Shown one piece after another: positions 1 through 64,000 of a stretch of DNA of 64,000 nucleotides; position 1 is the stretch's first letter; each line of letters begins with the position of its first letter. The stretch is taken from the NCBI RefSeq assembly GCF_001742305.1, contig NZ_MJAT01000012.1:1-64000 (forward strand). Reading direction: 5' to 3'. A model generated the notes under the pieces. The model did not search any database. It had not been told where the DNA came from and saw only the letters and a program-made list of their open reading frames with translations. The translations under genes were made by a program, and so were the position numbers. The stretch comes from Desulfuribacillus stibiiarsenatis. Its GTDB lineage: Bacteria; Bacillota; Bacilli; Desulfuribacillales; Desulfuribacillaceae.

Positions 1-1
1 A

Positions 2-193
2 CTCATTGATATGAGATATGAAAAGAAAAGTACGATTTTAACAACTAATGTTGGTTTTAAATCCTGGGACGAGGTATTCCAAGATCCTAAGATAGCAAAT
101 GCAATTTTGGATCGTGTCCTCCACCATGCAACGGTAGTTAATATTATTGGTGATTCTTACCGAATTAAGGACCATCTGGAACGAGATAATTAG
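2..193 (+). CDS. istB: IS21-family helper ATPase IstB, C-terminal part (runs off the left edge)
   Basis: The reading frame is open from the window's first bases, so only the last 63 or so residues are present. The sequence shows the typical IstB tail: a thymine-rich 'TTNVGFKSWDEVF' strand/helix, 'ILDRVLHHA' and a final 'GDSYRIKDH' segment. In the family this region closes the AAA+ domain that assists the IstA transposase of IS21-type insertion sequences. The Walker motifs would lie upstream of the window, so it is not known whether the gene is intact. No IS21 terminal repeat could be recognised downstream. Identification is by recognised family sequence; that it belongs to a complete element is not established. 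Confidence 0.85.
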   Translation, partial: LIDMRYEKKSTILTTNVGFKSWDEVFQDPKIANAILDRVLHHATVVNIIGDSYRIKDHLERDN

Positions 194-234
194 TAAAACT
201 GTACATTCTTAAACAGTCAAAAGTGTACATGTTT

Positions 235-393
235 ATGTTGACATTTATACTTGTTAATAAAGGTATGAGTAACGGGCTTTTGCATCCGGCTACAATAGAT
301 ATAAGTCAGAAGCTTGATAGGTTAATTAACGAATTTAATTACCGTAAAATATTCATAAAAAACGAAACTAAGATCTTTGAAGATGTAAAATAA
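235..393 (+). pseudogene. Spo0E-like sporulation phosphatase fragment
   Basis: The C-terminal half of this frame reads 'LLHPATIDISQKLDRLINEF', which carries the Spo0E-family SQxLDxLI signature of small phosphatases that dephosphorylate Spo0A~P in bacilli. Family members usually have an N-terminal helix of about 25 more residues; here the frame opens inside the tail left by the IS21 element and no good ribosome-binding site precedes 235 or the in-frame ATG at 265. It is most likely a 5'-truncated remnant, though a 42-53-residue peptide could still be made. Its presence suggests a spore-forming host. Confidence 0.5.
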
Positions 394-863
394 AACAGGT
401 ATTTCTAGTTATTTTTTTGAATAACTAACATTTACATACTTGATGTTAGTGTTTTCATGTTGATATGTATGAAAAAATAGCATTGCTCGTGAAATTTGCA
501 TGTTGTTAACAATGTTCGTCTATGATCAATTTTCAATGTATTATACGTACTTCGATAACGGTAAAGAAATATTTATGTGACAGAATCTGCAATCACTGTA
601 CGTTCTGTGTGGAAATTTAAAAATTTAGAGTTATTAGCATATGGTAATTTACAATTAGGATGTAAAAGCTTATTAAACTAACGAGCAGGAATATGAACAA
701 ATCATGTTACATTAATAAGGCCTTTTCTTAATATAAGGGAAAAACTTTATGGGAAAAATGAATAGTTGAAATGACCACAATGGGGCAAAGGATTTTTCAG
801 TGAATATAAGAAAAGCTATTAGAACTATTGGTTAATTTACTAAGAAATAGAGGGGTGGAGTTC
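394..863. other. AT-rich intergenic stretch with no recognisable gene
   Basis: About 470 bases separate the Spo0E-like fragment from the first defence gene. Short open stretches occur, such as a GTG-started frame of about 34 codons near 577-681, but they lack a ribosome-binding site and resemble nothing recognised. The promoter of the operon beginning at 864 must lie at its right end; no convincing -35/-10 pair stands out. It is probably decayed sequence. Confidence 0.4.
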
Positions 864-1913
864 ATGTCTGTAAATATTAAAGTTTTAAAAGCTCTTCATG
901 GAGATTGCTTAATTATAACTTTTGGACCAAAGCAAGACAAATTTATTCTAATTGATGGTGGAATAGGAAAAGAGTGTTATAGAAGTATAAAAGAGTTCAT
1001 AAAAAGTCTTAAAGAGATGAACGCGACATTGAGATTACTGATACTGACACATATTGATTCAGATCATATTGATGGTATATTAAGGCTCTTTTCCGAATCT
1101 GATTTTGATACGAAAATAATTGATAGAATGTGGTTCAATTTCGGGGAATTTTTAGATAAAGAGTTAAAAGTAAGTAGAGAAAGTCAAAAAAGTGGGATTT
1201 TACTTCCTGACGAGACAACTTTAATTAGTTGGAAACAAGGAAATAACCTTGAGGAAATACTAAAGAAAGCTAGAATCCAGTATGAAAAAGCTGTTAAAAA
1301 TTATGATGAATTTTACATAGACGGATCATATATACGGGTACTTTCACCAAGCTTAGAGATACTCAAAGCTTTTAATAAGCAGTGGATGGTAGAAAATGAG
1401 CAAGAAGTAAGAATATCAACGAAAACAGATTATAGTTTCTCGATAGAAGAATTAAATGATATGGAGTTTATTGAAAATATTTCGTTGGCCAATCGAAGTA
1501 GTATAGCATTTATTTTTGAGTATGAGAACAGAAAAGCATTGTTTTTAGGAGATGCATCAGCAGTAGAAATTGAAAAATCTTTGTCAAAGCTAGGATACTC
1601 TGAAGATAATCAACTTGAAATCGATATATGCAAAATATCGCATCATGCTAGTAAGCATAATACTAGTAATAATCTAATACGTATGATGAAATGTAAAAAC
1701 TATATCATAAGTACAAATCTTACGGCATCGGGAAGACCGACTAAAGAATGCTTAAGTAGAATCATATGTAATTCTAAACAAGCAGTTAATTTTTACTGTA
1801 ACTACGAAATTGATTTTAATACAATCTTCACTAAAGAAGAATTTGGAAAATATGAGATGAAGTTCATTACAATCGATAAGAGTGGAATCAATTTGGAGGA
1901 TTTACCTAGATGA
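864..1913 (+). CDS. ComEC-like metallo-beta-lactamase-fold hydrolase, first gene of an ABC-three-component-like operon
   Basis: A 349-residue protein. The start at 864 is preferred over 828 because the GGGGTGGAG ribosome-binding site sits just upstream of it. The N-terminus holds the metal-binding motif 'LTHIDSDHIDG' (His63, Asp65, Asp67, His68), the HxDxDH form seen in ComEC/Rec2-type MBL domains. Later come a 'LFLGDAS' aspartate and 'ISHHASKHNTS', matching the remaining metal ligands, so the catalytic set looks complete. There is no signal peptide or membrane segment. The stop overlaps the next start by 4 bases (ATGA), indicating coupled translation. MBL plus trypsin-like protease pairs are known from AVAST type I and ABC-three-component anti-phage systems. 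By inference it is a nuclease or hydrolase effector. Confidence 0.85.
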   Translation: MSVNIKVLKALHGDCLIITFGPKQDKFILIDGGIGKECYRSIKEFIKSLKEMNATLRLLILTHIDSDHIDGILRLFSESDFDTKIIDRMWFNFGEFLDKELKVSRESQKSGILLPDETTLISWKQGNNLEEILKKARIQYEKAVKNYDEFYIDGSYIRVLSPSLEILKAFNKQWMVENEQEVRISTKTDYSFSIEELNDMEFIENISLANRSSIAFIFEYENRKALFLGDASAVEIEKSLSKLGYSEDNQLEIDICKISHHASKHNTSNNLIRMMKCKNYIISTNLTASGRPTKECLSRIICNSKQAVNFYCNYEIDFNTIFTKEEFGKYEMKFITIDKSGINLEDLPR

Positions 1914-3229
1914 TAGATAAATTTTATGATCAAGTAGTAGTTAAAACTTTGTACAAAGGAAGTCATTATGGTTCAGGAGTGTTACTACAAACAGAAAATA
2001 AAAACTGTTCATATTTGATTACTGCTTGGCATTGTTTAAATAATGACTTAACACCAGACTTAGATTCACTTCAGTTATTTCAGCAAACTAATGGGGAAAT
2101 GAACCAGCTCAATATAATTCCAGATGGGACATTGATAATTGAAAAAAACGATATAGCAATTATTAAAATGAAGGCGATATCTGACCTCCCAATATATCGG
2201 ATGGCCACTGTATCAATTGGTGAGCAAGTATCAATTGTTGGGTTTCCAAGAGCAATGGATAATAATTATAGTAGGATTAAAAGATTTCCTCTTGGAGCAA
2301 AAGTAATTAGTTTACCAGATGAGAATACTGTTACATTGAGTACTGAACAGACTTTGGAAACCTTAACACTAAGTGCAAAAGATGTAGTATCAAGCATTTC
2401 AGGAAGTGGAATATTCAAAGTTAATGAAGAAGAAATTTTTTTGTGTGGGATTATCATAGAATTAAGTTCACCTGATGGGGCTTTTGATGCAGTATGTGGT
2501 ATCTCTCGAGAGTGTATACAAAAAAATCTAATTGATATCGGCTGGGATCCTATATGCGATATTAAAATATGTAGTTTTGATCTATTCAAAGATAAAGTAA
2601 TCGAAATATTTGAAGAGCCTATGAATAGAATCTGCTCATTACAAATGCCAAACATAAGAAATAGCGTTAAACCTAATGACATAATAATGCATTGTGGAAC
2701 GAAACTGGTATGGCCATACTCGGATAAGAATCTTTATAGTAAGGATATATGGGAAAGCTGGCTCCTTTATTTAATTTTTAGATCGTTGGAAAATCAAGAT
2801 AACTTAAAAGATGGAAAATTCTATATGGTTGATAATGAGCGTGGTAAACGAAAAGTAAAGTTAATCTATGTAACTAATAAAACAACACTATCTGAATTCT
2901 TAAAAGATTATTTGGGTAATGCATATGTAGATGCAAGCAAAGATGCCTTCGTAATTATTAAAACTAAAAAAGAGCCTCAAATTAAGAAGCTTAACCATTC
3001 ACTGATTGAAAGTGTTGTTAGAGATATTAGCAATCCTGTAAGCGTAAAGGAAGAAATGCGTATTGACGATGTCAGAAGTTGTATACGGAAGCTTTCATTA
3101 ATTCATATAGGAAGAATAATAGAAGGCTTAAACATAATACTAGAAAACTATGTTGCAGAGGGCAATGACGATATAGATTTAGAAAGACAATTAGGGCAAC
3201 GAATAGGAGAGATGTTAAATGAATTTTGA
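1910..3229 (+). CDS. Trypsin-like serine protease with ABC-three-component-type C-terminal domain
   Basis: A 439-residue cytoplasmic protein. Residues 1-210 show an S1-type protease: 'LITAWHCL' (His41), 'KNDIAIIKM' (Asp81) and 'SSISGSGIF' (nucleophile Ser166), so the triad is complete. Residues of about 240-439 lack protease motifs; they hold 'WESWLLYLIFRSLE' and a long helical tail, like the C-terminal domains that attach effectors to the ATPase and middle component in ABC-three-component systems (assignment from general resemblance). It overlaps the MBL gene by 4 bases and the following gene by 11 bases. Inferred role: a protease effector released or activated when the ATPase senses infection. 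The protease call is firm; the domain name of the C-terminus is less so. Confidence 0.85.
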   Translation: MIDKFYDQVVVKTLYKGSHYGSGVLLQTENKNCSYLITAWHCLNNDLTPDLDSLQLFQQTNGEMNQLNIIPDGTLIIEKNDIAIIKMKAISDLPIYRMATVSIGEQVSIVGFPRAMDNNYSRIKRFPLGAKVISLPDENTVTLSTEQTLETLTLSAKDVVSSISGSGIFKVNEEEIFLCGIIIELSSPDGAFDAVCGISRECIQKNLIDIGWDPICDIKICSFDLFKDKVIEIFEEPMNRICSLQMPNIRNSVKPNDIIMHCGTKLVWPYSDKNLYSKDIWESWLLYLIFRSLENQDNLKDGKFYMVDNERGKRKVKLIYVTNKTTLSEFLKDYLGNAYVDASKDAFVIIKTKKEPQIKKLNHSLIESVVRDISNPVSVKEEMRIDDVRSCIRKLSLIHIGRIIEGLNIILENYVAEGNDDIDLERQLGQRIGEMLNEF

Positions 3230-3770
3230 TAAATATAATGAAGGGACATCATCTCTATCTTGTGAAGACAATTGTGGTTGGTTCCATAAAGTAAGCTGTT
3301 GGGTTGGAAAGGAATATGGTTACAATATTTATGTTTTTCAAGTAATAGTAGAAAATGAAAACGACTTAGAGAAATATTATGAAGCAATTGCAGCAACAAT
3401 AGCTACAGATTTTCAAAGCAGATTAGAAAAAAGCATCGAAAAGTGGAATGTATATTTGGTCTTTTGTTGTAAGGAAAAGATATCTATGAAACTAAAAGGC
3501 GAAATTGAGCAAGATAAGTATTCAACGCGGAAATTGGTCTGGGATTCAATGGGGGAAAGTGAGATTAGAGAGAAAAGATATTTAAAAAATCGTTTATTTA
3601 ATTTGAATATCTACGTTGATGACAATAATACAAGTGATAATATTTCGCTATTAGAAAAAATAAGAAGTATAAATTTGGATTTGTATCAGGCAATAAAAAA
3701 TCCAGAAAAAGAAACAAGTCAGCAATTAGCGATTTATTTAGGAGGAAACTCAAGTGAACAAGAAGATTAA
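3219..3770 (+). CDS. Small middle-component protein of the ABC-three-component-like operon
   Basis: A 183-residue soluble protein with no catalytic motif that I can recognise. It is preceded by GGAGAG, overlaps the protease gene by 11 bases and the ATPase gene by 17 bases, and so is almost certainly translated with both. Its size, acidic/lysine-rich composition and place directly before an SMC-like ATPase match the 'middle component' of ABC-three-component systems, which is proposed to bridge effector and ATPase. The N-terminus contains a Cys-x3-Cys-Gly-Trp stretch; the C-terminus is helical and acidic. Function is inferred from position only. Confidence 0.6.
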   Translation: MNFDKYNEGTSSLSCEDNCGWFHKVSCWVGKEYGYNIYVFQVIVENENDLEKYYEAIAATIATDFQSRLEKSIEKWNVYLVFCCKEKISMKLKGEIEQDKYSTRKLVWDSMGESEIREKRYLKNRLFNLNIYVDDNNTSDNISLLEKIRSINLDLYQAIKNPEKETSQQLAIYLGGNSSEQED

Positions 3771-6700
3771 GGAAGTCAATATCGAAGCTTTTAGAGCTTA
3801 TGAAAATTTGCAAAACTTTGATTTTGTCCATAAAGAAAGCGGAAATGTTGCTGACTTAGTAGTTATTTATGCTCCTAATGGTTATGGCAAAACATCCTTC
3901 TTCGACGCTATTGAATGGGCAGTTACTGATGAGATAGGAAGGTTTAAAAGTACAAAGGCAATAAAGCAAGAAGTTGATAGCGAAAAAGGAGATATATTAA
4001 AAAATAGAAAATCTAATGCGCTACAAGGATCTGTTCAGATAGTTAGTGAAAGCGATAGTGTTTTCGAAAAAAAGACCAAAAAGCGTACTGGTAATATGAA
4101 GAGTGACTATAAACCTGGTGATTTAGAAGCAATACCCCATGAACTGCAAGGAATATTGGATGAAAAAAATACATTCTGTACAACTAATATGTTGGCACAT
4201 GATAAAATAACCAATTTTTTACACAGCTATACTGCTGAAGATAAGACAAAAGCACTTCAAATATTCTGGGATACAAGTGGTTACTCAGAAATTCTAGATA
4301 GGATATATGATTTATATGATGAAATTATGAAAAAAGAGAAATCACTGCATAGAGAAATTCAAAAAGAAGAAAGTGATTTTAAAGAATATAAATATGAATC
4401 AGTTAAAGAGCAAGATGTATACCGTTTAATTGATAGTTTTAACGCGGATAATAATGATTTCATAATTGAGCATGAAAACATAGTCGAAAATATAGATAAA
4501 GTATTAGAAAAGACTTATTCAATTTTGAGAAAAATCCAAGAATGTAAGGATCAGAATGAAACATTACTTAATTCAATTGAACTTCTAATTTCTGATTACC
4601 CGAACTATTTGTTAAATAAAACTAATTTTGAAGTATATAAAAACGAAAAAAAAGAACTAGAGAATAAGCAGAAGTTTTTAAATTTTATTGAGAAATTGTT
4701 AATTCGGAGAAAAAAAATACAAGGTGAAATAAATGAGTTATTAGAAGTTATAAATAATTGGCATATATTTTTAAACATTGAAGGAGAAGTTGTTGATAAA
4801 AAGAACTTAAAAAAGCAGCTTGAAGATGCTAAACCAGAATTGCAGAAGAGAGTAATTGAAGTTAAAGATATCATTATAAAGTGTAAAGAAAATGTTTCTG
4901 GGCATAGCAAAACTATAGAAAAAGAACTAGTGAGGAAAAGAAATCTCGAAATTGATTTTAAAAAGTACAATGAGAATAAAATCAATCTAAAAAAGTATTC
5001 AAATTTCCTAACAAAGGCAACTTTTGTGTTAGATCAGAGAGTAGAAAAACGCAAAATTTTAAGCTATGAAATAAGTAATATTGAATCATTTATAGGAAAT
5101 AAATGTTCTATTGACCACATTAAGGATTTTTTGTCTAGAGAAATTTTAGATTCTAACACTAGACTTACTTCTCAGAAAAATGAAAAATCAGTTAATGAAG
5201 AAAAAATACAATTATTGGAACAAAAATACAACAATACAGTACTTTTACAAAATAAGATAAATCAACTGCTAATACAAGGAAAAGAATTTGTTGATATCAC
5301 CAAAACATGTGAGTGTCCTTTATGTCATGCCAAATACGAAGATTATTCGACTCTTATATCAAGAATAACAGCGGATTATGAGGATAACTCAGAAGTAGAA
5401 TACATAAAAAAAGAGTTGGAAGCAACTAAAAAAATTAATAATATGGTGATTGAAAACATAGTTATAGAGTCTGAGAATTTAAGAAAATTATTGGAAGAAA
5501 TCTTGGAAGATAAGAAGATCGTATTTAGTAGACATAATGAAAGAATACATAGACTACAGCTACAAATAAATGATTGGAATAACATATCTGACAATTTAAT
5601 GAATGAAAACGAGGGTATTCAAAAACTGTATAAGGAAATAAATATAAACATTCAAGATGCTGAAGCAATTACTTTGTTAAAAGCAGAAATATATAAAAAT
5701 GTAGTTGACATATCTAGTAAAATAGAAGAAGAGGAGTCAAGAATTGCTGCGGATCTAGATTTACTAAACAATCTTGAAACCACATTAAAAGAAAATGAAC
5801 TTAAAAATATTGAGCTTAGTGGGGAAATATTTGAATTAAATAATAACAATTCATATAACTCAATACTATTGTTTTTAGAAAATAAAAAACTTAGAGATGA
5901 AAATAATGATTTAGAAAGTGCATTGAAAAACATTGTGCATGTAAAAAACAACCTTGTTGAAGAGATGCTCTTGACTGATTCCGAATTAATCAATTTGCAG
6001 AATAAAGTTAAGGGTACTAACGAAGAGATTGCTCTTAAGTTTAATTCAATACTAATTAAGATTCAAGAATCATTAGTTGTTACAGATAGTTATCGATTAC
6101 GATTAAAAAAGGTATTTGAAGTTGGTGACATTGAGAGTATTGACAATTATGAAAAAATAGATGAAAGGAAATCCAAACTCACAAAAAGAAATAATATATT
6201 AAAGCAAAATATATCTCTATTACAATCCATACTCTCTAACGTCAAGAATTTGAAAGAACATAATATATGGATTACTAAGAAAAAAGAAAATGATAGAAAA
6301 AAAAGAAAACTTGATAGTATTCGAGTGAAAATTAAAAACCTAGAGGAAAGTAAGAATATTGTAGAAAGTCATATCGTTACTCTGACAAATGCATATTTTA
6401 AATCAAATACGATCAACGAAATTTATCATAAAATTGATCCGCATCCAACGATGAATCATATCAAATTTCTTACTAAGCGTTCTGATAAGGGATTGCAAAC
6501 AAACATATACACTTATGATAAAGATGAAGAAGAACAAATATCACCAATTCTATACTTAAGTTCTGCACAAATTAACATATTATCTTTATGTATATTCCTA
6601 GCAAAAGTTCTAACTGAACGTAACACAACATTTAGCACTATTTTTATGGATGATCCGATTCAACATCTCGATGGGATTAACCTGTTATCCTTTATAGACT

Positions 6701-6861
6701 TATTAAGGACTATTACTACTACTATGGGTAGACAGATAGTTATATCAACTCATAATGAACATTTCTACAACCTTATAAGAGTAAAGATGGATGAAAGATA
6801 TTATATGTCAAGGTTTATCGAGCTAAATGGTGTAGGTGAGATTTGCAATAAAATCATTTAG
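3754..6861 (+). CDS. SMC/Rad50-like ABC ATPase with zinc hook
   Basis: A 1035-residue protein starting with GTG eight bases after a good AGGAGG. Residues 40-48 form the Walker A motif (APNGYGKTS). Two long lysine/glutamate-rich coiled coils follow, interrupted near residue 520 by 'CECPLCHAKY', a CxxC zinc hook as in Rad50. The ATPase half-site at the C-terminus has 'IFMDDPIQHLD' (Walker B and D-loop, near residue 963) and 'STHNEHF' (H-loop). This is the build of Rad50/SbcC-like sensors that bind DNA ends or structures. As the last overlapping gene after the MBL, protease and middle component, it is the probable sensor of the system. No frameshift or missing motif is visible. Confidence 0.9.
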   Translation: MNKKIKEVNIEAFRAYENLQNFDFVHKESGNVADLVVIYAPNGYGKTSFFDAIEWAVTDEIGRFKSTKAIKQEVDSEKGDILKNRKSNALQGSVQIVSESDSVFEKKTKKRTGNMKSDYKPGDLEAIPHELQGILDEKNTFCTTNMLAHDKITNFLHSYTAEDKTKALQIFWDTSGYSEILDRIYDLYDEIMKKEKSLHREIQKEESDFKEYKYESVKEQDVYRLIDSFNADNNDFIIEHENIVENIDKVLEKTYSILRKIQECKDQNETLLNSIELLISDYPNYLLNKTNFEVYKNEKKELENKQKFLNFIEKLLIRRKKIQGEINELLEVINNWHIFLNIEGEVVDKKNLKKQLEDAKPELQKRVIEVKDIIIKCKENVSGHSKTIEKELVRKRNLEIDFKKYNENKINLKKYSNFLTKATFVLDQRVEKRKILSYEISNIESFIGNKCSIDHIKDFLSREILDSNTRLTSQKNEKSVNEEKIQLLEQKYNNTVLLQNKINQLLIQGKEFVDITKTCECPLCHAKYEDYSTLISRITADYEDNSEVEYIKKELEATKKINNMVIENIVIESENLRKLLEEILEDKKIVFSRHNERIHRLQLQINDWNNISDNLMNENEGIQKLYKEININIQDAEAITLLKAEIYKNVVDISSKIEEEESRIAADLDLLNNLETTLKENELKNIELSGEIFELNNNNSYNSILLFLENKKLRDENNDLESALKNIVHVKNNLVEEMLLTDSELINLQNKVKGTNEEIALKFNSILIKIQESLVVTDSYRLRLKKVFEVGDIESIDNYEKIDERKSKLTKRNNILKQNISLLQSILSNVKNLKEHNIWITKKKENDRKKRKLDSIRVKIKNLEESKNIVESHIVTLTNAYFKSNTINEIYHKIDPHPTMNHIKFLTKRSDKGLQTNIYTYDKDEEEQISPILYLSSAQINILSLCIFLAKVLTERNTTFSTIFMDDPIQHLDGINLLSFIDLLRTITTTMGRQIVISTHNEHFYNLIRVKMDERYYMSRFIELNGVGEICNKII

Positions 6862-6948
6862 TTGGACAGTTGGTAATAATGGCCAGATAAAACAAATAAT
6901 TAAGTTGCTTTTAATCTTAAAATATAGCTGCTGTGGGAGAGAAATTAT

Positions 6949-8271
6949 ATGCTTGATTTTAAAGAACTTAGGGAAGATGGAGTAGATTTCGAACAACTTA
7001 TCAGAGAATTATTATTAGCTGAGGGGCTAGAAGTACATTGGACAGGTGTAGGGTCGGACGGTGACAGAGATCTTATTGTGGAAGAATCATACGAAAGTGT
7101 ACTAGGTTCTATAAAAAAAAAATGGGTGGTACAATGTAAGCATAAGGCTCTTAGTGGTAAGTCTGTTAGCAAAGATGATTTAAATATTTTAGAAACATGT
7201 CTTGCCGTAGGTGCAGAAGGATTTTTATTAGCGTGTTCCACTCAACCTACCTCGGCATTGTTAAGGCATTTTAAAGATATAGAAGATAGTCAAAAAATCC
7301 AAATTAAATATTGGGATTCCATTGAGATTGAAAAGAGATTAATGAAGCCAAATAATTTCCATCTAATAGACGTTTTTTTTGAGAAATCATCAAAGAAAAT
7401 AGGATGGAAATTATTCAATACATTGGATTCTAAATTTTGGATGGCATATTATAAGAAGTATTTTATATATTTGTCATCTAGATCCTCATTAACATTTTGT
7501 GAGTTGCAATTCGTAGAAAAGTTAATTGAGGTCATTGAAGCTTTTAACGGTATTGACAAAAAGAAATTAATTGGGCTAGAAAGATGGACTAATAAAAGAG
7601 AATACTTAGTGCCAAGGGCAGTTCACTATGATGATAAAAATACTATTTTTACAGTTTTTTTGGATTATATGTTTTTTAGAGGCGAAAAACCAAAAGCAAG
7701 AGTAGTAGATTTTGATATTTATTTTAATCAAAACAATTGGAATATTGATGGAGTAAGAGTTAATTGGGATATTTGTTTTTTAGAAGAAAATTTTGCATCG
7801 GATCACTTCAATATAAATCATAAGGACTATTACAAAAACTACATGGATCATTTTAAAATTGGGTATGAGAGGGAAAATTCTATAATGAATTCTATTTTTA
7901 ATGACTATGATTTTTTTGAAAAGGCCATAATCAATTATGAGTTACAAGACTGTATTGAATATGATAAATTTATACAAGGGCTCGATTATATAGAAGGTAA
8001 TATAATTAGTTATCTTAAAAATACTGAAGGCGGTAGTTCACTAATTGAAACTGTTCTAAATGAATGTAAAGTTAAACATGATTTTGAAAAAGAGGATCAG
8101 CGTTTACAGAATACTTGGCAAATTTTATATTTAAATAGCATCATAAAGCTTAGAGAAAGAGGAATTCTATCTTCAAGCGTAGATCATCCAAAGGGTGTTA
8201 TCGCCCTTAGTGAAATGGGAAAAAAGATGTGTAATTATTTTGATACATTTTTAAGGCAAGGTTGTCAATAA
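6949..8271 (+). CDS. Mrr-like restriction endonuclease (PD-(D/E)xK fold)
   Basis: A 440-residue protein with a GGGAGAG ribosome-binding site, starting 87 bases after the ATPase stop. Residues 8-70 contain the Mrr-type nuclease core: 'FEQLIRELLLAEG' helix, 'GVGSDGDRDLIV' (catalytic Asp region) and 'VVQCKHK' (the QxK motif). Mrr-like enzymes cut modified or foreign DNA. The remaining ~350 residues, rich in Tyr, Phe, Asn and Lys, are unrecognised and may be a specificity or sensing domain. It could be a fifth gene of the preceding defence operon or an independent type IV-like restriction enzyme; the spacing allows either. Confidence 0.75.
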   Translation: MLDFKELREDGVDFEQLIRELLLAEGLEVHWTGVGSDGDRDLIVEESYESVLGSIKKKWVVQCKHKALSGKSVSKDDLNILETCLAVGAEGFLLACSTQPTSALLRHFKDIEDSQKIQIKYWDSIEIEKRLMKPNNFHLIDVFFEKSSKKIGWKLFNTLDSKFWMAYYKKYFIYLSSRSSLTFCELQFVEKLIEVIEAFNGIDKKKLIGLERWTNKREYLVPRAVHYDDKNTIFTVFLDYMFFRGEKPKARVVDFDIYFNQNNWNIDGVRVNWDICFLEENFASDHFNINHKDYYKNYMDHFKIGYERENSIMNSIFNDYDFFEKAIINYELQDCIEYDKFIQGLDYIEGNIISYLKNTEGGSSLIETVLNECKVKHDFEKEDQRLQNTWQILYLNSIIKLRERGILSSSVDHPKGVIALSEMGKKMCNYFDTFLRQGCQ

Positions 8272-8579
8272 CTTCGATCTATTTTGAGATCTAGAAAAAT
8301 AGGTTCAATTTAAATCGCACATAATGGCTTGAATTTTTTATTTACAAAGAAACATAAAGTCTCTTTTTGAATAAAAATATAAAAAGCCAGTCCTTTAATG
8401 AATGAATCTACTTGAAAACTGATAGAATCGAATGGCATATGATTCTATAAAAATGAGAAAAGAAGATGTGTATTAGACGTATACTCTAGTTAAAATGTTG
8501 ATAATATACAGATCCCTAGTTCTGTAAATTTGTGAATGGCTAAAAAGGACATACAAAAGACTTTATAAAAGTTGTAATA
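8272..8579. other. Non-coding gap containing a stem-loop
   Basis: About 300 AT-rich bases without a plausible gene. An 8-bp perfect inverted repeat, ATAGAATC at 8422-8429 and GATTCTAT at 8441-8448, forms a stem with an 11-base loop. It has no T-run after it, so it is not a clear terminator; an operator for the following excisionase-like gene is possible. Nothing else is seen. Confidence 0.4.
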
Positions 8580-8916
8580 ATGTTGAAGTTAGATAATGGT
8601 ATGGTTATAGATTCAGAAGACCTTGCAGCTGAACAACGCGAAGCATACATAGAATTTGCAATACATTTGGCGGCGCCTAAACTTGCAAAATTATTATCTG
8701 AAGGACAAACTTCAATTGCTGATTCAAATCAATCATCAAATCAAGTAGTAAATGAAGCCTTTTTTAAATACCCTCTAATGATGACGTTAACAGGCTGCTC
8801 AATATCTTTCTGTATCTGAAGCTACAGTTATAGAGATGGAAGACGATGTTTGGTAAATTTCCCAAGTAATACGTTTAAGTAATACCATCAGGATTCCTAG
8901 GGATGAGTTAATTTAA
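8580..8916 (+). pseudogene. Excisionase-type helix-turn-helix protein, broken by a frameshift and a stop
   Basis: The first frame gives 79 residues, opening with 'MLKLDNGMVIDSEDLAAEQR' and containing an alpha-helical 'PKLAKLLSEG' stretch. Near 8790 the reading shifts by one base: the next frame gives 'AAQYLSVSEATV', the recognition helix of an Xis/MerR-like HTH, then an in-frame TAA after a Trp, then 'SQVIRLSNTIRIPRDELI', the typical end of the same domain. Together they make one HTH_17-type excisionase-like domain with one frameshift and one nonsense change. Such proteins direct excision of integrated elements. This fits the other decayed recombination genes nearby. Confidence 0.65.
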
Positions 8917-9047
8917 TGGGTGAAATTGGCGGTATTAGTAAATACAGAGAAGACATTTTAAAAGCTGATGCCGAGTTTGAGGAACAGAAAAGGCGTGATA
9001 TAGGATATAAAACTAGAGTTAGTAAGCTACTACCTAATAAGAAATGA
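8916..9047 (+). CDS. Small 43-residue protein coupled to the excisionase-like gene
   Basis: The ATG shares a base with the stop of the preceding reading frame (TAATG), as in translationally coupled genes. The product is 43 residues, starts 'MGEIGGISKYREDILKADAE' and ends with a basic helix; it has no known motif that I recognise. Because its upstream partner is broken it may no longer be translated efficiently. Two-gene arrangements of an Xis-like HTH protein and a tiny basic helical protein are common in mobile elements, so a joint role is inferred. Confidence 0.45.
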   Translation: MGEIGGISKYREDILKADAEFEEQKRRDIGYKTRVSKLLPNKK

Positions 9048-9491
9048 TCCACATACTACTTGTTTTATTTAATTAGACAAGTTTTCAATGGACTTTTTTT
9101 GCATTTTTAGAGAAAAATAGTTATAATATAACCATCATATTTTATAATTCTACGAACCGCCTCTTTGCGGATGGTAGCTTTTATGTTTACTCACAGGCCC
9201 CGTTAGGAGTCTGTTTTTAATGACCGCATGCAGATGCGCAAAAATAGTTTGGAATAGACACATTTTACTAAAAAGGTAGACTGTGTCTTTTTTGTCGTCA
9301 TAAAATTGACCGTTTGAAGTCCCTACACAAGAGTTGATCTGAATTCCAGGTGAAACAAACGGACGTTTAATTATAAAAAGGGAGGGTGGCTTAAATGTGT
9401 AATGGACCACAATAGGCGTGTCTTTTTTGCGTTTTTTAAAATTATATCGCTCAAAGAGCGTTTATATAAAAATAAAAGAGGAGGAGTTTCT
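9048..9491. ncRNA. Structured untranslated stretch with a series of hairpins
   Basis: No credible gene lies here. Between 9157 and 9293 there are four successive inverted repeats: CCGC/GCGG (9157-9170), CAGGC/GTCTG followed by five T (9194-9218), CGCAT/ATGCG (9225-9238) and AGACACA/TGTGTCT followed by five or more T (9256-9293). Two look like intrinsic terminators. Further on, a 6-codon frame after GGGAGGGTGG (9394-9414, MCNGPQ) resembles a leader peptide. The layout suggests a leader, attenuator or small RNA, perhaps from a prophage. No known riboswitch was recognised. Confidence 0.35.
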
Positions 9492-9584
9492 GTGAATACA
9501 ACAACCAAAATGAAGGGATTTGTTAAAGTAGTCGCTCACTATGCTTCAATCGAGGCAGTAGGAACACCAAAGGCAATTATTTGA
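9492..9584 (+). pseudogene. Short unrecognised reading frame after a strong ribosome-binding site, probably truncated
   Basis: GTG at 9492 follows AGAGGAGGAG with good spacing and opens a 30-residue frame ('VNTTTKMKGFVKVVAHYASI...') ended by TGA. In another frame just downstream, codons continue with protein-like sequence ('PEKVEVVITVTRKIAG') until about 9700, so the gene is probably broken by a frameshift. I do not recognise the family. The strong ribosome-binding site and preceding hairpins suggest it was once well expressed. Confidence 0.35.
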
Positions 9585-9899
9585 CGGACGCAGCTCTGAA
9601 GAATTATTTCTAGCTCAAACGGCATTGCTCCGGAAAAAGTCGAGGTAGTTATAACTGTTACCCGCAAAATTGCTGGTTTGCAGTTTATCGTCTGTGTAAT
9701 TTGCTAGCTGTTCCCCAGCTTCAATGGCAACTTCTAAAGACTTTGTTTCAAATCCAAATTAACAAATGGTGAAGCCATTTTAAAAAAAAGTAGTTAAAAT
9801 GAGTTCGAATTAGGGACTCATTTGCTTTTTATTATGTTAGATATTAACTAGAATTACTTTTGTATTTAACTAGAAAATAAGATATTATCTAATGCTAGT
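9585..9899. other. Decayed sequence ending in a terminator-like hairpin
   Basis: This gap holds the out-of-frame continuation of the broken small gene, up to about 9700, and then nothing recognised. An inverted repeat AATGAGT (9798-9804) / ACTCATT (9816-9822) followed by TGCTTTTTATT could terminate rightward transcription. No ORF of note remains. Confidence 0.4.
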
Positions 9900-11181
9900 C
9901 TAATCTCTATAATTGATGTTTAGTTTGTTATTATCAGCTATTATTATGCTATCAATTAAGGAAACGAATAATGGTTTAAGATCTTTGATGTAATTAGAAT
10001 ATAAGGTTAAATCAGGAGTGATTTTTTCTGATGAGTAAAAATTTATTAGTTGTAAAATTTCGCGTACATAATTTTTAGCTTGATTAAATATTTCTAACGT
10101 TTCAAACTGACAAGGTTGGTTTTTTATAAACTCATTTAGAAAAGCAAATTCTAATTCATTAGCGCGATATTGCTTATTTATACAGGTCCCATTATTTTTA
10201 TTATCTGAACAACGATATACGCGATATCGATTATTCTTTGATCCTGACCATCCAATACTCATACCGGATTTACAATAAGGGCATTTTAATAGGCCACTTA
10301 ACAAGTGTGAACTAGACCTAGCTCTAGGTGATATTTGCCGTTTATTCACTAGTTGTTGTACTTTTTCCCATTTCTCTTTATCGATTATAACTGGCAAGCA
10401 ATCATCATAAACTACCCATTCAGCTTTATCTTTTTTCGTTCTAATTTTTTTACTTGAATCAATCCTATTCCATACTAGTGAACCTTTATATACAGGGTTT
10501 TGCAAAAGCAACTTAATAGAACGAGCGGACCATTTTTTGTTAAATCTCGAAGGGATAGCCTCGTCATTTAGTATTTCTGCTATAGAAGTATAACCTAAAC
10601 CATGATTAAGATATAGGTCAAATATCTTTTGGACAATTTCAGTTTCTCACTAATTCTTTATCTTTAAGTCTAAAACCGTATGGGCTTTGAGTTAGCCACT
10701 TTCCGTTGCTAGCAGCATGTAGCATGTTTTCAAAAACACGTTCTTTTATTCGCTCTCTTTCAAATTCAGCAACAGCTCCTAAAACTTGCAGTGTAAGCCG
10801 TCCAGAAGGAGTAGTTGTATCAAAAGATTCACTAATAGATATGAATGAAACATTATAATCTTGAAAGAGATCTATCATATTTAGCAGGTCTAAAAGTCTT
10901 CGGCTAATTCGATCTAACTTTGTGACTATAACGGATGAAATTTCACCTAGCTTTACTTTTGTAAGAAGGCTTTTTAATTGTGGTCTATTCGTAGATTTGG
11001 CTGAATAGCCATCATCTACAAAAACTAGCGGTTTAGCTTTCCAGCCCATTGCACGACAGTATGAGAATAAACGTACTTGTTGCTCTTTTAACGATATACC
11101 GTTTCTTGCTTGTTCATCAGTAGATACTCTACAATAAATTGCAATATTTTTGTGATTTTTTTGATCAGACCTACAATTCAT
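9900..11181 (-). pseudogene. Large serine recombinase, frameshifted
   Basis: Read leftward from ATG at 11181, preceded by GGGGGAT. The first part is a resolvase domain: 'AIYCRVSTDEQA' with the catalytic serine in RVST, then 'VTKLDRISRR' and 'VAEFERERIKERV'. After 'KDKELVRN' the frame stops at 10639. In another frame the sequence continues as a recombinase domain ('LNHGLGYTSIAEIL', 'NPVYKGSLVWNR') and a zinc ribbon ('LLKCPYCKSGM', 'YRCSD'), ending at 9900. Restoring a single lost base near 10650 would rebuild a protein of about 425 residues. This class integrates phages and elements at specific sites; here it is probably inactive. Confidence 0.9.
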
Positions 11182-11204
11182 TTTTATCCCCCACTTATGA
11201 CTTA

Positions 11205-11441
11205 TCTTTATTGCAACAAATACTAGATTCACATGTGTATGATTCCCTAGAAAAACAACTAATTGATAGAAAGAAAATCCTTCGTGAAAACAAAATTACT
11301 GTATTTAATGTTAAAGTGAATAATAAAGGGATTCGATATGCTACAAAGTATAAAGGGTATTTCCATGACAACTATATTGATTCCTTTATGATTAAGAATT
11401 ATATTAATCAATACATTGAAAATAAGCCTTTTGATAATTAA
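11205..11441 (+). pseudogene. Unrecognised gene fragment beside the recombinase start
   Basis: The frame from about 11205 to the stop at 11441 reads like protein: basic and tyrosine-rich, with 'IDRKKILRENKITVFNVKV' and 'IRYATKYKGYFHDNYIDSF'. It has no start codon with a ribosome-binding site in this part; the in-frame ATG at 11139 lies inside the recombinase gene on the other strand. It is probably a gene whose 5' end was removed when the recombinase-bearing element inserted. Family not recognised. Confidence 0.35.
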
Positions 11442-11501
11442 ATGATTCTCTGATAGAACTAAAAGGGTCTATATAACAATTAAATTGGGGTTGTTCTGGT
11501 A

Positions 11502-12173
11502 ATGTGCGGAAGATTTGTTTTGACTACGGAGGAATTCATTACACTTGCTACACGTTTTATGATTGAAAATACACTAAATGATTATGCTCCAAGCTACAAT
11601 ATAGCACCTACTCAAAATGCGCTTGTCATTATAAGTCAAGATGGTAAAAATATTGCATCAAGTTTCAAATGGGGTTTGATACCGCAATGGGCAAAAGATA
11701 TGTCTATGGGGGCAAAAATGATAAATGCTAGAGCGGAGACAATTGATGAGAAGCCATCTTATAAAAAGGTATTTTTCAGCCGAAGATGTTTGGTTCCAAC
11801 AAGTGGTTTTTATGAGTGGAGAACAGAAGGGAAAAGTAAAATTCCTTATAGGATATACTTGAAAGAAACTGATGTGTTTTCATTTGCTGGCATTTGGGAA
11901 ACATGGCTTAACCAAAATAACCAGCCCATTAACACGTTTTCCATTATCACAAGTGAAGCGAATGAGATAGTAAAACCCGTTCATGATCGTATGCCAGTAA
12001 TACTTACGCCTGAACAAGAAAATGATTGGCTTCATCAATTGAATATAGACAAAGATTACTTAAAATCATTTCTAAAACCATATGATTCAAACAAAATGGA
12101 CATATATCATGTATCAGCTTTAGTGAACTCGCCTAAAAACAACATTAAAGAATTGCTTAATCGGATTTCTTAA
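11502..12173 (+). CDS. SOS response-associated peptidase family protein (SRAP, YedK/HMCES-like)
   Basis: A 223-residue protein starting 'MCGRFVLTT'. In this family Met1 is removed and Cys2 becomes the catalytic residue that forms a thiazolidine crosslink with abasic sites in single-stranded DNA. Other family marks are present: 'YNIAPTQ', 'WGLIPQWAKD', 'INARAET', 'RRCLVPTSGFYEW', and 'HDRMPVIL' with the active-site His. Length is normal. The ribosome-binding site is weak (GGGGTTG). Such genes are frequent on mobile elements. No LexA box was found in the 60 bases upstream. Nothing appears damaged. Confidence 0.95.
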   Translation: MCGRFVLTTEEFITLATRFMIENTLNDYAPSYNIAPTQNALVIISQDGKNIASSFKWGLIPQWAKDMSMGAKMINARAETIDEKPSYKKVFFSRRCLVPTSGFYEWRTEGKSKIPYRIYLKETDVFSFAGIWETWLNQNNQPINTFSIITSEANEIVKPVHDRMPVILTPEQENDWLHQLNIDKDYLKSFLKPYDSNKMDIYHVSALVNSPKNNIKELLNRIS

Positions 12174-12212
12174 TTCTTAAATGTGAACATCACTCTTATT
12201 TTCAGACAAATG

Positions 12213-12251
12213 TCCTAGTCCTCTTAACGATAATTACTAGGGCTTTTTTTT
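12213..12251 (+). terminator. Rho-independent terminator after the SRAP gene
   Basis: CCTAGT (12214-12219) pairs with ACTAGG (12236-12241), followed by CT8. The loop is long (16 bases), so strength is uncertain. It sits 40 bases after the SRAP stop. The rest of the gap up to 12461 shows no gene. Confidence 0.6.
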
Positions 12252-12461
12252 ATTGCAAAATTAATAGAGTTATTAAGAGTCTTGATTGTAGGATTTAGTC
12301 GTAAATCATCTATTTTTTGTCGAGAAGAAGGATTTTTTGTTTACATATGGAATTGTTTAAGAATAAAGTTGAAGACTGGAAAAATTATTAAAACAATAAT
12401 TATTAAGCGGTGCAAAAATAGTTTTAAAGGGTTTAATTTAAATAATTAAGGGGGCATGCAA

Positions 12462-13976
12462 ATGGAATTTGAAATAGTTCCATCAGTCTCTGGACAAATG
12501 CCTGGAAAAAGGGCTTATTTAGTTCAGAGTAATTGGGATGACTGGTTTAGATATAACACGACATACATACTATCTTACGTTGATGTCTCTGGAAACAAAT
12601 ATAATATCGGCAGTTTAAAAATTGGAGAAATCAATCAATCAGATGCGCGTCCCAGCATTCCAGAACTATTCGAAAAATTAGGCGATCAATTTTTTTCTGT
12701 CGGTCAGGATGAATCATATTATAAAGAATTAAATATTTTAGGTGAAAATATTCGCGATGAAATACTTAATGGATTGAATGATATTGCATTCAACGACGTT
12801 CACTTCGAAAAAGCAAGAAATCAACATGTTCTTCACTCATCATTATTACGATCACTAACGACAGCCTCAGTAAAAGGTAAATTCCGTAGACTATCTCATG
12901 GCGGTGCGCGGTTATCAAGTTACAAATTTACCTACAAAGTTTTACAAAACAATCCAATAGATCTTTCTTTTAATGTTATTCCTGAATCTAATCCACCAAC
13001 GAATATTCACGCACTCATTGGGCGAAACGGAGTCGGAAAGACACACCTAATTAGTAATATGATACAAACGGTTTTATCAGAAGGCAATCCCCCTAATGCG
13101 GATCCACTTGGTATTTTTTATGAAGACGTGGAGGGATCGAATAGCAAATATGAAGAAATGTTTGCGAACATTGTTTTAGTAAGTTTTAGTGCATTTGATA
13201 CATCGCAATTACCACAAGAGCGTAATGTAGATTCACGAGGTATAAAATACTCATATATTGGACTACGACAAACCGATTCACACACAGGAGCATCACTTCC
13301 GCCAAAAACACCGAATCAACTAGCTGACGAATTTGCCGAAAGTGCATATAACTGTTGTCAAATATCTATTGTTCGATGGGTTAATGCAATTGAAACACTT
13401 GAAACTGACCCTCTATTCAAAGCGTATTCTATATCTAAGCTCACGCAGGTTAAGGAAGAAGCAGAATTTAAAGCGGAAGCTAGAAAAGTTTTTAATGATT
13501 TAAGTTCAGGTCACAAAATTGTATTAATTACGATGACTAGGCTTATAGAGACTGTGGAGGAGCGAACACTTGTATTAATGGATGAACCTGAAAGTCATTT
13601 ACACCCCCCATTATTATCTGCTCTAATAAGGTCATTGTCTGATTTGCTAATTCATAGGAACGGCGTGGCTATTATTGCTACACATTCGCCTGTCATATTA
13701 CAAGAGATACCTAGAAGTTGTGCTTGGATATTGAGAAGCAGTATTAGCAGAATATTAGCAGCCGATCGTCCAAGTATTGAAACATTCGGAGAAAATATTG
13801 GAGGAATAACTAGAGAGGTATTCAGGTTAGAGGTAGAAAACACGGGATTTCATAAATTACTCCAAGAAGCAGTCGGAAAATACGAAGAATATGATTCCGT
13901 TATAGATGCATTCAAGGGTGAAATCGGTCACGAAGCAAAGGCGCTAATTCGAGCTATGATTGCGAATAAGGAGTAA
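12462..13976 (+). CDS. ABC-type ATPase of a Septu-like two-gene defence cassette
   Basis: A 504-residue protein. The ATG at 12462 is chosen over 12456 because it lies 7 bases after AAGGGGG. Residues 1-170 form an unrecognised N-terminal region; then come Walker A 'GRNGVGKT' (~187), the signature 'LSSGH' (~347), Walker B 'LVLMDEPESHLHPP' (~372) and H-loop 'IATHSPV' (~406). This is a complete single-subunit ABC/AAA_21-type ATPase like PtuA or OLD proteins. An HNH nuclease gene follows 12 bases later, the pairing that defines Septu (PtuA-PtuB). The N-terminal extension is a reason for caution about the exact type. Confidence 0.8.
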   Translation: MEFEIVPSVSGQMPGKRAYLVQSNWDDWFRYNTTYILSYVDVSGNKYNIGSLKIGEINQSDARPSIPELFEKLGDQFFSVGQDESYYKELNILGENIRDEILNGLNDIAFNDVHFEKARNQHVLHSSLLRSLTTASVKGKFRRLSHGGARLSSYKFTYKVLQNNPIDLSFNVIPESNPPTNIHALIGRNGVGKTHLISNMIQTVLSEGNPPNADPLGIFYEDVEGSNSKYEEMFANIVLVSFSAFDTSQLPQERNVDSRGIKYSYIGLRQTDSHTGASLPPKTPNQLADEFAESAYNCCQISIVRWVNAIETLETDPLFKAYSISKLTQVKEEAEFKAEARKVFNDLSSGHKIVLITMTRLIETVEERTLVLMDEPESHLHPPLLSALIRSLSDLLIHRNGVAIIATHSPVILQEIPRSCAWILRSSISRILAADRPSIETFGENIGGITREVFRLEVENTGFHKLLQEAVGKYEEYDSVIDAFKGEIGHEAKALIRAMIANKE

Positions 13977-13988
13977 GGAGAATAATCT

Positions 13989-14828
13989 ATGCGAAGACTA
14001 TCAAAACCCCCTTTTAATGTAGCAACGGTATATACTGAGTGCATTAAGACAGTTAACGATGTGCAATTAAAAAATAAGTTGTCTGGTTGCTTAGCTGAAA
14101 TTACTAGTGATGAAACCTTGTTTGAAACCCTTGCAGAAAACACACAATTATACCGATTCCCACTAAAAACAGTAGTTAATGGTTCAATAGATATTCCCGA
14201 AATGAAAAAAATATATACCTACAGGATGGTTAGCAATACTGGAAGAGAATATTATGATATGATATTTGAATCACCTAAAAATGGCATATGCCCATTGTGT
14301 GGTCAAAGAGAAGTTGAGACCGTTGATCATTATCTGCCCAAGACATTATACCCAACACTTGTTGTCACTCCTACTAATCTCATTCCTTCTTGTAGTGCAT
14401 GCAACAGGATAAAATTAACCTCTATTCCTACTTGTAGTGAGGACGAGCCAATCCATCCATATTACGATGATATAGAATCAGAACGATGGCTCTTTTCAAC
14501 ATTAGCTCGTCTAGACTCAGGGTTTGTCATTAAATTTGAAGTTAGAGCACCAGCCACATGGAATCCAGTAAAAGTATTACGAGTTGAAAAGCATTTATCA
14601 AAATTCCTTTCAAGTTTGTATAGTAAAAGAGCAGGAGTAGAACTAACAGAAAAAAAACCTCGACTCAATGATTTGAGAAAAATAGGAATCACAATGGTCC
14701 AAGAATACTTGTCAGAATTGGCATATGATTTTTCACGTGTATACACGAACTCGTGGCAAACTGCAATGTACGAAACGTTAGCCGAAGACACATGGTTCCA
14801 TGAAGAAGGAATCTACTTAATTGATTAA
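13989..14828 (+). CDS. HNH endonuclease partner of the ABC ATPase (PtuB-like)
   Basis: A 279-residue protein, ATG after AAGGAGAATAATCT and 12 bases from the ATPase stop, so co-transcribed. The central HNH site is complete: 'CPLCGQREVETVDHYLPK' (zinc Cys pair ~100 and catalytic His ~113), then 'NLIPSCSACNRIK' (second Cys pair ~135). The DH-x-LPK...NLxPxCxxCN pattern is that of HNH effectors in Septu and retron-associated cassettes. The N-terminal 95 and C-terminal 130 residues are unrecognised. Inferred role: DNA or RNA cleavage when released by the ATPase. Confidence 0.8.
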   Translation: MRRLSKPPFNVATVYTECIKTVNDVQLKNKLSGCLAEITSDETLFETLAENTQLYRFPLKTVVNGSIDIPEMKKIYTYRMVSNTGREYYDMIFESPKNGICPLCGQREVETVDHYLPKTLYPTLVVTPTNLIPSCSACNRIKLTSIPTCSEDEPIHPYYDDIESERWLFSTLARLDSGFVIKFEVRAPATWNPVKVLRVEKHLSKFLSSLYSKRAGVELTEKKPRLNDLRKIGITMVQEYLSELAYDFSRVYTNSWQTAMYETLAEDTWFHEEGIYLID

Positions 14829-14881
14829 CTTAGCATGACCTATTTAAATTTCTCGTGTAATATTATAAGGGAAGTGTAATA

Positions 14882-15499
14882 GTGAATAAAATGATAGTAA
14901 TGCTAGATAATTTTATAAAAAAAGCTGCTATATATATTATAAAAAAAGATCCTTTTTTTATTGTAACGCCGAAATCTCATTTTGATAATCTGTCTTATAA
15001 GGCTAACCAGTATAATTCAACAATTAGAGAATTAGATAAACATAAAAAGGTGCTAAAAACAATAAACTTATTTATTCAAAGCGTCAACTTTGATTTGCTA
15101 GAATATGGTATTAACCCAAAAGACTATAATAAACACTATATAGTAATAAAAAGAAAAGATTCAGGCACATTAATGCTTATCGATGTAGAGACTTTTAACG
15201 AGTCGATAGATTTAACTAATATTAATCGATACAACACCAATATAATTGCTGAAGCGAGTATCAGTCGTGATTATGATGATACATACGAATTAGTTTCCAT
15301 TGACTCATATCTACCAAGAAAAGGTTATGGGACAATTATTTTCAACAACATAATAAAAATAGTAAAGCAAAAATCAGGGGTTTTATTATATGGGGATATA
15401 TGGGGTGGTAACAACGAAGATGGCAAATTAACGGCTTTTTATAATTATAATAAGTGCAATATAAGAAACGGTAAATTTTATTACAATATAAACAAATAA
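14882..15499 (+). CDS. Hypothetical protein with a GNAT-like C-terminus
   Basis: A 205-residue protein starting at GTG, with GGGAAG upstream and 53 bases from the HNH gene. The last 80 residues contain 'YLPRKGYGTIIFNNIIKI' (like the R/QxxGxG acetyl-CoA loop) and a final 'FYNYNKCNI' as in N-acetyltransferases. The N-terminal half is basic and unrecognised. It may be a third member of the ATPase/HNH operon or cargo. A terminator follows at 15663. The acetyltransferase call is tentative. Confidence 0.5.
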   Translation: MNKMIVMLDNFIKKAAIYIIKKDPFFIVTPKSHFDNLSYKANQYNSTIRELDKHKKVLKTINLFIQSVNFDLLEYGINPKDYNKHYIVIKRKDSGTLMLIDVETFNESIDLTNINRYNTNIIAEASISRDYDDTYELVSIDSYLPRKGYGTIIFNNIIKIVKQKSGVLLYGDIWGGNNEDGKLTAFYNYNKCNIRNGKFYYNINK

Positions 15500-15662
15500 A
15501 TGAACGTTGGATTGCAAATATTCGGCTGCGCATAATGCAGAAATAGTAATTTATATTCAGATGATATAGAACAGATCCGAGAGCAATTATTCATTGCAGT
15601 TGCGAATCATCTTTGCTAGACAATTTATTTATCAAACATCAAATAGATATTATCTAATGAGT

Positions 15663-15692
15663 CTTTACAGTTGTTACTGTAGAGCTTTTTTT
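15663..15692 (+). terminator. Rho-independent terminator
   Basis: CTTTACAGT (15663-15671) and ACTGTAGAG (15676-15684) form a 9-bp stem with a 4-base loop, followed by C and a run of seven T. It closes the ATPase-HNH-GNAT-like group before the next cassette. Confidence 0.85.
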
Positions 15693-15765
15693 ATTTTATT
15701 TTAGCAGGAAAAATTACGTTCATGTGGAAATATGTAGAATATTATCAATTTAAGGATGGGCAGAA

Positions 15766-16653
15766 ATGGGTGTATTTAACAATTTTTTAAATCAGATTGA
15801 TTTCTTAAAGGTTAATATATTAGACGGCAAACCGGCATTTAAAAAACCTTTGTTATTATTACTATTAATATCACGGCTTGAACAAGGGATTTTAAATCAA
15901 AATAAAATATTATTTCAGGATATAGAGGAAGAGTTATCCGATCTTATAGTAAATTTCGGAGGTAGAAATTATAAAAGTGGACCAAAACCTAATCAACCTT
16001 TTCAATATTTAAATTCTTCTGAGTTTTGGAATCTACATTTGGCAAATGGGGAACCAGTTAGTAGCCAATATGACCTTCCTCTTAAGCTACTATGTGATAA
16101 AAATTCATTTGCTACCCTTGATGGTGATGTATATAAATTATTACAGTCATCTGCCGCATCCAGGGCAAAAGTTGCTCATTTCATTTTGGAAAAATGGTGG
16201 ACAGATACGATTCAACAGGAGCTAGTAGAAGTATTGAAAATACCCATGTTGTCCGTTAGCACACCACAAAAACCAAGAAATAGAGATTTTACAGAACATG
16301 TATTAGCTAACTATAGATATAAATGTGCAATCTGTGGTTTTCAAGCTAGCTTTAATAAAACAAACTTTGGAATTGATGGCGCTCATATCAAATGGTTTTC
16401 TCAAGATGGTCCAGACACATTAGATAATGGCTTAGCGTTATGCAAAATTCATCACTGGGCATTTGATAAGGGTGTTATATCTATTAACTCTAGTGACTAT
16501 AAGCTTCAAGTGTCTTCCAGATTTGTTGGTAGAGATCAAAATAGTATTGACATCATTGAAAAAATGAATGGTAGAGATCTTTTACCTTACAAAGAAGTAG
16601 CACCAAGCAATGACTTTATTGAGTGGCATAGCAAATATATATTTTTAGGCTGA
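15766..16653 (+). CDS. SBD-HNH-type restriction endonuclease (predicted to recognise phosphorothioated DNA)
   Basis: A 295-residue protein. Residues 1-150 match the sulfur-binding domain family ('KPAFKKPLLLLLLISRLEQG' early on; 'NYKSGPKPNQPFQYL' later). Residues 170-250 form an HNH nuclease: 'YRYKCAICGFQ' (~186), 'DGAHIKWFSQDGPDTLDNG' (~206) and 'ALCKIHHWAFDKG' (~225). This is the order seen in type IV enzymes such as ScoMcrA-like SBD-HNH proteins that cut phosphorothioate-modified DNA. No dnd modification genes are in the window, consistent with attack on incoming modified DNA rather than self-marking. Ribosome-binding site is weak (AAGGATGGG). Confidence 0.8.
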   Translation: MGVFNNFLNQIDFLKVNILDGKPAFKKPLLLLLLISRLEQGILNQNKILFQDIEEELSDLIVNFGGRNYKSGPKPNQPFQYLNSSEFWNLHLANGEPVSSQYDLPLKLLCDKNSFATLDGDVYKLLQSSAASRAKVAHFILEKWWTDTIQQELVEVLKIPMLSVSTPQKPRNRDFTEHVLANYRYKCAICGFQASFNKTNFGIDGAHIKWFSQDGPDTLDNGLALCKIHHWAFDKGVISINSSDYKLQVSSRFVGRDQNSIDIIEKMNGRDLLPYKEVAPSNDFIEWHSKYIFLG

Positions 16654-16670
16654 AAATTGGGGTGAGTGAT

Positions 16671-17054
16671 ATGAATAAATATGGAGAAGCTGCCATTAAA
16701 GCAGTGAAAGTACTAGAATCTAATAAAATTTCACCGCTAGTTGCATGGGAGATTGCAGTCACAGAGATTTTTAGTAACAACGCTTCAAGTTGTGCAAAGG
16801 CATGTCCTAGAAATGCATTTTTGGCGTTGTGTGAAACAGGGATAGTTAATAATATCCCACCAGGTCTTTATACAAAATCTAAAATGAATAAAAGCTATGT
16901 ATTGGAAGGGTTAACACTACTGAGAGAAGATTCACAATTAGCTGATGATATTAATAAACTTTGGAAGATGGTAATAGGAAATCAAAAGAAAGTGCATAAC
17001 CATCAAATGAATGTATTAGTGTCCTTATGGAAAAATGGACTAATTAAATATTAA
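16671..17054 (+). CDS. Small conserved protein, resembling the DUF6979 family
   Basis: A 127-residue protein. ATG at 16671 lies 8 bases after GGGGTGAG; the upstream GTG at 16662 is part of that site. The N-terminus 'NKYGEAAIKAVKVLESNKIS' and 'SCAKACPRNAFLALCETGIV' with two close cysteines are typical of a small conserved family I associate with DUF6979; function is unknown. It lies 17 bases after the HNH enzyme and 11 bases before the NERD gene, so the three form an operon. Confidence 0.6.
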   Translation: MNKYGEAAIKAVKVLESNKISPLVAWEIAVTEIFSNNASSCAKACPRNAFLALCETGIVNNIPPGLYTKSKMNKSYVLEGLTLLREDSQLADDINKLWKMVIGNQKKVHNHQMNVLVSLWKNGLIKY

Positions 17055-17065
17055 GGAGTAATCAT

Positions 17066-18103
17066 ATGGGACTATTTGATAAAATGGCAGATTCGTTTTT
17101 GCAAAACTTTCTTACTTTTACAGAACCTAAATTTCTCAAAGATTTTTCAAAAGAAAACCAACAATTAGATGATTTGCTCAAACTGTCTGAGACACTAAAA
17201 GATGGGGAAAAGAAAGATGCCATTGATAAAGATATAATCAATTTGAGGGCCGGTATTGAAGGTGAAGGCAGAGTCTATAACGAATTAAAAAACTCTTTCA
17301 TACCATTTATCGGATTACATGATGTTAGACTTGAGTATAAAGGCTGCGCCGCTCAATTTGATTTTATTGTAATTACCAATAAATTTATCTGTGTGCTAGA
17401 ATCAAAGAAGCTTTATGGGAACATTATTATCAACAAAGACGGTGACTTCATCCGAATGATTAAACAAAAAAATGGAGCAACATTTAGAGAGGGAATTTAT
17501 AGTCCCATTACACAAAATGAGAGACATTCAAGCTTATTTAGAGAGATGCTATTAGATAATGAAATAATAAAACACACACCAGTGAAGTCATTAGTTGTAT
17601 TTGCAAATGATAAGACAATAATCGATAAAAGGGAATGTCCAGTCAATATATCTTGCCAAATATATAAATATGACCAAATTAAAACATATTTAAATGAACA
17701 ATTGAATGATAAGGATAACATCATGGATATACCAGGAAAAAATATGCTTAAAATTGCTAGATTTATTCTGGAAAATCACAAACCAATTGCATTTGATAAC
17801 ATTGCTAAATACCGTATAACAGAAGAAGACTTCCTAGTAGGATCTAAATATTCGAATAAAGAAATAGAAAAAGAGCAACAAAATAAAGAAGGATTACGAG
17901 AAAAACTAAAGGAATATCGTTTGCTTAAATCAAGAGAAGAAAACATAAAAGCATTTTACATATATAACAACAATCAAATGGAAGATTTAATACATAAGAA
18001 GCCTCAAACGATAGAAGATTTATTAAAGGTAAATGGATTTGGGGAAGCAAAAGTAAAAAAATATGGTAATGATATACTGGATATTTTTAAATGGTTCTCA
18101 TAA
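17066..18103 (+). CDS. NERD-domain nuclease-related protein with C-terminal HRDC domain
   Basis: A 345-residue protein after AAGGAGTAATCAT. Residues 65-190 carry a NERD domain: 'GIEGEGRVYNEL', 'QFDFIVIT' (acidic residue) and 'CVLESKKLYG' (the E-x-K of the PD-(D/E)xK-like fold). A glutamine/lysine-rich linker at 270-300 leads to an HRDC-like end, 'TIEDLLKVNGFGEAKVKKYG', a helix-hairpin nucleic-acid-binding module also found in RecQ. NERD proteins are common in plasmids and defence islands. Probable role: DNA processing alongside the SBD-HNH enzyme. Confidence 0.85.
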   Translation: MGLFDKMADSFLQNFLTFTEPKFLKDFSKENQQLDDLLKLSETLKDGEKKDAIDKDIINLRAGIEGEGRVYNELKNSFIPFIGLHDVRLEYKGCAAQFDFIVITNKFICVLESKKLYGNIIINKDGDFIRMIKQKNGATFREGIYSPITQNERHSSLFREMLLDNEIIKHTPVKSLVVFANDKTIIDKRECPVNISCQIYKYDQIKTYLNEQLNDKDNIMDIPGKNMLKIARFILENHKPIAFDNIAKYRITEEDFLVGSKYSNKEIEKEQQNKEGLREKLKEYRLLKSREENIKAFYIYNNNQMEDLIHKKPQTIEDLLKVNGFGEAKVKKYGNDILDIFKWFS

Positions 18104-18257
18104 GGGTACTTCGTGATAAGGTTAAATATATACTACGAAATTGCTAATTGGGGAGGTTCTAGTAGTTAATTTCTTTGCATTTTTACTGTTAATTGGTAGT
18201 GGTTTCTTTGTTTTTGGAATGGTATTGTAGCTTTATATAATTGGGGGGAATTGGATA
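18104..18257. other. Short gap with a possible hydrophobic mini-frame
   Basis: A frame open to the TAG near 18228 encodes a run of aliphatic and Phe residues ('VNFFAFLLLIGSGFFVFGMV') like a single membrane helix. It has no clear start (only a TTG near 18141), so it may be decayed or a very small membrane peptide. A TTGGGGGGAATT ribosome-binding site for the next gene follows. Confidence 0.3.
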
Positions 18258-19760
18258 GTGATAAAAACTGAAATAAAAGAAATTGAAGAATTTATTAATG
18301 CTTTACAGGAATACTTAAGTGAATATGTTGGGTATCAAATTAAATTGACCTTAAACGAAAATGAAACAGAAGAATTAGTTGCTTTCGATCTTCATACATA
18401 CTTTCACTTTTCAAACCCTGATTTTAAAAAATCTGTTGAGAAATTGGCAAATATGTCCAAACAAATAATAAAAAAAGATGATTATAGTGTTGATTGGGAA
18501 GTTTTTCATAAACTAAAAAATAAATTGTCTGTTTCTTATGTTTTTGGTACATGTGAAGATGAGAAAATAGAATTTCAGAGACTACAATTTTTAAGTGATA
18601 TTATTGAGTTGAGTCATAGAACTTATGAATCTATCAATACAACGCTAGGATTAATATATTCTTCTGCGATAGAAAAGCGCTATATTAAGGAACATTATGG
18701 ATTTGAAATTATTGAGTTTGAGAGTCCTATTTCGATTAAGGAATTGTTTAAAGAAAAACCATTATTACGTGTTGTAGATGGAGAAATATTAAATATACTA
18801 ATTGATGAAAATTTATTAGCTTATGGATTTGCTATTAATAAGCATGTAAACGAGAATTTTTCAGAAAAAATAAAAAATGATTTTGAAAAGAAAAGGATAT
18901 TTAATAATTTCAAAATAGCTAAGCGTTCAATTATAGAGAATTATGAAGAAATACTTGCTAATAAAGGAGATCAAATATTAATAGAAAAGAACTCAGAAGA
19001 TGAAAAATTATTTATGTATATAGTAAATCTATTTAAAGGTGGGCTCAAGAACGCAAATTTATCAGAAGATAATAATGCACATAATTTAATATATTTTAAA
19101 ATTGATAATAGAGAATTAAATATATATAACCATGAAGAATGTGTTGTAGCTTTTAGTAAAGGCCAATGGAGGTTAAAAAATTATCACTTTTTACAATATC
19201 TTTTAATACAACACGTTTTATTAAGAGCACATATATTCTTTATGATGATGGAACCTGATAAGATTGGCAGAAATCTACAGGATTTGTTTGATGGGATAAC
19301 AACCTTATATAACGTTATTAGAAAACTATCATCTGAAAACACAAGTTCAATTATTATGTTTGTACCTAACGAAGTAGATAATTTAAATAGTTATAGCGAA
19401 ATTGATGAATTGGAAGCTAAGAATTTGTTAGGCACAGTTCCGTTAAAAGAGATACAGCATAATAGTATATATTTAAACTTGATAAAAGATAATGGTAAGC
19501 ATTTAAATGTTAGAAATATAAGTGAGAACTACCTATCTATGTTATGTTCAATAGATGGTGCATTAGTGTTAGATTACAAATTAAATATATTAACTTATGG
19601 AGCAATAATTGACACATCGTTTGAAAAAAGCAGTTCTCAAACATATGGAACAGGAACGAATGCTTGTGAATATGCATCGAAAGATAGTTTAGCCATAAAA
19701 ATTTCTGAAGACGGAGATATAAAAGTTTACCAGTCAGGTAAAAATGTTTTAAATATTTAA
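18258..19760 (+). CDS. DisA_N/DAC-like domain protein with altered catalytic motif
   Basis: A 500-residue protein, GTG start after a GGGGGG run. Residues 1-350 are unrecognised, charged and low in G+C. The last ~70 residues resemble the end of a diadenylate cyclase (DisA_N) fold: 'CSIDGALVLDYKLNI', 'GTGTNACEYASKDS' and 'LAIKISEDGDIKVYQSG'. In true cyclases the DGA and GTRHRAA motifs make the active site; here DGA is kept but RHR is replaced. This matches the DAC-derived sensor-like domains described from comparative genomics. Predicted role: nucleotide binding rather than c-di-AMP synthesis. The next frame, a tnsA remnant, starts only 11 bases later. Confidence 0.6.
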   Translation: MIKTEIKEIEEFINALQEYLSEYVGYQIKLTLNENETEELVAFDLHTYFHFSNPDFKKSVEKLANMSKQIIKKDDYSVDWEVFHKLKNKLSVSYVFGTCEDEKIEFQRLQFLSDIIELSHRTYESINTTLGLIYSSAIEKRYIKEHYGFEIIEFESPISIKELFKEKPLLRVVDGEILNILIDENLLAYGFAINKHVNENFSEKIKNDFEKKRIFNNFKIAKRSIIENYEEILANKGDQILIEKNSEDEKLFMYIVNLFKGGLKNANLSEDNNAHNLIYFKIDNRELNIYNHEECVVAFSKGQWRLKNYHFLQYLLIQHVLLRAHIFFMMMEPDKIGRNLQDLFDGITTLYNVIRKLSSENTSSIIMFVPNEVDNLNSYSEIDELEAKNLLGTVPLKEIQHNSIYLNLIKDNGKHLNVRNISENYLSMLCSIDGALVLDYKLNILTYGAIIDTSFEKSSSQTYGTGTNACEYASKDSLAIKISEDGDIKVYQSGKNVLNI

Positions 19761-19771
19761 GGGGTGATATA

Positions 19772-20082
19772 GTGCCTAAACGTAAACGTTCATTATCAAT
19801 CGACAAGAGAGTATAAGAAGGGCGTGGGCAAGGAGTAGGTGTTGACTATAAGCCGTGGGTTACTATTCAAGATGTACCTTCACTGGGTAGTGCAACGCGA
19901 TTAAAGGGTAATAAAATTCCACGGCAATTTGAATTCTTTCGGATTTAGAAAGAAATTATTTTTATTTATTAGAAGACTCCGATTTAGTTGTTGATATTCG
20001 AGAACAATACTATAGAAGTTATAAAGATTTAAAAATGGAGACCATTTTTATACAAAAATCGCAAATTACAGAAGTTAAATGA
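19772..20082 (+). pseudogene. tnsA: TnsA endonuclease of a Tn7-like transposon, 5' remnant with stop and frameshift
   Basis: From GTG at 19772 (GGGGTGAT upstream) the sequence reads as TnsA: a basic start, then a TAA, then 'GVDYKPWVTIQDVPSLGSA' and 'RLKGNKIPRQFEFF'. A one-base shift near 19945 gives 'DLERNYFYLLEDSDLVVDIR' followed by EQY. These are the hallmark N-terminal segments of Tn7-type TnsA, which cuts the 5' transposon ends. After EQY the sequence diverges and stops at 20082, so the C-terminal half is missing. It shows that a Tn7-like element was once here. Confidence 0.8.
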
Positions 20083-20513
20083 ACTTAAATATTATTATTA
20101 CTATTATTATTGGGGATAAACGAAGATGAAAAAATTTCCGAGTTGCTTTCTCAACAACTTCATGAAAACTCATTTTCAATTGATGGAATATCTAGAGAAA
20201 TCACATTAACTATAGAAAATGACAAAAATCAGTCTCTAGATTTAGATGATAAGTTCGTAAATACAGGAAAGTTTATAAATGATTAATCAAATCATGTATT
20301 GGGTCGAATTAATAGAATATGATTTTAGATGTCTTCATCATTTTACGTGAACATCGGGAAGTCTGAAATTAACAAATATTCGCAAGAAGTTGTTAGACTC
20401 ATAACTGAGGTAAGGGACAAAGAATACAGGGTAGAAGTTTAGTTACCTTTCCTAAACGTTAAGCCGAGCGATATACAGGGAAGTAACTGATTTAGTTCGA
20501 CTTATTATTTTAC
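20083..20513 (+). pseudogene. Decayed coding fragments after the TnsA remnant
   Basis: Two protein-like fragments in different frames. One, about 20110-20286, is acidic ('INEDEKISELLSQQLHENSF', ending 'FVNTGKFIND'). The other, ending near 20442, reads 'FYVNIGKSEINKYSQEVVR'. Neither has a ribosome-binding site and I do not recognise a family. They are most simply the debris of transposon genes. Confidence 0.4.
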
Positions 20514-21743
20514 TTGGTCAATTATTCAATAGATTCCCTATTGGAACAAGGGATGAATAAGAACTCAAACAAAAGTGCTGATCGGGGGAAGAGTGTATTG
20601 AAAACTAAATCAAGAAAACTGTTCTTATACATTGATGAAAGCATTTTCAGTTATAATGGGCAAAATTACTTCGCTGTTGGGATGATGGCTGTTGTAGATG
20701 AAGCGAGTGAAAGTGTTATTGAGAAGGCATTAACAAATTTAAAGAACGATCCCGATATCCATGAAGAAAATACTAAGGAATGGGACAATAGAACATTAGA
20801 ACGAGGGTATTTCCATGCGACTGACGATAGTAAGAATGCACACAGCCATTTATGCAATTCTATCAAAGAGCATCTAAATGCTAAAGTCAGCTACGTTGTA
20901 TTAAAACCACATGATAGTAACTTTAACTTAACAGTTGAACAGAAACATCGAATCAATACAGAATTAGTTAGTTTAATAGCAACAGAATTTATCGGGGAAA
21001 TAAAGATTGTAATTGAAAACAGAATAAGTTTCTCGGAAACTATTGCCCAACAGTTTTATGAGAATTTGTACGAGGTCATTGATGCCTCAGTATACACCCA
21101 CCCCTGGTTATCGGCCAACTATCCTAAAATAGATATTGAAGTAGTGGGGAAAGAAAATCCGGGTGTTCAAGTAATCGATTTTATAACATGGGCCTTAAAT
21201 AATTTCTATAGCAATAATAAAAAGGGTATATGGTTTGAGCGTCTATCCCTTCAACAGAGGATGAAATACGATCAACCAGATGGGGATTTGGCTGGTGGAG
21301 AATACTCTTTGGGTAATTCAATTAAGGAAAATCTAAACATTTATCTGCTTAACCCATATCCAGATGAAGCTTTTCCCTTAAATGATGATTTTTACAACAA
21401 TATCTTTTTTGAGATGATCTACTTGCTTGCAGAACAAATATTAAATAAAATTTTCAGAGATGGATTACCTGAACATGTGATTCATTTTGAATCCGAGCTT
21501 AATGAATTGGTAACTCAGTTAAAAGGTGGTGCTACAAATTTGGAAATGATCAAAAAGGTTGCGAAGTTGTTTATACGATTGTTTGATACTATGCCTATAT
21601 ATTCAGAACTAAGAAAAGACATAGATTACAAAGCGTTTAAATTTATACTTCACGTTAGAAGATGCATGGGTTTAGTTGTAATGGAGAGATATATGGTTTA
21701 CCTGCTGTTAAGGTGTTCAAAGAGATTAGGCAACAATTGGTAG
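20514..21743 (+). CDS. DUF3800-family protein (RNase H-like fold), C-terminus possibly frameshifted
   Basis: A 409-residue frame from TTG at 20514; an internal ATG at 20553 is an alternative, and neither has a strong ribosome-binding site. Near residue 36 'LFLYIDESIFSYNGQNYFAV' matches the DUF3800 signature, and 'ENPGVQVIDFITWALNNF' the conserved GxQxxDFI region; the conserved acidic residues recall RNase H-like nucleases. The last 16 residues look unlike protein, while the neighbouring frame from about 21690 continues for 37 codons ('FKEIRQQLVEERNQDL...') to 21804, so one base may be lost near 21690. The dynamin-like GTPase gene follows. Function unknown; possibly defence. Confidence 0.65.
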   Translation: MVNYSIDSLLEQGMNKNSNKSADRGKSVLKTKSRKLFLYIDESIFSYNGQNYFAVGMMAVVDEASESVIEKALTNLKNDPDIHEENTKEWDNRTLERGYFHATDDSKNAHSHLCNSIKEHLNAKVSYVVLKPHDSNFNLTVEQKHRINTELVSLIATEFIGEIKIVIENRISFSETIAQQFYENLYEVIDASVYTHPWLSANYPKIDIEVVGKENPGVQVIDFITWALNNFYSNNKKGIWFERLSLQQRMKYDQPDGDLAGGEYSLGNSIKENLNIYLLNPYPDEAFPLNDDFYNNIFFEMIYLLAEQILNKIFRDGLPEHVIHFESELNELVTQLKGGATNLEMIKKVAKLFIRLFDTMPIYSELRKDIDYKAFKFILHVRRCMGLVVMERYMVYLLLRCSKRLGNNW

Positions 21744-21950
21744 AAGAACGAAATCAGGATCTTATTGGAGAACCCGATATCAAGCAACTAACCGATTTAT
21801 TTTGAACGACTATTATAAAAAAATGGCTCCCAAATAAGCCCGATTAATGGAGAATGTGATGGTAATCAAGTTTGGGATTTTTAGTTTTCTTCTCAAATTT
21901 GTATGGTTATCGATGAAAATATATAAGGAGGTGAATCATACCCTGGTGGT

Positions 21951-23876
21951 ATGAAGAAGATGATACAAAGAGAAAGCGTTGTAACCTTATGCGAACAATT
22001 AATCGCAGAATCAAAAGCAATTAAAGAAAATACTGGAAAACACTTTATAATTCAAAAAGTAGCCAATCACATATGTGAACGAGCATCAGAGATTAAGGAC
22101 ATTTGTTCAGTAGATAAGTATGATATATATTTTAACGGCAAGGTTGAAGTAGGTAAGTCAACTGCTATTTGCAATCTTTTTAATTTGGTGGATCGTAGCA
22201 AATTTACAGTAGATAAAAGACCTTCAGATGCTTTGTTGTTAAAAACAGCAAGTGGTAGGACAACTGTATGTGAAACTGTTATTACACAAATTGAAGATGA
22301 TAAAAGTAAAATTATTGTTGATCCAGTTAGCGTAGAAGAATTTCATGTTCTCGTAAGGGAATATATAAAAGCTATCTCTCCTAATTACAATGCTGATACT
22401 GATTCACTTCCCCCAGAAGAATTAATAAGGGCTTTGAAAAACATGCTACATATTCCTTCAGAATACACAAGCAACGAGGATAGATATCAGTTCTTACTGG
22501 ACAAATTTATGGTGGAACATACTGAAATAAATCAGAATGAATTAGTGAATATGCTTATAGTTGAGGTATCAAAGTATATAAATTATGAAAATAGAACTCA
22601 GATAGAATATTGTTGTGAGAGTGGAGATTTCAATGAGTGGTTGAAGAAACACTTTAATGATATAAACGATGGTAGGTTAGATAATTGTCCACTTCCGAGT
22701 AAGATATATATTGATATTAGGAAAAATGATATTGATATGGGTCTACCAAATTTTATTAGTCGTGTTATTGATACGAGAGGGATAGATGGCGGACAACGTA
22801 AAGACATACAAGATGTAATAAAGAATAAAAAGAGCATTTCGATCATGAATGATGAAATCGGTATGATCGGCGGAAACGCAGACTTGATGAACATAATGAA
22901 GCAAGTTCTTGTAAAAGAAAACATGGATCTAAGGCATAGAGTGTTTTTAATTGGTCTTGAAAGGGATTGCGAATTGAGTGATGTTCCTGACGCAGATGGG
23001 AATAGAGAATCAGGAAAAAAAATAAAAACGCAGCAAGCAATAAATAGAATGAAAAAATCAGGAATTAACTTTTCTTTTGAAAACATAGCTTTCTATAATT
23101 CCTTTTATGGTATAGCGATAGCATCGTCTAACAAAAAGATAATGAAAATATGTTCTGAGCAATATGATCAAGAGAAAAATGAGTTTTTCAACTTTATCGA
23201 AGATGGCCTGAAATTTATGTACTCTGGATACAGGAAGGAACTGATGGATCTTCTCGATAAGGTAAAATTACTTGAGAAAAACAGTATAACTGAGGAAGTT
23301 TTAATAAAGTTAGATCAGAGTAAAGACGCTGTAATTGTAACTAAAGAGGAAGCAAAACATCAAGTTTATGATTTGATTGGTAAATTAGAAGAAGAAATTC
23401 AAGGCACACATCCTTCTGTATTAAGGGCATCTGTAAATAGGTTAGGAATTTATCCAAGCTTTAATCTTTATGCGACCATTCAGAAACTTGGTGGTGAAGA
23501 ATTTACCAAAAAATGTCTTGAAGTAAAAAGAGAATTGGTAGGAAACATTAAAGGAAGATTCGGATGTAGTGTTGGAATCGAAGAGGTAATATTACAAACT
23601 CTGCTTTCAAAAATTGACCTTGAATACTATAATTACTATGAAAAAAGTCGAGCATTATATTATGAAATATCTGATAGGGGACTCCATAATGTAGAAACAT
23701 GGGAAAAGCCACTCCAGTATTGGGGGGACGGTAATAAAAAATATCGTGAGCGAGTTACAGTAGATATATTAAGGGAGGTAATGAAAAAAGAGGTGCAAAA
23801 GTCACTTTCGAAATTTTTGATATTAGATTTATTTTTTGATGGTTTGGTTAAATTTATGGATTTCAATCAACAATAA
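21951..23876 (+). CDS. Dynamin-like GTPase
   Basis: A 641-residue protein with a P-loop near residue 60, 'IYFNGKVEVGKSTAICNLF' (G1), and a G3-type 'RVIDTRGIDGG' near residue 275; the C-terminal half is helical with 'FNFIEDGLKFMYSGYRKEL' and coiled-coil character, as in bacterial dynamin- or LeoA-like proteins. AAGGAGGTGA lies 16 bases before the ATG, and a tiny in-frame-stopped frame (GTG at 21932 to TGA at 21953) overlaps the start, so the exact start is unsure. It follows the DUF3800 gene; several bacterial dynamins act in membrane protection or anti-phage defence. Role here is inferred. Confidence 0.65.
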   Translation: MKKMIQRESVVTLCEQLIAESKAIKENTGKHFIIQKVANHICERASEIKDICSVDKYDIYFNGKVEVGKSTAICNLFNLVDRSKFTVDKRPSDALLLKTASGRTTVCETVITQIEDDKSKIIVDPVSVEEFHVLVREYIKAISPNYNADTDSLPPEELIRALKNMLHIPSEYTSNEDRYQFLLDKFMVEHTEINQNELVNMLIVEVSKYINYENRTQIEYCCESGDFNEWLKKHFNDINDGRLDNCPLPSKIYIDIRKNDIDMGLPNFISRVIDTRGIDGGQRKDIQDVIKNKKSISIMNDEIGMIGGNADLMNIMKQVLVKENMDLRHRVFLIGLERDCELSDVPDADGNRESGKKIKTQQAINRMKKSGINFSFENIAFYNSFYGIAIASSNKKIMKICSEQYDQEKNEFFNFIEDGLKFMYSGYRKELMDLLDKVKLLEKNSITEEVLIKLDQSKDAVIVTKEEAKHQVYDLIGKLEEEIQGTHPSVLRASVNRLGIYPSFNLYATIQKLGGEEFTKKCLEVKRELVGNIKGRFGCSVGIEEVILQTLLSKIDLEYYNYYEKSRALYYEISDRGLHNVETWEKPLQYWGDGNKKYRERVTVDILREVMKKEVQKSLSKFLILDLFFDGLVKFMDFNQQ

Positions 23877-24296
23877 AAGGTTGAATTTTTAACCTAAATC
23901 CATCTTACCAATACCCTACTATGTAAATTGGCAAATAATTAAACATAGATGTTCCTAAATAGTTACTGCTATATTTAAGTTGACGAAGAAAGATTTCTAT
24001 CCCAATGTGACAAAGACATCTCTATCACCTTTCAATCCCAGGAACGCGACCCCTCTCGCACGAATTTCGCGGAATTATACAGGGGAATCTACTAAGTCCT
24101 AAGGTTATCAGCCATACAGCGTGACAACCCTTGACATACGGTGTTTTTAGTAATGATGTATCACTTCCAAAAGTACATACTTTTAGAACAGTAAATCAAA
24201 TAGAATATAAAGCCATAAAAAACTACCTTCAGGAAGTTTAAAAGTTAGTCTATAATTATTGTATATAATATAGCTGACTCTTGGACGATAATGGAG
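23877..24296. other. Non-coding stretch, no gene seen
   Basis: About 420 bases without a credible frame. A short segment at 24045-24150 has more G+C than its surroundings ('ACGCGACCCCTCTCGCACG', 'CAGGGGAATC'), as if it came from another source. A possible -10 and a GGAGGTG site at its right end belong to the resolvase remnant. Confidence 0.35.
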
Positions 24297-24411
24297 GTGT
24301 TTTTTATTAAGATAGGATATGCTAGAGTTTCAACAGCCGATCAGGAACTGGAAGCACACTAGAAATGTTAAAAGATTATGGGTGCGAGAGATTCATGGAG
24401 AAAATGTCATA
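24297..24411 (+). pseudogene. Resolvase N-terminal remnant
   Basis: After TGGAGGTG the frame reads 'IKIGYARVSTADQELEAH' and stops; in another frame it continues 'EMLKDYGCERFMEKM'. This is the start of a Tn3/Hin-type resolvase with its catalytic Ser (RVST), truncated after about 35 residues where the repeat cluster begins. It is clearly broken. Confidence 0.75.
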
Positions 24412-24836
24412 GTCAATGGTATGTCATAGAAACTTTAAAAAATTTCATAATGAGTGGTAAATGTCATAGATAACCTTGTAAAAAACCACATTACCTTGCA
24501 AAATGTCATAGATAACTTGTAAAAAGCCACATTATCTTGCAAAATGTCATAAATAGCCTTGTAAAAAGTCATAGTTACCTTGTAAAATGTCATAGATAAT
24601 ACAAAATAGCGATATATAAGCTTTCTAAAGCTCTTTCGATTATAAACATGAGGGCTATTTTAAAGAAAAAGTTATAGTTTCCTTGGTAAATGTCATAGAT
24701 AACACAAAACAGCGATATATAAGCTATCTAAGGCTCTTTCGATTATAAAAACGAGGCTATTTTAAAGAAAATGTCATAGTTTCCGCGGTAAATGTCATAT
24801 TTCACGTGGTAAATGTCATAGATAACAAACAGAAAC
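24405..24836. repeat. Cluster of direct TGTCATAG repeats, resembling TnsB-type transposon-end binding sites
   Basis: The octamer TGTCATAG or a one-base variant occurs at 24405, 24422, 24462, 24504, 24545, 24567, 24588, 24691, 24772, 24793 and 24814, all in the same orientation. Several lie in longer units such as TGTCATAGATAAC followed by CTTGTAAAAAGCCACATTA. The stretch 24588-24690 is repeated at 24691-24792 with about a dozen changes, a local 100-bp duplication. Arrays of TGT-starting direct repeats at element ends are typical for Tn7- and Tn552-like transposases, and a tnsA remnant lies 4.5 kb to the left. Replication iterons are a less likely alternative. Confidence 0.6.
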
Positions 24837-25525
24837 AGCTTTTTTTAACTTGTAAAGGATGTATATATACAAAAAGGGGATATATGAAATATTATTATAA
24901 CTTTTGAAAAAATCGTATTTATCTTATCGTAGTTTTATAAATCCTTATTTAGCAGGCTATAAAATTTGAATTGAATATATAGCAATATATAGCAATATAT
25001 AGCGAATATAGGTAAATGTCTATAATTATATAGTAAATATATAGTAATACTTCTAACCTCTATAATTATATAGTGAAAATATATAATAATAATATATTAA
25101 TTATATATTATCCAATAAAAGTGAAAAGTAAGGTATTTTCTATTTAATCAAAATCTTGAATTGTATAAAATTGAAGTTATAATAAATTGACTACTTAAGT
25201 AATAGGGAATAGAATCGAGAAAAGGACAAAATTGGTAGATTAGGAACTGTCAGCACACTTGAAATTTAATAATAAAGTTTAAGAAATGTCTCGGCACTTC
25301 GCTTTAGCGATTGTGACCGAGCCTTATCTGTTTAAAAGGGGGAAATTGAAATGAGCGTTTAAATTTAAAATGTAGAAAAATATTATTATGTTATTGAAGG
25401 AAAAGATATTTGATTATAGCGTAAACGTATAATTCAATGGTAATCGGATGATTGCAGCCAAGTGTAAACACATAATAGTTAATGTAGTTAGCCATGGTTG
25501 ACAAAATATATTAGGGGGAAAAAAG
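24837..25525. other. Extremely AT-rich stretch with small repeats and one hairpin
   Basis: No gene is visible. At 24978-25012 ATATAGCA units are repeated, and CTATAATTATATAGT occurs twice (from 25019 and 25060). At 25290-25321 a strong compound stem pairs CTCGG/CCGAG, CAC/GTG and TCGC/GCGA around a TTTA loop; it is not followed by a T-run. The segment may be an unwinding or end region of the former element. A GGGGG ribosome-binding site at the right end belongs to the next gene. Confidence 0.45.
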
Positions 25526-25771
25526 ATGAAGAATATTGATGAAATTATAAAGGAAAGTAATCGTTTGATTCAAGAATCTAATAAACTAAAAGAATTATTT
25601 GAGATATTAGGCGAATCTGAGCCATTCTCACCAAAGTGCTTTGGATGTGAGGAATACCATAAATTTCTAAATGAACATACAAGGAAATACCCGGAGGTTT
25701 ACTCAGAGGACTCATTTAATAATTCAGGGGATAAATCAGGGGATAAAATAACAAAAAATAATAAATATTAG
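25526..25771 (+). CDS. Small hypothetical protein with a CxxC pair
   Basis: An 81-residue protein with TTAGGGGGAAAAAAG before the ATG. The N-terminal 35 residues form an amphipathic coiled coil ('IIKESNRLIQESNKLKELF'); the middle holds 'PKCFGCEEYHKFLNEH', a CxxC with nearby His that could bind a metal; the tail is hydrophilic and low-complexity. Not recognised. It is the last gene before the tRNA attachment site. Confidence 0.55.
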   Translation: MKNIDEIIKESNRLIQESNKLKELFEILGESEPFSPKCFGCEEYHKFLNEHTRKYPEVYSEDSFNNSGDKSGDKITKNNKY

Positions 25772-25863
25772 AACAATTAAAACAAAATCATTAGGTAATA
25801 AAGCTATTTGTAGCAACCTTTAATTAAATATATCTATTAATAAAAAAAGGGCAATAGGCCCCC

Positions 25864-25906
25864 GACACGGTAGAGGTCATCGGTTCGAGCCCGGTTTCGC
25901 CCACCA
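25864..25906 (+). other. 3' half of tRNA-Val(GAC): probable attachment site (att) of the integrated region
   Basis: From GAC at 25864 the sequence follows a tRNA: anticodon GAC, then AC, anticodon stem GGTAG, variable loop AGGTC, T-stem ATCGG, loop TTCGAGC, T-stem CCGGT, acceptor TTCGCCC, A, and an encoded CCA. The bases upstream cannot form the matching anticodon 5' strand (CTACC) or the 5' acceptor (GGGCGAA), so the 5' half is absent. This is what remains at the far end when an element integrates into a tRNA gene and restores the gene at its other end. A terminator follows at 25916. Confidence 0.85.
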
Positions 25907-25915
25907 ACCACTAAG

Positions 25916-25942
25916 AAAAACCCTACATAATGTAGGGTTTTT
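25916..25942 (+). terminator. Rho-independent terminator of the original tRNA gene
   Basis: AAAACCCTACA, loop TAA, TGTAGGGTTTTT. An 11-bp stem directly after the tRNA 3' end; on the opposite strand it can also end the leftward surface-protein gene at 26041. Confidence 0.9.
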
Positions 25943-26040
25943 CACGTTGTATCTCTGAGGTCCTTTATCTTTTGACGCTCTCGGTTGTTTTTGTGTAGTT
26001 ATGTTTTTGTGTTTTTTGCTTCTTTCTCGTGGCCGATAGG

Positions 26041-27015
26041 TTAATGCACAGATTCCCAATTGTGATACGTGACAAGTAATTTGTTGCTATCGTCTTCGCT
26101 ATGTTCAATCACTAGATGTGCAATGACTACGACTGCTGCAGAATCATTTAATAATCCTTCAACGACACCGCTTACATAGAATTTGTTTCCTAATATTCTT
26201 ACATTCTCTGCATCTACTAAGACTTTAATAGGGAGTACACGCTCTTGATGCTCGACGATTGATTCTTTCCATTTTAAGACTAGATCGGCTTTTGCATATT
26301 GTTGCATTGAGACTTCCCATTGATTCATACTTTCTATGTTTCTGCCGTCATATGATGTACGTAATGATAAATAATCTCTAGTCATTTGCGTAGCATCAGC
26401 TATTGATGCTCTTGTTTCGCCTTCTTCTATTGACAAGGTGTCAGCTAATGAATTCTCTGATTTTGCCAAAGTTTTTAAAGCGTCGCCCGATACACCTTTT
26501 ATGTTCTTGATGCGAATGCTTTCTGATATTTCGCGAAATAAACTTTGTTTTTGTACTTTGTTAAAAGCACCAGAAGTATAGGTTGTAATTACGCCGGTGT
26601 TATGAACTTCGTTCCATTCTATGTCGTAACCTAAAGCTTCATATATAATTCTTAGAGGAATAAAGGTTGCACTCAACTGTTGATTTAACACTAGAGCAGA
26701 GTCCATTACAAATTGTTTGCCATTTACGAAATATTCCTTTTTGTTTACGGTCATGACAATTTCAATTGCATCTTTTTTGATTTTAGCTTGTTTCAAAGTA
26801 GCATCCCATGTTACTTCGGCCTCGGCAGCTTCTGCACTAACACGTAAAGGCACTAAAGTGCGACCGTTGCTATCTATGTATGGCCTCACGTCGTTAAATT
26901 GAACTTTCAATCCGTTTACATAGAGATGAATCTCCGTTAGACTCGCTTCTGCAAAACCGATATTGAATCCCATGAACAACAATATAGTGATGATAAAAGA
27001 TAATAGTTTTCTCAT
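26041..27015 (-). CDS. Secreted protein with copper-amine-oxidase N-terminal (stalk-like) domain
   Basis: A 324-residue protein, reading leftward. It starts with a signal peptide ('LLSFIITILLFMGFNIGFAEA'-like region, residues 3-24). Residues 28-140 hold two copies of the 'VNGK...RTLVPLR' beta-repeat ('YIDSNGRTLVPLRVSAEAAE', then 'LSATFIPLRIIYEALGYDIE'), the Cu_amine_oxidN1 domain common in Bacillota surface proteins; despite its name it shows no oxidase active site. The C-terminal half (150-324) is unrecognised, perhaps NTF2-like. GGGGGATGAAAA precedes the start. Likely extracellular; substrate unknown. Confidence 0.85.
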   Translation of the reverse strand: MRKLLSFIITILLFMGFNIGFAEASLTEIHLYVNGLKVQFNDVRPYIDSNGRTLVPLRVSAEAAEAEVTWDATLKQAKIKKDAIEIVMTVNKKEYFVNGKQFVMDSALVLNQQLSATFIPLRIIYEALGYDIEWNEVHNTGVITTYTSGAFNKVQKQSLFREISESIRIKNIKGVSGDALKTLAKSENSLADTLSIEEGETRASIADATQMTRDYLSLRTSYDGRNIESMNQWEVSMQQYAKADLVLKWKESIVEHQERVLPIKVLVDAENVRILGNKFYVSGVVEGLLNDSAAVVVIAHLVIEHSEDDSNKLLVTYHNWESVH

Positions 27016-27184
27016 TTTTCATCCCCCATTTTTAAAGAAATTTTCAAATTAGTAATTTCTAAAGAAAAATATTTGTGCATAATTGTAAACAGTATGCCTA
27101 CTATTAGTTTAACATAACATAGTACTTCACTTAAGTTTTTTTAAGTCACAGGGTTGTTCGGGAAGATGTTAGTAAAATTCTAAA

Positions 27185-27219
27185 TTGACTTGACGCAGAC
27201 AATTGAGATATGTTATCAT
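27185..27219 (+). promoter_or_regulatory. Predicted sigma-A promoter of the cysteine-rich peptide
   Basis: TTGACG (27190-27195) and TATCAT (27214-27219) with an 18-base spacer. The -10 overlaps the perfect palindrome TGTTATCATAACA (27211-27223), and the Fur-like box begins just downstream, so the promoter could be controlled from two operators. Confidence 0.5.
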
Positions 27220-27228
27220 AACATTATC

Positions 27229-27247
27229 GAAAATGATTATCATTTCT
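27229..27247. promoter_or_regulatory. Fur box
   Basis: GAAAATGATTATCATTTCT matches the 19-bp Fur consensus at 15 of 19 positions. Its core AAATGATTATCATTT (27231-27245) is a perfect 7-1-7 palindrome as in Bacillus Fur sites. It lies 22 bases before the ATG of the 23-residue peptide, so repression by iron-loaded Fur or a relative (Zur, PerR) is likely. Confidence 0.75.
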
Positions 27248-27268
27248 AAAGATGCGGGAGGTTTGATA

Positions 27269-27340
27269 ATGAGTAATCAAACAAAATGTAAATGCAAGAA
27301 TTGCCAATGCCATACAGGTGGCTGCGGGTGCAAGAAGTAG
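27269..27340 (+). CDS. 23-residue cysteine-rich peptide (metallothionein-like), Fur-controlled
   Basis: A very short gene with GGGAGG 7 bases upstream of the ATG and a terminator 24 bases after the stop. The product has six Cys (7, 9, 12, 14, 19, 21) and one His (15) in 23 residues: 'CKCKNCQCH' then 'CGCKK'. This CxCxxCxCH...CxC pattern is typical of metal-thiolate peptides. A Fur-like box covers its leader. Similar tiny cysteine-rich peptides exist in Bacillota but I cannot name a characterised one. Inferred role: binding or delivery of a metal when iron or zinc is scarce. The intact signals on both sides argue that it is a real gene. Confidence 0.75.
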   Translation: MSNQTKCKCKNCQCHTGGCGCKK

Positions 27341-27363
27341 AATAGCGCTTTGTCGTTTAATGG

Positions 27364-27389
27364 GAGCCCGAATTTGGGCTTCTTTTTTT
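27364..27389 (+). terminator. Rho-independent terminator after the cysteine-rich peptide
   Basis: AGCCC, loop GAATTT, GGGCT, then C and a run of seven T. It isolates the peptide gene as a single transcript. Confidence 0.85.
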
Positions 27390-27509
27390 CGTCGCTATTC
27401 AATTGGCATTACATGAGTTGCGCTTAGGACTTTTAGTAGTATCAATGTGTCGATTATTGATTTTTGTGATTTATAAGTTTAGGATAGAGATGAAATGAGG
27501 TAGATATAT

Positions 27510-28175
27510 ATGAAAAAAGTTGCAATCTTTGATTTTGATGGGACTCTATATTCTATAGAAACATTTACATTTTTAATTCAACAGCTTAAAAAGCAAAAGG
27601 GCTATCGACTGAAATACCGTGAGTTTAATATTCGGTTCTTCTTTCCGTACTTAGCATTCAAGCTTGGTTTTATGAAAAAAAGCAGAATGCGAAATGATGC
27701 TTTGAAGCTTTTTGTGAGTTTATTTCGTAATATGAATGAACAAAAGATATATGAGTTCTTTCGGGTCGCCTACAAGGACTTAAAGGTTCATGTAAACGAT
27801 GCGGTTTTCCGTGAATTCCAATTATTAAAGGAGCAAGGATATATTAATATTTTAGTATCTGGTGCTGTGATGCCATTACTACATTTCGTTAAGAACGATA
27901 TACCTTTTGATTACGTTGTCGGTACAGAGATACCGATGAAGAATGGAATGTATGATTCTCAGCAAGAGTTTTTGTATGTTCAAGGGGCGGTAAAGGTAGA
28001 GAAGTTACAAGAGATCATTAGTAAGTATGAGTCGATTGACTGGGGTAGCAGTGTCGCGTTTGCGGATAGTTTGTCGGACTTGCCGGTCTTAGAGACTGTA
28101 GCGAAGCCAACTTGTGTTAAGCCAGAGCCTGAGTTGAGAGATATTGCTCTGGCAAGAGGTTGGAGGATATTATAA
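27510..28175 (+). CDS. HAD-family hydrolase (HAD-IB, SerB-like phosphatase)
   Basis: A 221-residue cytoplasmic protein. Motif I is 'VAIFDFDGTLYS' (nucleophile Asp8 and Asp10), motif II 'NILVSGAVMPLL' (Ser), and the acidic motif IV 'AFADSLSDLPVL'. The size and 'FDFDGTL' start fit subfamily IB, which includes phosphoserine phosphatase-like enzymes. Substrate is unknown. The ribosome-binding site is weak (GAGGT). Its end overlaps the convergent TraX-like gene by 6 bases. Confidence 0.9.
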   Translation: MKKVAIFDFDGTLYSIETFTFLIQQLKKQKGYRLKYREFNIRFFFPYLAFKLGFMKKSRMRNDALKLFVSLFRNMNEQKIYEFFRVAYKDLKVHVNDAVFREFQLLKEQGYINILVSGAVMPLLHFVKNDIPFDYVVGTEIPMKNGMYDSQQEFLYVQGAVKVEKLQEIISKYESIDWGSSVAFADSLSDLPVLETVAKPTCVKPEPELRDIALARGWRIL

Positions 28176-28790
28176 ATATATGCTGATCCAATGTAATAAC
28201 AGCAAGTGTACTGGATAGAACGAGTATTGAATAATACGAGGCAGTTGAAATCTGTCATTACGACATAAATAAATAAAAAGAATTGCTACGACAGCATACA
28301 TTTGCATTGGATGGTAGCGCAAAATACTAAGACTAGCATATGTGAGAATTCCCTGTCCTGCGAGAAGTGCTAAATATTGATTATGTAAGAAATAAAACAT
28401 GAGAATCATGAAAATACCGTAGCTTTTATACTCCACTTGTAATAGATGTGCTATCGATACAATCGCGACTAGGCCGGAAGCTTTCCATACCCAGGTGAAC
28501 TTGGAATCGATAAGCCAAATCGTAAGTAGTCCAAGAAATAATGTAAAAACGATATTTAGATAATTGCTTTGGAAAGCTAGGTGAAATGGGATTTGTGATA
28601 CGATGGCAAGGACAAAGAGTCGAATTGCATAGTTTTTTATATTGGATGTTTTGCGATAGCCGAGTGCTACTGCATAGGCAAAGATCGGGAATGCAAGGCG
28701 GCCGATGATTCGGAATTCGCTAACATCGGGGAAAAATATAATCCCAATATGATCGATTAGCATGGTAAGAAATGCGATTACTTTTAACAA
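28170..28790 (-). CDS. TraX-family membrane protein
   Basis: A 206-residue protein read leftward. It opens 'LKVIAFLTMLIDHIGIIFFP', the TraX signature, then 'RIIGRLAFPIFAYAVALGYR' and about six further hydrophobic segments. TraX is known from F-pilin N-acetylation, but chromosomal homologues in Bacillota are widespread with unknown acceptor. A convergent 6-base overlap with the HAD gene is present. Confidence 0.9.
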   Translation of the reverse strand: MLKVIAFLTMLIDHIGIIFFPDVSEFRIIGRLAFPIFAYAVALGYRKTSNIKNYAIRLFVLAIVSQIPFHLAFQSNYLNIVFTLFLGLLTIWLIDSKFTWVWKASGLVAIVSIAHLLQVEYKSYGIFMILMFYFLHNQYLALLAGQGILTYASLSILRYHPMQMYAVVAILFIYLCRNDRFQLPRIIQYSFYPVHLLLLHWISIYL

Positions 28791-28846
28791 GATCTCAACT
28801 CCTTCGTATAAATTTAATATAGATGAAAAGGTGAATTTTTACAACA

Positions 28847-28887
28847 AATACTCCTGGCATATTATTGCTAGGAGTATTATTTTTTTT
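28847..28887 (+). terminator. Terminator-like hairpin upstream of glnK
   Basis: AATACTCCT (28847-28855) pairs with AGGAGTATT (28870-28878), followed by a run of eight T. No rightward gene ends just before it (the preceding gene is on the other strand), so it may insulate the glnK promoter or be a relic. Confidence 0.65.
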
Positions 28888-28909
28888 AATAATTTTCTAA
28901 AACTCATGA

Positions 28910-28946
28910 TTGATTTCCTCACATGACCATGTTATGATTTATAACA
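28910..28946 (+). promoter_or_regulatory. glnK-amtB promoter with GlnR/TnrA operator over the -10
   Basis: TTGATT (28910-28915), 17 bases, TATGAT (28933-28938). The 17-bp sequence TGTTA-TGATTTA-TAACA (28930-28946) fits the GlnR/TnrA consensus TGTNAN7TNACA exactly and covers the -10 box. That position suits repression by GlnR when glutamine is plentiful; TnrA activation normally uses a site upstream of -35. Confidence 0.8.
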
Positions 28947-28974
28947 TAATTATGTTAAGGAAGGTGTCGTAAAC

Positions 28975-29337
28975 ATGAAAAAGATAGAAGCTATTTTAAG
29001 GCCAGAGAGGTTACAGGAAACAATTAAGGCTTTAGACGAAATTGGAGTCACTGGTTTCACGGTTACTCAAGTCGTGGGGAGAGGTATTCAAAAAGATTCA
29101 ATGGGTGTATACAGAGGGCAGAATTACAAGGTAAGCTTGCATCCGAAAGTGAAGTTAAAAATTATTCTTTCTGATTACATGGTACAAAAGACAGTACAGG
29201 CCATCATTAAAGCAGCACAAACAGGTGAAGGCGGGGATGGAAAGATTTTCGTATCTGCTTTAGAAGAGGCATATAATATTCGCACAGGATTAGTTGATGA
29301 CTCTATTGATGAATTGAATCAAAAGGAGGAGAACTAA
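28975..29337 (+). CDS. glnK: PII nitrogen-regulatory protein (GlnK/GlnB family)
   Basis: A 120-residue protein with an AAGGAAGGTG ribosome-binding site. 'MKKIEAILRPERLQE' begins the PII fold; the T-loop is 'GVYRGQNYKVSLHPKVKLKI' with Tyr at the usual modification position, and the C-terminal 'TGEGGDGKIFVSALEEAYNI' is the ATP/2-oxoglutarate-binding B-loop region. It senses nitrogen status and blocks AmtB. The stop lies 3 bases before amtB's start, so they are one operon. Confidence 0.95.
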   Translation: MKKIEAILRPERLQETIKALDEIGVTGFTVTQVVGRGIQKDSMGVYRGQNYKVSLHPKVKLKIILSDYMVQKTVQAIIKAAQTGEGGDGKIFVSALEEAYNIRTGLVDDSIDELNQKEEN

Positions 29338-29340
29338 TCA

Positions 29341-30648
29341 ATGGAATTGATACATTTAAATACGGTTTGGATTGTTTTAGCAGCGGCTATGGTTTTGTTG
29401 ATGGAAGGCGGATTTAGTTTATTAGAAGCAGGGCTTGTTCGTACGAAGAATGCTGTTAACGTTACAATGAAAATTTTTGTAGACTTAACAATTGGAGCAT
29501 TATCGTTCTGGGTTGTTGGTTTTGCGATTATGTTTGGTGCTGATGCGTTTGGACTTTTTGGTACTTCATTATTTGGCGCACCACAAGGAATTGAGTTAGG
29601 ATTAGATTTACCAGCGGCAGCATTCGTTTTGTTCCAGATGGGATTTGCGATTGCGTGTATTTCGATTATTTCTGGAGCAGTTGCGGAACGTATGAATTTT
29701 AAAGCATATATTATCATTGCGATTTTAGTAACAATGTTTGTTTATCCAATCTCTGGTCATTGGGTATGGCATGGAGATGGGTGGTTGGCGGCACTTGGTA
29801 TGAAGGACTTTGCAGGATCTGCAGTCATTCATGCGATGGGTGGTTTTGCAGCGTTAGCGATTGCTTGGAAGTTAGGAGCTAGAAGAGGAAGATTTACTTC
29901 TGATGGAGGAGTGAATGTATTTGCTCCAAGTAATATCCCGCTTGCTTCTGCAGGGGCGTTCTTGCTTTGGTTCGGTTGGTTTGCCTTTAATGCAGGTAGT
30001 ACGCTAGATGCGTCTGATGCATCGTTAGCTACCATTGCGTTAAATACGATGCTTGCGGCGGCAGCTGGTGGTACGTCTTCGTTACTATTCACGATGTTTA
30101 AGTTTGGTAAGACCGACCCGAGTATGACTATTAACGGGTCGTTATCTGGTCTGGTTGCAATCACAGCAGGTTGTGCATTTGTGGATCAATGGAGTGCAAT
30201 TATAATCGGTTTAATCGCTGGTATCATAGTAATTGGTGCTACATTGTTAGTCGACAATAAGCTACGTATTGACGATCCAGTAGGAGCTGTTGCGGTACAT
30301 GGTTTTAATGGTTTCTTTGGTACTGTGGTTCTTGGGTTGCTTGATACAGAAGCTGGGTTATTAACGACTGGTGAAACAAATTTATTTTTCGTTCAATTAT
30401 TAGGTGCGGTAGTGATTAGCGCTTGGGGATTTGTTGGTGGATTAGGTGTAGCCTATGCAGCAGATGCACTGGTAGGACTACGTGCCACTGTAAGAGAGGA
30501 AGAGGAAGGGCTAGATATGGCTTACCATGGTATTCCTGCCTATAACGAATTGGAACGCTTTACTGATTTGCCAAAAAGCCTATACGATTTCCAAGATTCT
30601 ACTGGTGTGGATATCATTCAACCGAATGGAATGGCTAGAAAAGGCTAA
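29341..30648 (+). CDS. amtB: Ammonium transporter AmtB
   Basis: A 435-residue protein with about eleven membrane helices. Family marks: 'FSLLEAGLVRTKNAVNV' at the start, 'GFAIACISIISGAVAERMNF', 'GSAVIHAMGGFAALA' (pore His), 'FNAGSTLDA' and 'AVAVHGFNGFFGTV' (second pore His). Length is normal. AAGGAGGAG precedes the ATG. It sits directly behind its regulator glnK and is followed by a strong terminator. Confidence 0.97.
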   Translation: MELIHLNTVWIVLAAAMVLLMEGGFSLLEAGLVRTKNAVNVTMKIFVDLTIGALSFWVVGFAIMFGADAFGLFGTSLFGAPQGIELGLDLPAAAFVLFQMGFAIACISIISGAVAERMNFKAYIIIAILVTMFVYPISGHWVWHGDGWLAALGMKDFAGSAVIHAMGGFAALAIAWKLGARRGRFTSDGGVNVFAPSNIPLASAGAFLLWFGWFAFNAGSTLDASDASLATIALNTMLAAAAGGTSSLLFTMFKFGKTDPSMTINGSLSGLVAITAGCAFVDQWSAIIIGLIAGIIVIGATLLVDNKLRIDDPVGAVAVHGFNGFFGTVVLGLLDTEAGLLTTGETNLFFVQLLGAVVISAWGFVGGLGVAYAADALVGLRATVREEEEGLDMAYHGIPAYNELERFTDLPKSLYDFQDSTGVDIIQPNGMARKG

Positions 30649-30681
30649 TATAAGCGATGTATCATACTTTTTGAGTAATTT

Positions 30682-30710
30682 AAAGCCTCAACTTCGGTTG
30701 TGGCTTTTTT
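30682..30710 (+). terminator. Rho-independent terminator after amtB
   Basis: AAAGCCTCAAC, TTCG tetraloop, GTTGTGGCTTTTTT. Stable stem with a UUCG-type loop and T-run 34 bases after the stop. Confidence 0.95.
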
Positions 30711-30813
30711 CATTACTGCTTTAGAATTGCGTGTAGTATGCTAAAATATATACGAGTAATTGACAATGCAATAGGATAAGCAGCCAAATAGGATTTCTCT
30801 GAGGAGGGGCGCT

Positions 30814-31095
30814 ATGTTTGAATATGAGTCTAAGCACGAAATGCGAGGTATGCAAAGATGTGATTTAGTCAACTATTTCATAGAGATTGGTGGGCATGCC
30901 ATAGCTGCCAATGAATATCGTGGACAAGACGGAGAAGACCAGGAATGGAAGGTTGTTGTCAATCCGCAAGAGTCCATTGTGATGGGAGCACTCGTATTGC
31001 CGGTCACTGTGTTACATATTTATACGAAGAGTTCCGTGCATCACTCGATATTTGTAGAAAGATTTCGTAAGAAATTTTTGTCTGCTGGGGGATAA
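30814..31095 (+). CDS. Conserved hypothetical protein, 93 residues
   Basis: Preceded by GAGGAGGGG, so a real gene. The protein is soluble and mixed alpha/beta: 'DLVNYFIEIGGHAIAANEYR', then 'WKVVVNPQESIVMGALVLPV' and a basic tail. Not recognised. Its stop is 36 bases before the start of the SDR gene, so the two may share a transcript. Confidence 0.6.
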   Translation: MFEYESKHEMRGMQRCDLVNYFIEIGGHAIAANEYRGQDGEDQEWKVVVNPQESIVMGALVLPVTVLHIYTKSSVHHSIFVERFRKKFLSAGG

Positions 31096-31130
31096 TGTAT
31101 TTCTTTCGTTACATATAGGAGGACATGAGT

Positions 31131-31751
31131 ATGTCTTTTAAGGATAGAGTAGTGATTGTTACTGGCGCGGCAAAAGGAATTGGTCGCGTGATTGCAAAAA
31201 GATATTGCGACGAGAAAGCGAATGTAATAATCGTCGATATTGACTATGAATCAGGTAAGAAATGCTTGGAAATGCTGACATCTAGTGGAAATAAAGCGGA
31301 GTTTTTTGAGGTTGATGTCAGTAAGTCTGAAGATATCGATAGTTTCATGCAAAAAGTGGAACAAAGATATGGTAGAGTTGATGTTTTAATCAATAATGCT
31401 GGGATTTCAGTATGGAAGCCACCGGAAGAGTTGATGGTGGATGCAGAGCCGCACTCTGAAGCGTATGCTGCATCAAAAGGTGGGATTATAGCGTTGACCC
31501 AAACTCTTGCCGCTTCTTATGCGAAAGATCATATACGAGTGAATTGTATTAGTCCAGGGTGGATCCAAACACAGGACTATGACCAGCTTCGAGAGATTGA
31601 CCATCTCCAGCATTTCTCGCAAAGGGTAGGTAAACCCGATGATATCGCGAGCGCTTGTATATATCTCACGCATGGGTCGAATGATTTCATATTGGGGACG
31701 AATCTCGTCATTGATGGTGGAATGACGAAAAAAATGATGTATAGGGAGTAA
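31131..31751 (+). pseudogene. Short-chain dehydrogenase with an internal in-frame deletion
   Basis: A 206-residue product; ATG at 31131 is preferred, 8 bases after AGGAGG (31125 is too close). The Rossmann motif 'VTGAAKGIG', 'VLINNAGISVW', 'YAASKGG' (catalytic Tyr and Lys) and 'VNCISPGWIQT' are present. Normally about 60 residues separate NNAG from YxxxK; here only about 24 do, with the join near 31445. The missing piece carries strand beta-5 and the catalytic Ser. The protein is thus some 40 residues shorter than the usual 245-250 and probably inactive, although the frame and ribosome-binding site are intact. Confidence 0.7.
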
Positions 31752-32006
31752 ATGATCAGTATATGAAATTGTGGTCTCTTATCACTCAACAGGCAGAATC
31801 CTGAAATACCACAAAACCCTATTGAAGATCAATATATAATACCAACCTATGAATGATGAAGTAGTCATTTTGTAATAGAATAGTAAAATCTTTTTTTAGA
31901 TAAGTAAATTAGGACTGTTTTGTCTTTAGTGGTTATGATATTCTTGTAGTGAAATTATAATCATAATTGACTATATAGAGAATCACTACTGGAAAGAGGG
32001 GACCTC

Positions 32007-34031
32007 ATGATTAAAAGACTGAATAGCCTGAAATTGAATGTGAAGTTACAGTTATTAGTCGTTATTGCAATTTTCATTTCATTATCGATTCTACAAGTCA
32101 TCTCCGTATTTCGGAATGCAAGCTTTACGGAAGAACGAGCATTGCATACAATGGATGACAAAAGAGGCGCTTTAGAATTTTTCATTAATACAGAGATACA
32201 ACAATTGCAAGAAGTGATTAGCACGAATATTGCTGAAAAGCGCTTAATTGACGCGCTAGCGACTCAAGATCGCGAAATTATAGCGAAAGAATTAGATCAT
32301 ACGTTTTATGCGTTACAAAGGGAATTTGGGATTACAAATCTTCAAATCAACGAATTGGATCTAAAGGTGTATTATCGTAGTCACAATCCTTCAAGTTTTG
32401 GTGATGACGTAAGCGAAAGGTCGTTGTTACAAAACGTAATGAAGAACAAAGAAGTAGTAAGTGCACTAGATTCTGGTGCCACGGGACTGGCGCTTCGTTC
32501 TGCAGGAATCATTAAAGATTCAAGTGGCAGAGAGTTAGCTGTTTTAGAAGTAGCGAAAGTGTTGAACGATGATTATTTGATTAATCTTAAAAAGGGATTT
32601 GGTGTGGATTTCTCAATATATTTTGATAATGAACTAACATTTACATCGATTACCAATGGAAGTGGTCAAAGAATTGCAAACTTTAAAGCTACGAATCAGG
32701 AACTAATACAAAATGTTCTTAAAAAAGGTGAAAATTGGTCAGATCGGATTTCTGGCTATTCTAACTATGATATATTTGCGAGCTTTTCTCCTATTAAAAA
32801 TGCCGATGGTAAAGTATTAGGGATGTGGATGGCAAGTTCTAGTGCATTGCCTTATGATGAAAGAAACCAAGCAGATATATGGATTGGTGTGGTGTTCCAG
32901 ATTGGTATTCAAATCATCTTCTTCCTGCTGTTATATCCAATTGTTCAATATAAGATTTTACCAATTGCAGATATGACGACTGTCATCTCATCAGTATCCG
33001 ATTATGATTATCAGAAGGAAGTAAAGAGTTCACACTTAAAGCATACCGACGAAATTGGTGAAATGGCTTCAGCCATCCAAAAGATGCAAGACAATACGAA
33101 GAAAATGATTAATCAGATTCGTACAAATTCTGAGACAGTGTCTGGTGCATCGGATGACTTATTACATTTATCAGAAAAAACTTTAAATTCATTGCAAGAA
33201 GTAGAACTGTTAATTCAGAATATCCAGCAAGTATCCGATAATCAAGTGAATATTTCCAACGAAACGGCAACATCTATGGAAGAAATGGCTCATGGTATTA
33301 ACCATGTTGCGGAAACGGCTTCAGGGGTTACAGAAGAAGCTACGGCTATGAAACGAGAAGCAGATCAAGGAAAGCTAGCAGTAACAGGCGCGGTTCAGAA
33401 GATGAGTGATATTAAATCGAGTGCTAAACAAATCTCTGATGCTACGAATCGCTTAATTACGGGATTAGACAAGATTAATATCTTTGTTAATACAATCAAT
33501 GACATTTCAGCACAGACGAACCTACTTGCTCTTAATGCAAGCATAGAAGCAGCGAGGGCCGGTGAACATGGAAGAGGATTTGCCGTAGTAGCGGAAGAAG
33601 TCCGTAAACTTGCCGAACAGTCTGCTGGATCGACGAAGGAAATCAATTCAATCGTACATGAAATTAAAGACATTACACAGATTACTTTGAAATCCTTGCA
33701 AGAAAACCAAAAAGAGACAGAAGCTGGTATTGAGTCGATTGAAAAAGTAGATGTAGCATTTGTAAACATTATTAGTGCGATTAACAACGTTGCGGAGAAG
33801 ATTGAGAGTCTATCGGCTGTATCGCAAGAAATGTCTGCTGGTTCTCAGCAGGTGAGCGCATCTGTCAATGAGTTATCGAACATCTCGAAAGAGGCAAATG
33901 ATCACACGATTGCAATTACAGACAAGATTAAAGAGCAAGTACATGCAATAGAAAATATCACTCAATCTTCCCAGAGCTTGTCAGATCTTGCGCACGATTT
34001 AGAAAATATTGTAACGAAATTTAAAGTCTGA
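32007..34031 (+). CDS. Methyl-accepting chemotaxis protein with extracellular Cache-like sensor
   Basis: A 674-residue receptor, GAAAGAGGGG upstream. TM1 is at about residues 16-34, an extracellular sensor region at 35-285 (resembling an sCache/dCache fold), TM2 at about 290-312, a HAMP segment to 365, then the coiled-coil signalling domain. The conserved hairpin tip is '[20 protein letters not shown]' followed by '[20 protein letters not shown]'. It feeds CheA/CheW. Ligand is not predictable. A terminator follows at 34127. Confidence 0.95.
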
Positions 34032-34126
34032 GATTATACGCTTTAAACAAGAATGTATTCAATGAAATAATGTTAATATTGACTAGATAAGTATGAATAT
34101 ACGAGTAACGTGAAGATATACTAGTG

Positions 34127-34155
34127 AAAAACGGGCTATCAGTAGTCCGTTTTTT
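34127..34155 (+). terminator. Rho-independent terminator after the chemoreceptor
   Basis: AAAACGGGCTA, loop TCAG, TAGTCCGTTTTTT; stem of nearly 10 bp with T-run. Confidence 0.9.
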
Positions 34156-34237
34156 GTACACTCCTTAAGTACTATTTTATTCAATTGATTATGATGTTAA
34201 AATTGACATAACATATCTTATTTGTGAGGAATAGTCT

Positions 34238-35314
34238 ATGAGACTTATAGCGCTTAAAAATATCATCAATGAGACGTATGTACTAGCTAAGTCTGTTTTG
34301 TCGGATTCGGGACAAACGCTTTTAAAGGCGGGCTCTACCCTTTCACCATCTATGGTCAATCGTCTAAAAGAACGAGGGATTCCTTTTGTGTATATTGAAG
34401 ATCCTTTGACGGATGGGATTAACCCGGTTGATGCAATATCGGAGGAAACTAGACGTAAAACACTACAAAAAACCACTACTATTCTAAATAACTTATTTAA
34501 GAAAAAACAAGAACGAATTATAGGGTCTAAAGATTTGGACCTAAGAAATGAAATTAATGCAATTATTACTGATATTCAAGCACATCCAAGCAGTATGTAT
34601 AATTTAGTGAATATACAAAGCATGGATGATTATTTGTTCCATCATTCTGTCAATGTCGGGATTATTGCGATTATATTGGGAACAGGCATGGGATATACTA
34701 GAAACCAGTTAATAGAGTTGGGAATTGGAGCAATCCTTCATGACGTAGGAAAGACTTTAATCCCATTAGAAATTTTAAATAAACCGGATATTCTAACGGA
34801 AGAAGAATATGCAGTCATGAAACAGCATTCTCAATACGGTTATGAAATTCTAAAAGATCAGCCGGGGGTACCGCTTCTTTCTGCTCATATTGCGTTTCAA
34901 CATCATGAGCGTTGGAATGGTTCGGGTTACCCACGAGGTATATCGGGTAAAGAACAACATGAATATGCTAGAATTGTGGCAATAGCAGATGTATATGACG
35001 CTTTAACTTCTACTCGATCCTACCGTCAACCATTCTTGCCCCATGAAGCGGTAGAAATGCTTTTCGGAGCGGGGAATTTCCACTTTGATTATGATTTAGT
35101 GAAGTTGTTTAGAGATAAGATTTCAATATACCCCGTGGGAATGTCAGTGCTATTAAATGATGAACGGATTGCTGTAGTATCAGAGGAAAACAAAATCAGC
35201 CCACAAAGACCGAAGGTTCGAGTGATTATGGATCGAGATAAAAAGCCAGTAAAAGACAGCTATGAAATAGACCTATATTTGGATCCGAAAATTATTATAA
35301 AAGAAGTTATATAG
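34238..35314 (+). CDS. HD-GYP domain cyclic-di-GMP phosphodiesterase
   Basis: A 358-residue protein, GTGAGGAATAG upstream. Residues 1-110 are a regulatory region without known motif; residues 130-300 hold the HD-GYP domain: 'HHSVNVGIIA', 'GAILHDVGKTLIP' (the HD pair), 'HERWNGSGYPRG' (GYP) and 'IVAIADVYDALTSTR'. All metal ligands look intact, so it should hydrolyse c-di-GMP. It opens a signalling cluster and is followed by a terminator. A close relative lies at 38415. Confidence 0.95.
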   Translation: MRLIALKNIINETYVLAKSVLSDSGQTLLKAGSTLSPSMVNRLKERGIPFVYIEDPLTDGINPVDAISEETRRKTLQKTTTILNNLFKKKQERIIGSKDLDLRNEINAIITDIQAHPSSMYNLVNIQSMDDYLFHHSVNVGIIAIILGTGMGYTRNQLIELGIGAILHDVGKTLIPLEILNKPDILTEEEYAVMKQHSQYGYEILKDQPGVPLLSAHIAFQHHERWNGSGYPRGISGKEQHEYARIVAIADVYDALTSTRSYRQPFLPHEAVEMLFGAGNFHFDYDLVKLFRDKISIYPVGMSVLLNDERIAVVSEENKISPQRPKVRVIMDRDKKPVKDSYEIDLYLDPKIIIKEVI

Positions 35315-35337
35315 AAGAATAAGAGGTCACTCAAACG

Positions 35338-35368
35338 AAAATTCTCCTAGGAGTTAGGAGAATTTTTT
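35338..35368 (+). terminator. Rho-independent terminator after the HD-GYP gene
   Basis: AAATTCTCCTA, loop GGAG, TTAGGAGAATTTTTT. Confidence 0.9.
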
Positions 35369-35487
35369 CATTGATTTTACAATCATTAACATATAAGATT
35401 ATGGTGATGCGCTACTACAAAAGAACCATGACGTATGTACCATGTGATAGCAGTGTTGTTGATATAATTATATTGGGGGAATGGCTT

Positions 35488-35865
35488 TTGAACTCACCAC
35501 TTATTTTAGTCGTCGAGGACAATGTATCGAATCTTGTTTTGGCCACTCGATTACTAGAGAAGCAAGGATGGAATGTGTTAAGTGTAGATAATGGTGAGAA
35601 AGCAGTGGAAATTTATCAGCAGCATGATTTTCATGCTATTTTGATGGATGTGCAAATGCCGATTATGGATGGTTATCAGGCAACTCGAAAAATCCGAGAA
35701 ATCGAGAAAACAACTGGAAGAAGAACGACAATCATTGCTTTAACAGCATTTGCAATGAGAAGCGACCGCGAGAAATGCTTGGAAGCAGGAATGGATGACT
35801 ATTTGACAAAACCAATCATTGTAGATGATTTCTTTAGTAAAATGAAACATTATTTAGAGTCCTAG
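35488..35865 (+). CDS. Stand-alone response regulator receiver
   Basis: TTG at 35488 is the likely start, 7 bases after TTGGGGGA; longer frames from 35371 would run through the terminator region. The 125-residue product is one receiver: acidic pair 'VVEDN', phospho-acceptor 'AILMDVQMPIMDG', 'ALTAFAM' and Lys in 'YLTKPI'. With no output domain it probably acts in a phosphorelay with the neighbouring Hpt proteins or a hybrid kinase. The next gene follows after 9 bases. Confidence 0.9.
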   Translation: MNSPLILVVEDNVSNLVLATRLLEKQGWNVLSVDNGEKAVEIYQQHDFHAILMDVQMPIMDGYQATRKIREIEKTTGRRTTIIALTAFAMRSDREKCLEAGMDDYLTKPIIVDDFFSKMKHYLES

Positions 35866-35874
35866 GAGGATACT

Positions 35875-36243
35875 ATGAAGAAGATTGCAGTGATTGATGA
35901 TAATAAAACCTTTCGGCATTTTGTCAAACAAATTCTTGAGCAAAGCAATTATCATGTAGAGGAGTTTGTCAATGCAGATGAATTTTTCTCAACTGAAAAA
36001 GAAATTTATGGTTATGATTTAATTTTGATCGATTATAATATGCCTGGAATGAATGGAATTACAGCCCTGGAAAACATTAAATTTAACCCAGTAACTCAAG
36101 GGGTACCAGTGTTGCTGGTGACAGGAGAACCTGAGCGCAAAGTAGTAGATGTCGCTGTACGGTTAAAGGTGAATGACTTTATCTCAAAACCAATTGATCC
36201 GGAATTTCTCGTGGAAAGAGTCAATAAGTTACTACGATATTAG
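35875..36243 (+). CDS. CheY-like response regulator receiver
   Basis: A 122-residue single receiver after CTAGGAGG. 'AVIDDNKTF' (acidic pair), 'LILIDYNMPGMNG' (phospho-Asp), 'LLVTGE' and 'FISKPID' (Lys) are all present. Co-transcribed with the preceding receiver. The convergent Hpt gene on the other strand overlaps its stop by 4 bases. Confidence 0.92.
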   Translation: MKKIAVIDDNKTFRHFVKQILEQSNYHVEEFVNADEFFSTEKEIYGYDLILIDYNMPGMNGITALENIKFNPVTQGVPVLLVTGEPERKVVDVAVRLKVNDFISKPIDPEFLVERVNKLLRY

Positions 36244-36590
36244 AGATATATTGCCTCTTGAGTTTCAAATGCCCTTTTTAGTAAAGATAAGTCTTCAATC
36301 AATTGTGTAGTGGTACTATACTGATTTTGCTTAATGGAGTGAGCGATTGTTTCACATATTTCATGAATCTCATGAAAGTGAATTGTTTTGGCAATTCCTT
36401 TTAAGGAATGAATCTGTTGATATATCCGATCGAAATACATACGATTAATGATTTCGTCGGATTGCAAATCAAGGGTATACTGATCAATGGTCGCCCAAGC
36501 GTTCTTAGAGTCTTGTAAATAAAGTACTTGGCATTCCTTGACGATAGATTCTATAGATTTGTTTTGGTTATGATTCTGACTCATAATCAT
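36240..36590 (-). CDS. Hpt (histidine phosphotransfer) domain protein
   Basis: A 116-residue protein read leftward; AAGGAGAATG-type site before the start. The Hpt signature 'IHSLKGIAKTI' (HxxKG) carries the phospho-accepting His near residue 72, followed by the second helix 'IHEICETIAHSI'. It is a four-helix phosphotransfer protein that could pass phosphate to the two adjacent receivers. It is the only leftward gene in this cluster. Confidence 0.85.
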   Translation of the reverse strand: MIMSQNHNQNKSIESIVKECQVLYLQDSKNAWATIDQYTLDLQSDEIINRMYFDRIYQQIHSLKGIAKTIHFHEIHEICETIAHSIKQNQYSTTTQLIEDLSLLKRAFETQEAIYL

Positions 36591-36620
36591 TCTCCTTTCA
36601 TTCCCTATTATAGGTGGTAT

Positions 36621-37024
36621 ATGATGAGTTTAAAAAAGAAGACACTCCTTATTCTAACAGTTACAGCCTCTAGCTTACTAGCGATATTATATATTTTTTG
36701 GAGGTCGATTTTTCTCGGGAACTTATTAGAGGTAGAAGAAGCCAATCACTTCCGTACTTTGAAACAAGTAAAGACAACTTTTGAAAAAAATATGATCATA
36801 CGAGACGTTTGGATACCATGGGTATCAAGAAGTACTTATGCTAGATAACGATGGAGAAGTTTTTCTATAAATTTTTAACTGACGAACTGGAGACAATACG
36901 AACAGAGACGACACAATTTCCTGTTATAATAATAGATGCTAGTGATTTTGATAAGAAGAATTTTAAAGATATCTTGCACTCCCACCAAGCCTATCAGTAT
37001 ATTGGGAATGATATCATGTTTTAA
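36621..37024 (+). pseudogene. Remnant of a membrane sensor protein (CHASE4-like N-terminus)
   Basis: The first frame (36621-36848) has a basic start, a membrane helix ('LLILTVTASSLLAILYIFW') and 'LEVEEANHFRTLKQVKTTF', like the beginning of CHASE4-type extracellular sensors. It then stops. In another frame sensor-like sequence continues ('FLTDELETIRTETTQFPVII' and 'DILHSHQAYQYIGNDIMF') to the stop at 37024. No output domain follows in frame; a receiver-GGDEF gene starts at 37087. It is a deleted and frameshifted receptor. Confidence 0.55.
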
Positions 37025-37086
37025 TCCCATTGCAATTGCCAGATTAATAACGCTTAGAGTAGAATATAACTGAGGAGGAATTAAGA

Positions 37087-38076
37087 TTGAGGATCATGAT
37101 AATCGATGATAGTGAATCAAGCCGCAGTCTGCTGGAGCACTTATTACGAAAAGCTGAGTACGATGAAATCCTAGCATTCTCTTCTTTTCACCAAGCTTTA
37201 CCGTATATCAATGATACAATTGATCTGATTCTTCTTGATATAATTATGCCGGAAATTGACGGGATTAAGGGCTGTGAAATTGTACGTAATCAACTAAAAC
37301 TTAAAGATATACCAATCATAATGGTAACGGGAGAGAAGGAAATAGAAACGCTAAAAGCTGCTTTTGAAGCGGGGGCAAGCGATTATATAGAAAAACCTTT
37401 TCATAAAATTGAACTATTAGCTCGCATGAGCTCTTCGCTGCGTTTGAAGCAAGAAATTAAGGCTAGAAAAGCGCGCGAAAGTGACCTCCTAGACTTAACG
37501 AAACAGTTAACGGAATTAACAGAGGAACTTCAAGAGAAGAATAAAATCCTGGAGAACTTATCGACAATTGATGGGTTAACGGGGATTGCAAATCGTAGAA
37601 AATTAGATGACACGTTACTCATGTACTGGAAGAAAGCACAAAGAACGAAACAGCATTTTTCAATCATCATGTTAGATATTGATAATTTTAAGGCTTATAA
37701 CGATCATTATGGACATCAAAAAGGAGATGAAGTTTTACGGCTAATAGCGCATGTCATCAACCTTGTTCCTAAAAGAGCGGATGATTTATTTGCCCGATAC
37801 GGTGGTGAGGAATTTGTCGTTCTTCTACCAGATACAGCTGAGAACGGCGCCTACCAAATGGCTCAGAGAATTCAAAAGGAAATTATTGAGCTAGCTGTTC
37901 CACATCATTTTTCTTTAGTGAAAAGTGTTATAACTGTAAGTATGGGGATTGCTACCTTTTCTGACTGTTGTGATTTACAAGCAGAGGAGCTTTTACGTCA
38001 GGCAGACCATGCCCTGTATGATGCGAAAAGAACCGGCGGCAACAGAATAAAGGTATTTGGAGGGCGTAATGTCTAA
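37087..38076 (+). CDS. Receiver-GGDEF response regulator (diguanylate cyclase, PleD-like)
   Basis: A 329-residue protein, TTG start 8 bases after TGAGGAGG. Residues 1-120 form a receiver ('MIIDDSESS', 'LILLDIIMPEIDG', 'YIEKPFH'); a helical linker ends near 165; the cyclase domain begins 'STIDGLTGIANRR' and contains 'FARYGGEEFVVLLPD', the active GG(D/E)EF form. 'RADD' five residues upstream is an inhibitory I-site. It should make c-di-GMP when phosphorylated. The Hpt gene overlaps its end by 8 bases. Confidence 0.95.
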   Translation: MRIMIIDDSESSRSLLEHLLRKAEYDEILAFSSFHQALPYINDTIDLILLDIIMPEIDGIKGCEIVRNQLKLKDIPIIMVTGEKEIETLKAAFEAGASDYIEKPFHKIELLARMSSSLRLKQEIKARKARESDLLDLTKQLTELTEELQEKNKILENLSTIDGLTGIANRRKLDDTLLMYWKKAQRTKQHFSIIMLDIDNFKAYNDHYGHQKGDEVLRLIAHVINLVPKRADDLFARYGGEEFVVLLPDTAENGAYQMAQRIQKEIIELAVPHHFSLVKSVITVSMGIATFSDCCDLQAEELLRQADHALYDAKRTGGNRIKVFGGRNV

Positions 38077-38380
38077 GAACATAGTGATAGTGGACAAAGA
38101 TTTAGAAGATTTAATCCCTGGCTTTTTGGACAATAGAAAAAAGGATATCATGAATCTTATGCATTATGTGGCACAGAAGGATTTTGAATCGATACGAATT
38201 ATGGGGCATAGCATGAAGGGTTATGGTTCTGGTTATGGGTTTCATAAGGTGACTGAAATAGGAAGAGTTCTAGAATTAGGTGCTAAGGAGCAAAATGAAG
38301 CAATCATACTAGAGCAAATTGAAGAAATGGAAAAATATTTTGCGAATATAGAAATAATTTTTAATGATTCTATGTTATAA
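38069..38380 (+). CDS. Hpt domain protein paired with the diguanylate cyclase
   Basis: A 103-residue protein with ATG after TTGGAGGGCGTA. The region 'SIRIMGHSMKGYGSGYGFHK' contains the HxxKG phosphotransfer motif, followed by 'VTEIGRVLELGAKEQ'. The overlap with the receiver-GGDEF gene suggests that it donates or removes phosphate from that receiver. Clear but short family match. Confidence 0.8.
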   Translation: MSKNIVIVDKDLEDLIPGFLDNRKKDIMNLMHYVAQKDFESIRIMGHSMKGYGSGYGFHKVTEIGRVLELGAKEQNEAIILEQIEEMEKYFANIEIIFNDSML

Positions 38381-38414
38381 TTATTCCAAGTTTTCTTTTT
38401 AAGGTGGTAATGGA

Positions 38415-39488
38415 ATGATACAAAAACAGCTTTCCTATTTGCTCGTAAATGATATTCTTGCCAAAGATGTTGAAGATCCAAGGGGTTCTGGTTTGCAGTT
38501 GCTTAGTAAAGGTCATCGTTTAACCCCTAAAGACATATCACTTCTTATTAAATATGAGATTACCACTGTTCATGTAGAGGAAGAAGAAAAGAAAATATCA
38601 GATGCAATCATTCATCAGGTACATAATTTATGGTCTAACATTAACCAAGAGTTTAATGAATCTTATATAGAAAATTTAAACCAAGTAAAGCAGCTTTTTA
38701 ATAGCGTAGCTTTAAATGAGGATAATTCGTCGATTGACCAAGTTCTCAGTAATTTTGCGCCAGTTTTGGAGGGGGCATTGAATCGTAGCTATCTTCTGCA
38801 TGTACTGCACAAGATTAGAGGGTTTGACGACTATACCTATCGTCATTGCTTAAATGTGAGCTTACTATCCGGTGTAATTGGCAAACTCTTAGGATTGTCT
38901 CTTGATGAAATCACGGAATTAAGCCAAGCTGGTCTATTACATGATATAGGTAAAATGAAAATTAGCAATGATATTATTAATAAACAAGGCCGATTAACGA
39001 ACGATGAGTATAATCGGATTCAATTCCATACAACATACGGGTATGAAGTGTTACAAGGAATGGCGATTCCTACGAAAATACAAACGGCTGCATTGGCACA
39101 TCACGAAAGGCTTGATGGTTCCGGATATCCTTTAGGACTTAAGGGTGATGAGATTCCTTATTATGCGCAAATCATTGCCATTGCTGACACTTACGATGCC
39201 ATATGCTCTGACCGTGTATATCATAAGAAAGAGTCCCCTTATATTGCGATAGAAGAGCTGAATAAAGGGATATATAATGGTCATTTCAATCCGCAAGTAG
39301 TATTGACATTTACACACTTTCTCATAAGTGGATATGTTGGATATCCAGTACTATTAAATAATGGGAAAAGAGCTAAGATTATGCTAATCCACACAGATGA
39401 GCCACAACGACCACTACTTTTATTGGATGGAGAGTACATTGATCTTCGTAAAAAACGAGAGTTGCATATTAAAGATATAATCTTATAG
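38415..39488 (+). CDS. HD-GYP domain cyclic-di-GMP phosphodiesterase
   Basis: A 357-residue protein after TTAAGGTGG. Layout equals the protein at 34238: an N-terminal regulatory half, then 'YRHCLNVSLLSGVIG', 'GLLHDIGKMKIS', 'HHERLDGSGYPLG' and 'IIAIADTYDAICSDR', so the catalytic HD-GYP residues are complete. It lies 34 bases after the Hpt gene and would remove the c-di-GMP made by the cyclase upstream. A 10-bp inverted repeat follows the gene. Confidence 0.95.
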   Translation: MIQKQLSYLLVNDILAKDVEDPRGSGLQLLSKGHRLTPKDISLLIKYEITTVHVEEEEKKISDAIIHQVHNLWSNINQEFNESYIENLNQVKQLFNSVALNEDNSSIDQVLSNFAPVLEGALNRSYLLHVLHKIRGFDDYTYRHCLNVSLLSGVIGKLLGLSLDEITELSQAGLLHDIGKMKISNDIINKQGRLTNDEYNRIQFHTTYGYEVLQGMAIPTKIQTAALAHHERLDGSGYPLGLKGDEIPYYAQIIAIADTYDAICSDRVYHKKESPYIAIEELNKGIYNGHFNPQVVLTFTHFLISGYVGYPVLLNNGKRAKIMLIHTDEPQRPLLLLDGEYIDLRKKRELHIKDIIL

Positions 39489-39534
39489 AGAAAGTGAAAT
39501 ATGTGGCGAATGCCAAGTTTTCTTTATAAGCGAA

Positions 39535-39563
39535 ATGAATAATTATATTGAAAAATTATTCAT
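39535..39563. promoter_or_regulatory. Perfect inverted repeat between the HD-GYP gene and cheX
   Basis: ATGAATAATT (39535-39544) and AATTATTCAT (39554-39563) with a 9-base spacer. It could be a weak terminator or an operator; no T-run follows on the + strand. Confidence 0.5.
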
Positions 39564-39628
39564 ATACAATATAATGAATTATATTAAACTATTGTTCTAA
39601 GTAGTGGAAAAAGGGTGGTGTAGAATCA

Positions 39629-40102
39629 TTGGTCTATAAACATGCAAAACCGTTTATAAGAGCCTTTTCTAGTATTGCCAAACAGCAATTCGGACAAAAC
39701 GTTCATATTGGCGAGCTACATAAAGGAGAGTCCCAAATTACTACCAAAGATGTAAGCATTATTGTAGGTGTTACCAATGAATTAGTGGGACAGATTATTT
39801 TTGGGATGGAACAAGATTGCTCGAAGGCTATTGTCAAAGCGATGATGGGCGGCATCGAAGTGTCTGAATTAGATGATATGGGCAGAAGTGCATTACAAGA
39901 ATATTTTAATTGGGTATGCGGGAATGCAGCAGCGAACTTTATAGATTATGATCCTCCTTATACAATTGATATTACTCCACCGATCATTAGTATTGGGATA
40001 TCGAAAATATATCCAAGTTGTCCTGAGGTTTATTCTGTACCATTACAGCTAGATTCAGGCATTTCAGTAGAACTTACAATGTCAGTTAAAGAACGATTTT
40101 AA
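39629..40102 (+). CDS. cheX: Chemotaxis phosphatase CheX
   Basis: A 157-residue protein, TTG start, with GGGTGG upstream at a long spacing. It shows the CheC/CheX/FliY fold: 'VGQIIFGMEQDCSKAIVKAM' and the active-site type helix 'ALQEYFNWVCGNAAANF' (a Glu-x2-x-Asn pattern). CheX dimers dephosphorylate CheY~P. It lies directly before hemerythrin and cheY-cheC-cheD. Confidence 0.88.
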   Translation: MVYKHAKPFIRAFSSIAKQQFGQNVHIGELHKGESQITTKDVSIIVGVTNELVGQIIFGMEQDCSKAIVKAMMGGIEVSELDDMGRSALQEYFNWVCGNAAANFIDYDPPYTIDITPPIISIGISKIYPSCPEVYSVPLQLDSGISVELTMSVKERF

Positions 40103-40122
40103 TTGGAAGAGGTGGAATTTAT

Positions 40123-40518
40123 ATGAAGGTACAATGGTCAAGTGATCTTGAAACGGGTGTAGGAATTATTGACGATCAGCATCGAAAACTTGTTGATCGA
40201 ATCTCTGATTTTGTTGATGCTGTAGCTGAGAATAATAACGAAGATATTGAAGAAACAGTAAACTATCTTATTGGTTATACAATTCAACACTTTGGTGCAG
40301 AAGAATTGATTATGATTCGCCATGGCTATGTTGATTTTAAAAACCATAGAGATGAACATACTAGATTTATTAAAATGGTATATGATGCGAAAAAGTCATT
40401 AATTTCAGACAATCTTTCCATTCAGCAAATAGAAAACTTGCGAGATGAATTAGTAGATTGGGCAATAAACCATATTAAGGTTATGGATAAGGATATTGCT
40501 AAACATATTAAAATTTAA
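40123..40518 (+). CDS. Bacteriohemerythrin
   Basis: A 131-residue protein, GAAGAGGTGG upstream. All di-iron ligands are in place: 'DDQHRKLVDRISDF', 'HFGAEELIM' (HxxxE), 'HRDEHTRFI' and the final 'HIKVMDKDI' (HxxxxD). It binds oxygen reversibly and may buffer or signal oxygen. Its position inside chemotaxis genes suggests a role in aerotaxis or oxygen sensing; this is inference. Confidence 0.95.
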   Translation: MKVQWSSDLETGVGIIDDQHRKLVDRISDFVDAVAENNNEDIEETVNYLIGYTIQHFGAEELIMIRHGYVDFKNHRDEHTRFIKMVYDAKKSLISDNLSIQQIENLRDELVDWAINHIKVMDKDIAKHIKI

Positions 40519-40547
40519 AAATAATAGATTGCTAGGAGGAATTATAC

Positions 40548-40910
40548 GTGTCCGCAAAGGTGTTAATAGTTGATGACGCAGCATTTATGAGAATGATGAT
40601 TAAAGACATACTCTCTAAAAATGGTTTTACAATTGTTGGGGAAGCTGCAAATGGTGAAGAAGCAGTAGAAAGATATAAAGAACACACGCCAGATATCGTA
40701 ACTATGGATATTACTATGCCTGAGAAAGATGGCATTGCTGCTCTTAAAGATATCAAGAAGATAAACCCAGCAGCGAAAGTGATTATGTGTTCTGCTATGG
40801 GTCAACAAGCGATGGTTATTGATGCGATTCAAGCAGGTGCCAAAGATTTTATTGTGAAACCTTTCCAAGCAGATAGAGTACTTGAAGCTATCAATAAAGC
40901 GTTAGGTTAA
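40548..40910 (+). CDS. cheY: Chemotaxis response regulator CheY
   Basis: A 120-residue receiver, GTG start after TAGGAGGAAT. 'LIVDDAAFMRMMIKDIL', phospho-Asp in 'VTMDITMPEKDG', Thr/Ser in 'MCSAMGQ' and Lys in 'FIVKPFQ' are the CheY pattern. Placed before cheC and cheD, as in many Bacillota and Thermotoga clusters. When phosphorylated it binds FliM. Confidence 0.95.
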   Translation: MSAKVLIVDDAAFMRMMIKDILSKNGFTIVGEAANGEEAVERYKEHTPDIVTMDITMPEKDGIAALKDIKKINPAAKVIMCSAMGQQAMVIDAIQAGAKDFIVKPFQADRVLEAINKALG

Positions 40911-40921
40911 TAGGAGGAGTC

Positions 40922-41569
40922 TTGATGAAAGACCCGATCCGTAACATAACCGCATTTCAACTAGACGTATTAAAGGAAATTAGTAATATTGGTGCAGGGA
41001 ATGCTGCTACCTCCCTATCAAAGCTTCTAAATAAAGCGGTAGATATGGAAGTTTCTCGTGTTTTACCAATGCATTTTAATGAAATCACTGAATACGTGGG
41101 TGGCGCAGAGCACATCGTTGCAACTGTATTTTTGCGCATTCAAGGTGATATTTCAGGGAATATGTTTTTCGTCATTAGCACTGAGGCAGCCCGGGAGCTT
41201 GTAAAAGATTTAATTGGGCAAGCAGAGGAAGAGTTTACTGAAATGTCATACTCTGTCTTGCAAGAAATAGGAAATATTTTATCAGGATCGTATCTCACGG
41301 CCTTATCGGATTTTACCGGACTAGACTTACAACCAAGTGTACCATCTTTAGCTATAGATATGGCAGGAGCGCTACTAGGGGAAGGTCTTATGGAGCTTGG
41401 ACGTAGTGGCGATTATGCAATTCTAATAGATGCTAAAATTGGACTTCGTGAAACTCTTGAACTAACAGTAGTTCAAAATGGGGGAGGTCATTTTTTCTTA
41501 TTGCCTGATCCTGAGTCTTTTGAAAAATTGTTTACCGCGTTAGGGGTGCAAAACCATGGAAGTAGTTAA
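40922..41569 (+). CDS. cheC: CheY-P phosphatase CheC
   Basis: A 215-residue protein, GAGGAG upstream of TTG/ATG (an ATG at 40925 is the more likely start). Two phosphatase centres are visible: 'LKEISNIGAGNAATSLSKLL' and 'VLQEIGNILSGSYLTALSDF'. It forms a complex with CheD, whose gene overlaps its end by 14 bases. The double active site distinguishes CheC from CheX. Confidence 0.95.
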   Translation: MMKDPIRNITAFQLDVLKEISNIGAGNAATSLSKLLNKAVDMEVSRVLPMHFNEITEYVGGAEHIVATVFLRIQGDISGNMFFVISTEAARELVKDLIGQAEEEFTEMSYSVLQEIGNILSGSYLTALSDFTGLDLQPSVPSLAIDMAGALLGEGLMELGRSGDYAILIDAKIGLRETLELTVVQNGGGHFFLLPDPESFEKLFTALGVQNHGSS

Positions 41570-42041
41570 AGTATGGATGGCCGACTCAAACGTTGCCAAA
41601 TTCCCCAATTCCATTAGAACAACAGGGTTAGGTTCATGTGTTGGCGTAACCTTATATGATCCAGTGACAAAAGTTGCTGGTATGGCGCATGTTATGCTTC
41701 CATCTTCAACGCTAGCCAAGAATGATGAATTTAAAAGTGCGAAATATGCTGATACAGCTTTGCCTGAATTGTTACAAATGGTTCTAAAGGAAGGTGCAAG
41801 CAAAGCTAGATTAGTGGCGAAAATGGCCGGTGGAGCCCAAATGTTTAATTTTGCAGGTGGGTCGGACACGATGAAAATAGGCCCTCGTAATGTAGAGGCG
41901 TGTAAAGAAGCGCTGAAAAAACTAGGCATACGTTTAATCGCTGAAGATACTGGTGGGAATAGTGGAAGAACCGTTGAGTTGTTTACAGAAACAGGAGTAT
42001 ATTTAATTAAAACAGCATCTAGAGAAACTAGAGAAATATAA
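41556..42041 (+). CDS. cheD: Chemoreceptor glutamine deamidase CheD
   Basis: A 161-residue protein overlapping cheC. 'GLGSCVGVTLYDPV' holds the catalytic Cys, 'GMAHVMLPSS' the His and 'GGNSGRTVELFT' the C-terminal active-site strand. It deamidates receptor glutamines and stimulates CheC. A second, longer cheD lies at 62717. Confidence 0.95.
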   Translation: MEVVKVWMADSNVAKFPNSIRTTGLGSCVGVTLYDPVTKVAGMAHVMLPSSTLAKNDEFKSAKYADTALPELLQMVLKEGASKARLVAKMAGGAQMFNFAGGSDTMKIGPRNVEACKEALKKLGIRLIAEDTGGNSGRTVELFTETGVYLIKTASRETREI

Positions 42042-42042
42042 G

Positions 42043-42072
42043 TATAGGCTGAGGAGATATCCTTAGCCTATA
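42043..42072 (+). terminator. Hairpin after cheD, possible terminator
   Basis: TATAGGCTGAGGA pairs with TCCTTAGCCTATA around a 4-base loop, a long stem. The T-run is short, so termination may be partial and allow some read-through into the STAS gene. Confidence 0.6.
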
Positions 42073-42131
42073 TTGCCATATTATTAAAAGGACGTGGCTC
42101 AAAGTATATGAGCAATATAGGAGGTATTTAA

Positions 42132-42440
42132 ATGGACATCGTGAAAAATGGCGAAAAGGAAGCAATGATAATACCAAAGGGTCGTATAGACATGAGCAAT
42201 TCTCATATTCTAAAAGATAAATTACTTGAGCTTTATAATGATAGCTATTTATTTATTACAATAGACTTTTCCGATGTTGCAGGAATTGATAGCTCAGGAT
42301 TAGGGAAATTGCTATTATTCCAAAAAAAGCTGAAAGAAAAAAATGGGGAATTAAAAATCATTAATGTGAGTAGTGAGTATATTAAAAAGATGTTTGAAAT
42401 GATCCACCTAAACAAAGTAATTCACATAGAAACGTTATAA
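42132..42440 (+). CDS. STAS-domain anti-sigma factor antagonist
   Basis: A 102-residue protein after ATAGGAGG. 'GRIDMSNSHILKDKLLEL', 'IDFSDVAGIDSSGLGKLL' (with the phosphorylatable Ser) and 'IIHL'-type end match SpoIIAA/RsbV. The next gene encodes a PP2C phosphatase fused to an anti-sigma-type kinase, so this is its likely substrate in a partner switch. Confidence 0.92.
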   Translation: MDIVKNGEKEAMIIPKGRIDMSNSHILKDKLLELYNDSYLFITIDFSDVAGIDSSGLGKLLLFQKKLKEKNGELKIINVSSEYIKKMFEMIHLNKVIHIETL

Positions 42441-42483
42441 GTGATTAACGACTTGAAGAATTCTTCGGGATGAGGGGTTACCT

Positions 42484-44073
42484 ATGAATGTAAGACTAAT
42501 AGAACAGGCAGAAATACAATTAAAAAAATTAACACAAGCAATTGAACAAAGCCCTGTTTCTGTTGTCATTACTGATGTGTCTGGCACAATCGAATACGTG
42601 AATCCTAAGTTTATTGAAGTCACAGGTTACACATTAGAAGAAGCCATTGGTGCGAACCCACGAGTCTTAAAATCAGGTATACAATCGACACAATATTATA
42701 AAGATATGTGGCGCTTGCTAGCCTCAGGAAAAGAATGGCGTGGAGAATTCCATAATCGTAAGAAGAACGGTGAGTTATACTGGGAATGGGCCTCCATATC
42801 ACCGATTAAAGATAATGACGGGGAAATCACACATTTTGTAGCGGTAAAAGAAGATATAACGGAACGAAAATTGGCAGAGGAAAAGCTAGAAAAAGCATAT
42901 GAAGAAATTAACTTGAATTTGAATAAGGCTGTGGAGCTACATAAAAAGTTCATGCCAACTTCTATGCCAAGAATTGAAGGCTTCAACTTATCTGCTCACT
43001 ATATGCCTGCCCAAAAATTAGGTGGGGATTTCTACAATATCATCGATTTTGAAAATCAGACGCTCATTTATATTGTGGATGTTTCTGGGCATGGACTTGA
43101 CGGTGCAATGCTTACTATTTTCCTGCGTGAAACAATTAATCATTATATATATGAGGAACATGCGAAACACAGATCATTAACTTCCAAGGGTATTTTGAAT
43201 TTTATAAAAACGCAATGTTTAAAAGAAACCATATTAGAAGAACACTTTGTATGCCTTCTAGTAGGAGTATTAGACAAACATACAAATAAATTCTCATTTA
43301 GTAATGCTGGGATTCAAATCCCCATATTTATAGCCAATGAGGATGGCAGTATTTCGACGTTAGAAATTCAAGGAATGCCGATATCTTATTATATTGATCC
43401 ACAGATGTATGAATTTACAGAAATAGAGATTGAAATGGATGTAGGATCCACGTTGTTTATTGCTACGGATGGTTTAATTGAGCAAGAAAATAATGGGGTA
43501 CCCTTCGGACTACACCGAATCCACACATTTTTAGAGAAAAACTACTTTAAGGAATCGCAACAGCAGGTCATTAATATGAATGAGTTGTATTTCAAATTTC
43601 TTGATGGAAATGCCTGTCTCGATGATGTAACTTTCCTTGTAATTCAAAGGAATCCTAAAATATTAAGAGCATGGAATTTTAAAATTAACAAAATTGAAGA
43701 TATTGCGTCATTAGAAAAGCAGTTATCTAAACTCATTTGTTGTAATGAAATAAATATGAATTCTTTTTTTATTTCGTTACAAGAAATTATAACGAATGCC
43801 ATAGAGCATGGTCATAAGATGAATCAATCGAAAATAGTAAAGATTGATATTTTTTTATTTAAACATTTTCTTAAATTACAAGTAACGGATCAGGGCGAAG
43901 GTTTTGATTGGCGAAAGAGAATTGATAAGAAAATCGATCTAGAGAATTATTCCGAACGGGGTAGAGGAATTTCATTATCATCTATGTGTTGTGAAGCCAT
44001 TGATTATAATGAAAAGGGAACAACAGCAACACTATTTTTCAAGAAAAATAACTCTGAAAATAATCTAAATTAA
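42484..44073 (+). CDS. PAS-SpoIIE phosphatase-HATPase regulator (RsbU/RsbW fusion)
   Basis: A 529-residue protein. Residues 15-135 are a PAS/PAC pair ('SPVSVVITDVSGTIEYVNPK' to 'VKEDITERK'). Residues 160-385 form a PP2C-like SpoIIE domain with 'GGDFYNIIDF', 'VDVSGHGLDGAM' and 'FIATDGLIEQEN'. Residues 400-525 are an anti-sigma-type HATPase: 'LQEIITNAIEHGHKM' (N-box), 'DQGEGFDW' and 'SERGRGISL'. One protein thus carries both the phosphatase and the kinase arms that act on the STAS protein encoded 43 bases upstream. GGGGTTACCT is a modest ribosome-binding site. Confidence 0.93.
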   Translation: MNVRLIEQAEIQLKKLTQAIEQSPVSVVITDVSGTIEYVNPKFIEVTGYTLEEAIGANPRVLKSGIQSTQYYKDMWRLLASGKEWRGEFHNRKKNGELYWEWASISPIKDNDGEITHFVAVKEDITERKLAEEKLEKAYEEINLNLNKAVELHKKFMPTSMPRIEGFNLSAHYMPAQKLGGDFYNIIDFENQTLIYIVDVSGHGLDGAMLTIFLRETINHYIYEEHAKHRSLTSKGILNFIKTQCLKETILEEHFVCLLVGVLDKHTNKFSFSNAGIQIPIFIANEDGSISTLEIQGMPISYYIDPQMYEFTEIEIEMDVGSTLFIATDGLIEQENNGVPFGLHRIHTFLEKNYFKESQQQVINMNELYFKFLDGNACLDDVTFLVIQRNPKILRAWNFKINKIEDIASLEKQLSKLICCNEINMNSFFISLQEIITNAIEHGHKMNQSKIVKIDIFLFKHFLKLQVTDQGEGFDWRKRIDKKIDLENYSERGRGISLSSMCCEAIDYNEKGTTATLFFKKNNSENNLN

Positions 44074-44104
44074 TATATAGCAAGATTAATAAAGGGGTAG
44101 TCAT

Positions 44105-46114
44105 TTGAACCGCAAGCTACGACTGTTAAGCATAACTTTATATATTCTAGCACTACCTCTCATTTCCTATTTTTTTCAGGATTATATTGTAATCGAGATT
44201 ATGTCCTTGTTATTGTTGATTGGCATTGGTCATCACTTCTGGGGATATTTAGGCGCTGTCTTTACATCTTCCGTATGTGTAGGTCTTGCAACCATTGACT
44301 ATTTTATTTATGGTCAGGGTAGTTATTTAATGTATGTTTTTATTGCAATTAACATGTTCGCAAACGCAATATTTGGGATGAAAATATTATTGAACGATGT
44401 TATTTTGAATAACGATGATAGCTATAGCGAGACCCTGCAAGAGTTAAGTGATAGTAAGGAACAGTTTCGCATCCTTTCTCGTGCTACACAGGATGCTATC
44501 CTAATTGTTAATGATCGAGGGCAAATTACTTATTGGAACGAAGCAGCCCACATAATTTTTGGCTATACATTTGAAGAAATCATTAATAAGCCATGGTATC
44601 TTTTAATTAATCAACACGAATATTACGATGCTTTATTAGAAGGACTCAATAAGTTTCAAGAACAAGTGGATACAGGGTGTATTGAAGTATTAGAAATCAT
44701 AGCACTCAAGAAAGATGGGTTGGAAATACCTGTAGAGATTACAGTATCGACAATCTTCATGAGGGAACGTTGGAACGCTGTTATTGTTGTACGTAATATA
44801 GCGGACCGTAAGAAAGACGAGGAAAAGATTCACCGACTAGCGTACTATGATAGTTTAACGTCACTTCCTAACAAAGTTCGTTTTCAGGAAGCAGTCGATG
44901 AATTGATAGTTTCTCAAAAGAGTCTCTCCACTGATTTTGCCGTTTTTATGTTAGACTTAAATCAGTTTAAAACGGTGAATGATTCTTTAGGTCACAGGAT
45001 TGGCGATATGTTGCTAATAGAAGTCGCTAAGCGATTAAGATTTTGTTTTCCTGAAGTGGAGAACATCTATCGCTTTGGTGGAGATGAATTCGCTATAGTG
45101 ATTGATAATTATTACAGTGATACCGCTTTAGAGAACCTAGCTCTTACCATCATAAAACAATTTGAAAAGCCATATGAAGTAGAGGGTATGAATATTTTCT
45201 CTTCTGTGAGTATTGGCATTAGCTGCTTCCCTAAAGATGGAACGGATATGATTACATTATTGCGCTGTGCCGATACTGCAATGTACAAAGCAAAAACTGG
45301 ATCGATTAGTAATTATGTATTCTTCTCAAGTGAAATGCATGCACAAGAAATGGAGAAGCTTGCAATTATTAACGATTTGCAGCAAGCGCTAGAGAGAAAC
45401 GAATTTGAACTGTACTATCAGCCACAATTCTCGCTGAATAAGCAAGAAGTCTATGGTTTTGAGGCATTAATACGTTGGAACCATCAAGAAAAAGGCATCA
45501 TTCCACCATTAAAATTCATTCCGATTGCAGAAGAAACTGGGATTATTATAGAAATCGGTAAGTGGGTACTTCGTACTGCTTGTCTACAGCAAGTCGCTTG
45601 GTATCAACAGCATGCGAAAGCAATGTGTGTCGCTGTGAATATTTCTATGAAAGAGTTCCAAAATACTAGCTTTATAGGCTCTGTTTCCAATATAATAAAA
45701 GAAACGGGTATCGATTCTAAATATTTAGAACTCGAAATTACAGAAAGCATTGCTATGTGTGATGTGAAGTTTGTTATTCAGACACTGATTCAATTAAAAG
45801 AGTTGGGAGTATCTATATCCATTGATGATTTCGGTACGGGATATTCCTCTTTACATGTGCTAAAGACTTTACCGATTGATCAACTGAAGATTGATCGATC
45901 GTTCATTCAAGATATTCAAAGTAACCATCAGGATAAAGCAATCGTAGAGACCTTTATTACGCTAGCTAAAAAATTACAGTTATCTTTAGTAGCAGAAGGT
46001 GTTGAATTAGACGATCAGAGGAAGTTTCTGGAGGAATTACATTGTGATATTATACAAGGGTATTTAATTAGTCCTCCGTTAAAAGCACAAGACACGTTAA
46101 GGTATCTCCAATAA
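44105..46114 (+). CDS. Membrane PAS-GGDEF-EAL protein
   Basis: A 669-residue protein, TTG start after AAAGGGG. The first 100 residues contain about four membrane helices; a PAS/PAC domain lies at 120-240; the GGDEF domain has 'YRFGGDEFAIVID' (intact, no I-site seen) and the EAL domain 'YGFEALIRWNH', 'LEITESIAM' and 'SIDDFGTGYSS'. Both catalytic motifs are complete, so it can in principle make and break c-di-GMP. The second GGDEF-EAL gene follows after 36 bases. Confidence 0.95.
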   Translation: MNRKLRLLSITLYILALPLISYFFQDYIVIEIMSLLLLIGIGHHFWGYLGAVFTSSVCVGLATIDYFIYGQGSYLMYVFIAINMFANAIFGMKILLNDVILNNDDSYSETLQELSDSKEQFRILSRATQDAILIVNDRGQITYWNEAAHIIFGYTFEEIINKPWYLLINQHEYYDALLEGLNKFQEQVDTGCIEVLEIIALKKDGLEIPVEITVSTIFMRERWNAVIVVRNIADRKKDEEKIHRLAYYDSLTSLPNKVRFQEAVDELIVSQKSLSTDFAVFMLDLNQFKTVNDSLGHRIGDMLLIEVAKRLRFCFPEVENIYRFGGDEFAIVIDNYYSDTALENLALTIIKQFEKPYEVEGMNIFSSVSIGISCFPKDGTDMITLLRCADTAMYKAKTGSISNYVFFSSEMHAQEMEKLAIINDLQQALERNEFELYYQPQFSLNKQEVYGFEALIRWNHQEKGIIPPLKFIPIAEETGIIIEIGKWVLRTACLQQVAWYQQHAKAMCVAVNISMKEFQNTSFIGSVSNIIKETGIDSKYLELEITESIAMCDVKFVIQTLIQLKELGVSISIDDFGTGYSSLHVLKTLPIDQLKIDRSFIQDIQSNHQDKAIVETFITLAKKLQLSLVAEGVELDDQRKFLEELHCDIIQGYLISPPLKAQDTLRYLQ

Positions 46115-46150
46115 TGCAGACTATAAGACATCATATAACTGAGGTGTAAC

Positions 46151-48052
46151 ATGAAAAGTAGCTTCCTTTTTAAATGTGTGAAGCAGAACAATACCATAGA
46201 ATATTGTAGCTTGGATGAATCACTTCATCTTACAGAAGAACAGATTGTGCTTTTAGAGCAAAAAGTTCAGGATGCATTTAATGGGAAATGTATAGACTGC
46301 TCTATTTCCTTTGGGAAAAAAGATTGTATGCTTGTTTTGCGTCCCGTTATTAAAAACCATGAAATTGTTGAGGTGATTGGTCATCTCATAGATTTAAGCC
46401 ATTATCACACGTTTAAAAATACGATTCAATTATTACCTAATATTATATTTAAAGCTGAGAGAGATTCAGAGACGGGAGTAATTCGCAAGACATTTAATGA
46501 AGGTGCGATAGCGAAAGAGCTTGGTATTCTCACAGAACAAATTATAGGCAAGTCCGTAAATGATCTTTATCCAAAAGAATTAATTGACATTATGATTCCT
46601 GCGTTCAATCGAGCATTTGCAGGAGAAACAGTGGAGTTTTTGTCTGAATATCAAGGCAGGGTATTTAATAACCTTGTGAAACCGGTTGTCCCAGGTTCGG
46701 AGATAATTGGCTATGTTACTGAAATTACAGATCATAAATTAGCGGAACGAAATCTTAAGCATCTTATCCATCATGATCAGTTAACAGGCTTACCGAATCG
46801 AATTTTATTCCATGACCGATTGACACAAGCAATTATTCAGGCAAAACGTCGTAACACGAAACTCTTTTTACTCATGTTTGATTTAGATCGATTTAAACTC
46901 GTGAATGATAGTTTAGGCCACGCAGTTGGTGATAAATTATTGCAATCCGTTGCGAAGCGAATGGAGAAAAGCCTATGTAATGGAGAAACAATTGCACGTA
47001 TAAGTGGCGACGGGTTTGCCATGATATTGGAGAATGTATCCGATACTAACAATATCAGAACATTTGCAGATAATATTATCGAGAATCTATCGTGCCCGTA
47101 TTTAATTCAAGGAAACGAATTGTATATAAGCTCGAGTATAGGCATTAGTGTATTCCCTGATGACGGTAGTGATTATGATACATTAATTAAGAATGCAGAT
47201 ATCGCGTTACATCAAGCAAAAGATCGAGGAAGTAATACATATCAGTTCTACACATATGACATGTACTCGAAGAATGCAAAACGTTTAAAGCTTGAAAGTG
47301 ATTTGCGTAAGGCGATTGATTATCAACAGTTTGAAGTATATTATCAGCCGCAGATGGATGCAAAATCATGCCAAATGATAGGAATGGAAGCTCTGATTCG
47401 TTGGCATCATCCAGATATAGGTTTGATAACACCCGCAGAATTCATACCAGTGGCAGAAGAAACAGGGATGATTATAGCGATAGGCGAGTGGGTAATGAAA
47501 GAAGCATGCAAACAGACTAAGAAGTGGCATGATATGGGTTATAAACCAATTAAGATATCTGTGAATTTATCACCTAAACAGTTCCAACAGGAGAAATTAG
47601 TGGAAAGCGTCGCACAAATATTAGCATCTACAGGATTAGAAGCGAATTATCTCGTGTTAGAGATCACTGAAAGCATTAGTATGTATAACATTGAATTTGT
47701 AATCCGTACCCTGGAAGAATTAAATAAGTTAGGGATTCAAGTATCGATTGATGATTTTGGCACTGGATATTCCTCGTTGCTTTACTTGAAGAAGTTTCCG
47801 ATTCAATCTCTTAAAATTGACCGTTCTTTTATCAACGATATTACTAGGGATGCGGATGATGCAGCGATTGCCCTAGCAGTCATAGCTATGGCCCATAGCT
47901 TAGATTTGAAAGTGATTGCAGAAGGGGTAGAAACTGAGGAGCAATTACAATATCTTAAGCAGAATAGTTGTGATAACTTCCAAGGCTACTTGATGGGCAA
48001 ACCAGTACCTGCGAATCAATTCGAACAATTCTTCTTGAAAAAGTTCGAATAA
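46151..48052 (+). CDS. PAS-GGDEF-EAL protein with degenerate GGDEF motif
   Basis: A 633-residue soluble protein after ACTGAGGTGT. Residues 85-200 look PAS-like; the GGDEF domain has 'ARISGDGFAMILE', where GGDEF has become SGDGF, so cyclase activity is unlikely. The EAL domain is complete ('GMEALIRWHH', 'LEITESISM', 'SIDDFGTGYSS', 'VIAEGVETEEQL'). Expect phosphodiesterase activity with a GTP-sensing or structural GGDEF part. Sequence order strongly resembles the preceding gene, suggesting an old duplication without the membrane part. Confidence 0.93.
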   Translation: MKSSFLFKCVKQNNTIEYCSLDESLHLTEEQIVLLEQKVQDAFNGKCIDCSISFGKKDCMLVLRPVIKNHEIVEVIGHLIDLSHYHTFKNTIQLLPNIIFKAERDSETGVIRKTFNEGAIAKELGILTEQIIGKSVNDLYPKELIDIMIPAFNRAFAGETVEFLSEYQGRVFNNLVKPVVPGSEIIGYVTEITDHKLAERNLKHLIHHDQLTGLPNRILFHDRLTQAIIQAKRRNTKLFLLMFDLDRFKLVNDSLGHAVGDKLLQSVAKRMEKSLCNGETIARISGDGFAMILENVSDTNNIRTFADNIIENLSCPYLIQGNELYISSSIGISVFPDDGSDYDTLIKNADIALHQAKDRGSNTYQFYTYDMYSKNAKRLKLESDLRKAIDYQQFEVYYQPQMDAKSCQMIGMEALIRWHHPDIGLITPAEFIPVAEETGMIIAIGEWVMKEACKQTKKWHDMGYKPIKISVNLSPKQFQQEKLVESVAQILASTGLEANYLVLEITESISMYNIEFVIRTLEELNKLGIQVSIDDFGTGYSSLLYLKKFPIQSLKIDRSFINDITRDADDAAIALAVIAMAHSLDLKVIAEGVETEEQLQYLKQNSCDNFQGYLMGKPVPANQFEQFFLKKFE

Positions 48053-48131
48053 TTGTAAAAAATTATTGTTAAAAAATTGTCATCTGTAAAGTAAAATATA
48101 ATTATATACAATAGGAGGTAATGTACAAAAG

Positions 48132-49010
48132 ATGAAAAGAATAGGATTATTTCTATTAGTAAACATGCTTGTATTATTAACGATTGTCATTGTGACGACA
48201 CTTTTAGGTGTGGGTCAATATATTGAACCAACGGGAATCAATTATACTAGCTTATTAGCATTTAGTATGGTAGTAGGTTTCTCAGGCGCATTTATATCTT
48301 TAGCAATATCTCGTTGGATGGCTAAAATGATGATGAATGTGCGTGTGCTTGATCCACGTGCTAACCTTTCACCTAGAGAAAGAGATCTAGTGGAGAAAGT
48401 TCATACGTTTGCTAGAAACGCTGGTATAACAGATATGCCAGAAGTAGGGATCTATAATTCACCGGAAGTCAATGCATTTGCAACAGGTCCGTCTAAAAAT
48501 CGATCATTAGTAGCAGTATCATCAGGCTTATTACAACGCATGGATGACGATGCCATTGAAGGTGTATTAGCCCATGAAGTTGCCCACGTAGCAAATGGTG
48601 ATATGGTAACCATGACGCTTGTTCAGGGTGTCATCAATACGTTTGTAGTGTTCTTATCTCGTGTTGCCGCTTTTGCTGCGTCGAGATTTGTTCGCGAAGA
48701 TATGGCGCATATAGTACATTTTGTACTTATCATTGTTTTTCAAATTTTATTTGGAATCCTAGGAAGTATAGCTGTAATGGCATTCTCGAGATATAGAGAA
48801 TATCGTGCTGATTTTGGTGGAGCTGATTTAGCAGGTAAAGAGAAGATGATTCGAGCGCTTCAACAAATCAAGCAAAGCGTGCATATGGTGTCTCAGGATC
48901 AAGAGGCATACCAGTCCTTGAAGATTAACGGCGGGAAAAGTAAGCTGTTAGGATTATTCGCATCACACCCTGATTTAGATGATCGTATTCGCAGACTTCA
49001 AGAAAGATAG
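48132..49010 (+). CDS. htpX: Membrane zinc metalloprotease HtpX
   Basis: A 292-residue protein, ATAGGAGG upstream. Membrane helices at about 4-24, 34-56, and a pair near 155-220; the catalytic '[13 protein letters not shown]' (HExxH) and the distal Glu in '[13 protein letters not shown]'. HtpX degrades damaged membrane proteins. Length and order are normal. A strong terminator follows. Confidence 0.96.
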
Positions 49011-49061
49011 TCGCGTAGCAATAGCGAAACGCTAATAATGCAATAACAAAACAATAAGGGT

Positions 49062-49101
49062 AACGATAAGCAATTGAAACATTTGCTTATCGTTATTTTT
49101 T
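49062..49101 (+). terminator. Rho-independent terminator after htpX
   Basis: AACGATAAGCAA (49062-49073) and TTGCTTATCGTT (49083-49094), 12-bp perfect stem, then A and T7. Confidence 0.95.
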
Positions 49102-49223
49102 TAGGAAAAAAATGAGAAATAGCAGGTATTGTGGAAAATGTTGTAGAAATATAGTGGATGTAGAAGTATATGTAAACTCAAGGGATTTTGTGGTTTTGTA
49201 ATATGTAGCTGGGAGGTATGCGC

Positions 49224-50354
49224 ATGTCATTCCTAAGCGTATTGAAAAATAGTTACAAAGAGCAAAAAAACGCGTCAGCACCTGTAGATTATTTTGTTGA
49301 TGAGATCATTCGAGATGCGTGTAATCTTAAAGCTAGTGATATACATTTTGAACCTAGTAAGAGTAAATATCGAATTCGTATACGCATTGACGGTAAACTT
49401 CAAGAGCGCATTAACGGGTATATGAATCAGTATCAACATATGATCAATCGCATTAAGTTTCTCGCGAATATGAATATAGCAGAGAAAATTACCCCACAAG
49501 ATGGGGCTCTGCGTTGGAATAACCCAGAAGTTGATATGAGAATATCAACAATGCCTACGCCCTTTGGGGAAAAATGTGTGGTTCGAATCTTAATAAGCCA
49601 GCAGCTTAGTGCTAACTTTCAAAGCCTAGGGATGTCACCATTGCAGCAACAGCATATATCAACTTTACTTCGTAAAAACAGCGGTTTAATTGTTGTAACG
49701 GGTCCTACTGGATCGGGGAAATCAACGACTCTCTATACGTCTCTTCACTACTTAAACCATCCACAGCACAACATCATAACGGTTGAAGATCCAATTGAAT
49801 ACATGATTGACGGTATAAATCAAATGCAAATCCACGAACAAAGAGGCATTACTTTTTCTCAAGCGCTTCGATCGATTCTTAGACAAGATCCTGATGTAAT
49901 CATGATTGGAGAAATTCGCGACCATGAAACCGCAGACATTGCGATTCGCGCATCACTGACAGGGCATCAAATTCTCTCTACACTCCATACGAACGACAGT
50001 GTAAGTGCACTCTATCGCTTAATGGATATGAACATTGAGCCTTACTTACTAGTACAAGGAATTAGTGCAATCCTATCACAAAGACTTGTAAGAAAAGTTT
50101 GCTCCCATTGTTTTGGCAAAGGATGCGATTTGTGCTATTGCACTGGCTATAGTGGGAGAACAGGTATCTTTGAAATTCTTACAATGGATGAGACAATTAC
50201 AGAATGTGTCTTGGAACGTAAATCAGCGTCAGTTTTACGTGAATATTTACAGGAGAAGAAGTGGTCGTCGATGCTGAAACAAGCAGAACAACTAAAAGAG
50301 AAGGGTGTTATTGATGCAACTGAATATCAAGAACTATATTTCTCTATTATTTAA
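49224..50354 (+). CDS. comGA: ComGA/GspE-type assembly ATPase
   Basis: A 376-residue protein; ATG at 49224 lies 7 bases after GGGAGG, the ATG at 49218 only 1 base. 'KASDIHFEPSKSKYRIRIRI' begins the family; Walker A is 'GPTGSGKSTTLY', the Asp box 'TVEDPIEYMI', Walker B 'RQDPDVIMIGEIRD', and the His box 'ATLHTND'-like. A C-terminal 'CSHCFGKGCDLC' zinc motif is present. It powers the competence/type II pseudopilus. The next gene overlaps it by 41 bases. Confidence 0.95.
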   Translation: MSFLSVLKNSYKEQKNASAPVDYFVDEIIRDACNLKASDIHFEPSKSKYRIRIRIDGKLQERINGYMNQYQHMINRIKFLANMNIAEKITPQDGALRWNNPEVDMRISTMPTPFGEKCVVRILISQQLSANFQSLGMSPLQQQHISTLLRKNSGLIVVTGPTGSGKSTTLYTSLHYLNHPQHNIITVEDPIEYMIDGINQMQIHEQRGITFSQALRSILRQDPDVIMIGEIRDHETADIAIRASLTGHQILSTLHTNDSVSALYRLMDMNIEPYLLVQGISAILSQRLVRKVCSHCFGKGCDLCYCTGYSGRTGIFEILTMDETITECVLERKSASVLREYLQEKKWSSMLKQAEQLKEKGVIDATEYQELYFSII

Positions 50355-51417
50355 TCATAAAGTGGATCGGACCAAATTTGCGAAACAACGCAGCAAGAGG
50401 TATTCATACCAGCAATTATCTTTGATCACTAAGCAAATGGCAGACTTACTGGCCTCAGGAGTAGATTACAACATTGCGTTTTTCACATTAAGTAAACAAT
50501 CTGCTGGAGGAGCAATATTTCGCAATGATCGTTGGAGAATTCTATTAGAAGAAGGGAAAGACGTGTCGGCGGTATTCCGATATTATAACTTTCCTGAATT
50601 ATGCGTACATACTATAGAAGCTGGAGAACAATCTGGTCGGTTGATTGAGAGTTTCCGATTACTTAGTGAATATTATGAGAACCTTGCAGAATTGCATGCC
50701 AAAGTGGTACAAGCAATTATTTATCCATGCATGATACTGATCACGATATCATTTAGTCTTTATTTCATGATTCATTATGTATTACCGAATTTTCAGCGTC
50801 TATATATAGGTATGGGTATTCCGATACCGGAAAGTACTGCTTTGATTTTCAAAATCCATGCTTTTCTCCTCCAATATCAAACTTTAATGATGATAGTAGC
50901 TGCGATAATATTGGCAATTATTATGGTTATGCTTCGCTCAAAATTTTTGCGTAGCTACATAGCATGGTTTTCATTTTACCTACCGGGGTTACGCCATATC
51001 ATGCGACAAGTATATACCCATCATTTAATCATGCAGTTATCACTGCTAATTCGCGGGGGTTTGTCCGTTCAACAATCATTTGAATATATTGATCGACTTT
51101 TTTATGGGCCGATTGCAATAGATATGAAGGAGATTAAAGTTAAGGTTTTAAAAGGGGAAACATTAAGTACTATATTTCGTGATATTCCATATTTTGATTT
51201 TAACCTTATTAGCTTTCTTGAAATGGGAGAGACAACGGGATCTTTACATACGAGTTTTACAGGTGCAGAAATCTACTATAGTCAAAAAATGAAACAGTCT
51301 ACCCAATTGGCGATTAAGCTGATTGAACCAACTGTAATTTTTTTAATTGGAATTTCTGTTGCTTGTATGATTTTAGCGCTATTACTTCCTGTATTTGATC
51401 TACTAGAGACGATTTAG
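50314..51417 (+). CDS. comGB: ComGB/GspF-type membrane platform protein
   Basis: A 367-residue protein; ATG at 50314 follows GAGAAGGG by 8 bases. Two GspF repeats are visible, each a soluble helical bundle followed by membrane helices ('QMADLLASGVDYNIAFFTL' and 'QLSLLIRGGLSVQQSFEYI'), with three hydrophobic segments near 155, 195 and 340. It anchors the pilus machinery in the membrane. Translationally overlapping with comGA. Confidence 0.93.
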   Translation: MQLNIKNYISLLFNHKVDRTKFAKQRSKRYSYQQLSLITKQMADLLASGVDYNIAFFTLSKQSAGGAIFRNDRWRILLEEGKDVSAVFRYYNFPELCVHTIEAGEQSGRLIESFRLLSEYYENLAELHAKVVQAIIYPCMILITISFSLYFMIHYVLPNFQRLYIGMGIPIPESTALIFKIHAFLLQYQTLMMIVAAIILAIIMVMLRSKFLRSYIAWFSFYLPGLRHIMRQVYTHHLIMQLSLLIRGGLSVQQSFEYIDRLFYGPIAIDMKEIKVKVLKGETLSTIFRDIPYFDFNLISFLEMGETTGSLHTSFTGAEIYYSQKMKQSTQLAIKLIEPTVIFLIGISVACMILALLLPVFDLLETI

Positions 51418-51451
51418 CCTGAGTATTATTTAGAAAGGTGATGAATGGCGG

Positions 51452-51931
51452 ATGCGAATACATATTGGAAATCGGCACGGATTTACATTGATTGAACTTA
51501 TGATTTCTTTAGCTATTATTATCATGGTAACAGCAATAGCGATTCCAAATTTTCAGAAGGCAGGAGAAAAAGCACAAATCTCTGCATGTAGTGGTAACCA
51601 GAAGGTAATTCTGGCCCAAGTAGACAACTATTACTTATCTGAGAAGTCTTTCCCTGTTACTACAATTGCAGGGTTAGGTCAGTTTTACCCTGGGTTTGAT
51701 ATGAATCAACGGATTACGGAATCAAGTACTGATTATTATCATAAGGCTTATCACGATTTACAAACGGAACAAAGTATGTGGCATCCCATAGATATGCAAG
51801 AAATGAAAGATAAAGGGTATCTTAAGGAAATTGTTACATGCCCAAAAGACGGAATCTATTTGATAAAAATAGAAAGCGGGCAAATCAGTCAAATCATGTG
51901 TTCTGTACATGGCGATCTCAATGGAAATTAG
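51452..51931 (+). CDS. comGC: Major pseudopilin (ComGC-like)
   Basis: A 159-residue protein, GAAAGGTGATG upstream. The class III signal 'RHGFTLIELMISLAIIIMVT' has the prepilin-peptidase site (G|F) and Glu5, followed by a long hydrophobic helix. It is longer than the usual ~100 residues of ComGC, and closer to GspG/type IV pilins in size. The C-terminal domain contains two Cys that may form a disulfide. Confidence 0.88.
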   Translation: MRIHIGNRHGFTLIELMISLAIIIMVTAIAIPNFQKAGEKAQISACSGNQKVILAQVDNYYLSEKSFPVTTIAGLGQFYPGFDMNQRITESSTDYYHKAYHDLQTEQSMWHPIDMQEMKDKGYLKEIVTCPKDGIYLIKIESGQISQIMCSVHGDLNGN

Positions 51932-51941
51932 GTAGGGCTAT

Positions 51942-52385
51942 ATGAAGACGGCGCTTAATAAGAAAGGTTTTACGCTATTAGAAACTTTATTGGTGGTCAC
52001 AATTCTATGCTCGCTTATGATACCTGTATATCCGCTTGTAATGAAACAATATCATTACTATCAATTAGAGAATGAAGCTGAGACATTGGCTAAGTTTTTG
52101 GAAAAAATGAGGCAACAAGCAATATTAGAACAACAGCCGATGATGATTCGGTTTTCTACGACTGAACCGTATAGCTACGGGTTGAGGAGCGGAGTGCAAA
52201 TTGTGAATCGTCATTATCTTTCGCAGGGACTTGAAATGACAACAAGTATTTCTGGTAATCAGTTCTACTTTAACTTCGTGGGCGAACCTAGAGATGTAGG
52301 TGGCACCATATCTCTGGTGCAAGCAAATGGAGAAATGAAACAAATTATTATCCATCCTTTTTCGGGGATCATTGAGGTGCGGTAG
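51942..52385 (+). CDS. comGD: Pseudopilin (ComGD-like)
   Basis: A 147-residue protein 10 bases after the major pilin. 'KKGFTLLETLLVVTILCSLM' is a pilin signal with Glu5. The C-terminal part is a beta-rich head ('VQIVNRHYLSQGLEMTTSIS'). The ribosome-binding site is weak (GGTAGGGC). Named by operon position. Confidence 0.8.
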   Translation: MKTALNKKGFTLLETLLVVTILCSLMIPVYPLVMKQYHYYQLENEAETLAKFLEKMRQQAILEQQPMMIRFSTTEPYSYGLRSGVQIVNRHYLSQGLEMTTSISGNQFYFNFVGEPRDVGGTISLVQANGEMKQIIIHPFSGIIEVR

Positions 52386-52413
52386 ATGAGGTACGATAGA
52401 CGAGGTGTAACAG

Positions 52414-52782
52414 ATGAGTTGCGATAAGTCGTCCAATCAAGGCATGGTGTTGGTAGATGTCTTGCTATCGATTCAAATCTTTCTAGTTTTAATTCTATTT
52501 ATGGTCACAACAATTACATTTCATCGTGAAGCAATGAACGCACAAGACAACCAACAAACAGCGCTTTACATTCTGCAATCGGAATTGGAACAATATATTG
52601 CTCGGCGCGAGCCACAGGACCAGTCATGGGTAATCGAAAGTGATAATTATCCTGTGTTTCATATTACTTTCAATACAGTTTCAGTGGAGCATTCGTTGTG
52701 GTTGATTACGGGCATCATTCAATGGGAGCAAAATAAGAAATCAAAGGAGATAACGTTAGCTACATATGCTTTTCAAAAATGA
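52414..52782 (+). CDS. Pseudopilin-like protein (ComGE-like)
   Basis: A 122-residue protein after CGAGGTG. The N-terminus has 'NQGMVLVDVLLSIQIFLVLI', a pilin-like hydrophobic helix where the usual Glu5 is replaced by Asp; this occurs in minor pilins. Placed where ComGE is found in the Bacillus operon. Identification rests on position and helix shape. Confidence 0.65.
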   Translation: MSCDKSSNQGMVLVDVLLSIQIFLVLILFMVTTITFHREAMNAQDNQQTALYILQSELEQYIARREPQDQSWVIESDNYPVFHITFNTVSVEHSLWLITGIIQWEQNKKSKEITLATYAFQK

Positions 52783-52882
52783 TTTTAGATAATTATGCGT
52801 AGCTTATAACGGGGGACTTATACACTGTGTGTTTCGCCAAAGATAGTTCGTCGCTATCTTACTTCAGAATGGTGGTGTCTCT

Positions 52883-53332
52883 ATCAGAACTAAAGGCTTT
52901 ACACTAATAGAAGTACTGATTGCTCTACAGCTAATCGCGATCGTGTTTAGCTTTTTTGTGATTGGCAATCGACTACTTGTTCAGGAATGGCATATGGGTA
53001 AAGAGGTTCAAAGACAATTAGCATCCGAGAGATTGTTTTTACAGTATCTCGGTCAAGACTTTGAAAGGGCATCTCATGCTATGAAGACTAGCAACTATTT
53101 ATATGTATATCTGAAGGATGGGACAAGCTATCGCTATCATTATAAACCAGTAGAGCAAAGATTAGATAAAGGCACCCGGAATGCAGGGGGCATAAGTTAT
53201 CTAGGAAGAATTACGGCTGGTGTGAATCTAACGAAATTTTCTTATGAAGTAGATTCATTTGGTGTGAGTATTCAATATTCATTGGGAAACGGTCCAGATA
53301 GAGAGATGTTTTTCCGTTTTAAAGCCCAATGA
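52883..53332 (+). CDS. Pseudopilin (ComGF-like), start codon not canonical
   Basis: The pilin signal 'RTKGFTLIEVLIALQLIAIV' is encoded from about 52886, and the frame continues to 53332 (about 150 residues). Within the open frame (back to the in-frame stop at 52844) there is no ATG, GTG or TTG before the signal; only ATC at 52883, a few bases after GGTGGTG. The first conventional start, GTG at 52943, would remove the signal helix. Either an ATC start is used or one base has been lost, since an ATG at 52869 would come into frame. The head domain looks intact. Confidence 0.6.
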   Translation: MRTKGFTLIEVLIALQLIAIVFSFFVIGNRLLVQEWHMGKEVQRQLASERLFLQYLGQDFERASHAMKTSNYLYVYLKDGTSYRYHYKPVEQRLDKGTRNAGGISYLGRITAGVNLTKFSYEVDSFGVSIQYSLGNGPDREMFFRFKAQ

Positions 53333-53405
53333 CATTGGCAATTTTGCGTTGCAAAATTTATTGAAGGAATTTTATTGAAGAAACTTTATTGAAGGATGAG
53401 TAGGA

Positions 53406-53840
53406 ATGTATATCAATAATAGACAAGGGAAAGTTCTACCGATTGTTCTTACATTTACGATTCTGCTTCAGACAGTCACTAGCTTTATGTTATCGCAAAT
53501 TACTATAAATCAGGAGCTCGTTGAGATTCATAAGGCACAGGTTTATGCAGATTATGCAGGTGAATCGGGGTTTCAAATGGCATTGTCGAAACTTTCAATG
53601 GACTCGCTTTTCACAGGCAATTATGTAGTGCCGTTTGACGCCACAATATGGAACAATGCGCTGATAAAAAATGTGAATATTCACTATCAGGTATTGCCTA
53701 TCGGAACAGAACATGTAAAAATAAATGTAACTGCTACTTTGACTTTTGAACATATAGAATTTCCTGTTCAAAGAAAAGTAGTGGCGCGTGTAAATAAGAC
53801 AAGCTTGGAAATATTACGAAGAGAAGCTTATGATTTTTAA
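53406..53840 (+). CDS. ComGG-like minor pilin
   Basis: A 144-residue protein, GGATGAGTAGG upstream. Short basic N-terminus, one hydrophobic helix ('VLPIVLTFTILLQTVTSFML') without a classic prepilin site, then 'YADYAGESGFQMALSKL', which recalls PilX/ComGG proteins. It is the last gene of the pilus operon. Function from position and shape. Confidence 0.65.
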   Translation: MYINNRQGKVLPIVLTFTILLQTVTSFMLSQITINQELVEIHKAQVYADYAGESGFQMALSKLSMDSLFTGNYVVPFDATIWNNALIKNVNIHYQVLPIGTEHVKINVTATLTFEHIEFPVQRKVVARVNKTSLEILRREAYDF

Positions 53841-53858
53841 TGGAGTGGGTGTGTTGGT

Positions 53859-54383
53859 TTGAATATATACTTAGTAGGTATGATGGGGACAGGTAAGTCG
53901 ACCATTGGTCATGCAATAGCTAGTACTCTACAAGTACCATTTATCGACTTAGATACAGTAATAGAAACGCAAGAAGCGATGAAGATTTCAGATATTTTTG
54001 ATTTGCGTGGAGAACCGTACTTCCGAATGTTAGAAACCAGTGCATTACGCAATACTGGATTAGTGGGGAATCAACCTACAATCTTATCCGTTGTCGCTAC
54101 TGGGGGCGGAGCATTCGAGAAAGAAGAAAATCGGAATATAATGGAAAGCTATGGGTACACGGTTTGGCTACAGACAGATATTGACGAAATTGCCCATAGA
54201 CTGGCATCGGACACGACCCGCCCATTGCTACGAGAAGAGAACTTTGCTAGTTTACGTTCTCGATTACAAGAAATATTTAATAAGAGAAAAGACAATTATA
54301 GTCTTGCAAGTGTTCATGTCAATACTGATGGCAAGTCAATAGAGCAAATTGTTGCAGAGATTATTGAAGCAACGAAAAAATAA
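53859..54383 (+). CDS. aroK: Shikimate kinase
   Basis: A 174-residue enzyme with TTG start. 'IYLVGMMGTGKSTIGHAIA' is the P-loop, 'FIDLDTVIE' the shikimate-binding Asp, 'LRGEPYFRMLE' and 'VVATGGGAF' the substrate loops, and 'RPLL' the lid end. It phosphorylates shikimate in aromatic amino acid synthesis. It follows the pilus operon by 18 bases, as often seen in Bacillota. Confidence 0.96.
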   Translation: MNIYLVGMMGTGKSTIGHAIASTLQVPFIDLDTVIETQEAMKISDIFDLRGEPYFRMLETSALRNTGLVGNQPTILSVVATGGGAFEKEENRNIMESYGYTVWLQTDIDEIAHRLASDTTRPLLREENFASLRSRLQEIFNKRKDNYSLASVHVNTDGKSIEQIVAEIIEATKK

Positions 54384-54523
54384 TTTTGACGTTTGTTTGT
54401 TTAAATACTATTATTAAGAGGTTATACTGAGGAAAACTAGTAATTATGTATGCACAGCTAATAAATTAATAGAAGTGATTCTGAGTATGCTGTAACGTGA
54501 AAGAAACGGAGGACAAATAGAAA

Positions 54524-56503
54524 ATGTGTGGAATATGTGGGGTATATACGAAGAATGTTCCTCTATCATCATATAATGAACAAGAAAACCAACAAAAAAC
54601 GGAATGCAAAGAAATATTAGGGAAAATGACGGAACAAATTCTACATAGAGGGCCCGATGACTTTGGATTTCATGTCCATGGTCCTGTGGGATTAGGTTTT
54701 CGTCGATTAAGCATTATTGACCTTGAAGGTGGACACCAACCACTTTCAAATGAAGACCAAACAATTTGGATTGCCTTTAATGGTGAAATCTATAATTATA
54801 AAGAACTTCGTGAAGATTTACTTGTCAAAGGTCATGTATTTGCCACGGATAGTGATACAGAAGTAATTGTACATTTATACGAAGAGTATGGTGTTAACTG
54901 TGCAAACAAGTTACGTGGAATGTTTGCTTTTTTAATTTGGGATTCAAAACAGCAGAGGCTCTACGGAGCTCGTGACCCTTTTGGCATTAAGCCGTTTTAT
55001 TACATTCAAACGGATCGCCGATTTGCTTTCGCTTCGGAGATTAAAAGCTTATTGCAGATACCGGAGTATGATGCTTCCGTGGACGAGCAATCTTTTTTAA
55101 ATTATTTAACTTTTCAATACGTTCCAGATCCGATGACGATGTTTAAAGACATTGTAAAGGTTCCTGCAGCGCATTATTTCGTCATTGAAAATGATGTGAT
55201 GCAAGTGGAGCGCTATTGGCATGCGGAATTTAAACCTGACGAAACAAAAGATTTGTCGTACTTCGTTGAGGGTATTCGTGATGTCATGCGTGATTCGGTA
55301 AAGGCGCATTTAGTCAGTGACGTTCCAAGAGGGGCATTTCTTTCTTCAGGAATAGACTCTAGTAGTATAGTTGCGCTTGTGAAGGAAATCGAAGATGTCC
55401 GCACGTATACAGTCGGTTTTGATTGTGGGAAGTACAATGAAGCGGACTTTGCAAGGGAAACGGCGAACTATATTGGAACGAAGCATGAAGATCTTACGAT
55501 TACTTCAGAGATGTTTTGGACAAACCTACCACGACTGATATGGCATCAAGACGATCCTGTTGCTGACCCTGCTGCAATCGCATTATATTTTGTAGCTAAA
55601 ATTGCGAGTGAACATATCACCGTGGTACTGTCGGGTGAAGGGGCAGATGAGATTTTCGGGGGATATAACATTTATCATGAACCGGAATCTTTGAAACTAT
55701 TTCAATACATTCCACCAAGCGTTAAAAGCACTTTAGCGGAAGTGGCGAGTATGCTACCTGATGGAACGAAAGGGAAGAGTTTCTTACAAAGAGGGGCGAA
55801 ATCTGTAGAAGAGCGATTCTATGGTAACGCATTTATATTTAATGAAACAGACAAACGAAATCTTTCTACATTAGAAGAACGATTCTTCCAGTATTATAGA
55901 AAGCCCTCCGATATCACACAAAGCATTTATGGTAGAGTCAAGTCCTATGACGACGTGACAAAGATGCAATATTTAGATCTACACACGTGGTTACCTGGTG
56001 ACATTTTAATGAAAGCGGATAAAATGACGATGGCGAACTCGTTAGAGCTGCGTGTACCATTCTTAGATAAGAAAGTGTTTGAATTTGCTGCTACGATACC
56101 AACCAAGTATCGGATTCACAACGGTACGACGAAGTATGCCTTACGTGAAGCAATGAAGCAAATTCTGCCAGAACCAGTAGCAAACCGCAAAAAATTAGGA
56201 TTTCCTGTCCCAACTCGCGATTGGTTACGAGGAAACCTCTATGAGCCGATAAAAGAACTTATTATTTGTAGCGACACAGAACATCTATTGAATAAAAATG
56301 AAGTTCTGCAACTTTTAGAGATTCACAAGTCTGGAAAAGCAGACATGAGCAGAAAGATTTGGACGATTGTGGTCTTTATGCTATGGCATAGGATTTTTAT
56401 TGAGAAGCAAGATGAATTTATTCCTCAAGGTCGTAAAAGGGAATATTCATTTTCTTACTACTATAGAAAGCATAAGTTTTTAAATAGTGGCGGGTATCAC
56501 TAG
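54524..56503 (+). CDS. asnB: Asparagine synthase (glutamine-hydrolysing)
   Basis: A 659-residue protein after ACGGAGG. 'MCGICGVYTK' gives the N-terminal nucleophile Cys2 of the glutaminase domain; 'HRGPDDFGFH' and 'FNGEIYNYKELR' follow. The synthetase domain has 'AFLSSGIDSSSIVALV' (SGGxDS-type PP-loop) and 'LSGEGADEIFGGY'. Length suits the AsnB/AsnO class. Acts on aspartate, ATP and glutamine. The 140 bases upstream show no T-box or other known riboswitch. Confidence 0.97.
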   Translation: MCGICGVYTKNVPLSSYNEQENQQKTECKEILGKMTEQILHRGPDDFGFHVHGPVGLGFRRLSIIDLEGGHQPLSNEDQTIWIAFNGEIYNYKELREDLLVKGHVFATDSDTEVIVHLYEEYGVNCANKLRGMFAFLIWDSKQQRLYGARDPFGIKPFYYIQTDRRFAFASEIKSLLQIPEYDASVDEQSFLNYLTFQYVPDPMTMFKDIVKVPAAHYFVIENDVMQVERYWHAEFKPDETKDLSYFVEGIRDVMRDSVKAHLVSDVPRGAFLSSGIDSSSIVALVKEIEDVRTYTVGFDCGKYNEADFARETANYIGTKHEDLTITSEMFWTNLPRLIWHQDDPVADPAAIALYFVAKIASEHITVVLSGEGADEIFGGYNIYHEPESLKLFQYIPPSVKSTLAEVASMLPDGTKGKSFLQRGAKSVEERFYGNAFIFNETDKRNLSTLEERFFQYYRKPSDITQSIYGRVKSYDDVTKMQYLDLHTWLPGDILMKADKMTMANSLELRVPFLDKKVFEFAATIPTKYRIHNGTTKYALREAMKQILPEPVANRKKLGFPVPTRDWLRGNLYEPIKELIICSDTEHLLNKNEVLQLLEIHKSGKADMSRKIWTIVVFMLWHRIFIEKQDEFIPQGRKREYSFSYYYRKHKFLNSGGYH

Positions 56504-56531
56504 GTTAGCACATCAGATTTTACATCGTGTT

Positions 56532-57203
56532 TCATTCATATAGGAAAAAATGATCTGGATGATACACGTTACTCCATTGGTCATGATTTAAAGGATCTAT
56601 TACTGTGATGATATTATTTGCGGTTTTTATAGCATAAAATTCACTGAAATAGGTTTCTGTTTTAATAAAATAACTATATAGAGTAGGGCTGGTATAATCT
56701 CGCGGTTGAAAAAAATGAGATTTTACTAGCTCTTTTTGTTTATGTATCAGACGGTCGTTTACAATTTCTTCAAAAAGTTCACTTGGAATCTCTTCATTTG
56801 CTAGAATATCGTAATATGAACTGTCTGAAATTTTAATGAATATTTGCATAGGAGCCACATAAAATACATAGTTATTTTTTATCGAATCATCTATAGTGTG
56901 CTTAGAAATACCAGGGAAAATCGTTGTCTCTTCTATTAATTTTAGTTGATTTTCAGAAGTTTTTTCTCGCTTTCCATTAGTATTCGATATAGAATGTTGT
57001 TGTGGTAAATCTACATAGATTTGGTATTTGTTATATTCATTATCATTTACCACATTTTCTTCCCATTTTATGATAAAATGGTCATGGGTATTTAGACTTT
57101 CACTTGTCAAATCAATCGTATTGGCAATCGTGGTAGCTCGCAAGGAGACAATACCCACAAGTAAACAGATTGCTATATAAATGAATCTTATCCAATTCTT
57201 CAT
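56532..57203 (-). CDS. Hypothetical exported or membrane-anchored protein
   Basis: A 223-residue protein read leftward; ATG at 57203 is chosen because GGAGG lies just upstream of it. One hydrophobic segment near the start ('FIYIAICLLVGIVSL') acts as signal peptide or anchor. The rest is hydrophilic and tyrosine-rich and not recognised. It converges on asnB. Confidence 0.6.
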   Translation of the reverse strand: MKNWIRFIYIAICLLVGIVSLRATTIANTIDLTSESLNTHDHFIIKWEENVVNDNEYNKYQIYVDLPQQHSISNTNGKREKTSENQLKLIEETTIFPGISKHTIDDSIKNNYVFYVAPMQIFIKISDSSYYDILANEEIPSELFEEIVNDRLIHKQKELVKSHFFQPRDYTSPTLYSYFIKTETYFSEFYAIKTANNIITVIDPLNHDQWSNVYHPDHFFLYE

Positions 57204-57452
57204 CTTAGACCTCCACACTTTTATTCATAGATATATTTTCATACATAACTCTTCTTGCGGTTTTATAGTAACATAAAGAAAGTTGAAAATTTTACTGTTT
57301 TTTGTAAATGGTCTGAATTTTATTTCGACACTTTTTGATAAATTTTTGTAAACTTTCTAGACATAGTGTGAGAATAAAAAGGGGGATTTATGTAGGGATT
57401 TCCATATTAGGGTTAACGATTGATTAAAGAACAATAAATGGGAGGTTAGAAA

Positions 57453-59012
57453 ATGAGAATTAAGATTCGAACGAAACTATTTGGCGCATTTGCTGTAGTT
57501 CTAGCACTCATGATTGCGATGGGAATTATAGCGTTCCTATTAATGGAGAATATGAATCAAGCGAACGAACAAGCAATACAGAAAATGGAAGAAATCATTT
57601 TCTTTGTCGAGCGCGAGGTAGATCACCTACAATGGGTGAATAACTTGGCCGACTCATTTGTGTTGAACAAAGAGTTTACGGGTCAACTGGACCACACGAA
57701 ATGTGCATTTGGTACATGGTATTTTGATATTCTAAATGGTGAGCAATTATCCACGGCGCCTTTAGTATTCCAGGAAAAATTTCGTGAGATAGAGGAACCG
57801 CACAGAAAACTACATGAAACTGCCAGTAATATTAAAGCCATTCGAGCTGATGTAGCAAACCTTGACGCTAATACAATCGCTTTACAAATTTATGAGTTTG
57901 AGACGAAAACGCATTTAGCGGAAGTTAGAGCATTACTGGATGAATTAAATGTTATGCTTGGCGAAGACAAACAAGCATTAGCACAAACCGTTGCTTCACA
58001 GTATAGCTATGCAAAAATCATACTGATCGTGATGGCAACTATAGCAGTTATATTTGGTGCCATAGTAGCATTTCTACTCAATCGTCAAATTACTAACCCT
58101 GTCAATGATGTAGTATCATCCCTTCAAGACATGGCAGAACAAGGTGGAGATTTAACGCGCCGAATTTCTGTGCAGACAAAGGATGAAGTTGGTGATTTAG
58201 CGCATTGGTTTAATGCATTCTTAGAAAAGCTTCAAACTGTAATGATTCAGGTAAGAGATTCTACTGATTCTGTTACAGTAGCAGCTGAGGAAATATCTAC
58301 AGGGAATCAGGATTTATCGCAACGTACAGAAGAGCAAGCAGCTTCTTTAGAGGAAATTTCAGGTAGCATAGAAGAGATGTCGAGCTCTGTAGAAAGTTCT
58401 TCTCAACACGCGGATCAAGCAGATCAAATCTCGCAGACTACTATGCAGCATATTAAAAAAGGTGAAATCGTAGTGAAAGATATGCAAGATGCCATGCAAG
58501 ATATTACGAAGGGTAGTAAGGAAATAGCGGAAATTATTTCTACTGTCAATGATATTGCGTTCCAAACGAACCTATTAGCATTAAACGCTGCTGTAGAAGC
58601 AGCCCGTGCGGGGGAACAGGGCCGTGGATTTGCAGTGGTAGCGTCAGAAGTGCGAAACTTAGCAGGTCGTTCGTCCGAGGCCGCGAAAGAAATAGAGAAA
58701 CTAATCAAGGCTAGTATTGAAAGAGTAGAACGTGGGAACAAACTTATGGATGAAACACAACAAGTTCTTAACGAGATTATTAGAAATACGCAACAAACTA
58801 CTGACGTTGTTTCTGAGATAGCTGCGGCGCTGCGCGAACAAACGGTATCCGCGATCGATATTCGCAAAGCAATCGATGAACTGAATCAAGTAACGCAACA
58901 AAATGCTGCACTCGTACAACAAATTGCGAGTTCAAGCGAAGCAATGAATGGAGAAGCTATTGATTTAACGAAACTAGTAGAGTTATTTACATTAGAAGAG
59001 AACGAAGCGTAG
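57453..59012 (+). CDS. Methyl-accepting chemotaxis protein with extracellular CZB-like domain
   Basis: A 519-residue receptor, TGGGAGGTT upstream. TM1 at about 10-30; sensor at 35-185 including '[14 protein letters not shown]' and 'EEPHRKLHE', the HxxxC...GxW...H pattern of the chemoreceptor zinc-binding (CZB) domain, here apparently outside the membrane; TM2 at 187-210; HAMP; then the signalling tip '[20 protein letters not shown]' with '[18 protein letters not shown]'. CZB domains bind zinc and sense oxidants such as HOCl or zinc levels. It leads the che operon. Confidence 0.92.
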
Positions 59013-59023
59013 GAGTGGTTGAT

Positions 59024-59284
59024 ATGCTTACTTTACCTGAATCATTAAATATATATAATGTTGCAAGTTATTTAGATACTTTAAAAGAGGTATTTGAATC
59101 TTCTAATTACAGAATTATGTTAGACGGCAGTTTGAATCAGGATATCGATGCCTCAGGGGTACAATTGCTACTAGCAGTCAACAAGACCTGTAATAAAAAC
59201 AATGGAAGTCTTAAGATTCTAGGCCCTAGTCCGACTCTTAGCAAATATCTTAAAATAACAGGTGCAACTGAATTAATACAATAG
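59024..59284 (+). CDS. STAS-like domain protein
   Basis: An 86-residue protein; ATG at 59024 lies 8 bases after GGAG (a GTG at 59015 is inside that site). 'LPESLNIYNVASYLDTLKEV' and 'DIDASGVQLLLAVNKTCNKN' give the short STAS fold as in SpoIIAA, with Asp-Ala-Ser-Gly at the phosphorylation site. Between the chemoreceptor and cheY-like genes it may couple the receptor array to a partner switch, by inference. Confidence 0.75.
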   Translation: MLTLPESLNIYNVASYLDTLKEVFESSNYRIMLDGSLNQDIDASGVQLLLAVNKTCNKNNGSLKILGPSPTLSKYLKITGATELIQ

Positions 59285-59299
59285 GGGGCTTATAACAGA

Positions 59300-59680
59300 A
59301 TGAATAAATTGATATTTATCGTGGATGACTCTAGAACAGTACGTGCTTCATTGGAATATACCTTGAAAAAGGATGGATATGAGGTAATTGCTGCAGAGGA
59401 TGGGCAGGATGGATTGAACAAAATTAATCAATTAAACACGCAAGGGAAACGTCCTGCAATGATTATATCAGATATTAATATGCCAAATCTTGATGGAATT
59501 GGCTTTATAACAGAAGTGAAGAAGATACCAAGCATGAAATTTATTCCAGTTCTAGTGCTTACAACAGAATCTCAGGAAGAAAAGAAAATGGAAGGTAAGA
59601 AAGCTGGTGCAGCGGGCTGGCTCGTAAAACCATTCCAACCTGAACAGTTAATTGCTGTTGTGAAAAAATTTGTAAAATAA
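59300..59680 (+). CDS. CheY-like response regulator
   Basis: A 126-residue receiver, TAGGGGGC upstream. 'FIVDDSRTVRASLEYTLKK', phospho-Asp in 'MIISDINMPNLDG', 'VLTTESQ' and Lys in 'WLVKPFQ' are complete. It directly precedes cheA, so it is a likely phosphorylation target. Confidence 0.93.
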   Translation: MNKLIFIVDDSRTVRASLEYTLKKDGYEVIAAEDGQDGLNKINQLNTQGKRPAMIISDINMPNLDGIGFITEVKKIPSMKFIPVLVLTTESQEEKKMEGKKAGAAGWLVKPFQPEQLIAVVKKFVK

Positions 59681-59716
59681 TACCCATTTTCATGGAATTG
59701 CTAGGAGGTGGACTTT

Positions 59717-61870
59717 TTGTCAGAAGATTTACTCGAACTCTTCCTTGAAGAAACGCGCGAGAACATTCAAGTCGTTGAAGAGGGATTACTAGAATTAGAA
59801 GAATTTCCAGATAACGATGATTTGATGAATAAGGTTTTCCGAGCTATGCACACGGTAAAGGGTGGCGCAGGTCTAGTGGGGCTGGATGTTATTAATAACA
59901 TTTCGCATCAATTAGAAAACCTACTAGATGCCGTTCGTAGAGGAGATTTACAGCTGAATCCAGATATGATAGGCGTTCTACTATCAGGTTGTGATCTATT
60001 AAAGCAAATCATGGATCAAGGTGACTTTGTAGCTACTAGTTTCCAATGTGACATTGACTCTTTGTATGCTAGATTGAAAATATTTCAAATTGTGAAGGCG
60101 GAAGTAAAGCCAGCCGGTGTTGCAGCACAATCTCGTAAAAAGAGTAGTAAGAATATCGTAAAAGTAAAACTGAAATTCCGAGAAGATATATTTGAAACGG
60201 GCACCGACCCAATTATGCTAATCTTAGAGCTAGAAGAGGTTGGTACGATTTTAGAAAGCTATTGTAACATCACGAAAATCCCAGACATGCAGGAGTTTGA
60301 TCCGCACGCACTATATACATATTGGACAATAATTATCGAAACAGAAGAGTCAATCGATGATGTAGACAACATCTTCATCTTTGTAAAAGAAGAGAATGAT
60401 ATTTCTGTGGAAGACATTACGGATGAATACGCGAATTGGACAGAAGAAGAAAAGCGCACAGGAGAGCTTCTGATTGAACGAGGCTTAATATCTCAGGAAG
60501 ATATTGAAGACGCTTTAAGGAAGCAGAAGAAAATAGGTGAGTTGCTCGTTGAAGAAGGTAAAATTTCAAAAGGGCAAATCGAGCAGGTAGTATCCAAACA
60601 GCAAGTTGCCAAGAGTCAAGAACAAACCAATACAATTCGAGTAGATACTACAAAACTCGAGAAAATCCTTAATCAATTAGCAGAATTGTTAATTGCTCAA
60701 TCTCGTGTGAAAGAGCTCGTGCTTGCGAATCAAATACGCCAGACAGATCCAACAAAAGAGATTGCAAGGAATGGAAATGTAATTCGGGAAATTGCTTCAG
60801 CATTTGATGAAGTAGATACGATTATCCGCGTCGTCCAGGAAGAAGTAATGAATACGACAATGGTACCAATTGGCGGTACGTTCACACGTTTCCAAAGAAT
60901 GATTCGAGATTTAGCGAAGGATATAGGTAAAGAAGTAAAGCTAGTCGTTGAAGGTAAAGAAACTGAATTAGACAAAAAAGTTATCGAGCAGATTGCCGAT
61001 CCTTTAAAGCATTTAATTCGAAACGCGTTAGATCATGGTCTAGAATTCCCGGATGAAAGAGAAAAGAAAGGCAAAAATCGTGAAGGTACGATTGAGCTGA
61101 AAGCATCTCACCAAGAGGGAAGTATTGTGATTGAAATCTCTGATGATGGTAAGGGCATTGACGAGAAAGTGATTTTTGCGAAAGCAGTCGAAAGAAAACT
61201 GATCAAAGAAGATGCACAGCTAACGAAAAACGAAATGTATCAACTGCTATTTAAACCAGGTTTTACTACGGCGAAAGAAATTACAGATATCTCTGGTCGT
61301 GGAGTGGGTTTAGATGTCGTAATTACCAATATCAAACAATTACGCGGCACAGTGGAAATGGATTCCGAACTGGGAAAAGGTACGAAAACGAAAATAAAGC
61401 TACCACTGACCTTAGCAATTATCGATGGTATGATGGTCAGAGTTGGGGATGAACGCTATATCATTCCGCTCAATATGATTACGGAGTTTATAAAAGCAGA
61501 CGAGAAACAAATCTACAAAGCAGAGGGCAAGGGTATTTTTATTCAGTTGCGTGAGGAATACCTACCATTTGCAGGACTATATCAGCTTCTTCATTTAGAA
61601 TCAGAGTGTAAACATCCAACGGAAGGCATATTAGTCGTACTGCAGAATAACCAACGCAAGCTAGCTTTAATGGTGGATGAAATCGTTGGCCAAGAGCAGG
61701 TTGTAATTAAAAGCATGAAAGACAATATGCAGCAGATAGAAGGAGTCGCTGGGGTTACAATTCTTGGAAATGGTAAGGTAGCGATTATTCTTGACGTACC
61801 ATCGATCTTTAAACTAGTAAAAAAGACAGCCTCTGAGCGAGCCAATATGGGAGAACCTGTATGGCAATAA
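59717..61870 (+). CDS. cheA: Chemotaxis histidine kinase CheA
   Basis: A 717-residue kinase; TTG at 59717 follows AGGAGG by about 9 bases, while GTG at 59708 overlaps that site. P1 has 'FRAMHTVKGGAGLVGL' (phospho-His). Residues 235-300 contain two repeated units of the form GELLxExGxIxxxxIExxxxKQ, reminiscent of the GspE N-terminal/MshEN repeat, a c-di-GMP-binding fold in other proteins. Then the dimer domain, HATPase ('HLIRNALDHGLEFPDE', 'SGRGVGLDVV') and the CheW-like end. The classical P2 is not evident. cheR overlaps its end by 10 bases. Confidence 0.95.
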   Translation: MSEDLLELFLEETRENIQVVEEGLLELEEFPDNDDLMNKVFRAMHTVKGGAGLVGLDVINNISHQLENLLDAVRRGDLQLNPDMIGVLLSGCDLLKQIMDQGDFVATSFQCDIDSLYARLKIFQIVKAEVKPAGVAAQSRKKSSKNIVKVKLKFREDIFETGTDPIMLILELEEVGTILESYCNITKIPDMQEFDPHALYTYWTIIIETEESIDDVDNIFIFVKEENDISVEDITDEYANWTEEEKRTGELLIERGLISQEDIEDALRKQKKIGELLVEEGKISKGQIEQVVSKQQVAKSQEQTNTIRVDTTKLEKILNQLAELLIAQSRVKELVLANQIRQTDPTKEIARNGNVIREIASAFDEVDTIIRVVQEEVMNTTMVPIGGTFTRFQRMIRDLAKDIGKEVKLVVEGKETELDKKVIEQIADPLKHLIRNALDHGLEFPDEREKKGKNREGTIELKASHQEGSIVIEISDDGKGIDEKVIFAKAVERKLIKEDAQLTKNEMYQLLFKPGFTTAKEITDISGRGVGLDVVITNIKQLRGTVEMDSELGKGTKTKIKLPLTLAIIDGMMVRVGDERYIIPLNMITEFIKADEKQIYKAEGKGIFIQLREEYLPFAGLYQLLHLESECKHPTEGILVVLQNNQRKLALMVDEIVGQEQVVIKSMKDNMQQIEGVAGVTILGNGKVAIILDVPSIFKLVKKTASERANMGEPVWQ

Positions 61871-62709
61871 GTCCTAATGATATTAGTCTATCAGAAAAAG
61901 AATATATTCAATTAAGAGATTTCATCTATAAAAAAATAGGTGTGAACTTAACAGAATCTAAGAAAACGTTAATTGTTTCCCGATTATCGAAGAGATTACG
62001 TGAATTGAATCTAGCATCGTTTGAAGGTTATTTTCGTTATATAGATACCCATAAAGATGAAGTGCAAGTATTGTTCAATCGATTAACTACCAATGTAACG
62101 AATTTCTTTCGCGAAAATCATCATTTCGAGTATCTTACGAAGCAGCATTTACCTAAGATTATGACCAGTGATGCGAAAGACAAAGTCTTACGCATATGGT
62201 CTTCTGCTTGTTCCACAGGGGAAGAACCATATACAATTGCCATGGTGATCGATGAGTGTTTATCGAAGTATCCAGGATGGCGCGTGGAGATATTAGCATC
62301 AGACATTAACACGGACGCCTTGAAAAAAGCACAAGAAGGTATCTATACGAAGCGAGAAATCCAAGGAATCTCTTACGAAAGATTAAAAGAGTACTTTAAA
62401 TTAGGCGTAGGACCCAATGCGGGATTACTAAAAGTAAAGGACTCATTACGTAAATATATTACGTTTCGTCAAATTAACCTATCTGCCAATGAATACACGA
62501 TTCAAGGGAAATTACACGTGATTTTTTGTAGGAATGTCTTTATATATTTTGATAAACCAACTCAGAATCAAATTACTACGCGTTTTGCAAATATGGTATT
62601 GGATGATGGTATATTGTTTCTCGGTCATTCTGAATCAATCCAATCAAATGCTAGTGCAAGCGCATGGAATTTAGTGCAACAAACGATTTACAAAAAAAAC
62701 AGTAGGTGA
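61861..62709 (+). CDS. cheR: Chemotaxis methyltransferase CheR
   Basis: A 282-residue protein whose ATG lies in the end of cheA (10-base overlap). The N-terminal helical domain precedes the SAM-binding core 'IWSSACSTGEEPYTIAM' and 'EILASDINTDALKKA'; 'VIFCRNVFIYFD' is the catalytic loop. It methylates receptor glutamates. Complete. Confidence 0.96.
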   Translation: MAISPNDISLSEKEYIQLRDFIYKKIGVNLTESKKTLIVSRLSKRLRELNLASFEGYFRYIDTHKDEVQVLFNRLTTNVTNFFRENHHFEYLTKQHLPKIMTSDAKDKVLRIWSSACSTGEEPYTIAMVIDECLSKYPGWRVEILASDINTDALKKAQEGIYTKREIQGISYERLKEYFKLGVGPNAGLLKVKDSLRKYITFRQINLSANEYTIQGKLHVIFCRNVFIYFDKPTQNQITTRFANMVLDDGILFLGHSESIQSNASASAWNLVQQTIYKKNSR

Positions 62710-62716
62710 TTTCCAG

Positions 62717-63310
62717 TTGAAAAAAGGATTAAATAAACAGCTTAACAAGTTAACCTATGAACTATTCGCTGGAGATTACTACGCTACGAATGAACGCGAT
62801 ATCGTAATGAGTACTTTGTTGGGTTCTTGTATCTCCGTATGTCTGCTTGACACTGTGAATAAAGTGGCGGGAATGAATCATTTCATGCTGCCAAGTGCTG
62901 TGCGAGGGAATGATATCATTTTCAATGAAGACGCAAGGTATGGTATACAGTCGATGGAAATGATGATTAACGCCATGATGAAAAAAGGTGCTCATAGGTT
63001 GTACCTTAAAGCCAAGGTTTTTGGTGGCGGCAAAGTGTTAGACACGACCACGAGTAATGTAGCGAAATCTAATATAGAATTCGCAATTAATTATTTAAAG
63101 ATGGAAGACATACCAATCCTTGCGAAGGATGTCGGAGGAGAATCCGGCAGGAAGATATACTTTTTCCCTGATACTTTCGAGATTTACCTAAAACGCATTC
63201 GCTATAATAAAACTTTGGAGCATGCAGTGGCAAGGGAAAGACAATTCCTTGATTGGATGAAGAAACAAAAGGCAAGCACAAATGATGATAACTTGACTTT
63301 ATTTGATTGA
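62717..63310 (+). CDS. cheD: Chemoreceptor deamidase CheD, longer paralogue
   Basis: A 197-residue protein, TTG start 7 bases after cheR. 'LLGSCISVCLLDTVNKVAGM' carries the catalytic Cys and 'NHFMLPSA' the His; 'DVGGESGRKIYFF' is the last active-site strand. It has an extra C-terminal ~30 residues ('HAVARERQFLDWMKKQ') lacking in the cheD at 41556. Two CheD proteins in one genome region imply separate receptor sets or roles. Confidence 0.94.
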   Translation: MKKGLNKQLNKLTYELFAGDYYATNERDIVMSTLLGSCISVCLLDTVNKVAGMNHFMLPSAVRGNDIIFNEDARYGIQSMEMMINAMMKKGAHRLYLKAKVFGGGKVLDTTTSNVAKSNIEFAINYLKMEDIPILAKDVGGESGRKIYFFPDTFEIYLKRIRYNKTLEHAVARERQFLDWMKKQKASTNDDNLTLFD

Positions 63311-63320
63311 AGGTGAATTT

Positions 63321-64000
63321 TTGAGCAAAATCCGAGTGTTAATCATTGACGATTCTGCATTAGTCCGAGAGGTTTTACGTAGAGTTCTATCACAGGACCC
63401 GGAAATAGACGTAGTCGGATCTGCTGTTGACCCTATTCAAGCGATTTCGAAAATTAAAGAGCTGAAGCCGCATGTCATTACTTTAGATTTAGAAATGCCA
63501 AAAATGGATGGTCTCACCTTTCTTAGAAAGCTGATGAACGTAGTTCCTCTGCCAGTCATTGTAATAAGCTCTAAAGCTCTCGAGGGCAGTGATGCAACGA
63601 TTACGGCGTTAGAATTGGGTGCCGTAGATTTCATAACCAAACCAGCAGTAGGTGTGGGAGAAGGATTAGCGACGCTGCAAGGAGAAATTACTGAAAAAGT
63701 AAAGTGTGCAGCAACAGTCAATATGAGAGCATTATATAATACCAATAGAAAACGCATACTGCCTCCCTCAGAAAATGAAAGCATTTCTCAGAGGTCAACA
63801 ATTAAGAATACCGATAAAATTATTGCTATTGGTGGATCTACAGGAGGTACAGTCGCAGTTCGGACCATCATGCAGGCCTTACCAGCAAATTGCCCTGCTA
63901 TACTCATTACCTTACATATGCCAGCAGGCTTTACTAAGTCTTACGCAGAAGGACTTGATAAGGTGTGTCGAATGAACGTCAAGGAGGCGGAGCACGGGGA
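63321..64000 (+). CDS. cheB: Protein-glutamate methylesterase CheB, 5' part (runs off the right edge)
   Basis: TTG at 63321 follows AAGGTGA; about 226 residues are in the window. The receiver has 'VLIIDDSALVREVL', 'ITLDLEMPKMDG' and 'FITKPAV'; the linker is about 45 residues; the methylesterase begins with 'IIAIGGSTGGTVAVRTIMQ' (Ser of the GxSxGG site) and 'LITLHMPAGFTKSYAEGL' (His). It reverses CheR methylation when phosphorylated by CheA. The catalytic Asp lies beyond the window. Confidence 0.95.
   Translation, partial: MSKIRVLIIDDSALVREVLRRVLSQDPEIDVVGSAVDPIQAISKIKELKPHVITLDLEMPKMDGLTFLRKLMNVVPLPVIVISSKALEGSDATITALELGAVDFITKPAVGVGEGLATLQGEITEKVKCAATVNMRALYNTNRKRILPPSENESISQRSTIKNTDKIIAIGGSTGGTVAVRTIMQALPANCPAILITLHMPAGFTKSYAEGLDKVCRMNVKEAEHG

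Follow-up and report, generated by a model that had tools for sequence, protein, structure and literature searches.

The bacterial metallothioneins SmtA and BmtA are small cytosolic peptides that combine a CxCxxCxC block with a second CxC and have histidine among their ligands; a CxCxxCxC block together with CxC is a metallothionein-like ligand pattern. The known bacterial metallothioneins respond to metal excess, through SmtB and similar regulators, rather than to iron shortage. Very short thioneins occur in fungi, as typified by the Neurospora crassa MT, a Cu-thionein of about 25 amino acids with 7 Cys. Mycobacterium tuberculosis possesses MymT, a small Cys-rich metallothionein outside the SmtA family (PMC7387436). 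Among the Fur-regulated small basic proteins are FbpA, FbpB and FbpC, whose RNA-chaperone roles are unproven (PMC7430163), and a Bacillus under mixed-metal stress can mount an iron-starvation response of the Fur type (PMC9938188). Searches of open-access text turned up no paper on a bacterial metallothionein under Fur control.

Here we discuss a locus in a 64,000-nucleotide stretch of the Desulfuribacillus stibiiarsenatis genome (contig NZ_MJAT01000012.1, positions 1 to 64,000; hereafter the window). With a probability of roughly 55% we read it as a Fur-repressed one-gene unit encoding a cytosolic metal-thiolate peptide of 23-26 residues, a minimal metallothionein that would buffer soft metals under iron starvation. 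Metal-thiolate binding by the peptide is plausible from its sequence, and we infer from the same letters that Fur binds, that the peptide is translated, which metals it may bind and what its physiological role might be.

Gene and transcription unit

The segment 27185-27389 of the window makes up a complete predicted one-gene unit, with promoter, Fur-type operator, ribosome-binding site, ORF and terminator (Table 1). These are the parts that a preliminary description had assigned to it, and the architecture recurs in the one other genome of the order, hereafter the relative. The predicted mRNA would begin at about 27226 and is about 165 nt in size (165-195 nt). Within the promoter fragment 27185-27260 the candidate Fur-binding sequence is ATGATTATCAT; the box lies at or just 3' of the inferred transcription start, and a start just before or within it would give the geometry usual for repression.

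Table 1. Features of the peptide locus in the window.
Feature	Position	Strand	Remark
Alternative -35, TTGACT	27185	+	alternative to TTGACG
Sigma-70/A-type promoter, TTGACG - 18 nt - TATCAT, TG-extended	27190..27219	+	10/12 matches
Perfect palindrome ATGTTATCATAACAT over the -10	27210..27224	strandless (.)	probably incidental
Fur box GAAAATGATTATCATTTCT, 19 nt	27229..27247	strandless (.)	15/19 on the better strand
Perfect 15-nt palindrome (7-1-7) AAATGATTATCATTT	27231-27245		inside the 19-nt Fur-like box
Ribosome-binding site GGGAGG	27256..27261	+	7 nt before ATG; spacing identical in the relative
Peptide gene MSNQTKCKCKNCQCHTGGCGCKK, CxCxxCxCH...CxC	27269..27340	+	23 aa, six Cys and one His
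Possible small hairpin GCCAU-ACAG-GUGGC in the coding core	27309..27322	+	in centroid structures
Intrinsic terminator, 9-bp stem and T run	27362..27389	+	closes the one-gene transcript

The peptide locus is the sole ORF in the window of 15-60 aa that runs from start to stop, is preceded by a GGAGG or AGGAG site and contains at least 20% Cys, and Markov-shuffled windows yield 0.05 such Cys-rich ORFs per window. That the frame might be a chance ORF without a product is suggested by its very short length; conservation of peptide, operator and architecture across genera speaks against this, and we give the idea next to no weight. Because it is conserved with the same architecture in the other genome of the order, the short ORF is, as far as sequence conservation can tell, a real gene, and the CxCxxCxCH plus CxC peptide can stand as originally described.

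The second perfect palindrome of the preliminary description, that over the -10, stands as a sequence but finds no support as a regulatory site. Within 2 mismatches ATGTTATNATAACAT occurs 40 times in the genome as compared with 43 times for its reversed control, and the palindrome is absent from the relative's promoter; on these two grounds it was rejected as an operator. The relative's promoter carries a perfect palindrome of its own, GACTAA-AG-TTAGTC, at the -35 and spacer (L002 1409-1422), which is unrelated to that of the window and is treated as incidental.

Copy in the sister genus

The order is represented in the collection by two genomes, one per genus, and the gene is present in both. 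With the window peptide as a single query, tblastn recovered the relative's copy (G001, L002 1483-1563; E = 4.8e-5), which encodes MVKKVASKCNCKNCQCHKGGCGCNSK. Fifteen columns are invariant between the two peptides (M, two K, six Cys, N, Q, H and three Gly); the ligand block reads CKCKNCQC in the window peptide and CNCKNCQC in the relative, and the CHxGGCGC tail is kept together with the His and all six Cys. Loss of the Cys pattern in close relatives had been named beforehand as refuting the proposal; the pattern is conserved. The control region of the relative consists of TTGACT-17-TATAAT, a Fur box (TGAAAATGATAATTGTTATCA) directly after the -10, GGAGG-7 nt-ATG and a terminator after the ORF, and the GC content of the locus is 37.2%.

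The surroundings of the two genes are different. In the window the gene lies between those for a Cu-amine-oxidase-N-domain protein (upstream) and a HAD hydrolase (downstream); in the relative its upstream neighbour encodes a NIR_SIR/ferredoxin protein and its downstream neighbour an RlmD-like methyltransferase (annotated by eye). Across the 19.5 kb around the relative's copy no gene has a match in the window, so that placement is non-syntenic, and neither locus has a metal-homeostasis neighbour. Further upstream of the peptide gene, at 20514-25771 of the window, ORFs of 409, 641 and 81 aa resemble accessory genes. Since the neighbours differ between the two genomes, the peptide gene persists as an independent unit, and this speaks against a role as leader peptide or operon member.

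Two of the rival explanations can be weighed here. A short Cys-rich ORF followed by a terminator recalls a leader peptide, in which translation through the clustered Cys codons would control the terminator; but conservation extends to residues other than Cys (KN, Q, H, GG, G), neither of the downstream genes is a cysteine gene, and initiation would already be under the Fur box, which leaves this explanation highly improbable. The second is an iron or Fe-S handling peptide, which would hold Fe(II) or a cluster in the making while iron is short. Fur control and the sulfite-reductase-like 4Fe-4S protein upstream in the relative are in its favour, but the window locus has no such neighbour and CxCxxCxC is not known as a usual Fe-S motif; we consider it very unlikely.

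Metalloregulator

Box scores were tested against AT-rich 69-bp stretches from the same genomes. The best 19-nt Fur-box match reaches p = 0.006 in the window promoter and p = 0.002 in that of the relative, in keeping with the Fur-type palindrome noted earlier, whereas a PerR box in the same promoters reaches p = 0.05 at best. Zur boxes score 9/14 at best in both promoters (p 0.23), which is background, as is everything found for MntR in either promoter. Zur and PerR control of the peptide gene were rejected on these box scores.

Both genomes encode Fur-type and PerR-type regulators, the types having been assigned by eye. There are four Fur-family regulators in the window genome (L046, L048, L050 and L051; Fur-, PerR- and Zur-like and one more) and two, Fur- and PerR-like, in the sister genus. 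No Zur-type paralogue is detectable in the relative, which nevertheless keeps both gene and box, so that control by zinc limitation is unlikely and iron the likely signal. Iron or zinc limitation had both been offered as the setting of the gene; the iron half of that suggestion gains from the Fur box in both genomes, and the zinc half loses.

The top-scoring Fur boxes of both genomes precede genes for ferric/siderophore-type ABC binding proteins, a flavodoxin and a DUF2325-like protein (identified by eye), from which it appears that the Fur-type box is in use for iron genes. Genome-wide box counts, at 23 against 20 and 34 against 23 for the reversed control, are barely above it, and the box alone is therefore weak evidence; the strong part of the Fur case, as read from the two promoters, is that the box recurs at the corresponding position in two otherwise unrelated settings. 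By this box at the promoter and start, and by the presence of a Fur-type repressor in both genomes, the peptide gene is a probable member of the Fur regulon.

Two box arrangements deserve mention. In both genera (L185, L188) a near-perfect Fur box precedes a small DUF2325-like gene, after which comes a response-regulator-like gene, and the role may be iron-linked. At L194 (G001:C30, about 213970-213994) a pair of overlapping Fur-like boxes separates a divergent gene from the gene for an ArsR-type repressor that has CadC-like Cys motifs, which suggests a joint control point for iron and heavy metals.

Distribution

A profile built from the two sequences gave no further convincing match in 399 class genomes, where the weak tblastn and HMM matches that were inspected proved to be chance, and in 398 genomes of the phylum it had no match with E of 0.01 or below. 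In neither of two additional samples of the class (17 and 83 genomes, both without a positive control) did a relative of the peptide turn up, nor in Pfam (E up to 10), NCBIfam or PDB, nor among phages, plasmids and viral contigs. When a loose DNA pattern of the Cys spacing was run over all genome contigs, those inspected among the matches listed were due to chance, and this pattern weighs neither for nor against distant relatives. The best reading of these searches is that the gene is lineage-restricted, being present in 2/2 genomes of the order and found in none outside it among about 800 sampled; the wider spread in Bacillota contemplated in the preliminary description is not borne out.

RNA-level signals

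The two coding sequences are somewhat more alike than their peptides would lead one to expect. The same codon is used at 12 of the 14 shared non-Met/Trp residues, where 8.0 are expected from control gene pairs (P about 0.02), and a cruder pooled comparison gives a codon identity of 0.86 versus about 0.45. The possible hairpin of the coding core has a counterpart, GCCAC-AAAG-GUGGC, in the relative. Because codon-level conservation exceeds that of control genes and the hairpin is shared, we retain a dual-function RNA among the explanations.

One such explanation treats the cysteines as secondary: the product would be an iron-sparing factor, either a Fur-repressed small RNA with a basic peptide inside it or an Fbp-like RNA helper. 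The size of the transcript, its Fur control and its form as a one-gene unit with a terminator resemble FsrA or IsrR, and the net charge of the peptide (about +5/+6) also speaks for it, as do the codon and hairpin data. On the other side, Cys, His and Gly, and not basic residues, make up most of the invariant positions. Rfam shows no known RNA at the gene and no FsrA-like RNA near it (two sub-threshold matches lie elsewhere in L001 only), folding of the whole transcript is not significant (z -0.8 and -1.3), and inspection of the conserved core revealed no C-rich stretch opposing a ribosome-binding site. We hold an iron-sparing factor of this sort to be unlikely. Quite unlikely, too, is the more ambitious combination, in which one Fur-repressed transcript would be both an iron-sparing small RNA and the message for the shortest bacterial metallothionein-like peptide, capturing soft metals at low iron, perhaps As(III)/Sb(III) in these presumed respirers of arsenic and antimony.

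Proposed function

For the minimal metallothionein that we prefer, the following course of events may be envisaged. Under iron-replete conditions Fur-Fe(II) would occupy its box by the start site and prevent transcription; when iron falls, the mRNA would be made and the peptide would accumulate. Its six Cys (CxCxxCxC and CxC) and one His could form a small soft-metal cluster: seven ligands are enough to hold two Zn(II) that share one bridging thiolate, to build a Cu4S6 cluster or to make up two AsS3 sites. The peptide would then buffer the excess of Zn, Cu or metalloid that accompanies iron shortage, an excess that might arise from derepressed, unselective iron importers or from soft-metal damage that is read as iron starvation. 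The canonical prokaryotic metallothionein (PF02069) was not found in either genome, so that, within the reach of the PF02069 model, no other metallothionein-like product would stand beside the peptide. Weighing against the proposal are the metal-excess response of the known bacterial metallothioneins, the absence of metal-homeostasis genes next to either copy, the small basis of two sequences, and the codon-level signal, which hints at a constraint on the RNA as well.

The AsS3 option leads to a narrower proposal, namely that the peptide is a sink for the trivalent arsenic and antimony produced by respiration, with two Cys3 sites per peptide. Apart from the six Cys, which suit two such sites, the link with Desulfuribacillus favours it: D. 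alkaliarsenatis (37.5% GC) carries arr and ars operons. The operator, however, is of the Fur and not the ArsR type, and no ars genes were recognised nearby; we regard this proposal as a long shot.

If the minimal-metallothionein reading is true, metal-thiolate peptides can belong to the response to iron starvation instead of that to metal excess, and bacteria may make use of metallothionein-like peptides with fewer than 30 residues that are invisible to profile libraries and probably also to standard gene finders. A small synthetic peptide would provide a direct test of what the iron-starved cell must buffer.

Comparison with known systems

Pattern comparison places the peptide closest to SmtA/BmtA (PF02069), with which it shares the CxCxxCxC block, the second CxC and the His. 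It differs in having 23-26 rather than about 55 residues and six rather than about nine Cys, in lacking the central zinc-finger part, and in the Fur box before its gene, where SmtA/BmtA are under SmtB/ArsR or Zur control. No PF02069, other Pfam or NCBIfam profile matches it; by this family test it is not a PF02069 metallothionein, and at most it may work like one.

The Neurospora crassa MT is similar in size, in Cys and Gly density and in its paired CxC motifs, but the present peptide is bacterial, contains His and appears to be Fur-controlled, and the likeness is one of size and Cys pattern. With the FbpA/B/C and FsrA system of B. subtilis it would have in common a Fur-repressed, very small basic protein in the Bacillota and a place in the iron-starvation response; the Fbp proteins are not known to carry a Cys/His ligand pattern. 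MymT is likewise small, Cys-rich, bacterial and outside the SmtA family, and it is about twice as long and copper-induced. What would set the peptide apart from the known metallothioneins, judging from the two copies, is its length, its Fur control and its restricted distribution.
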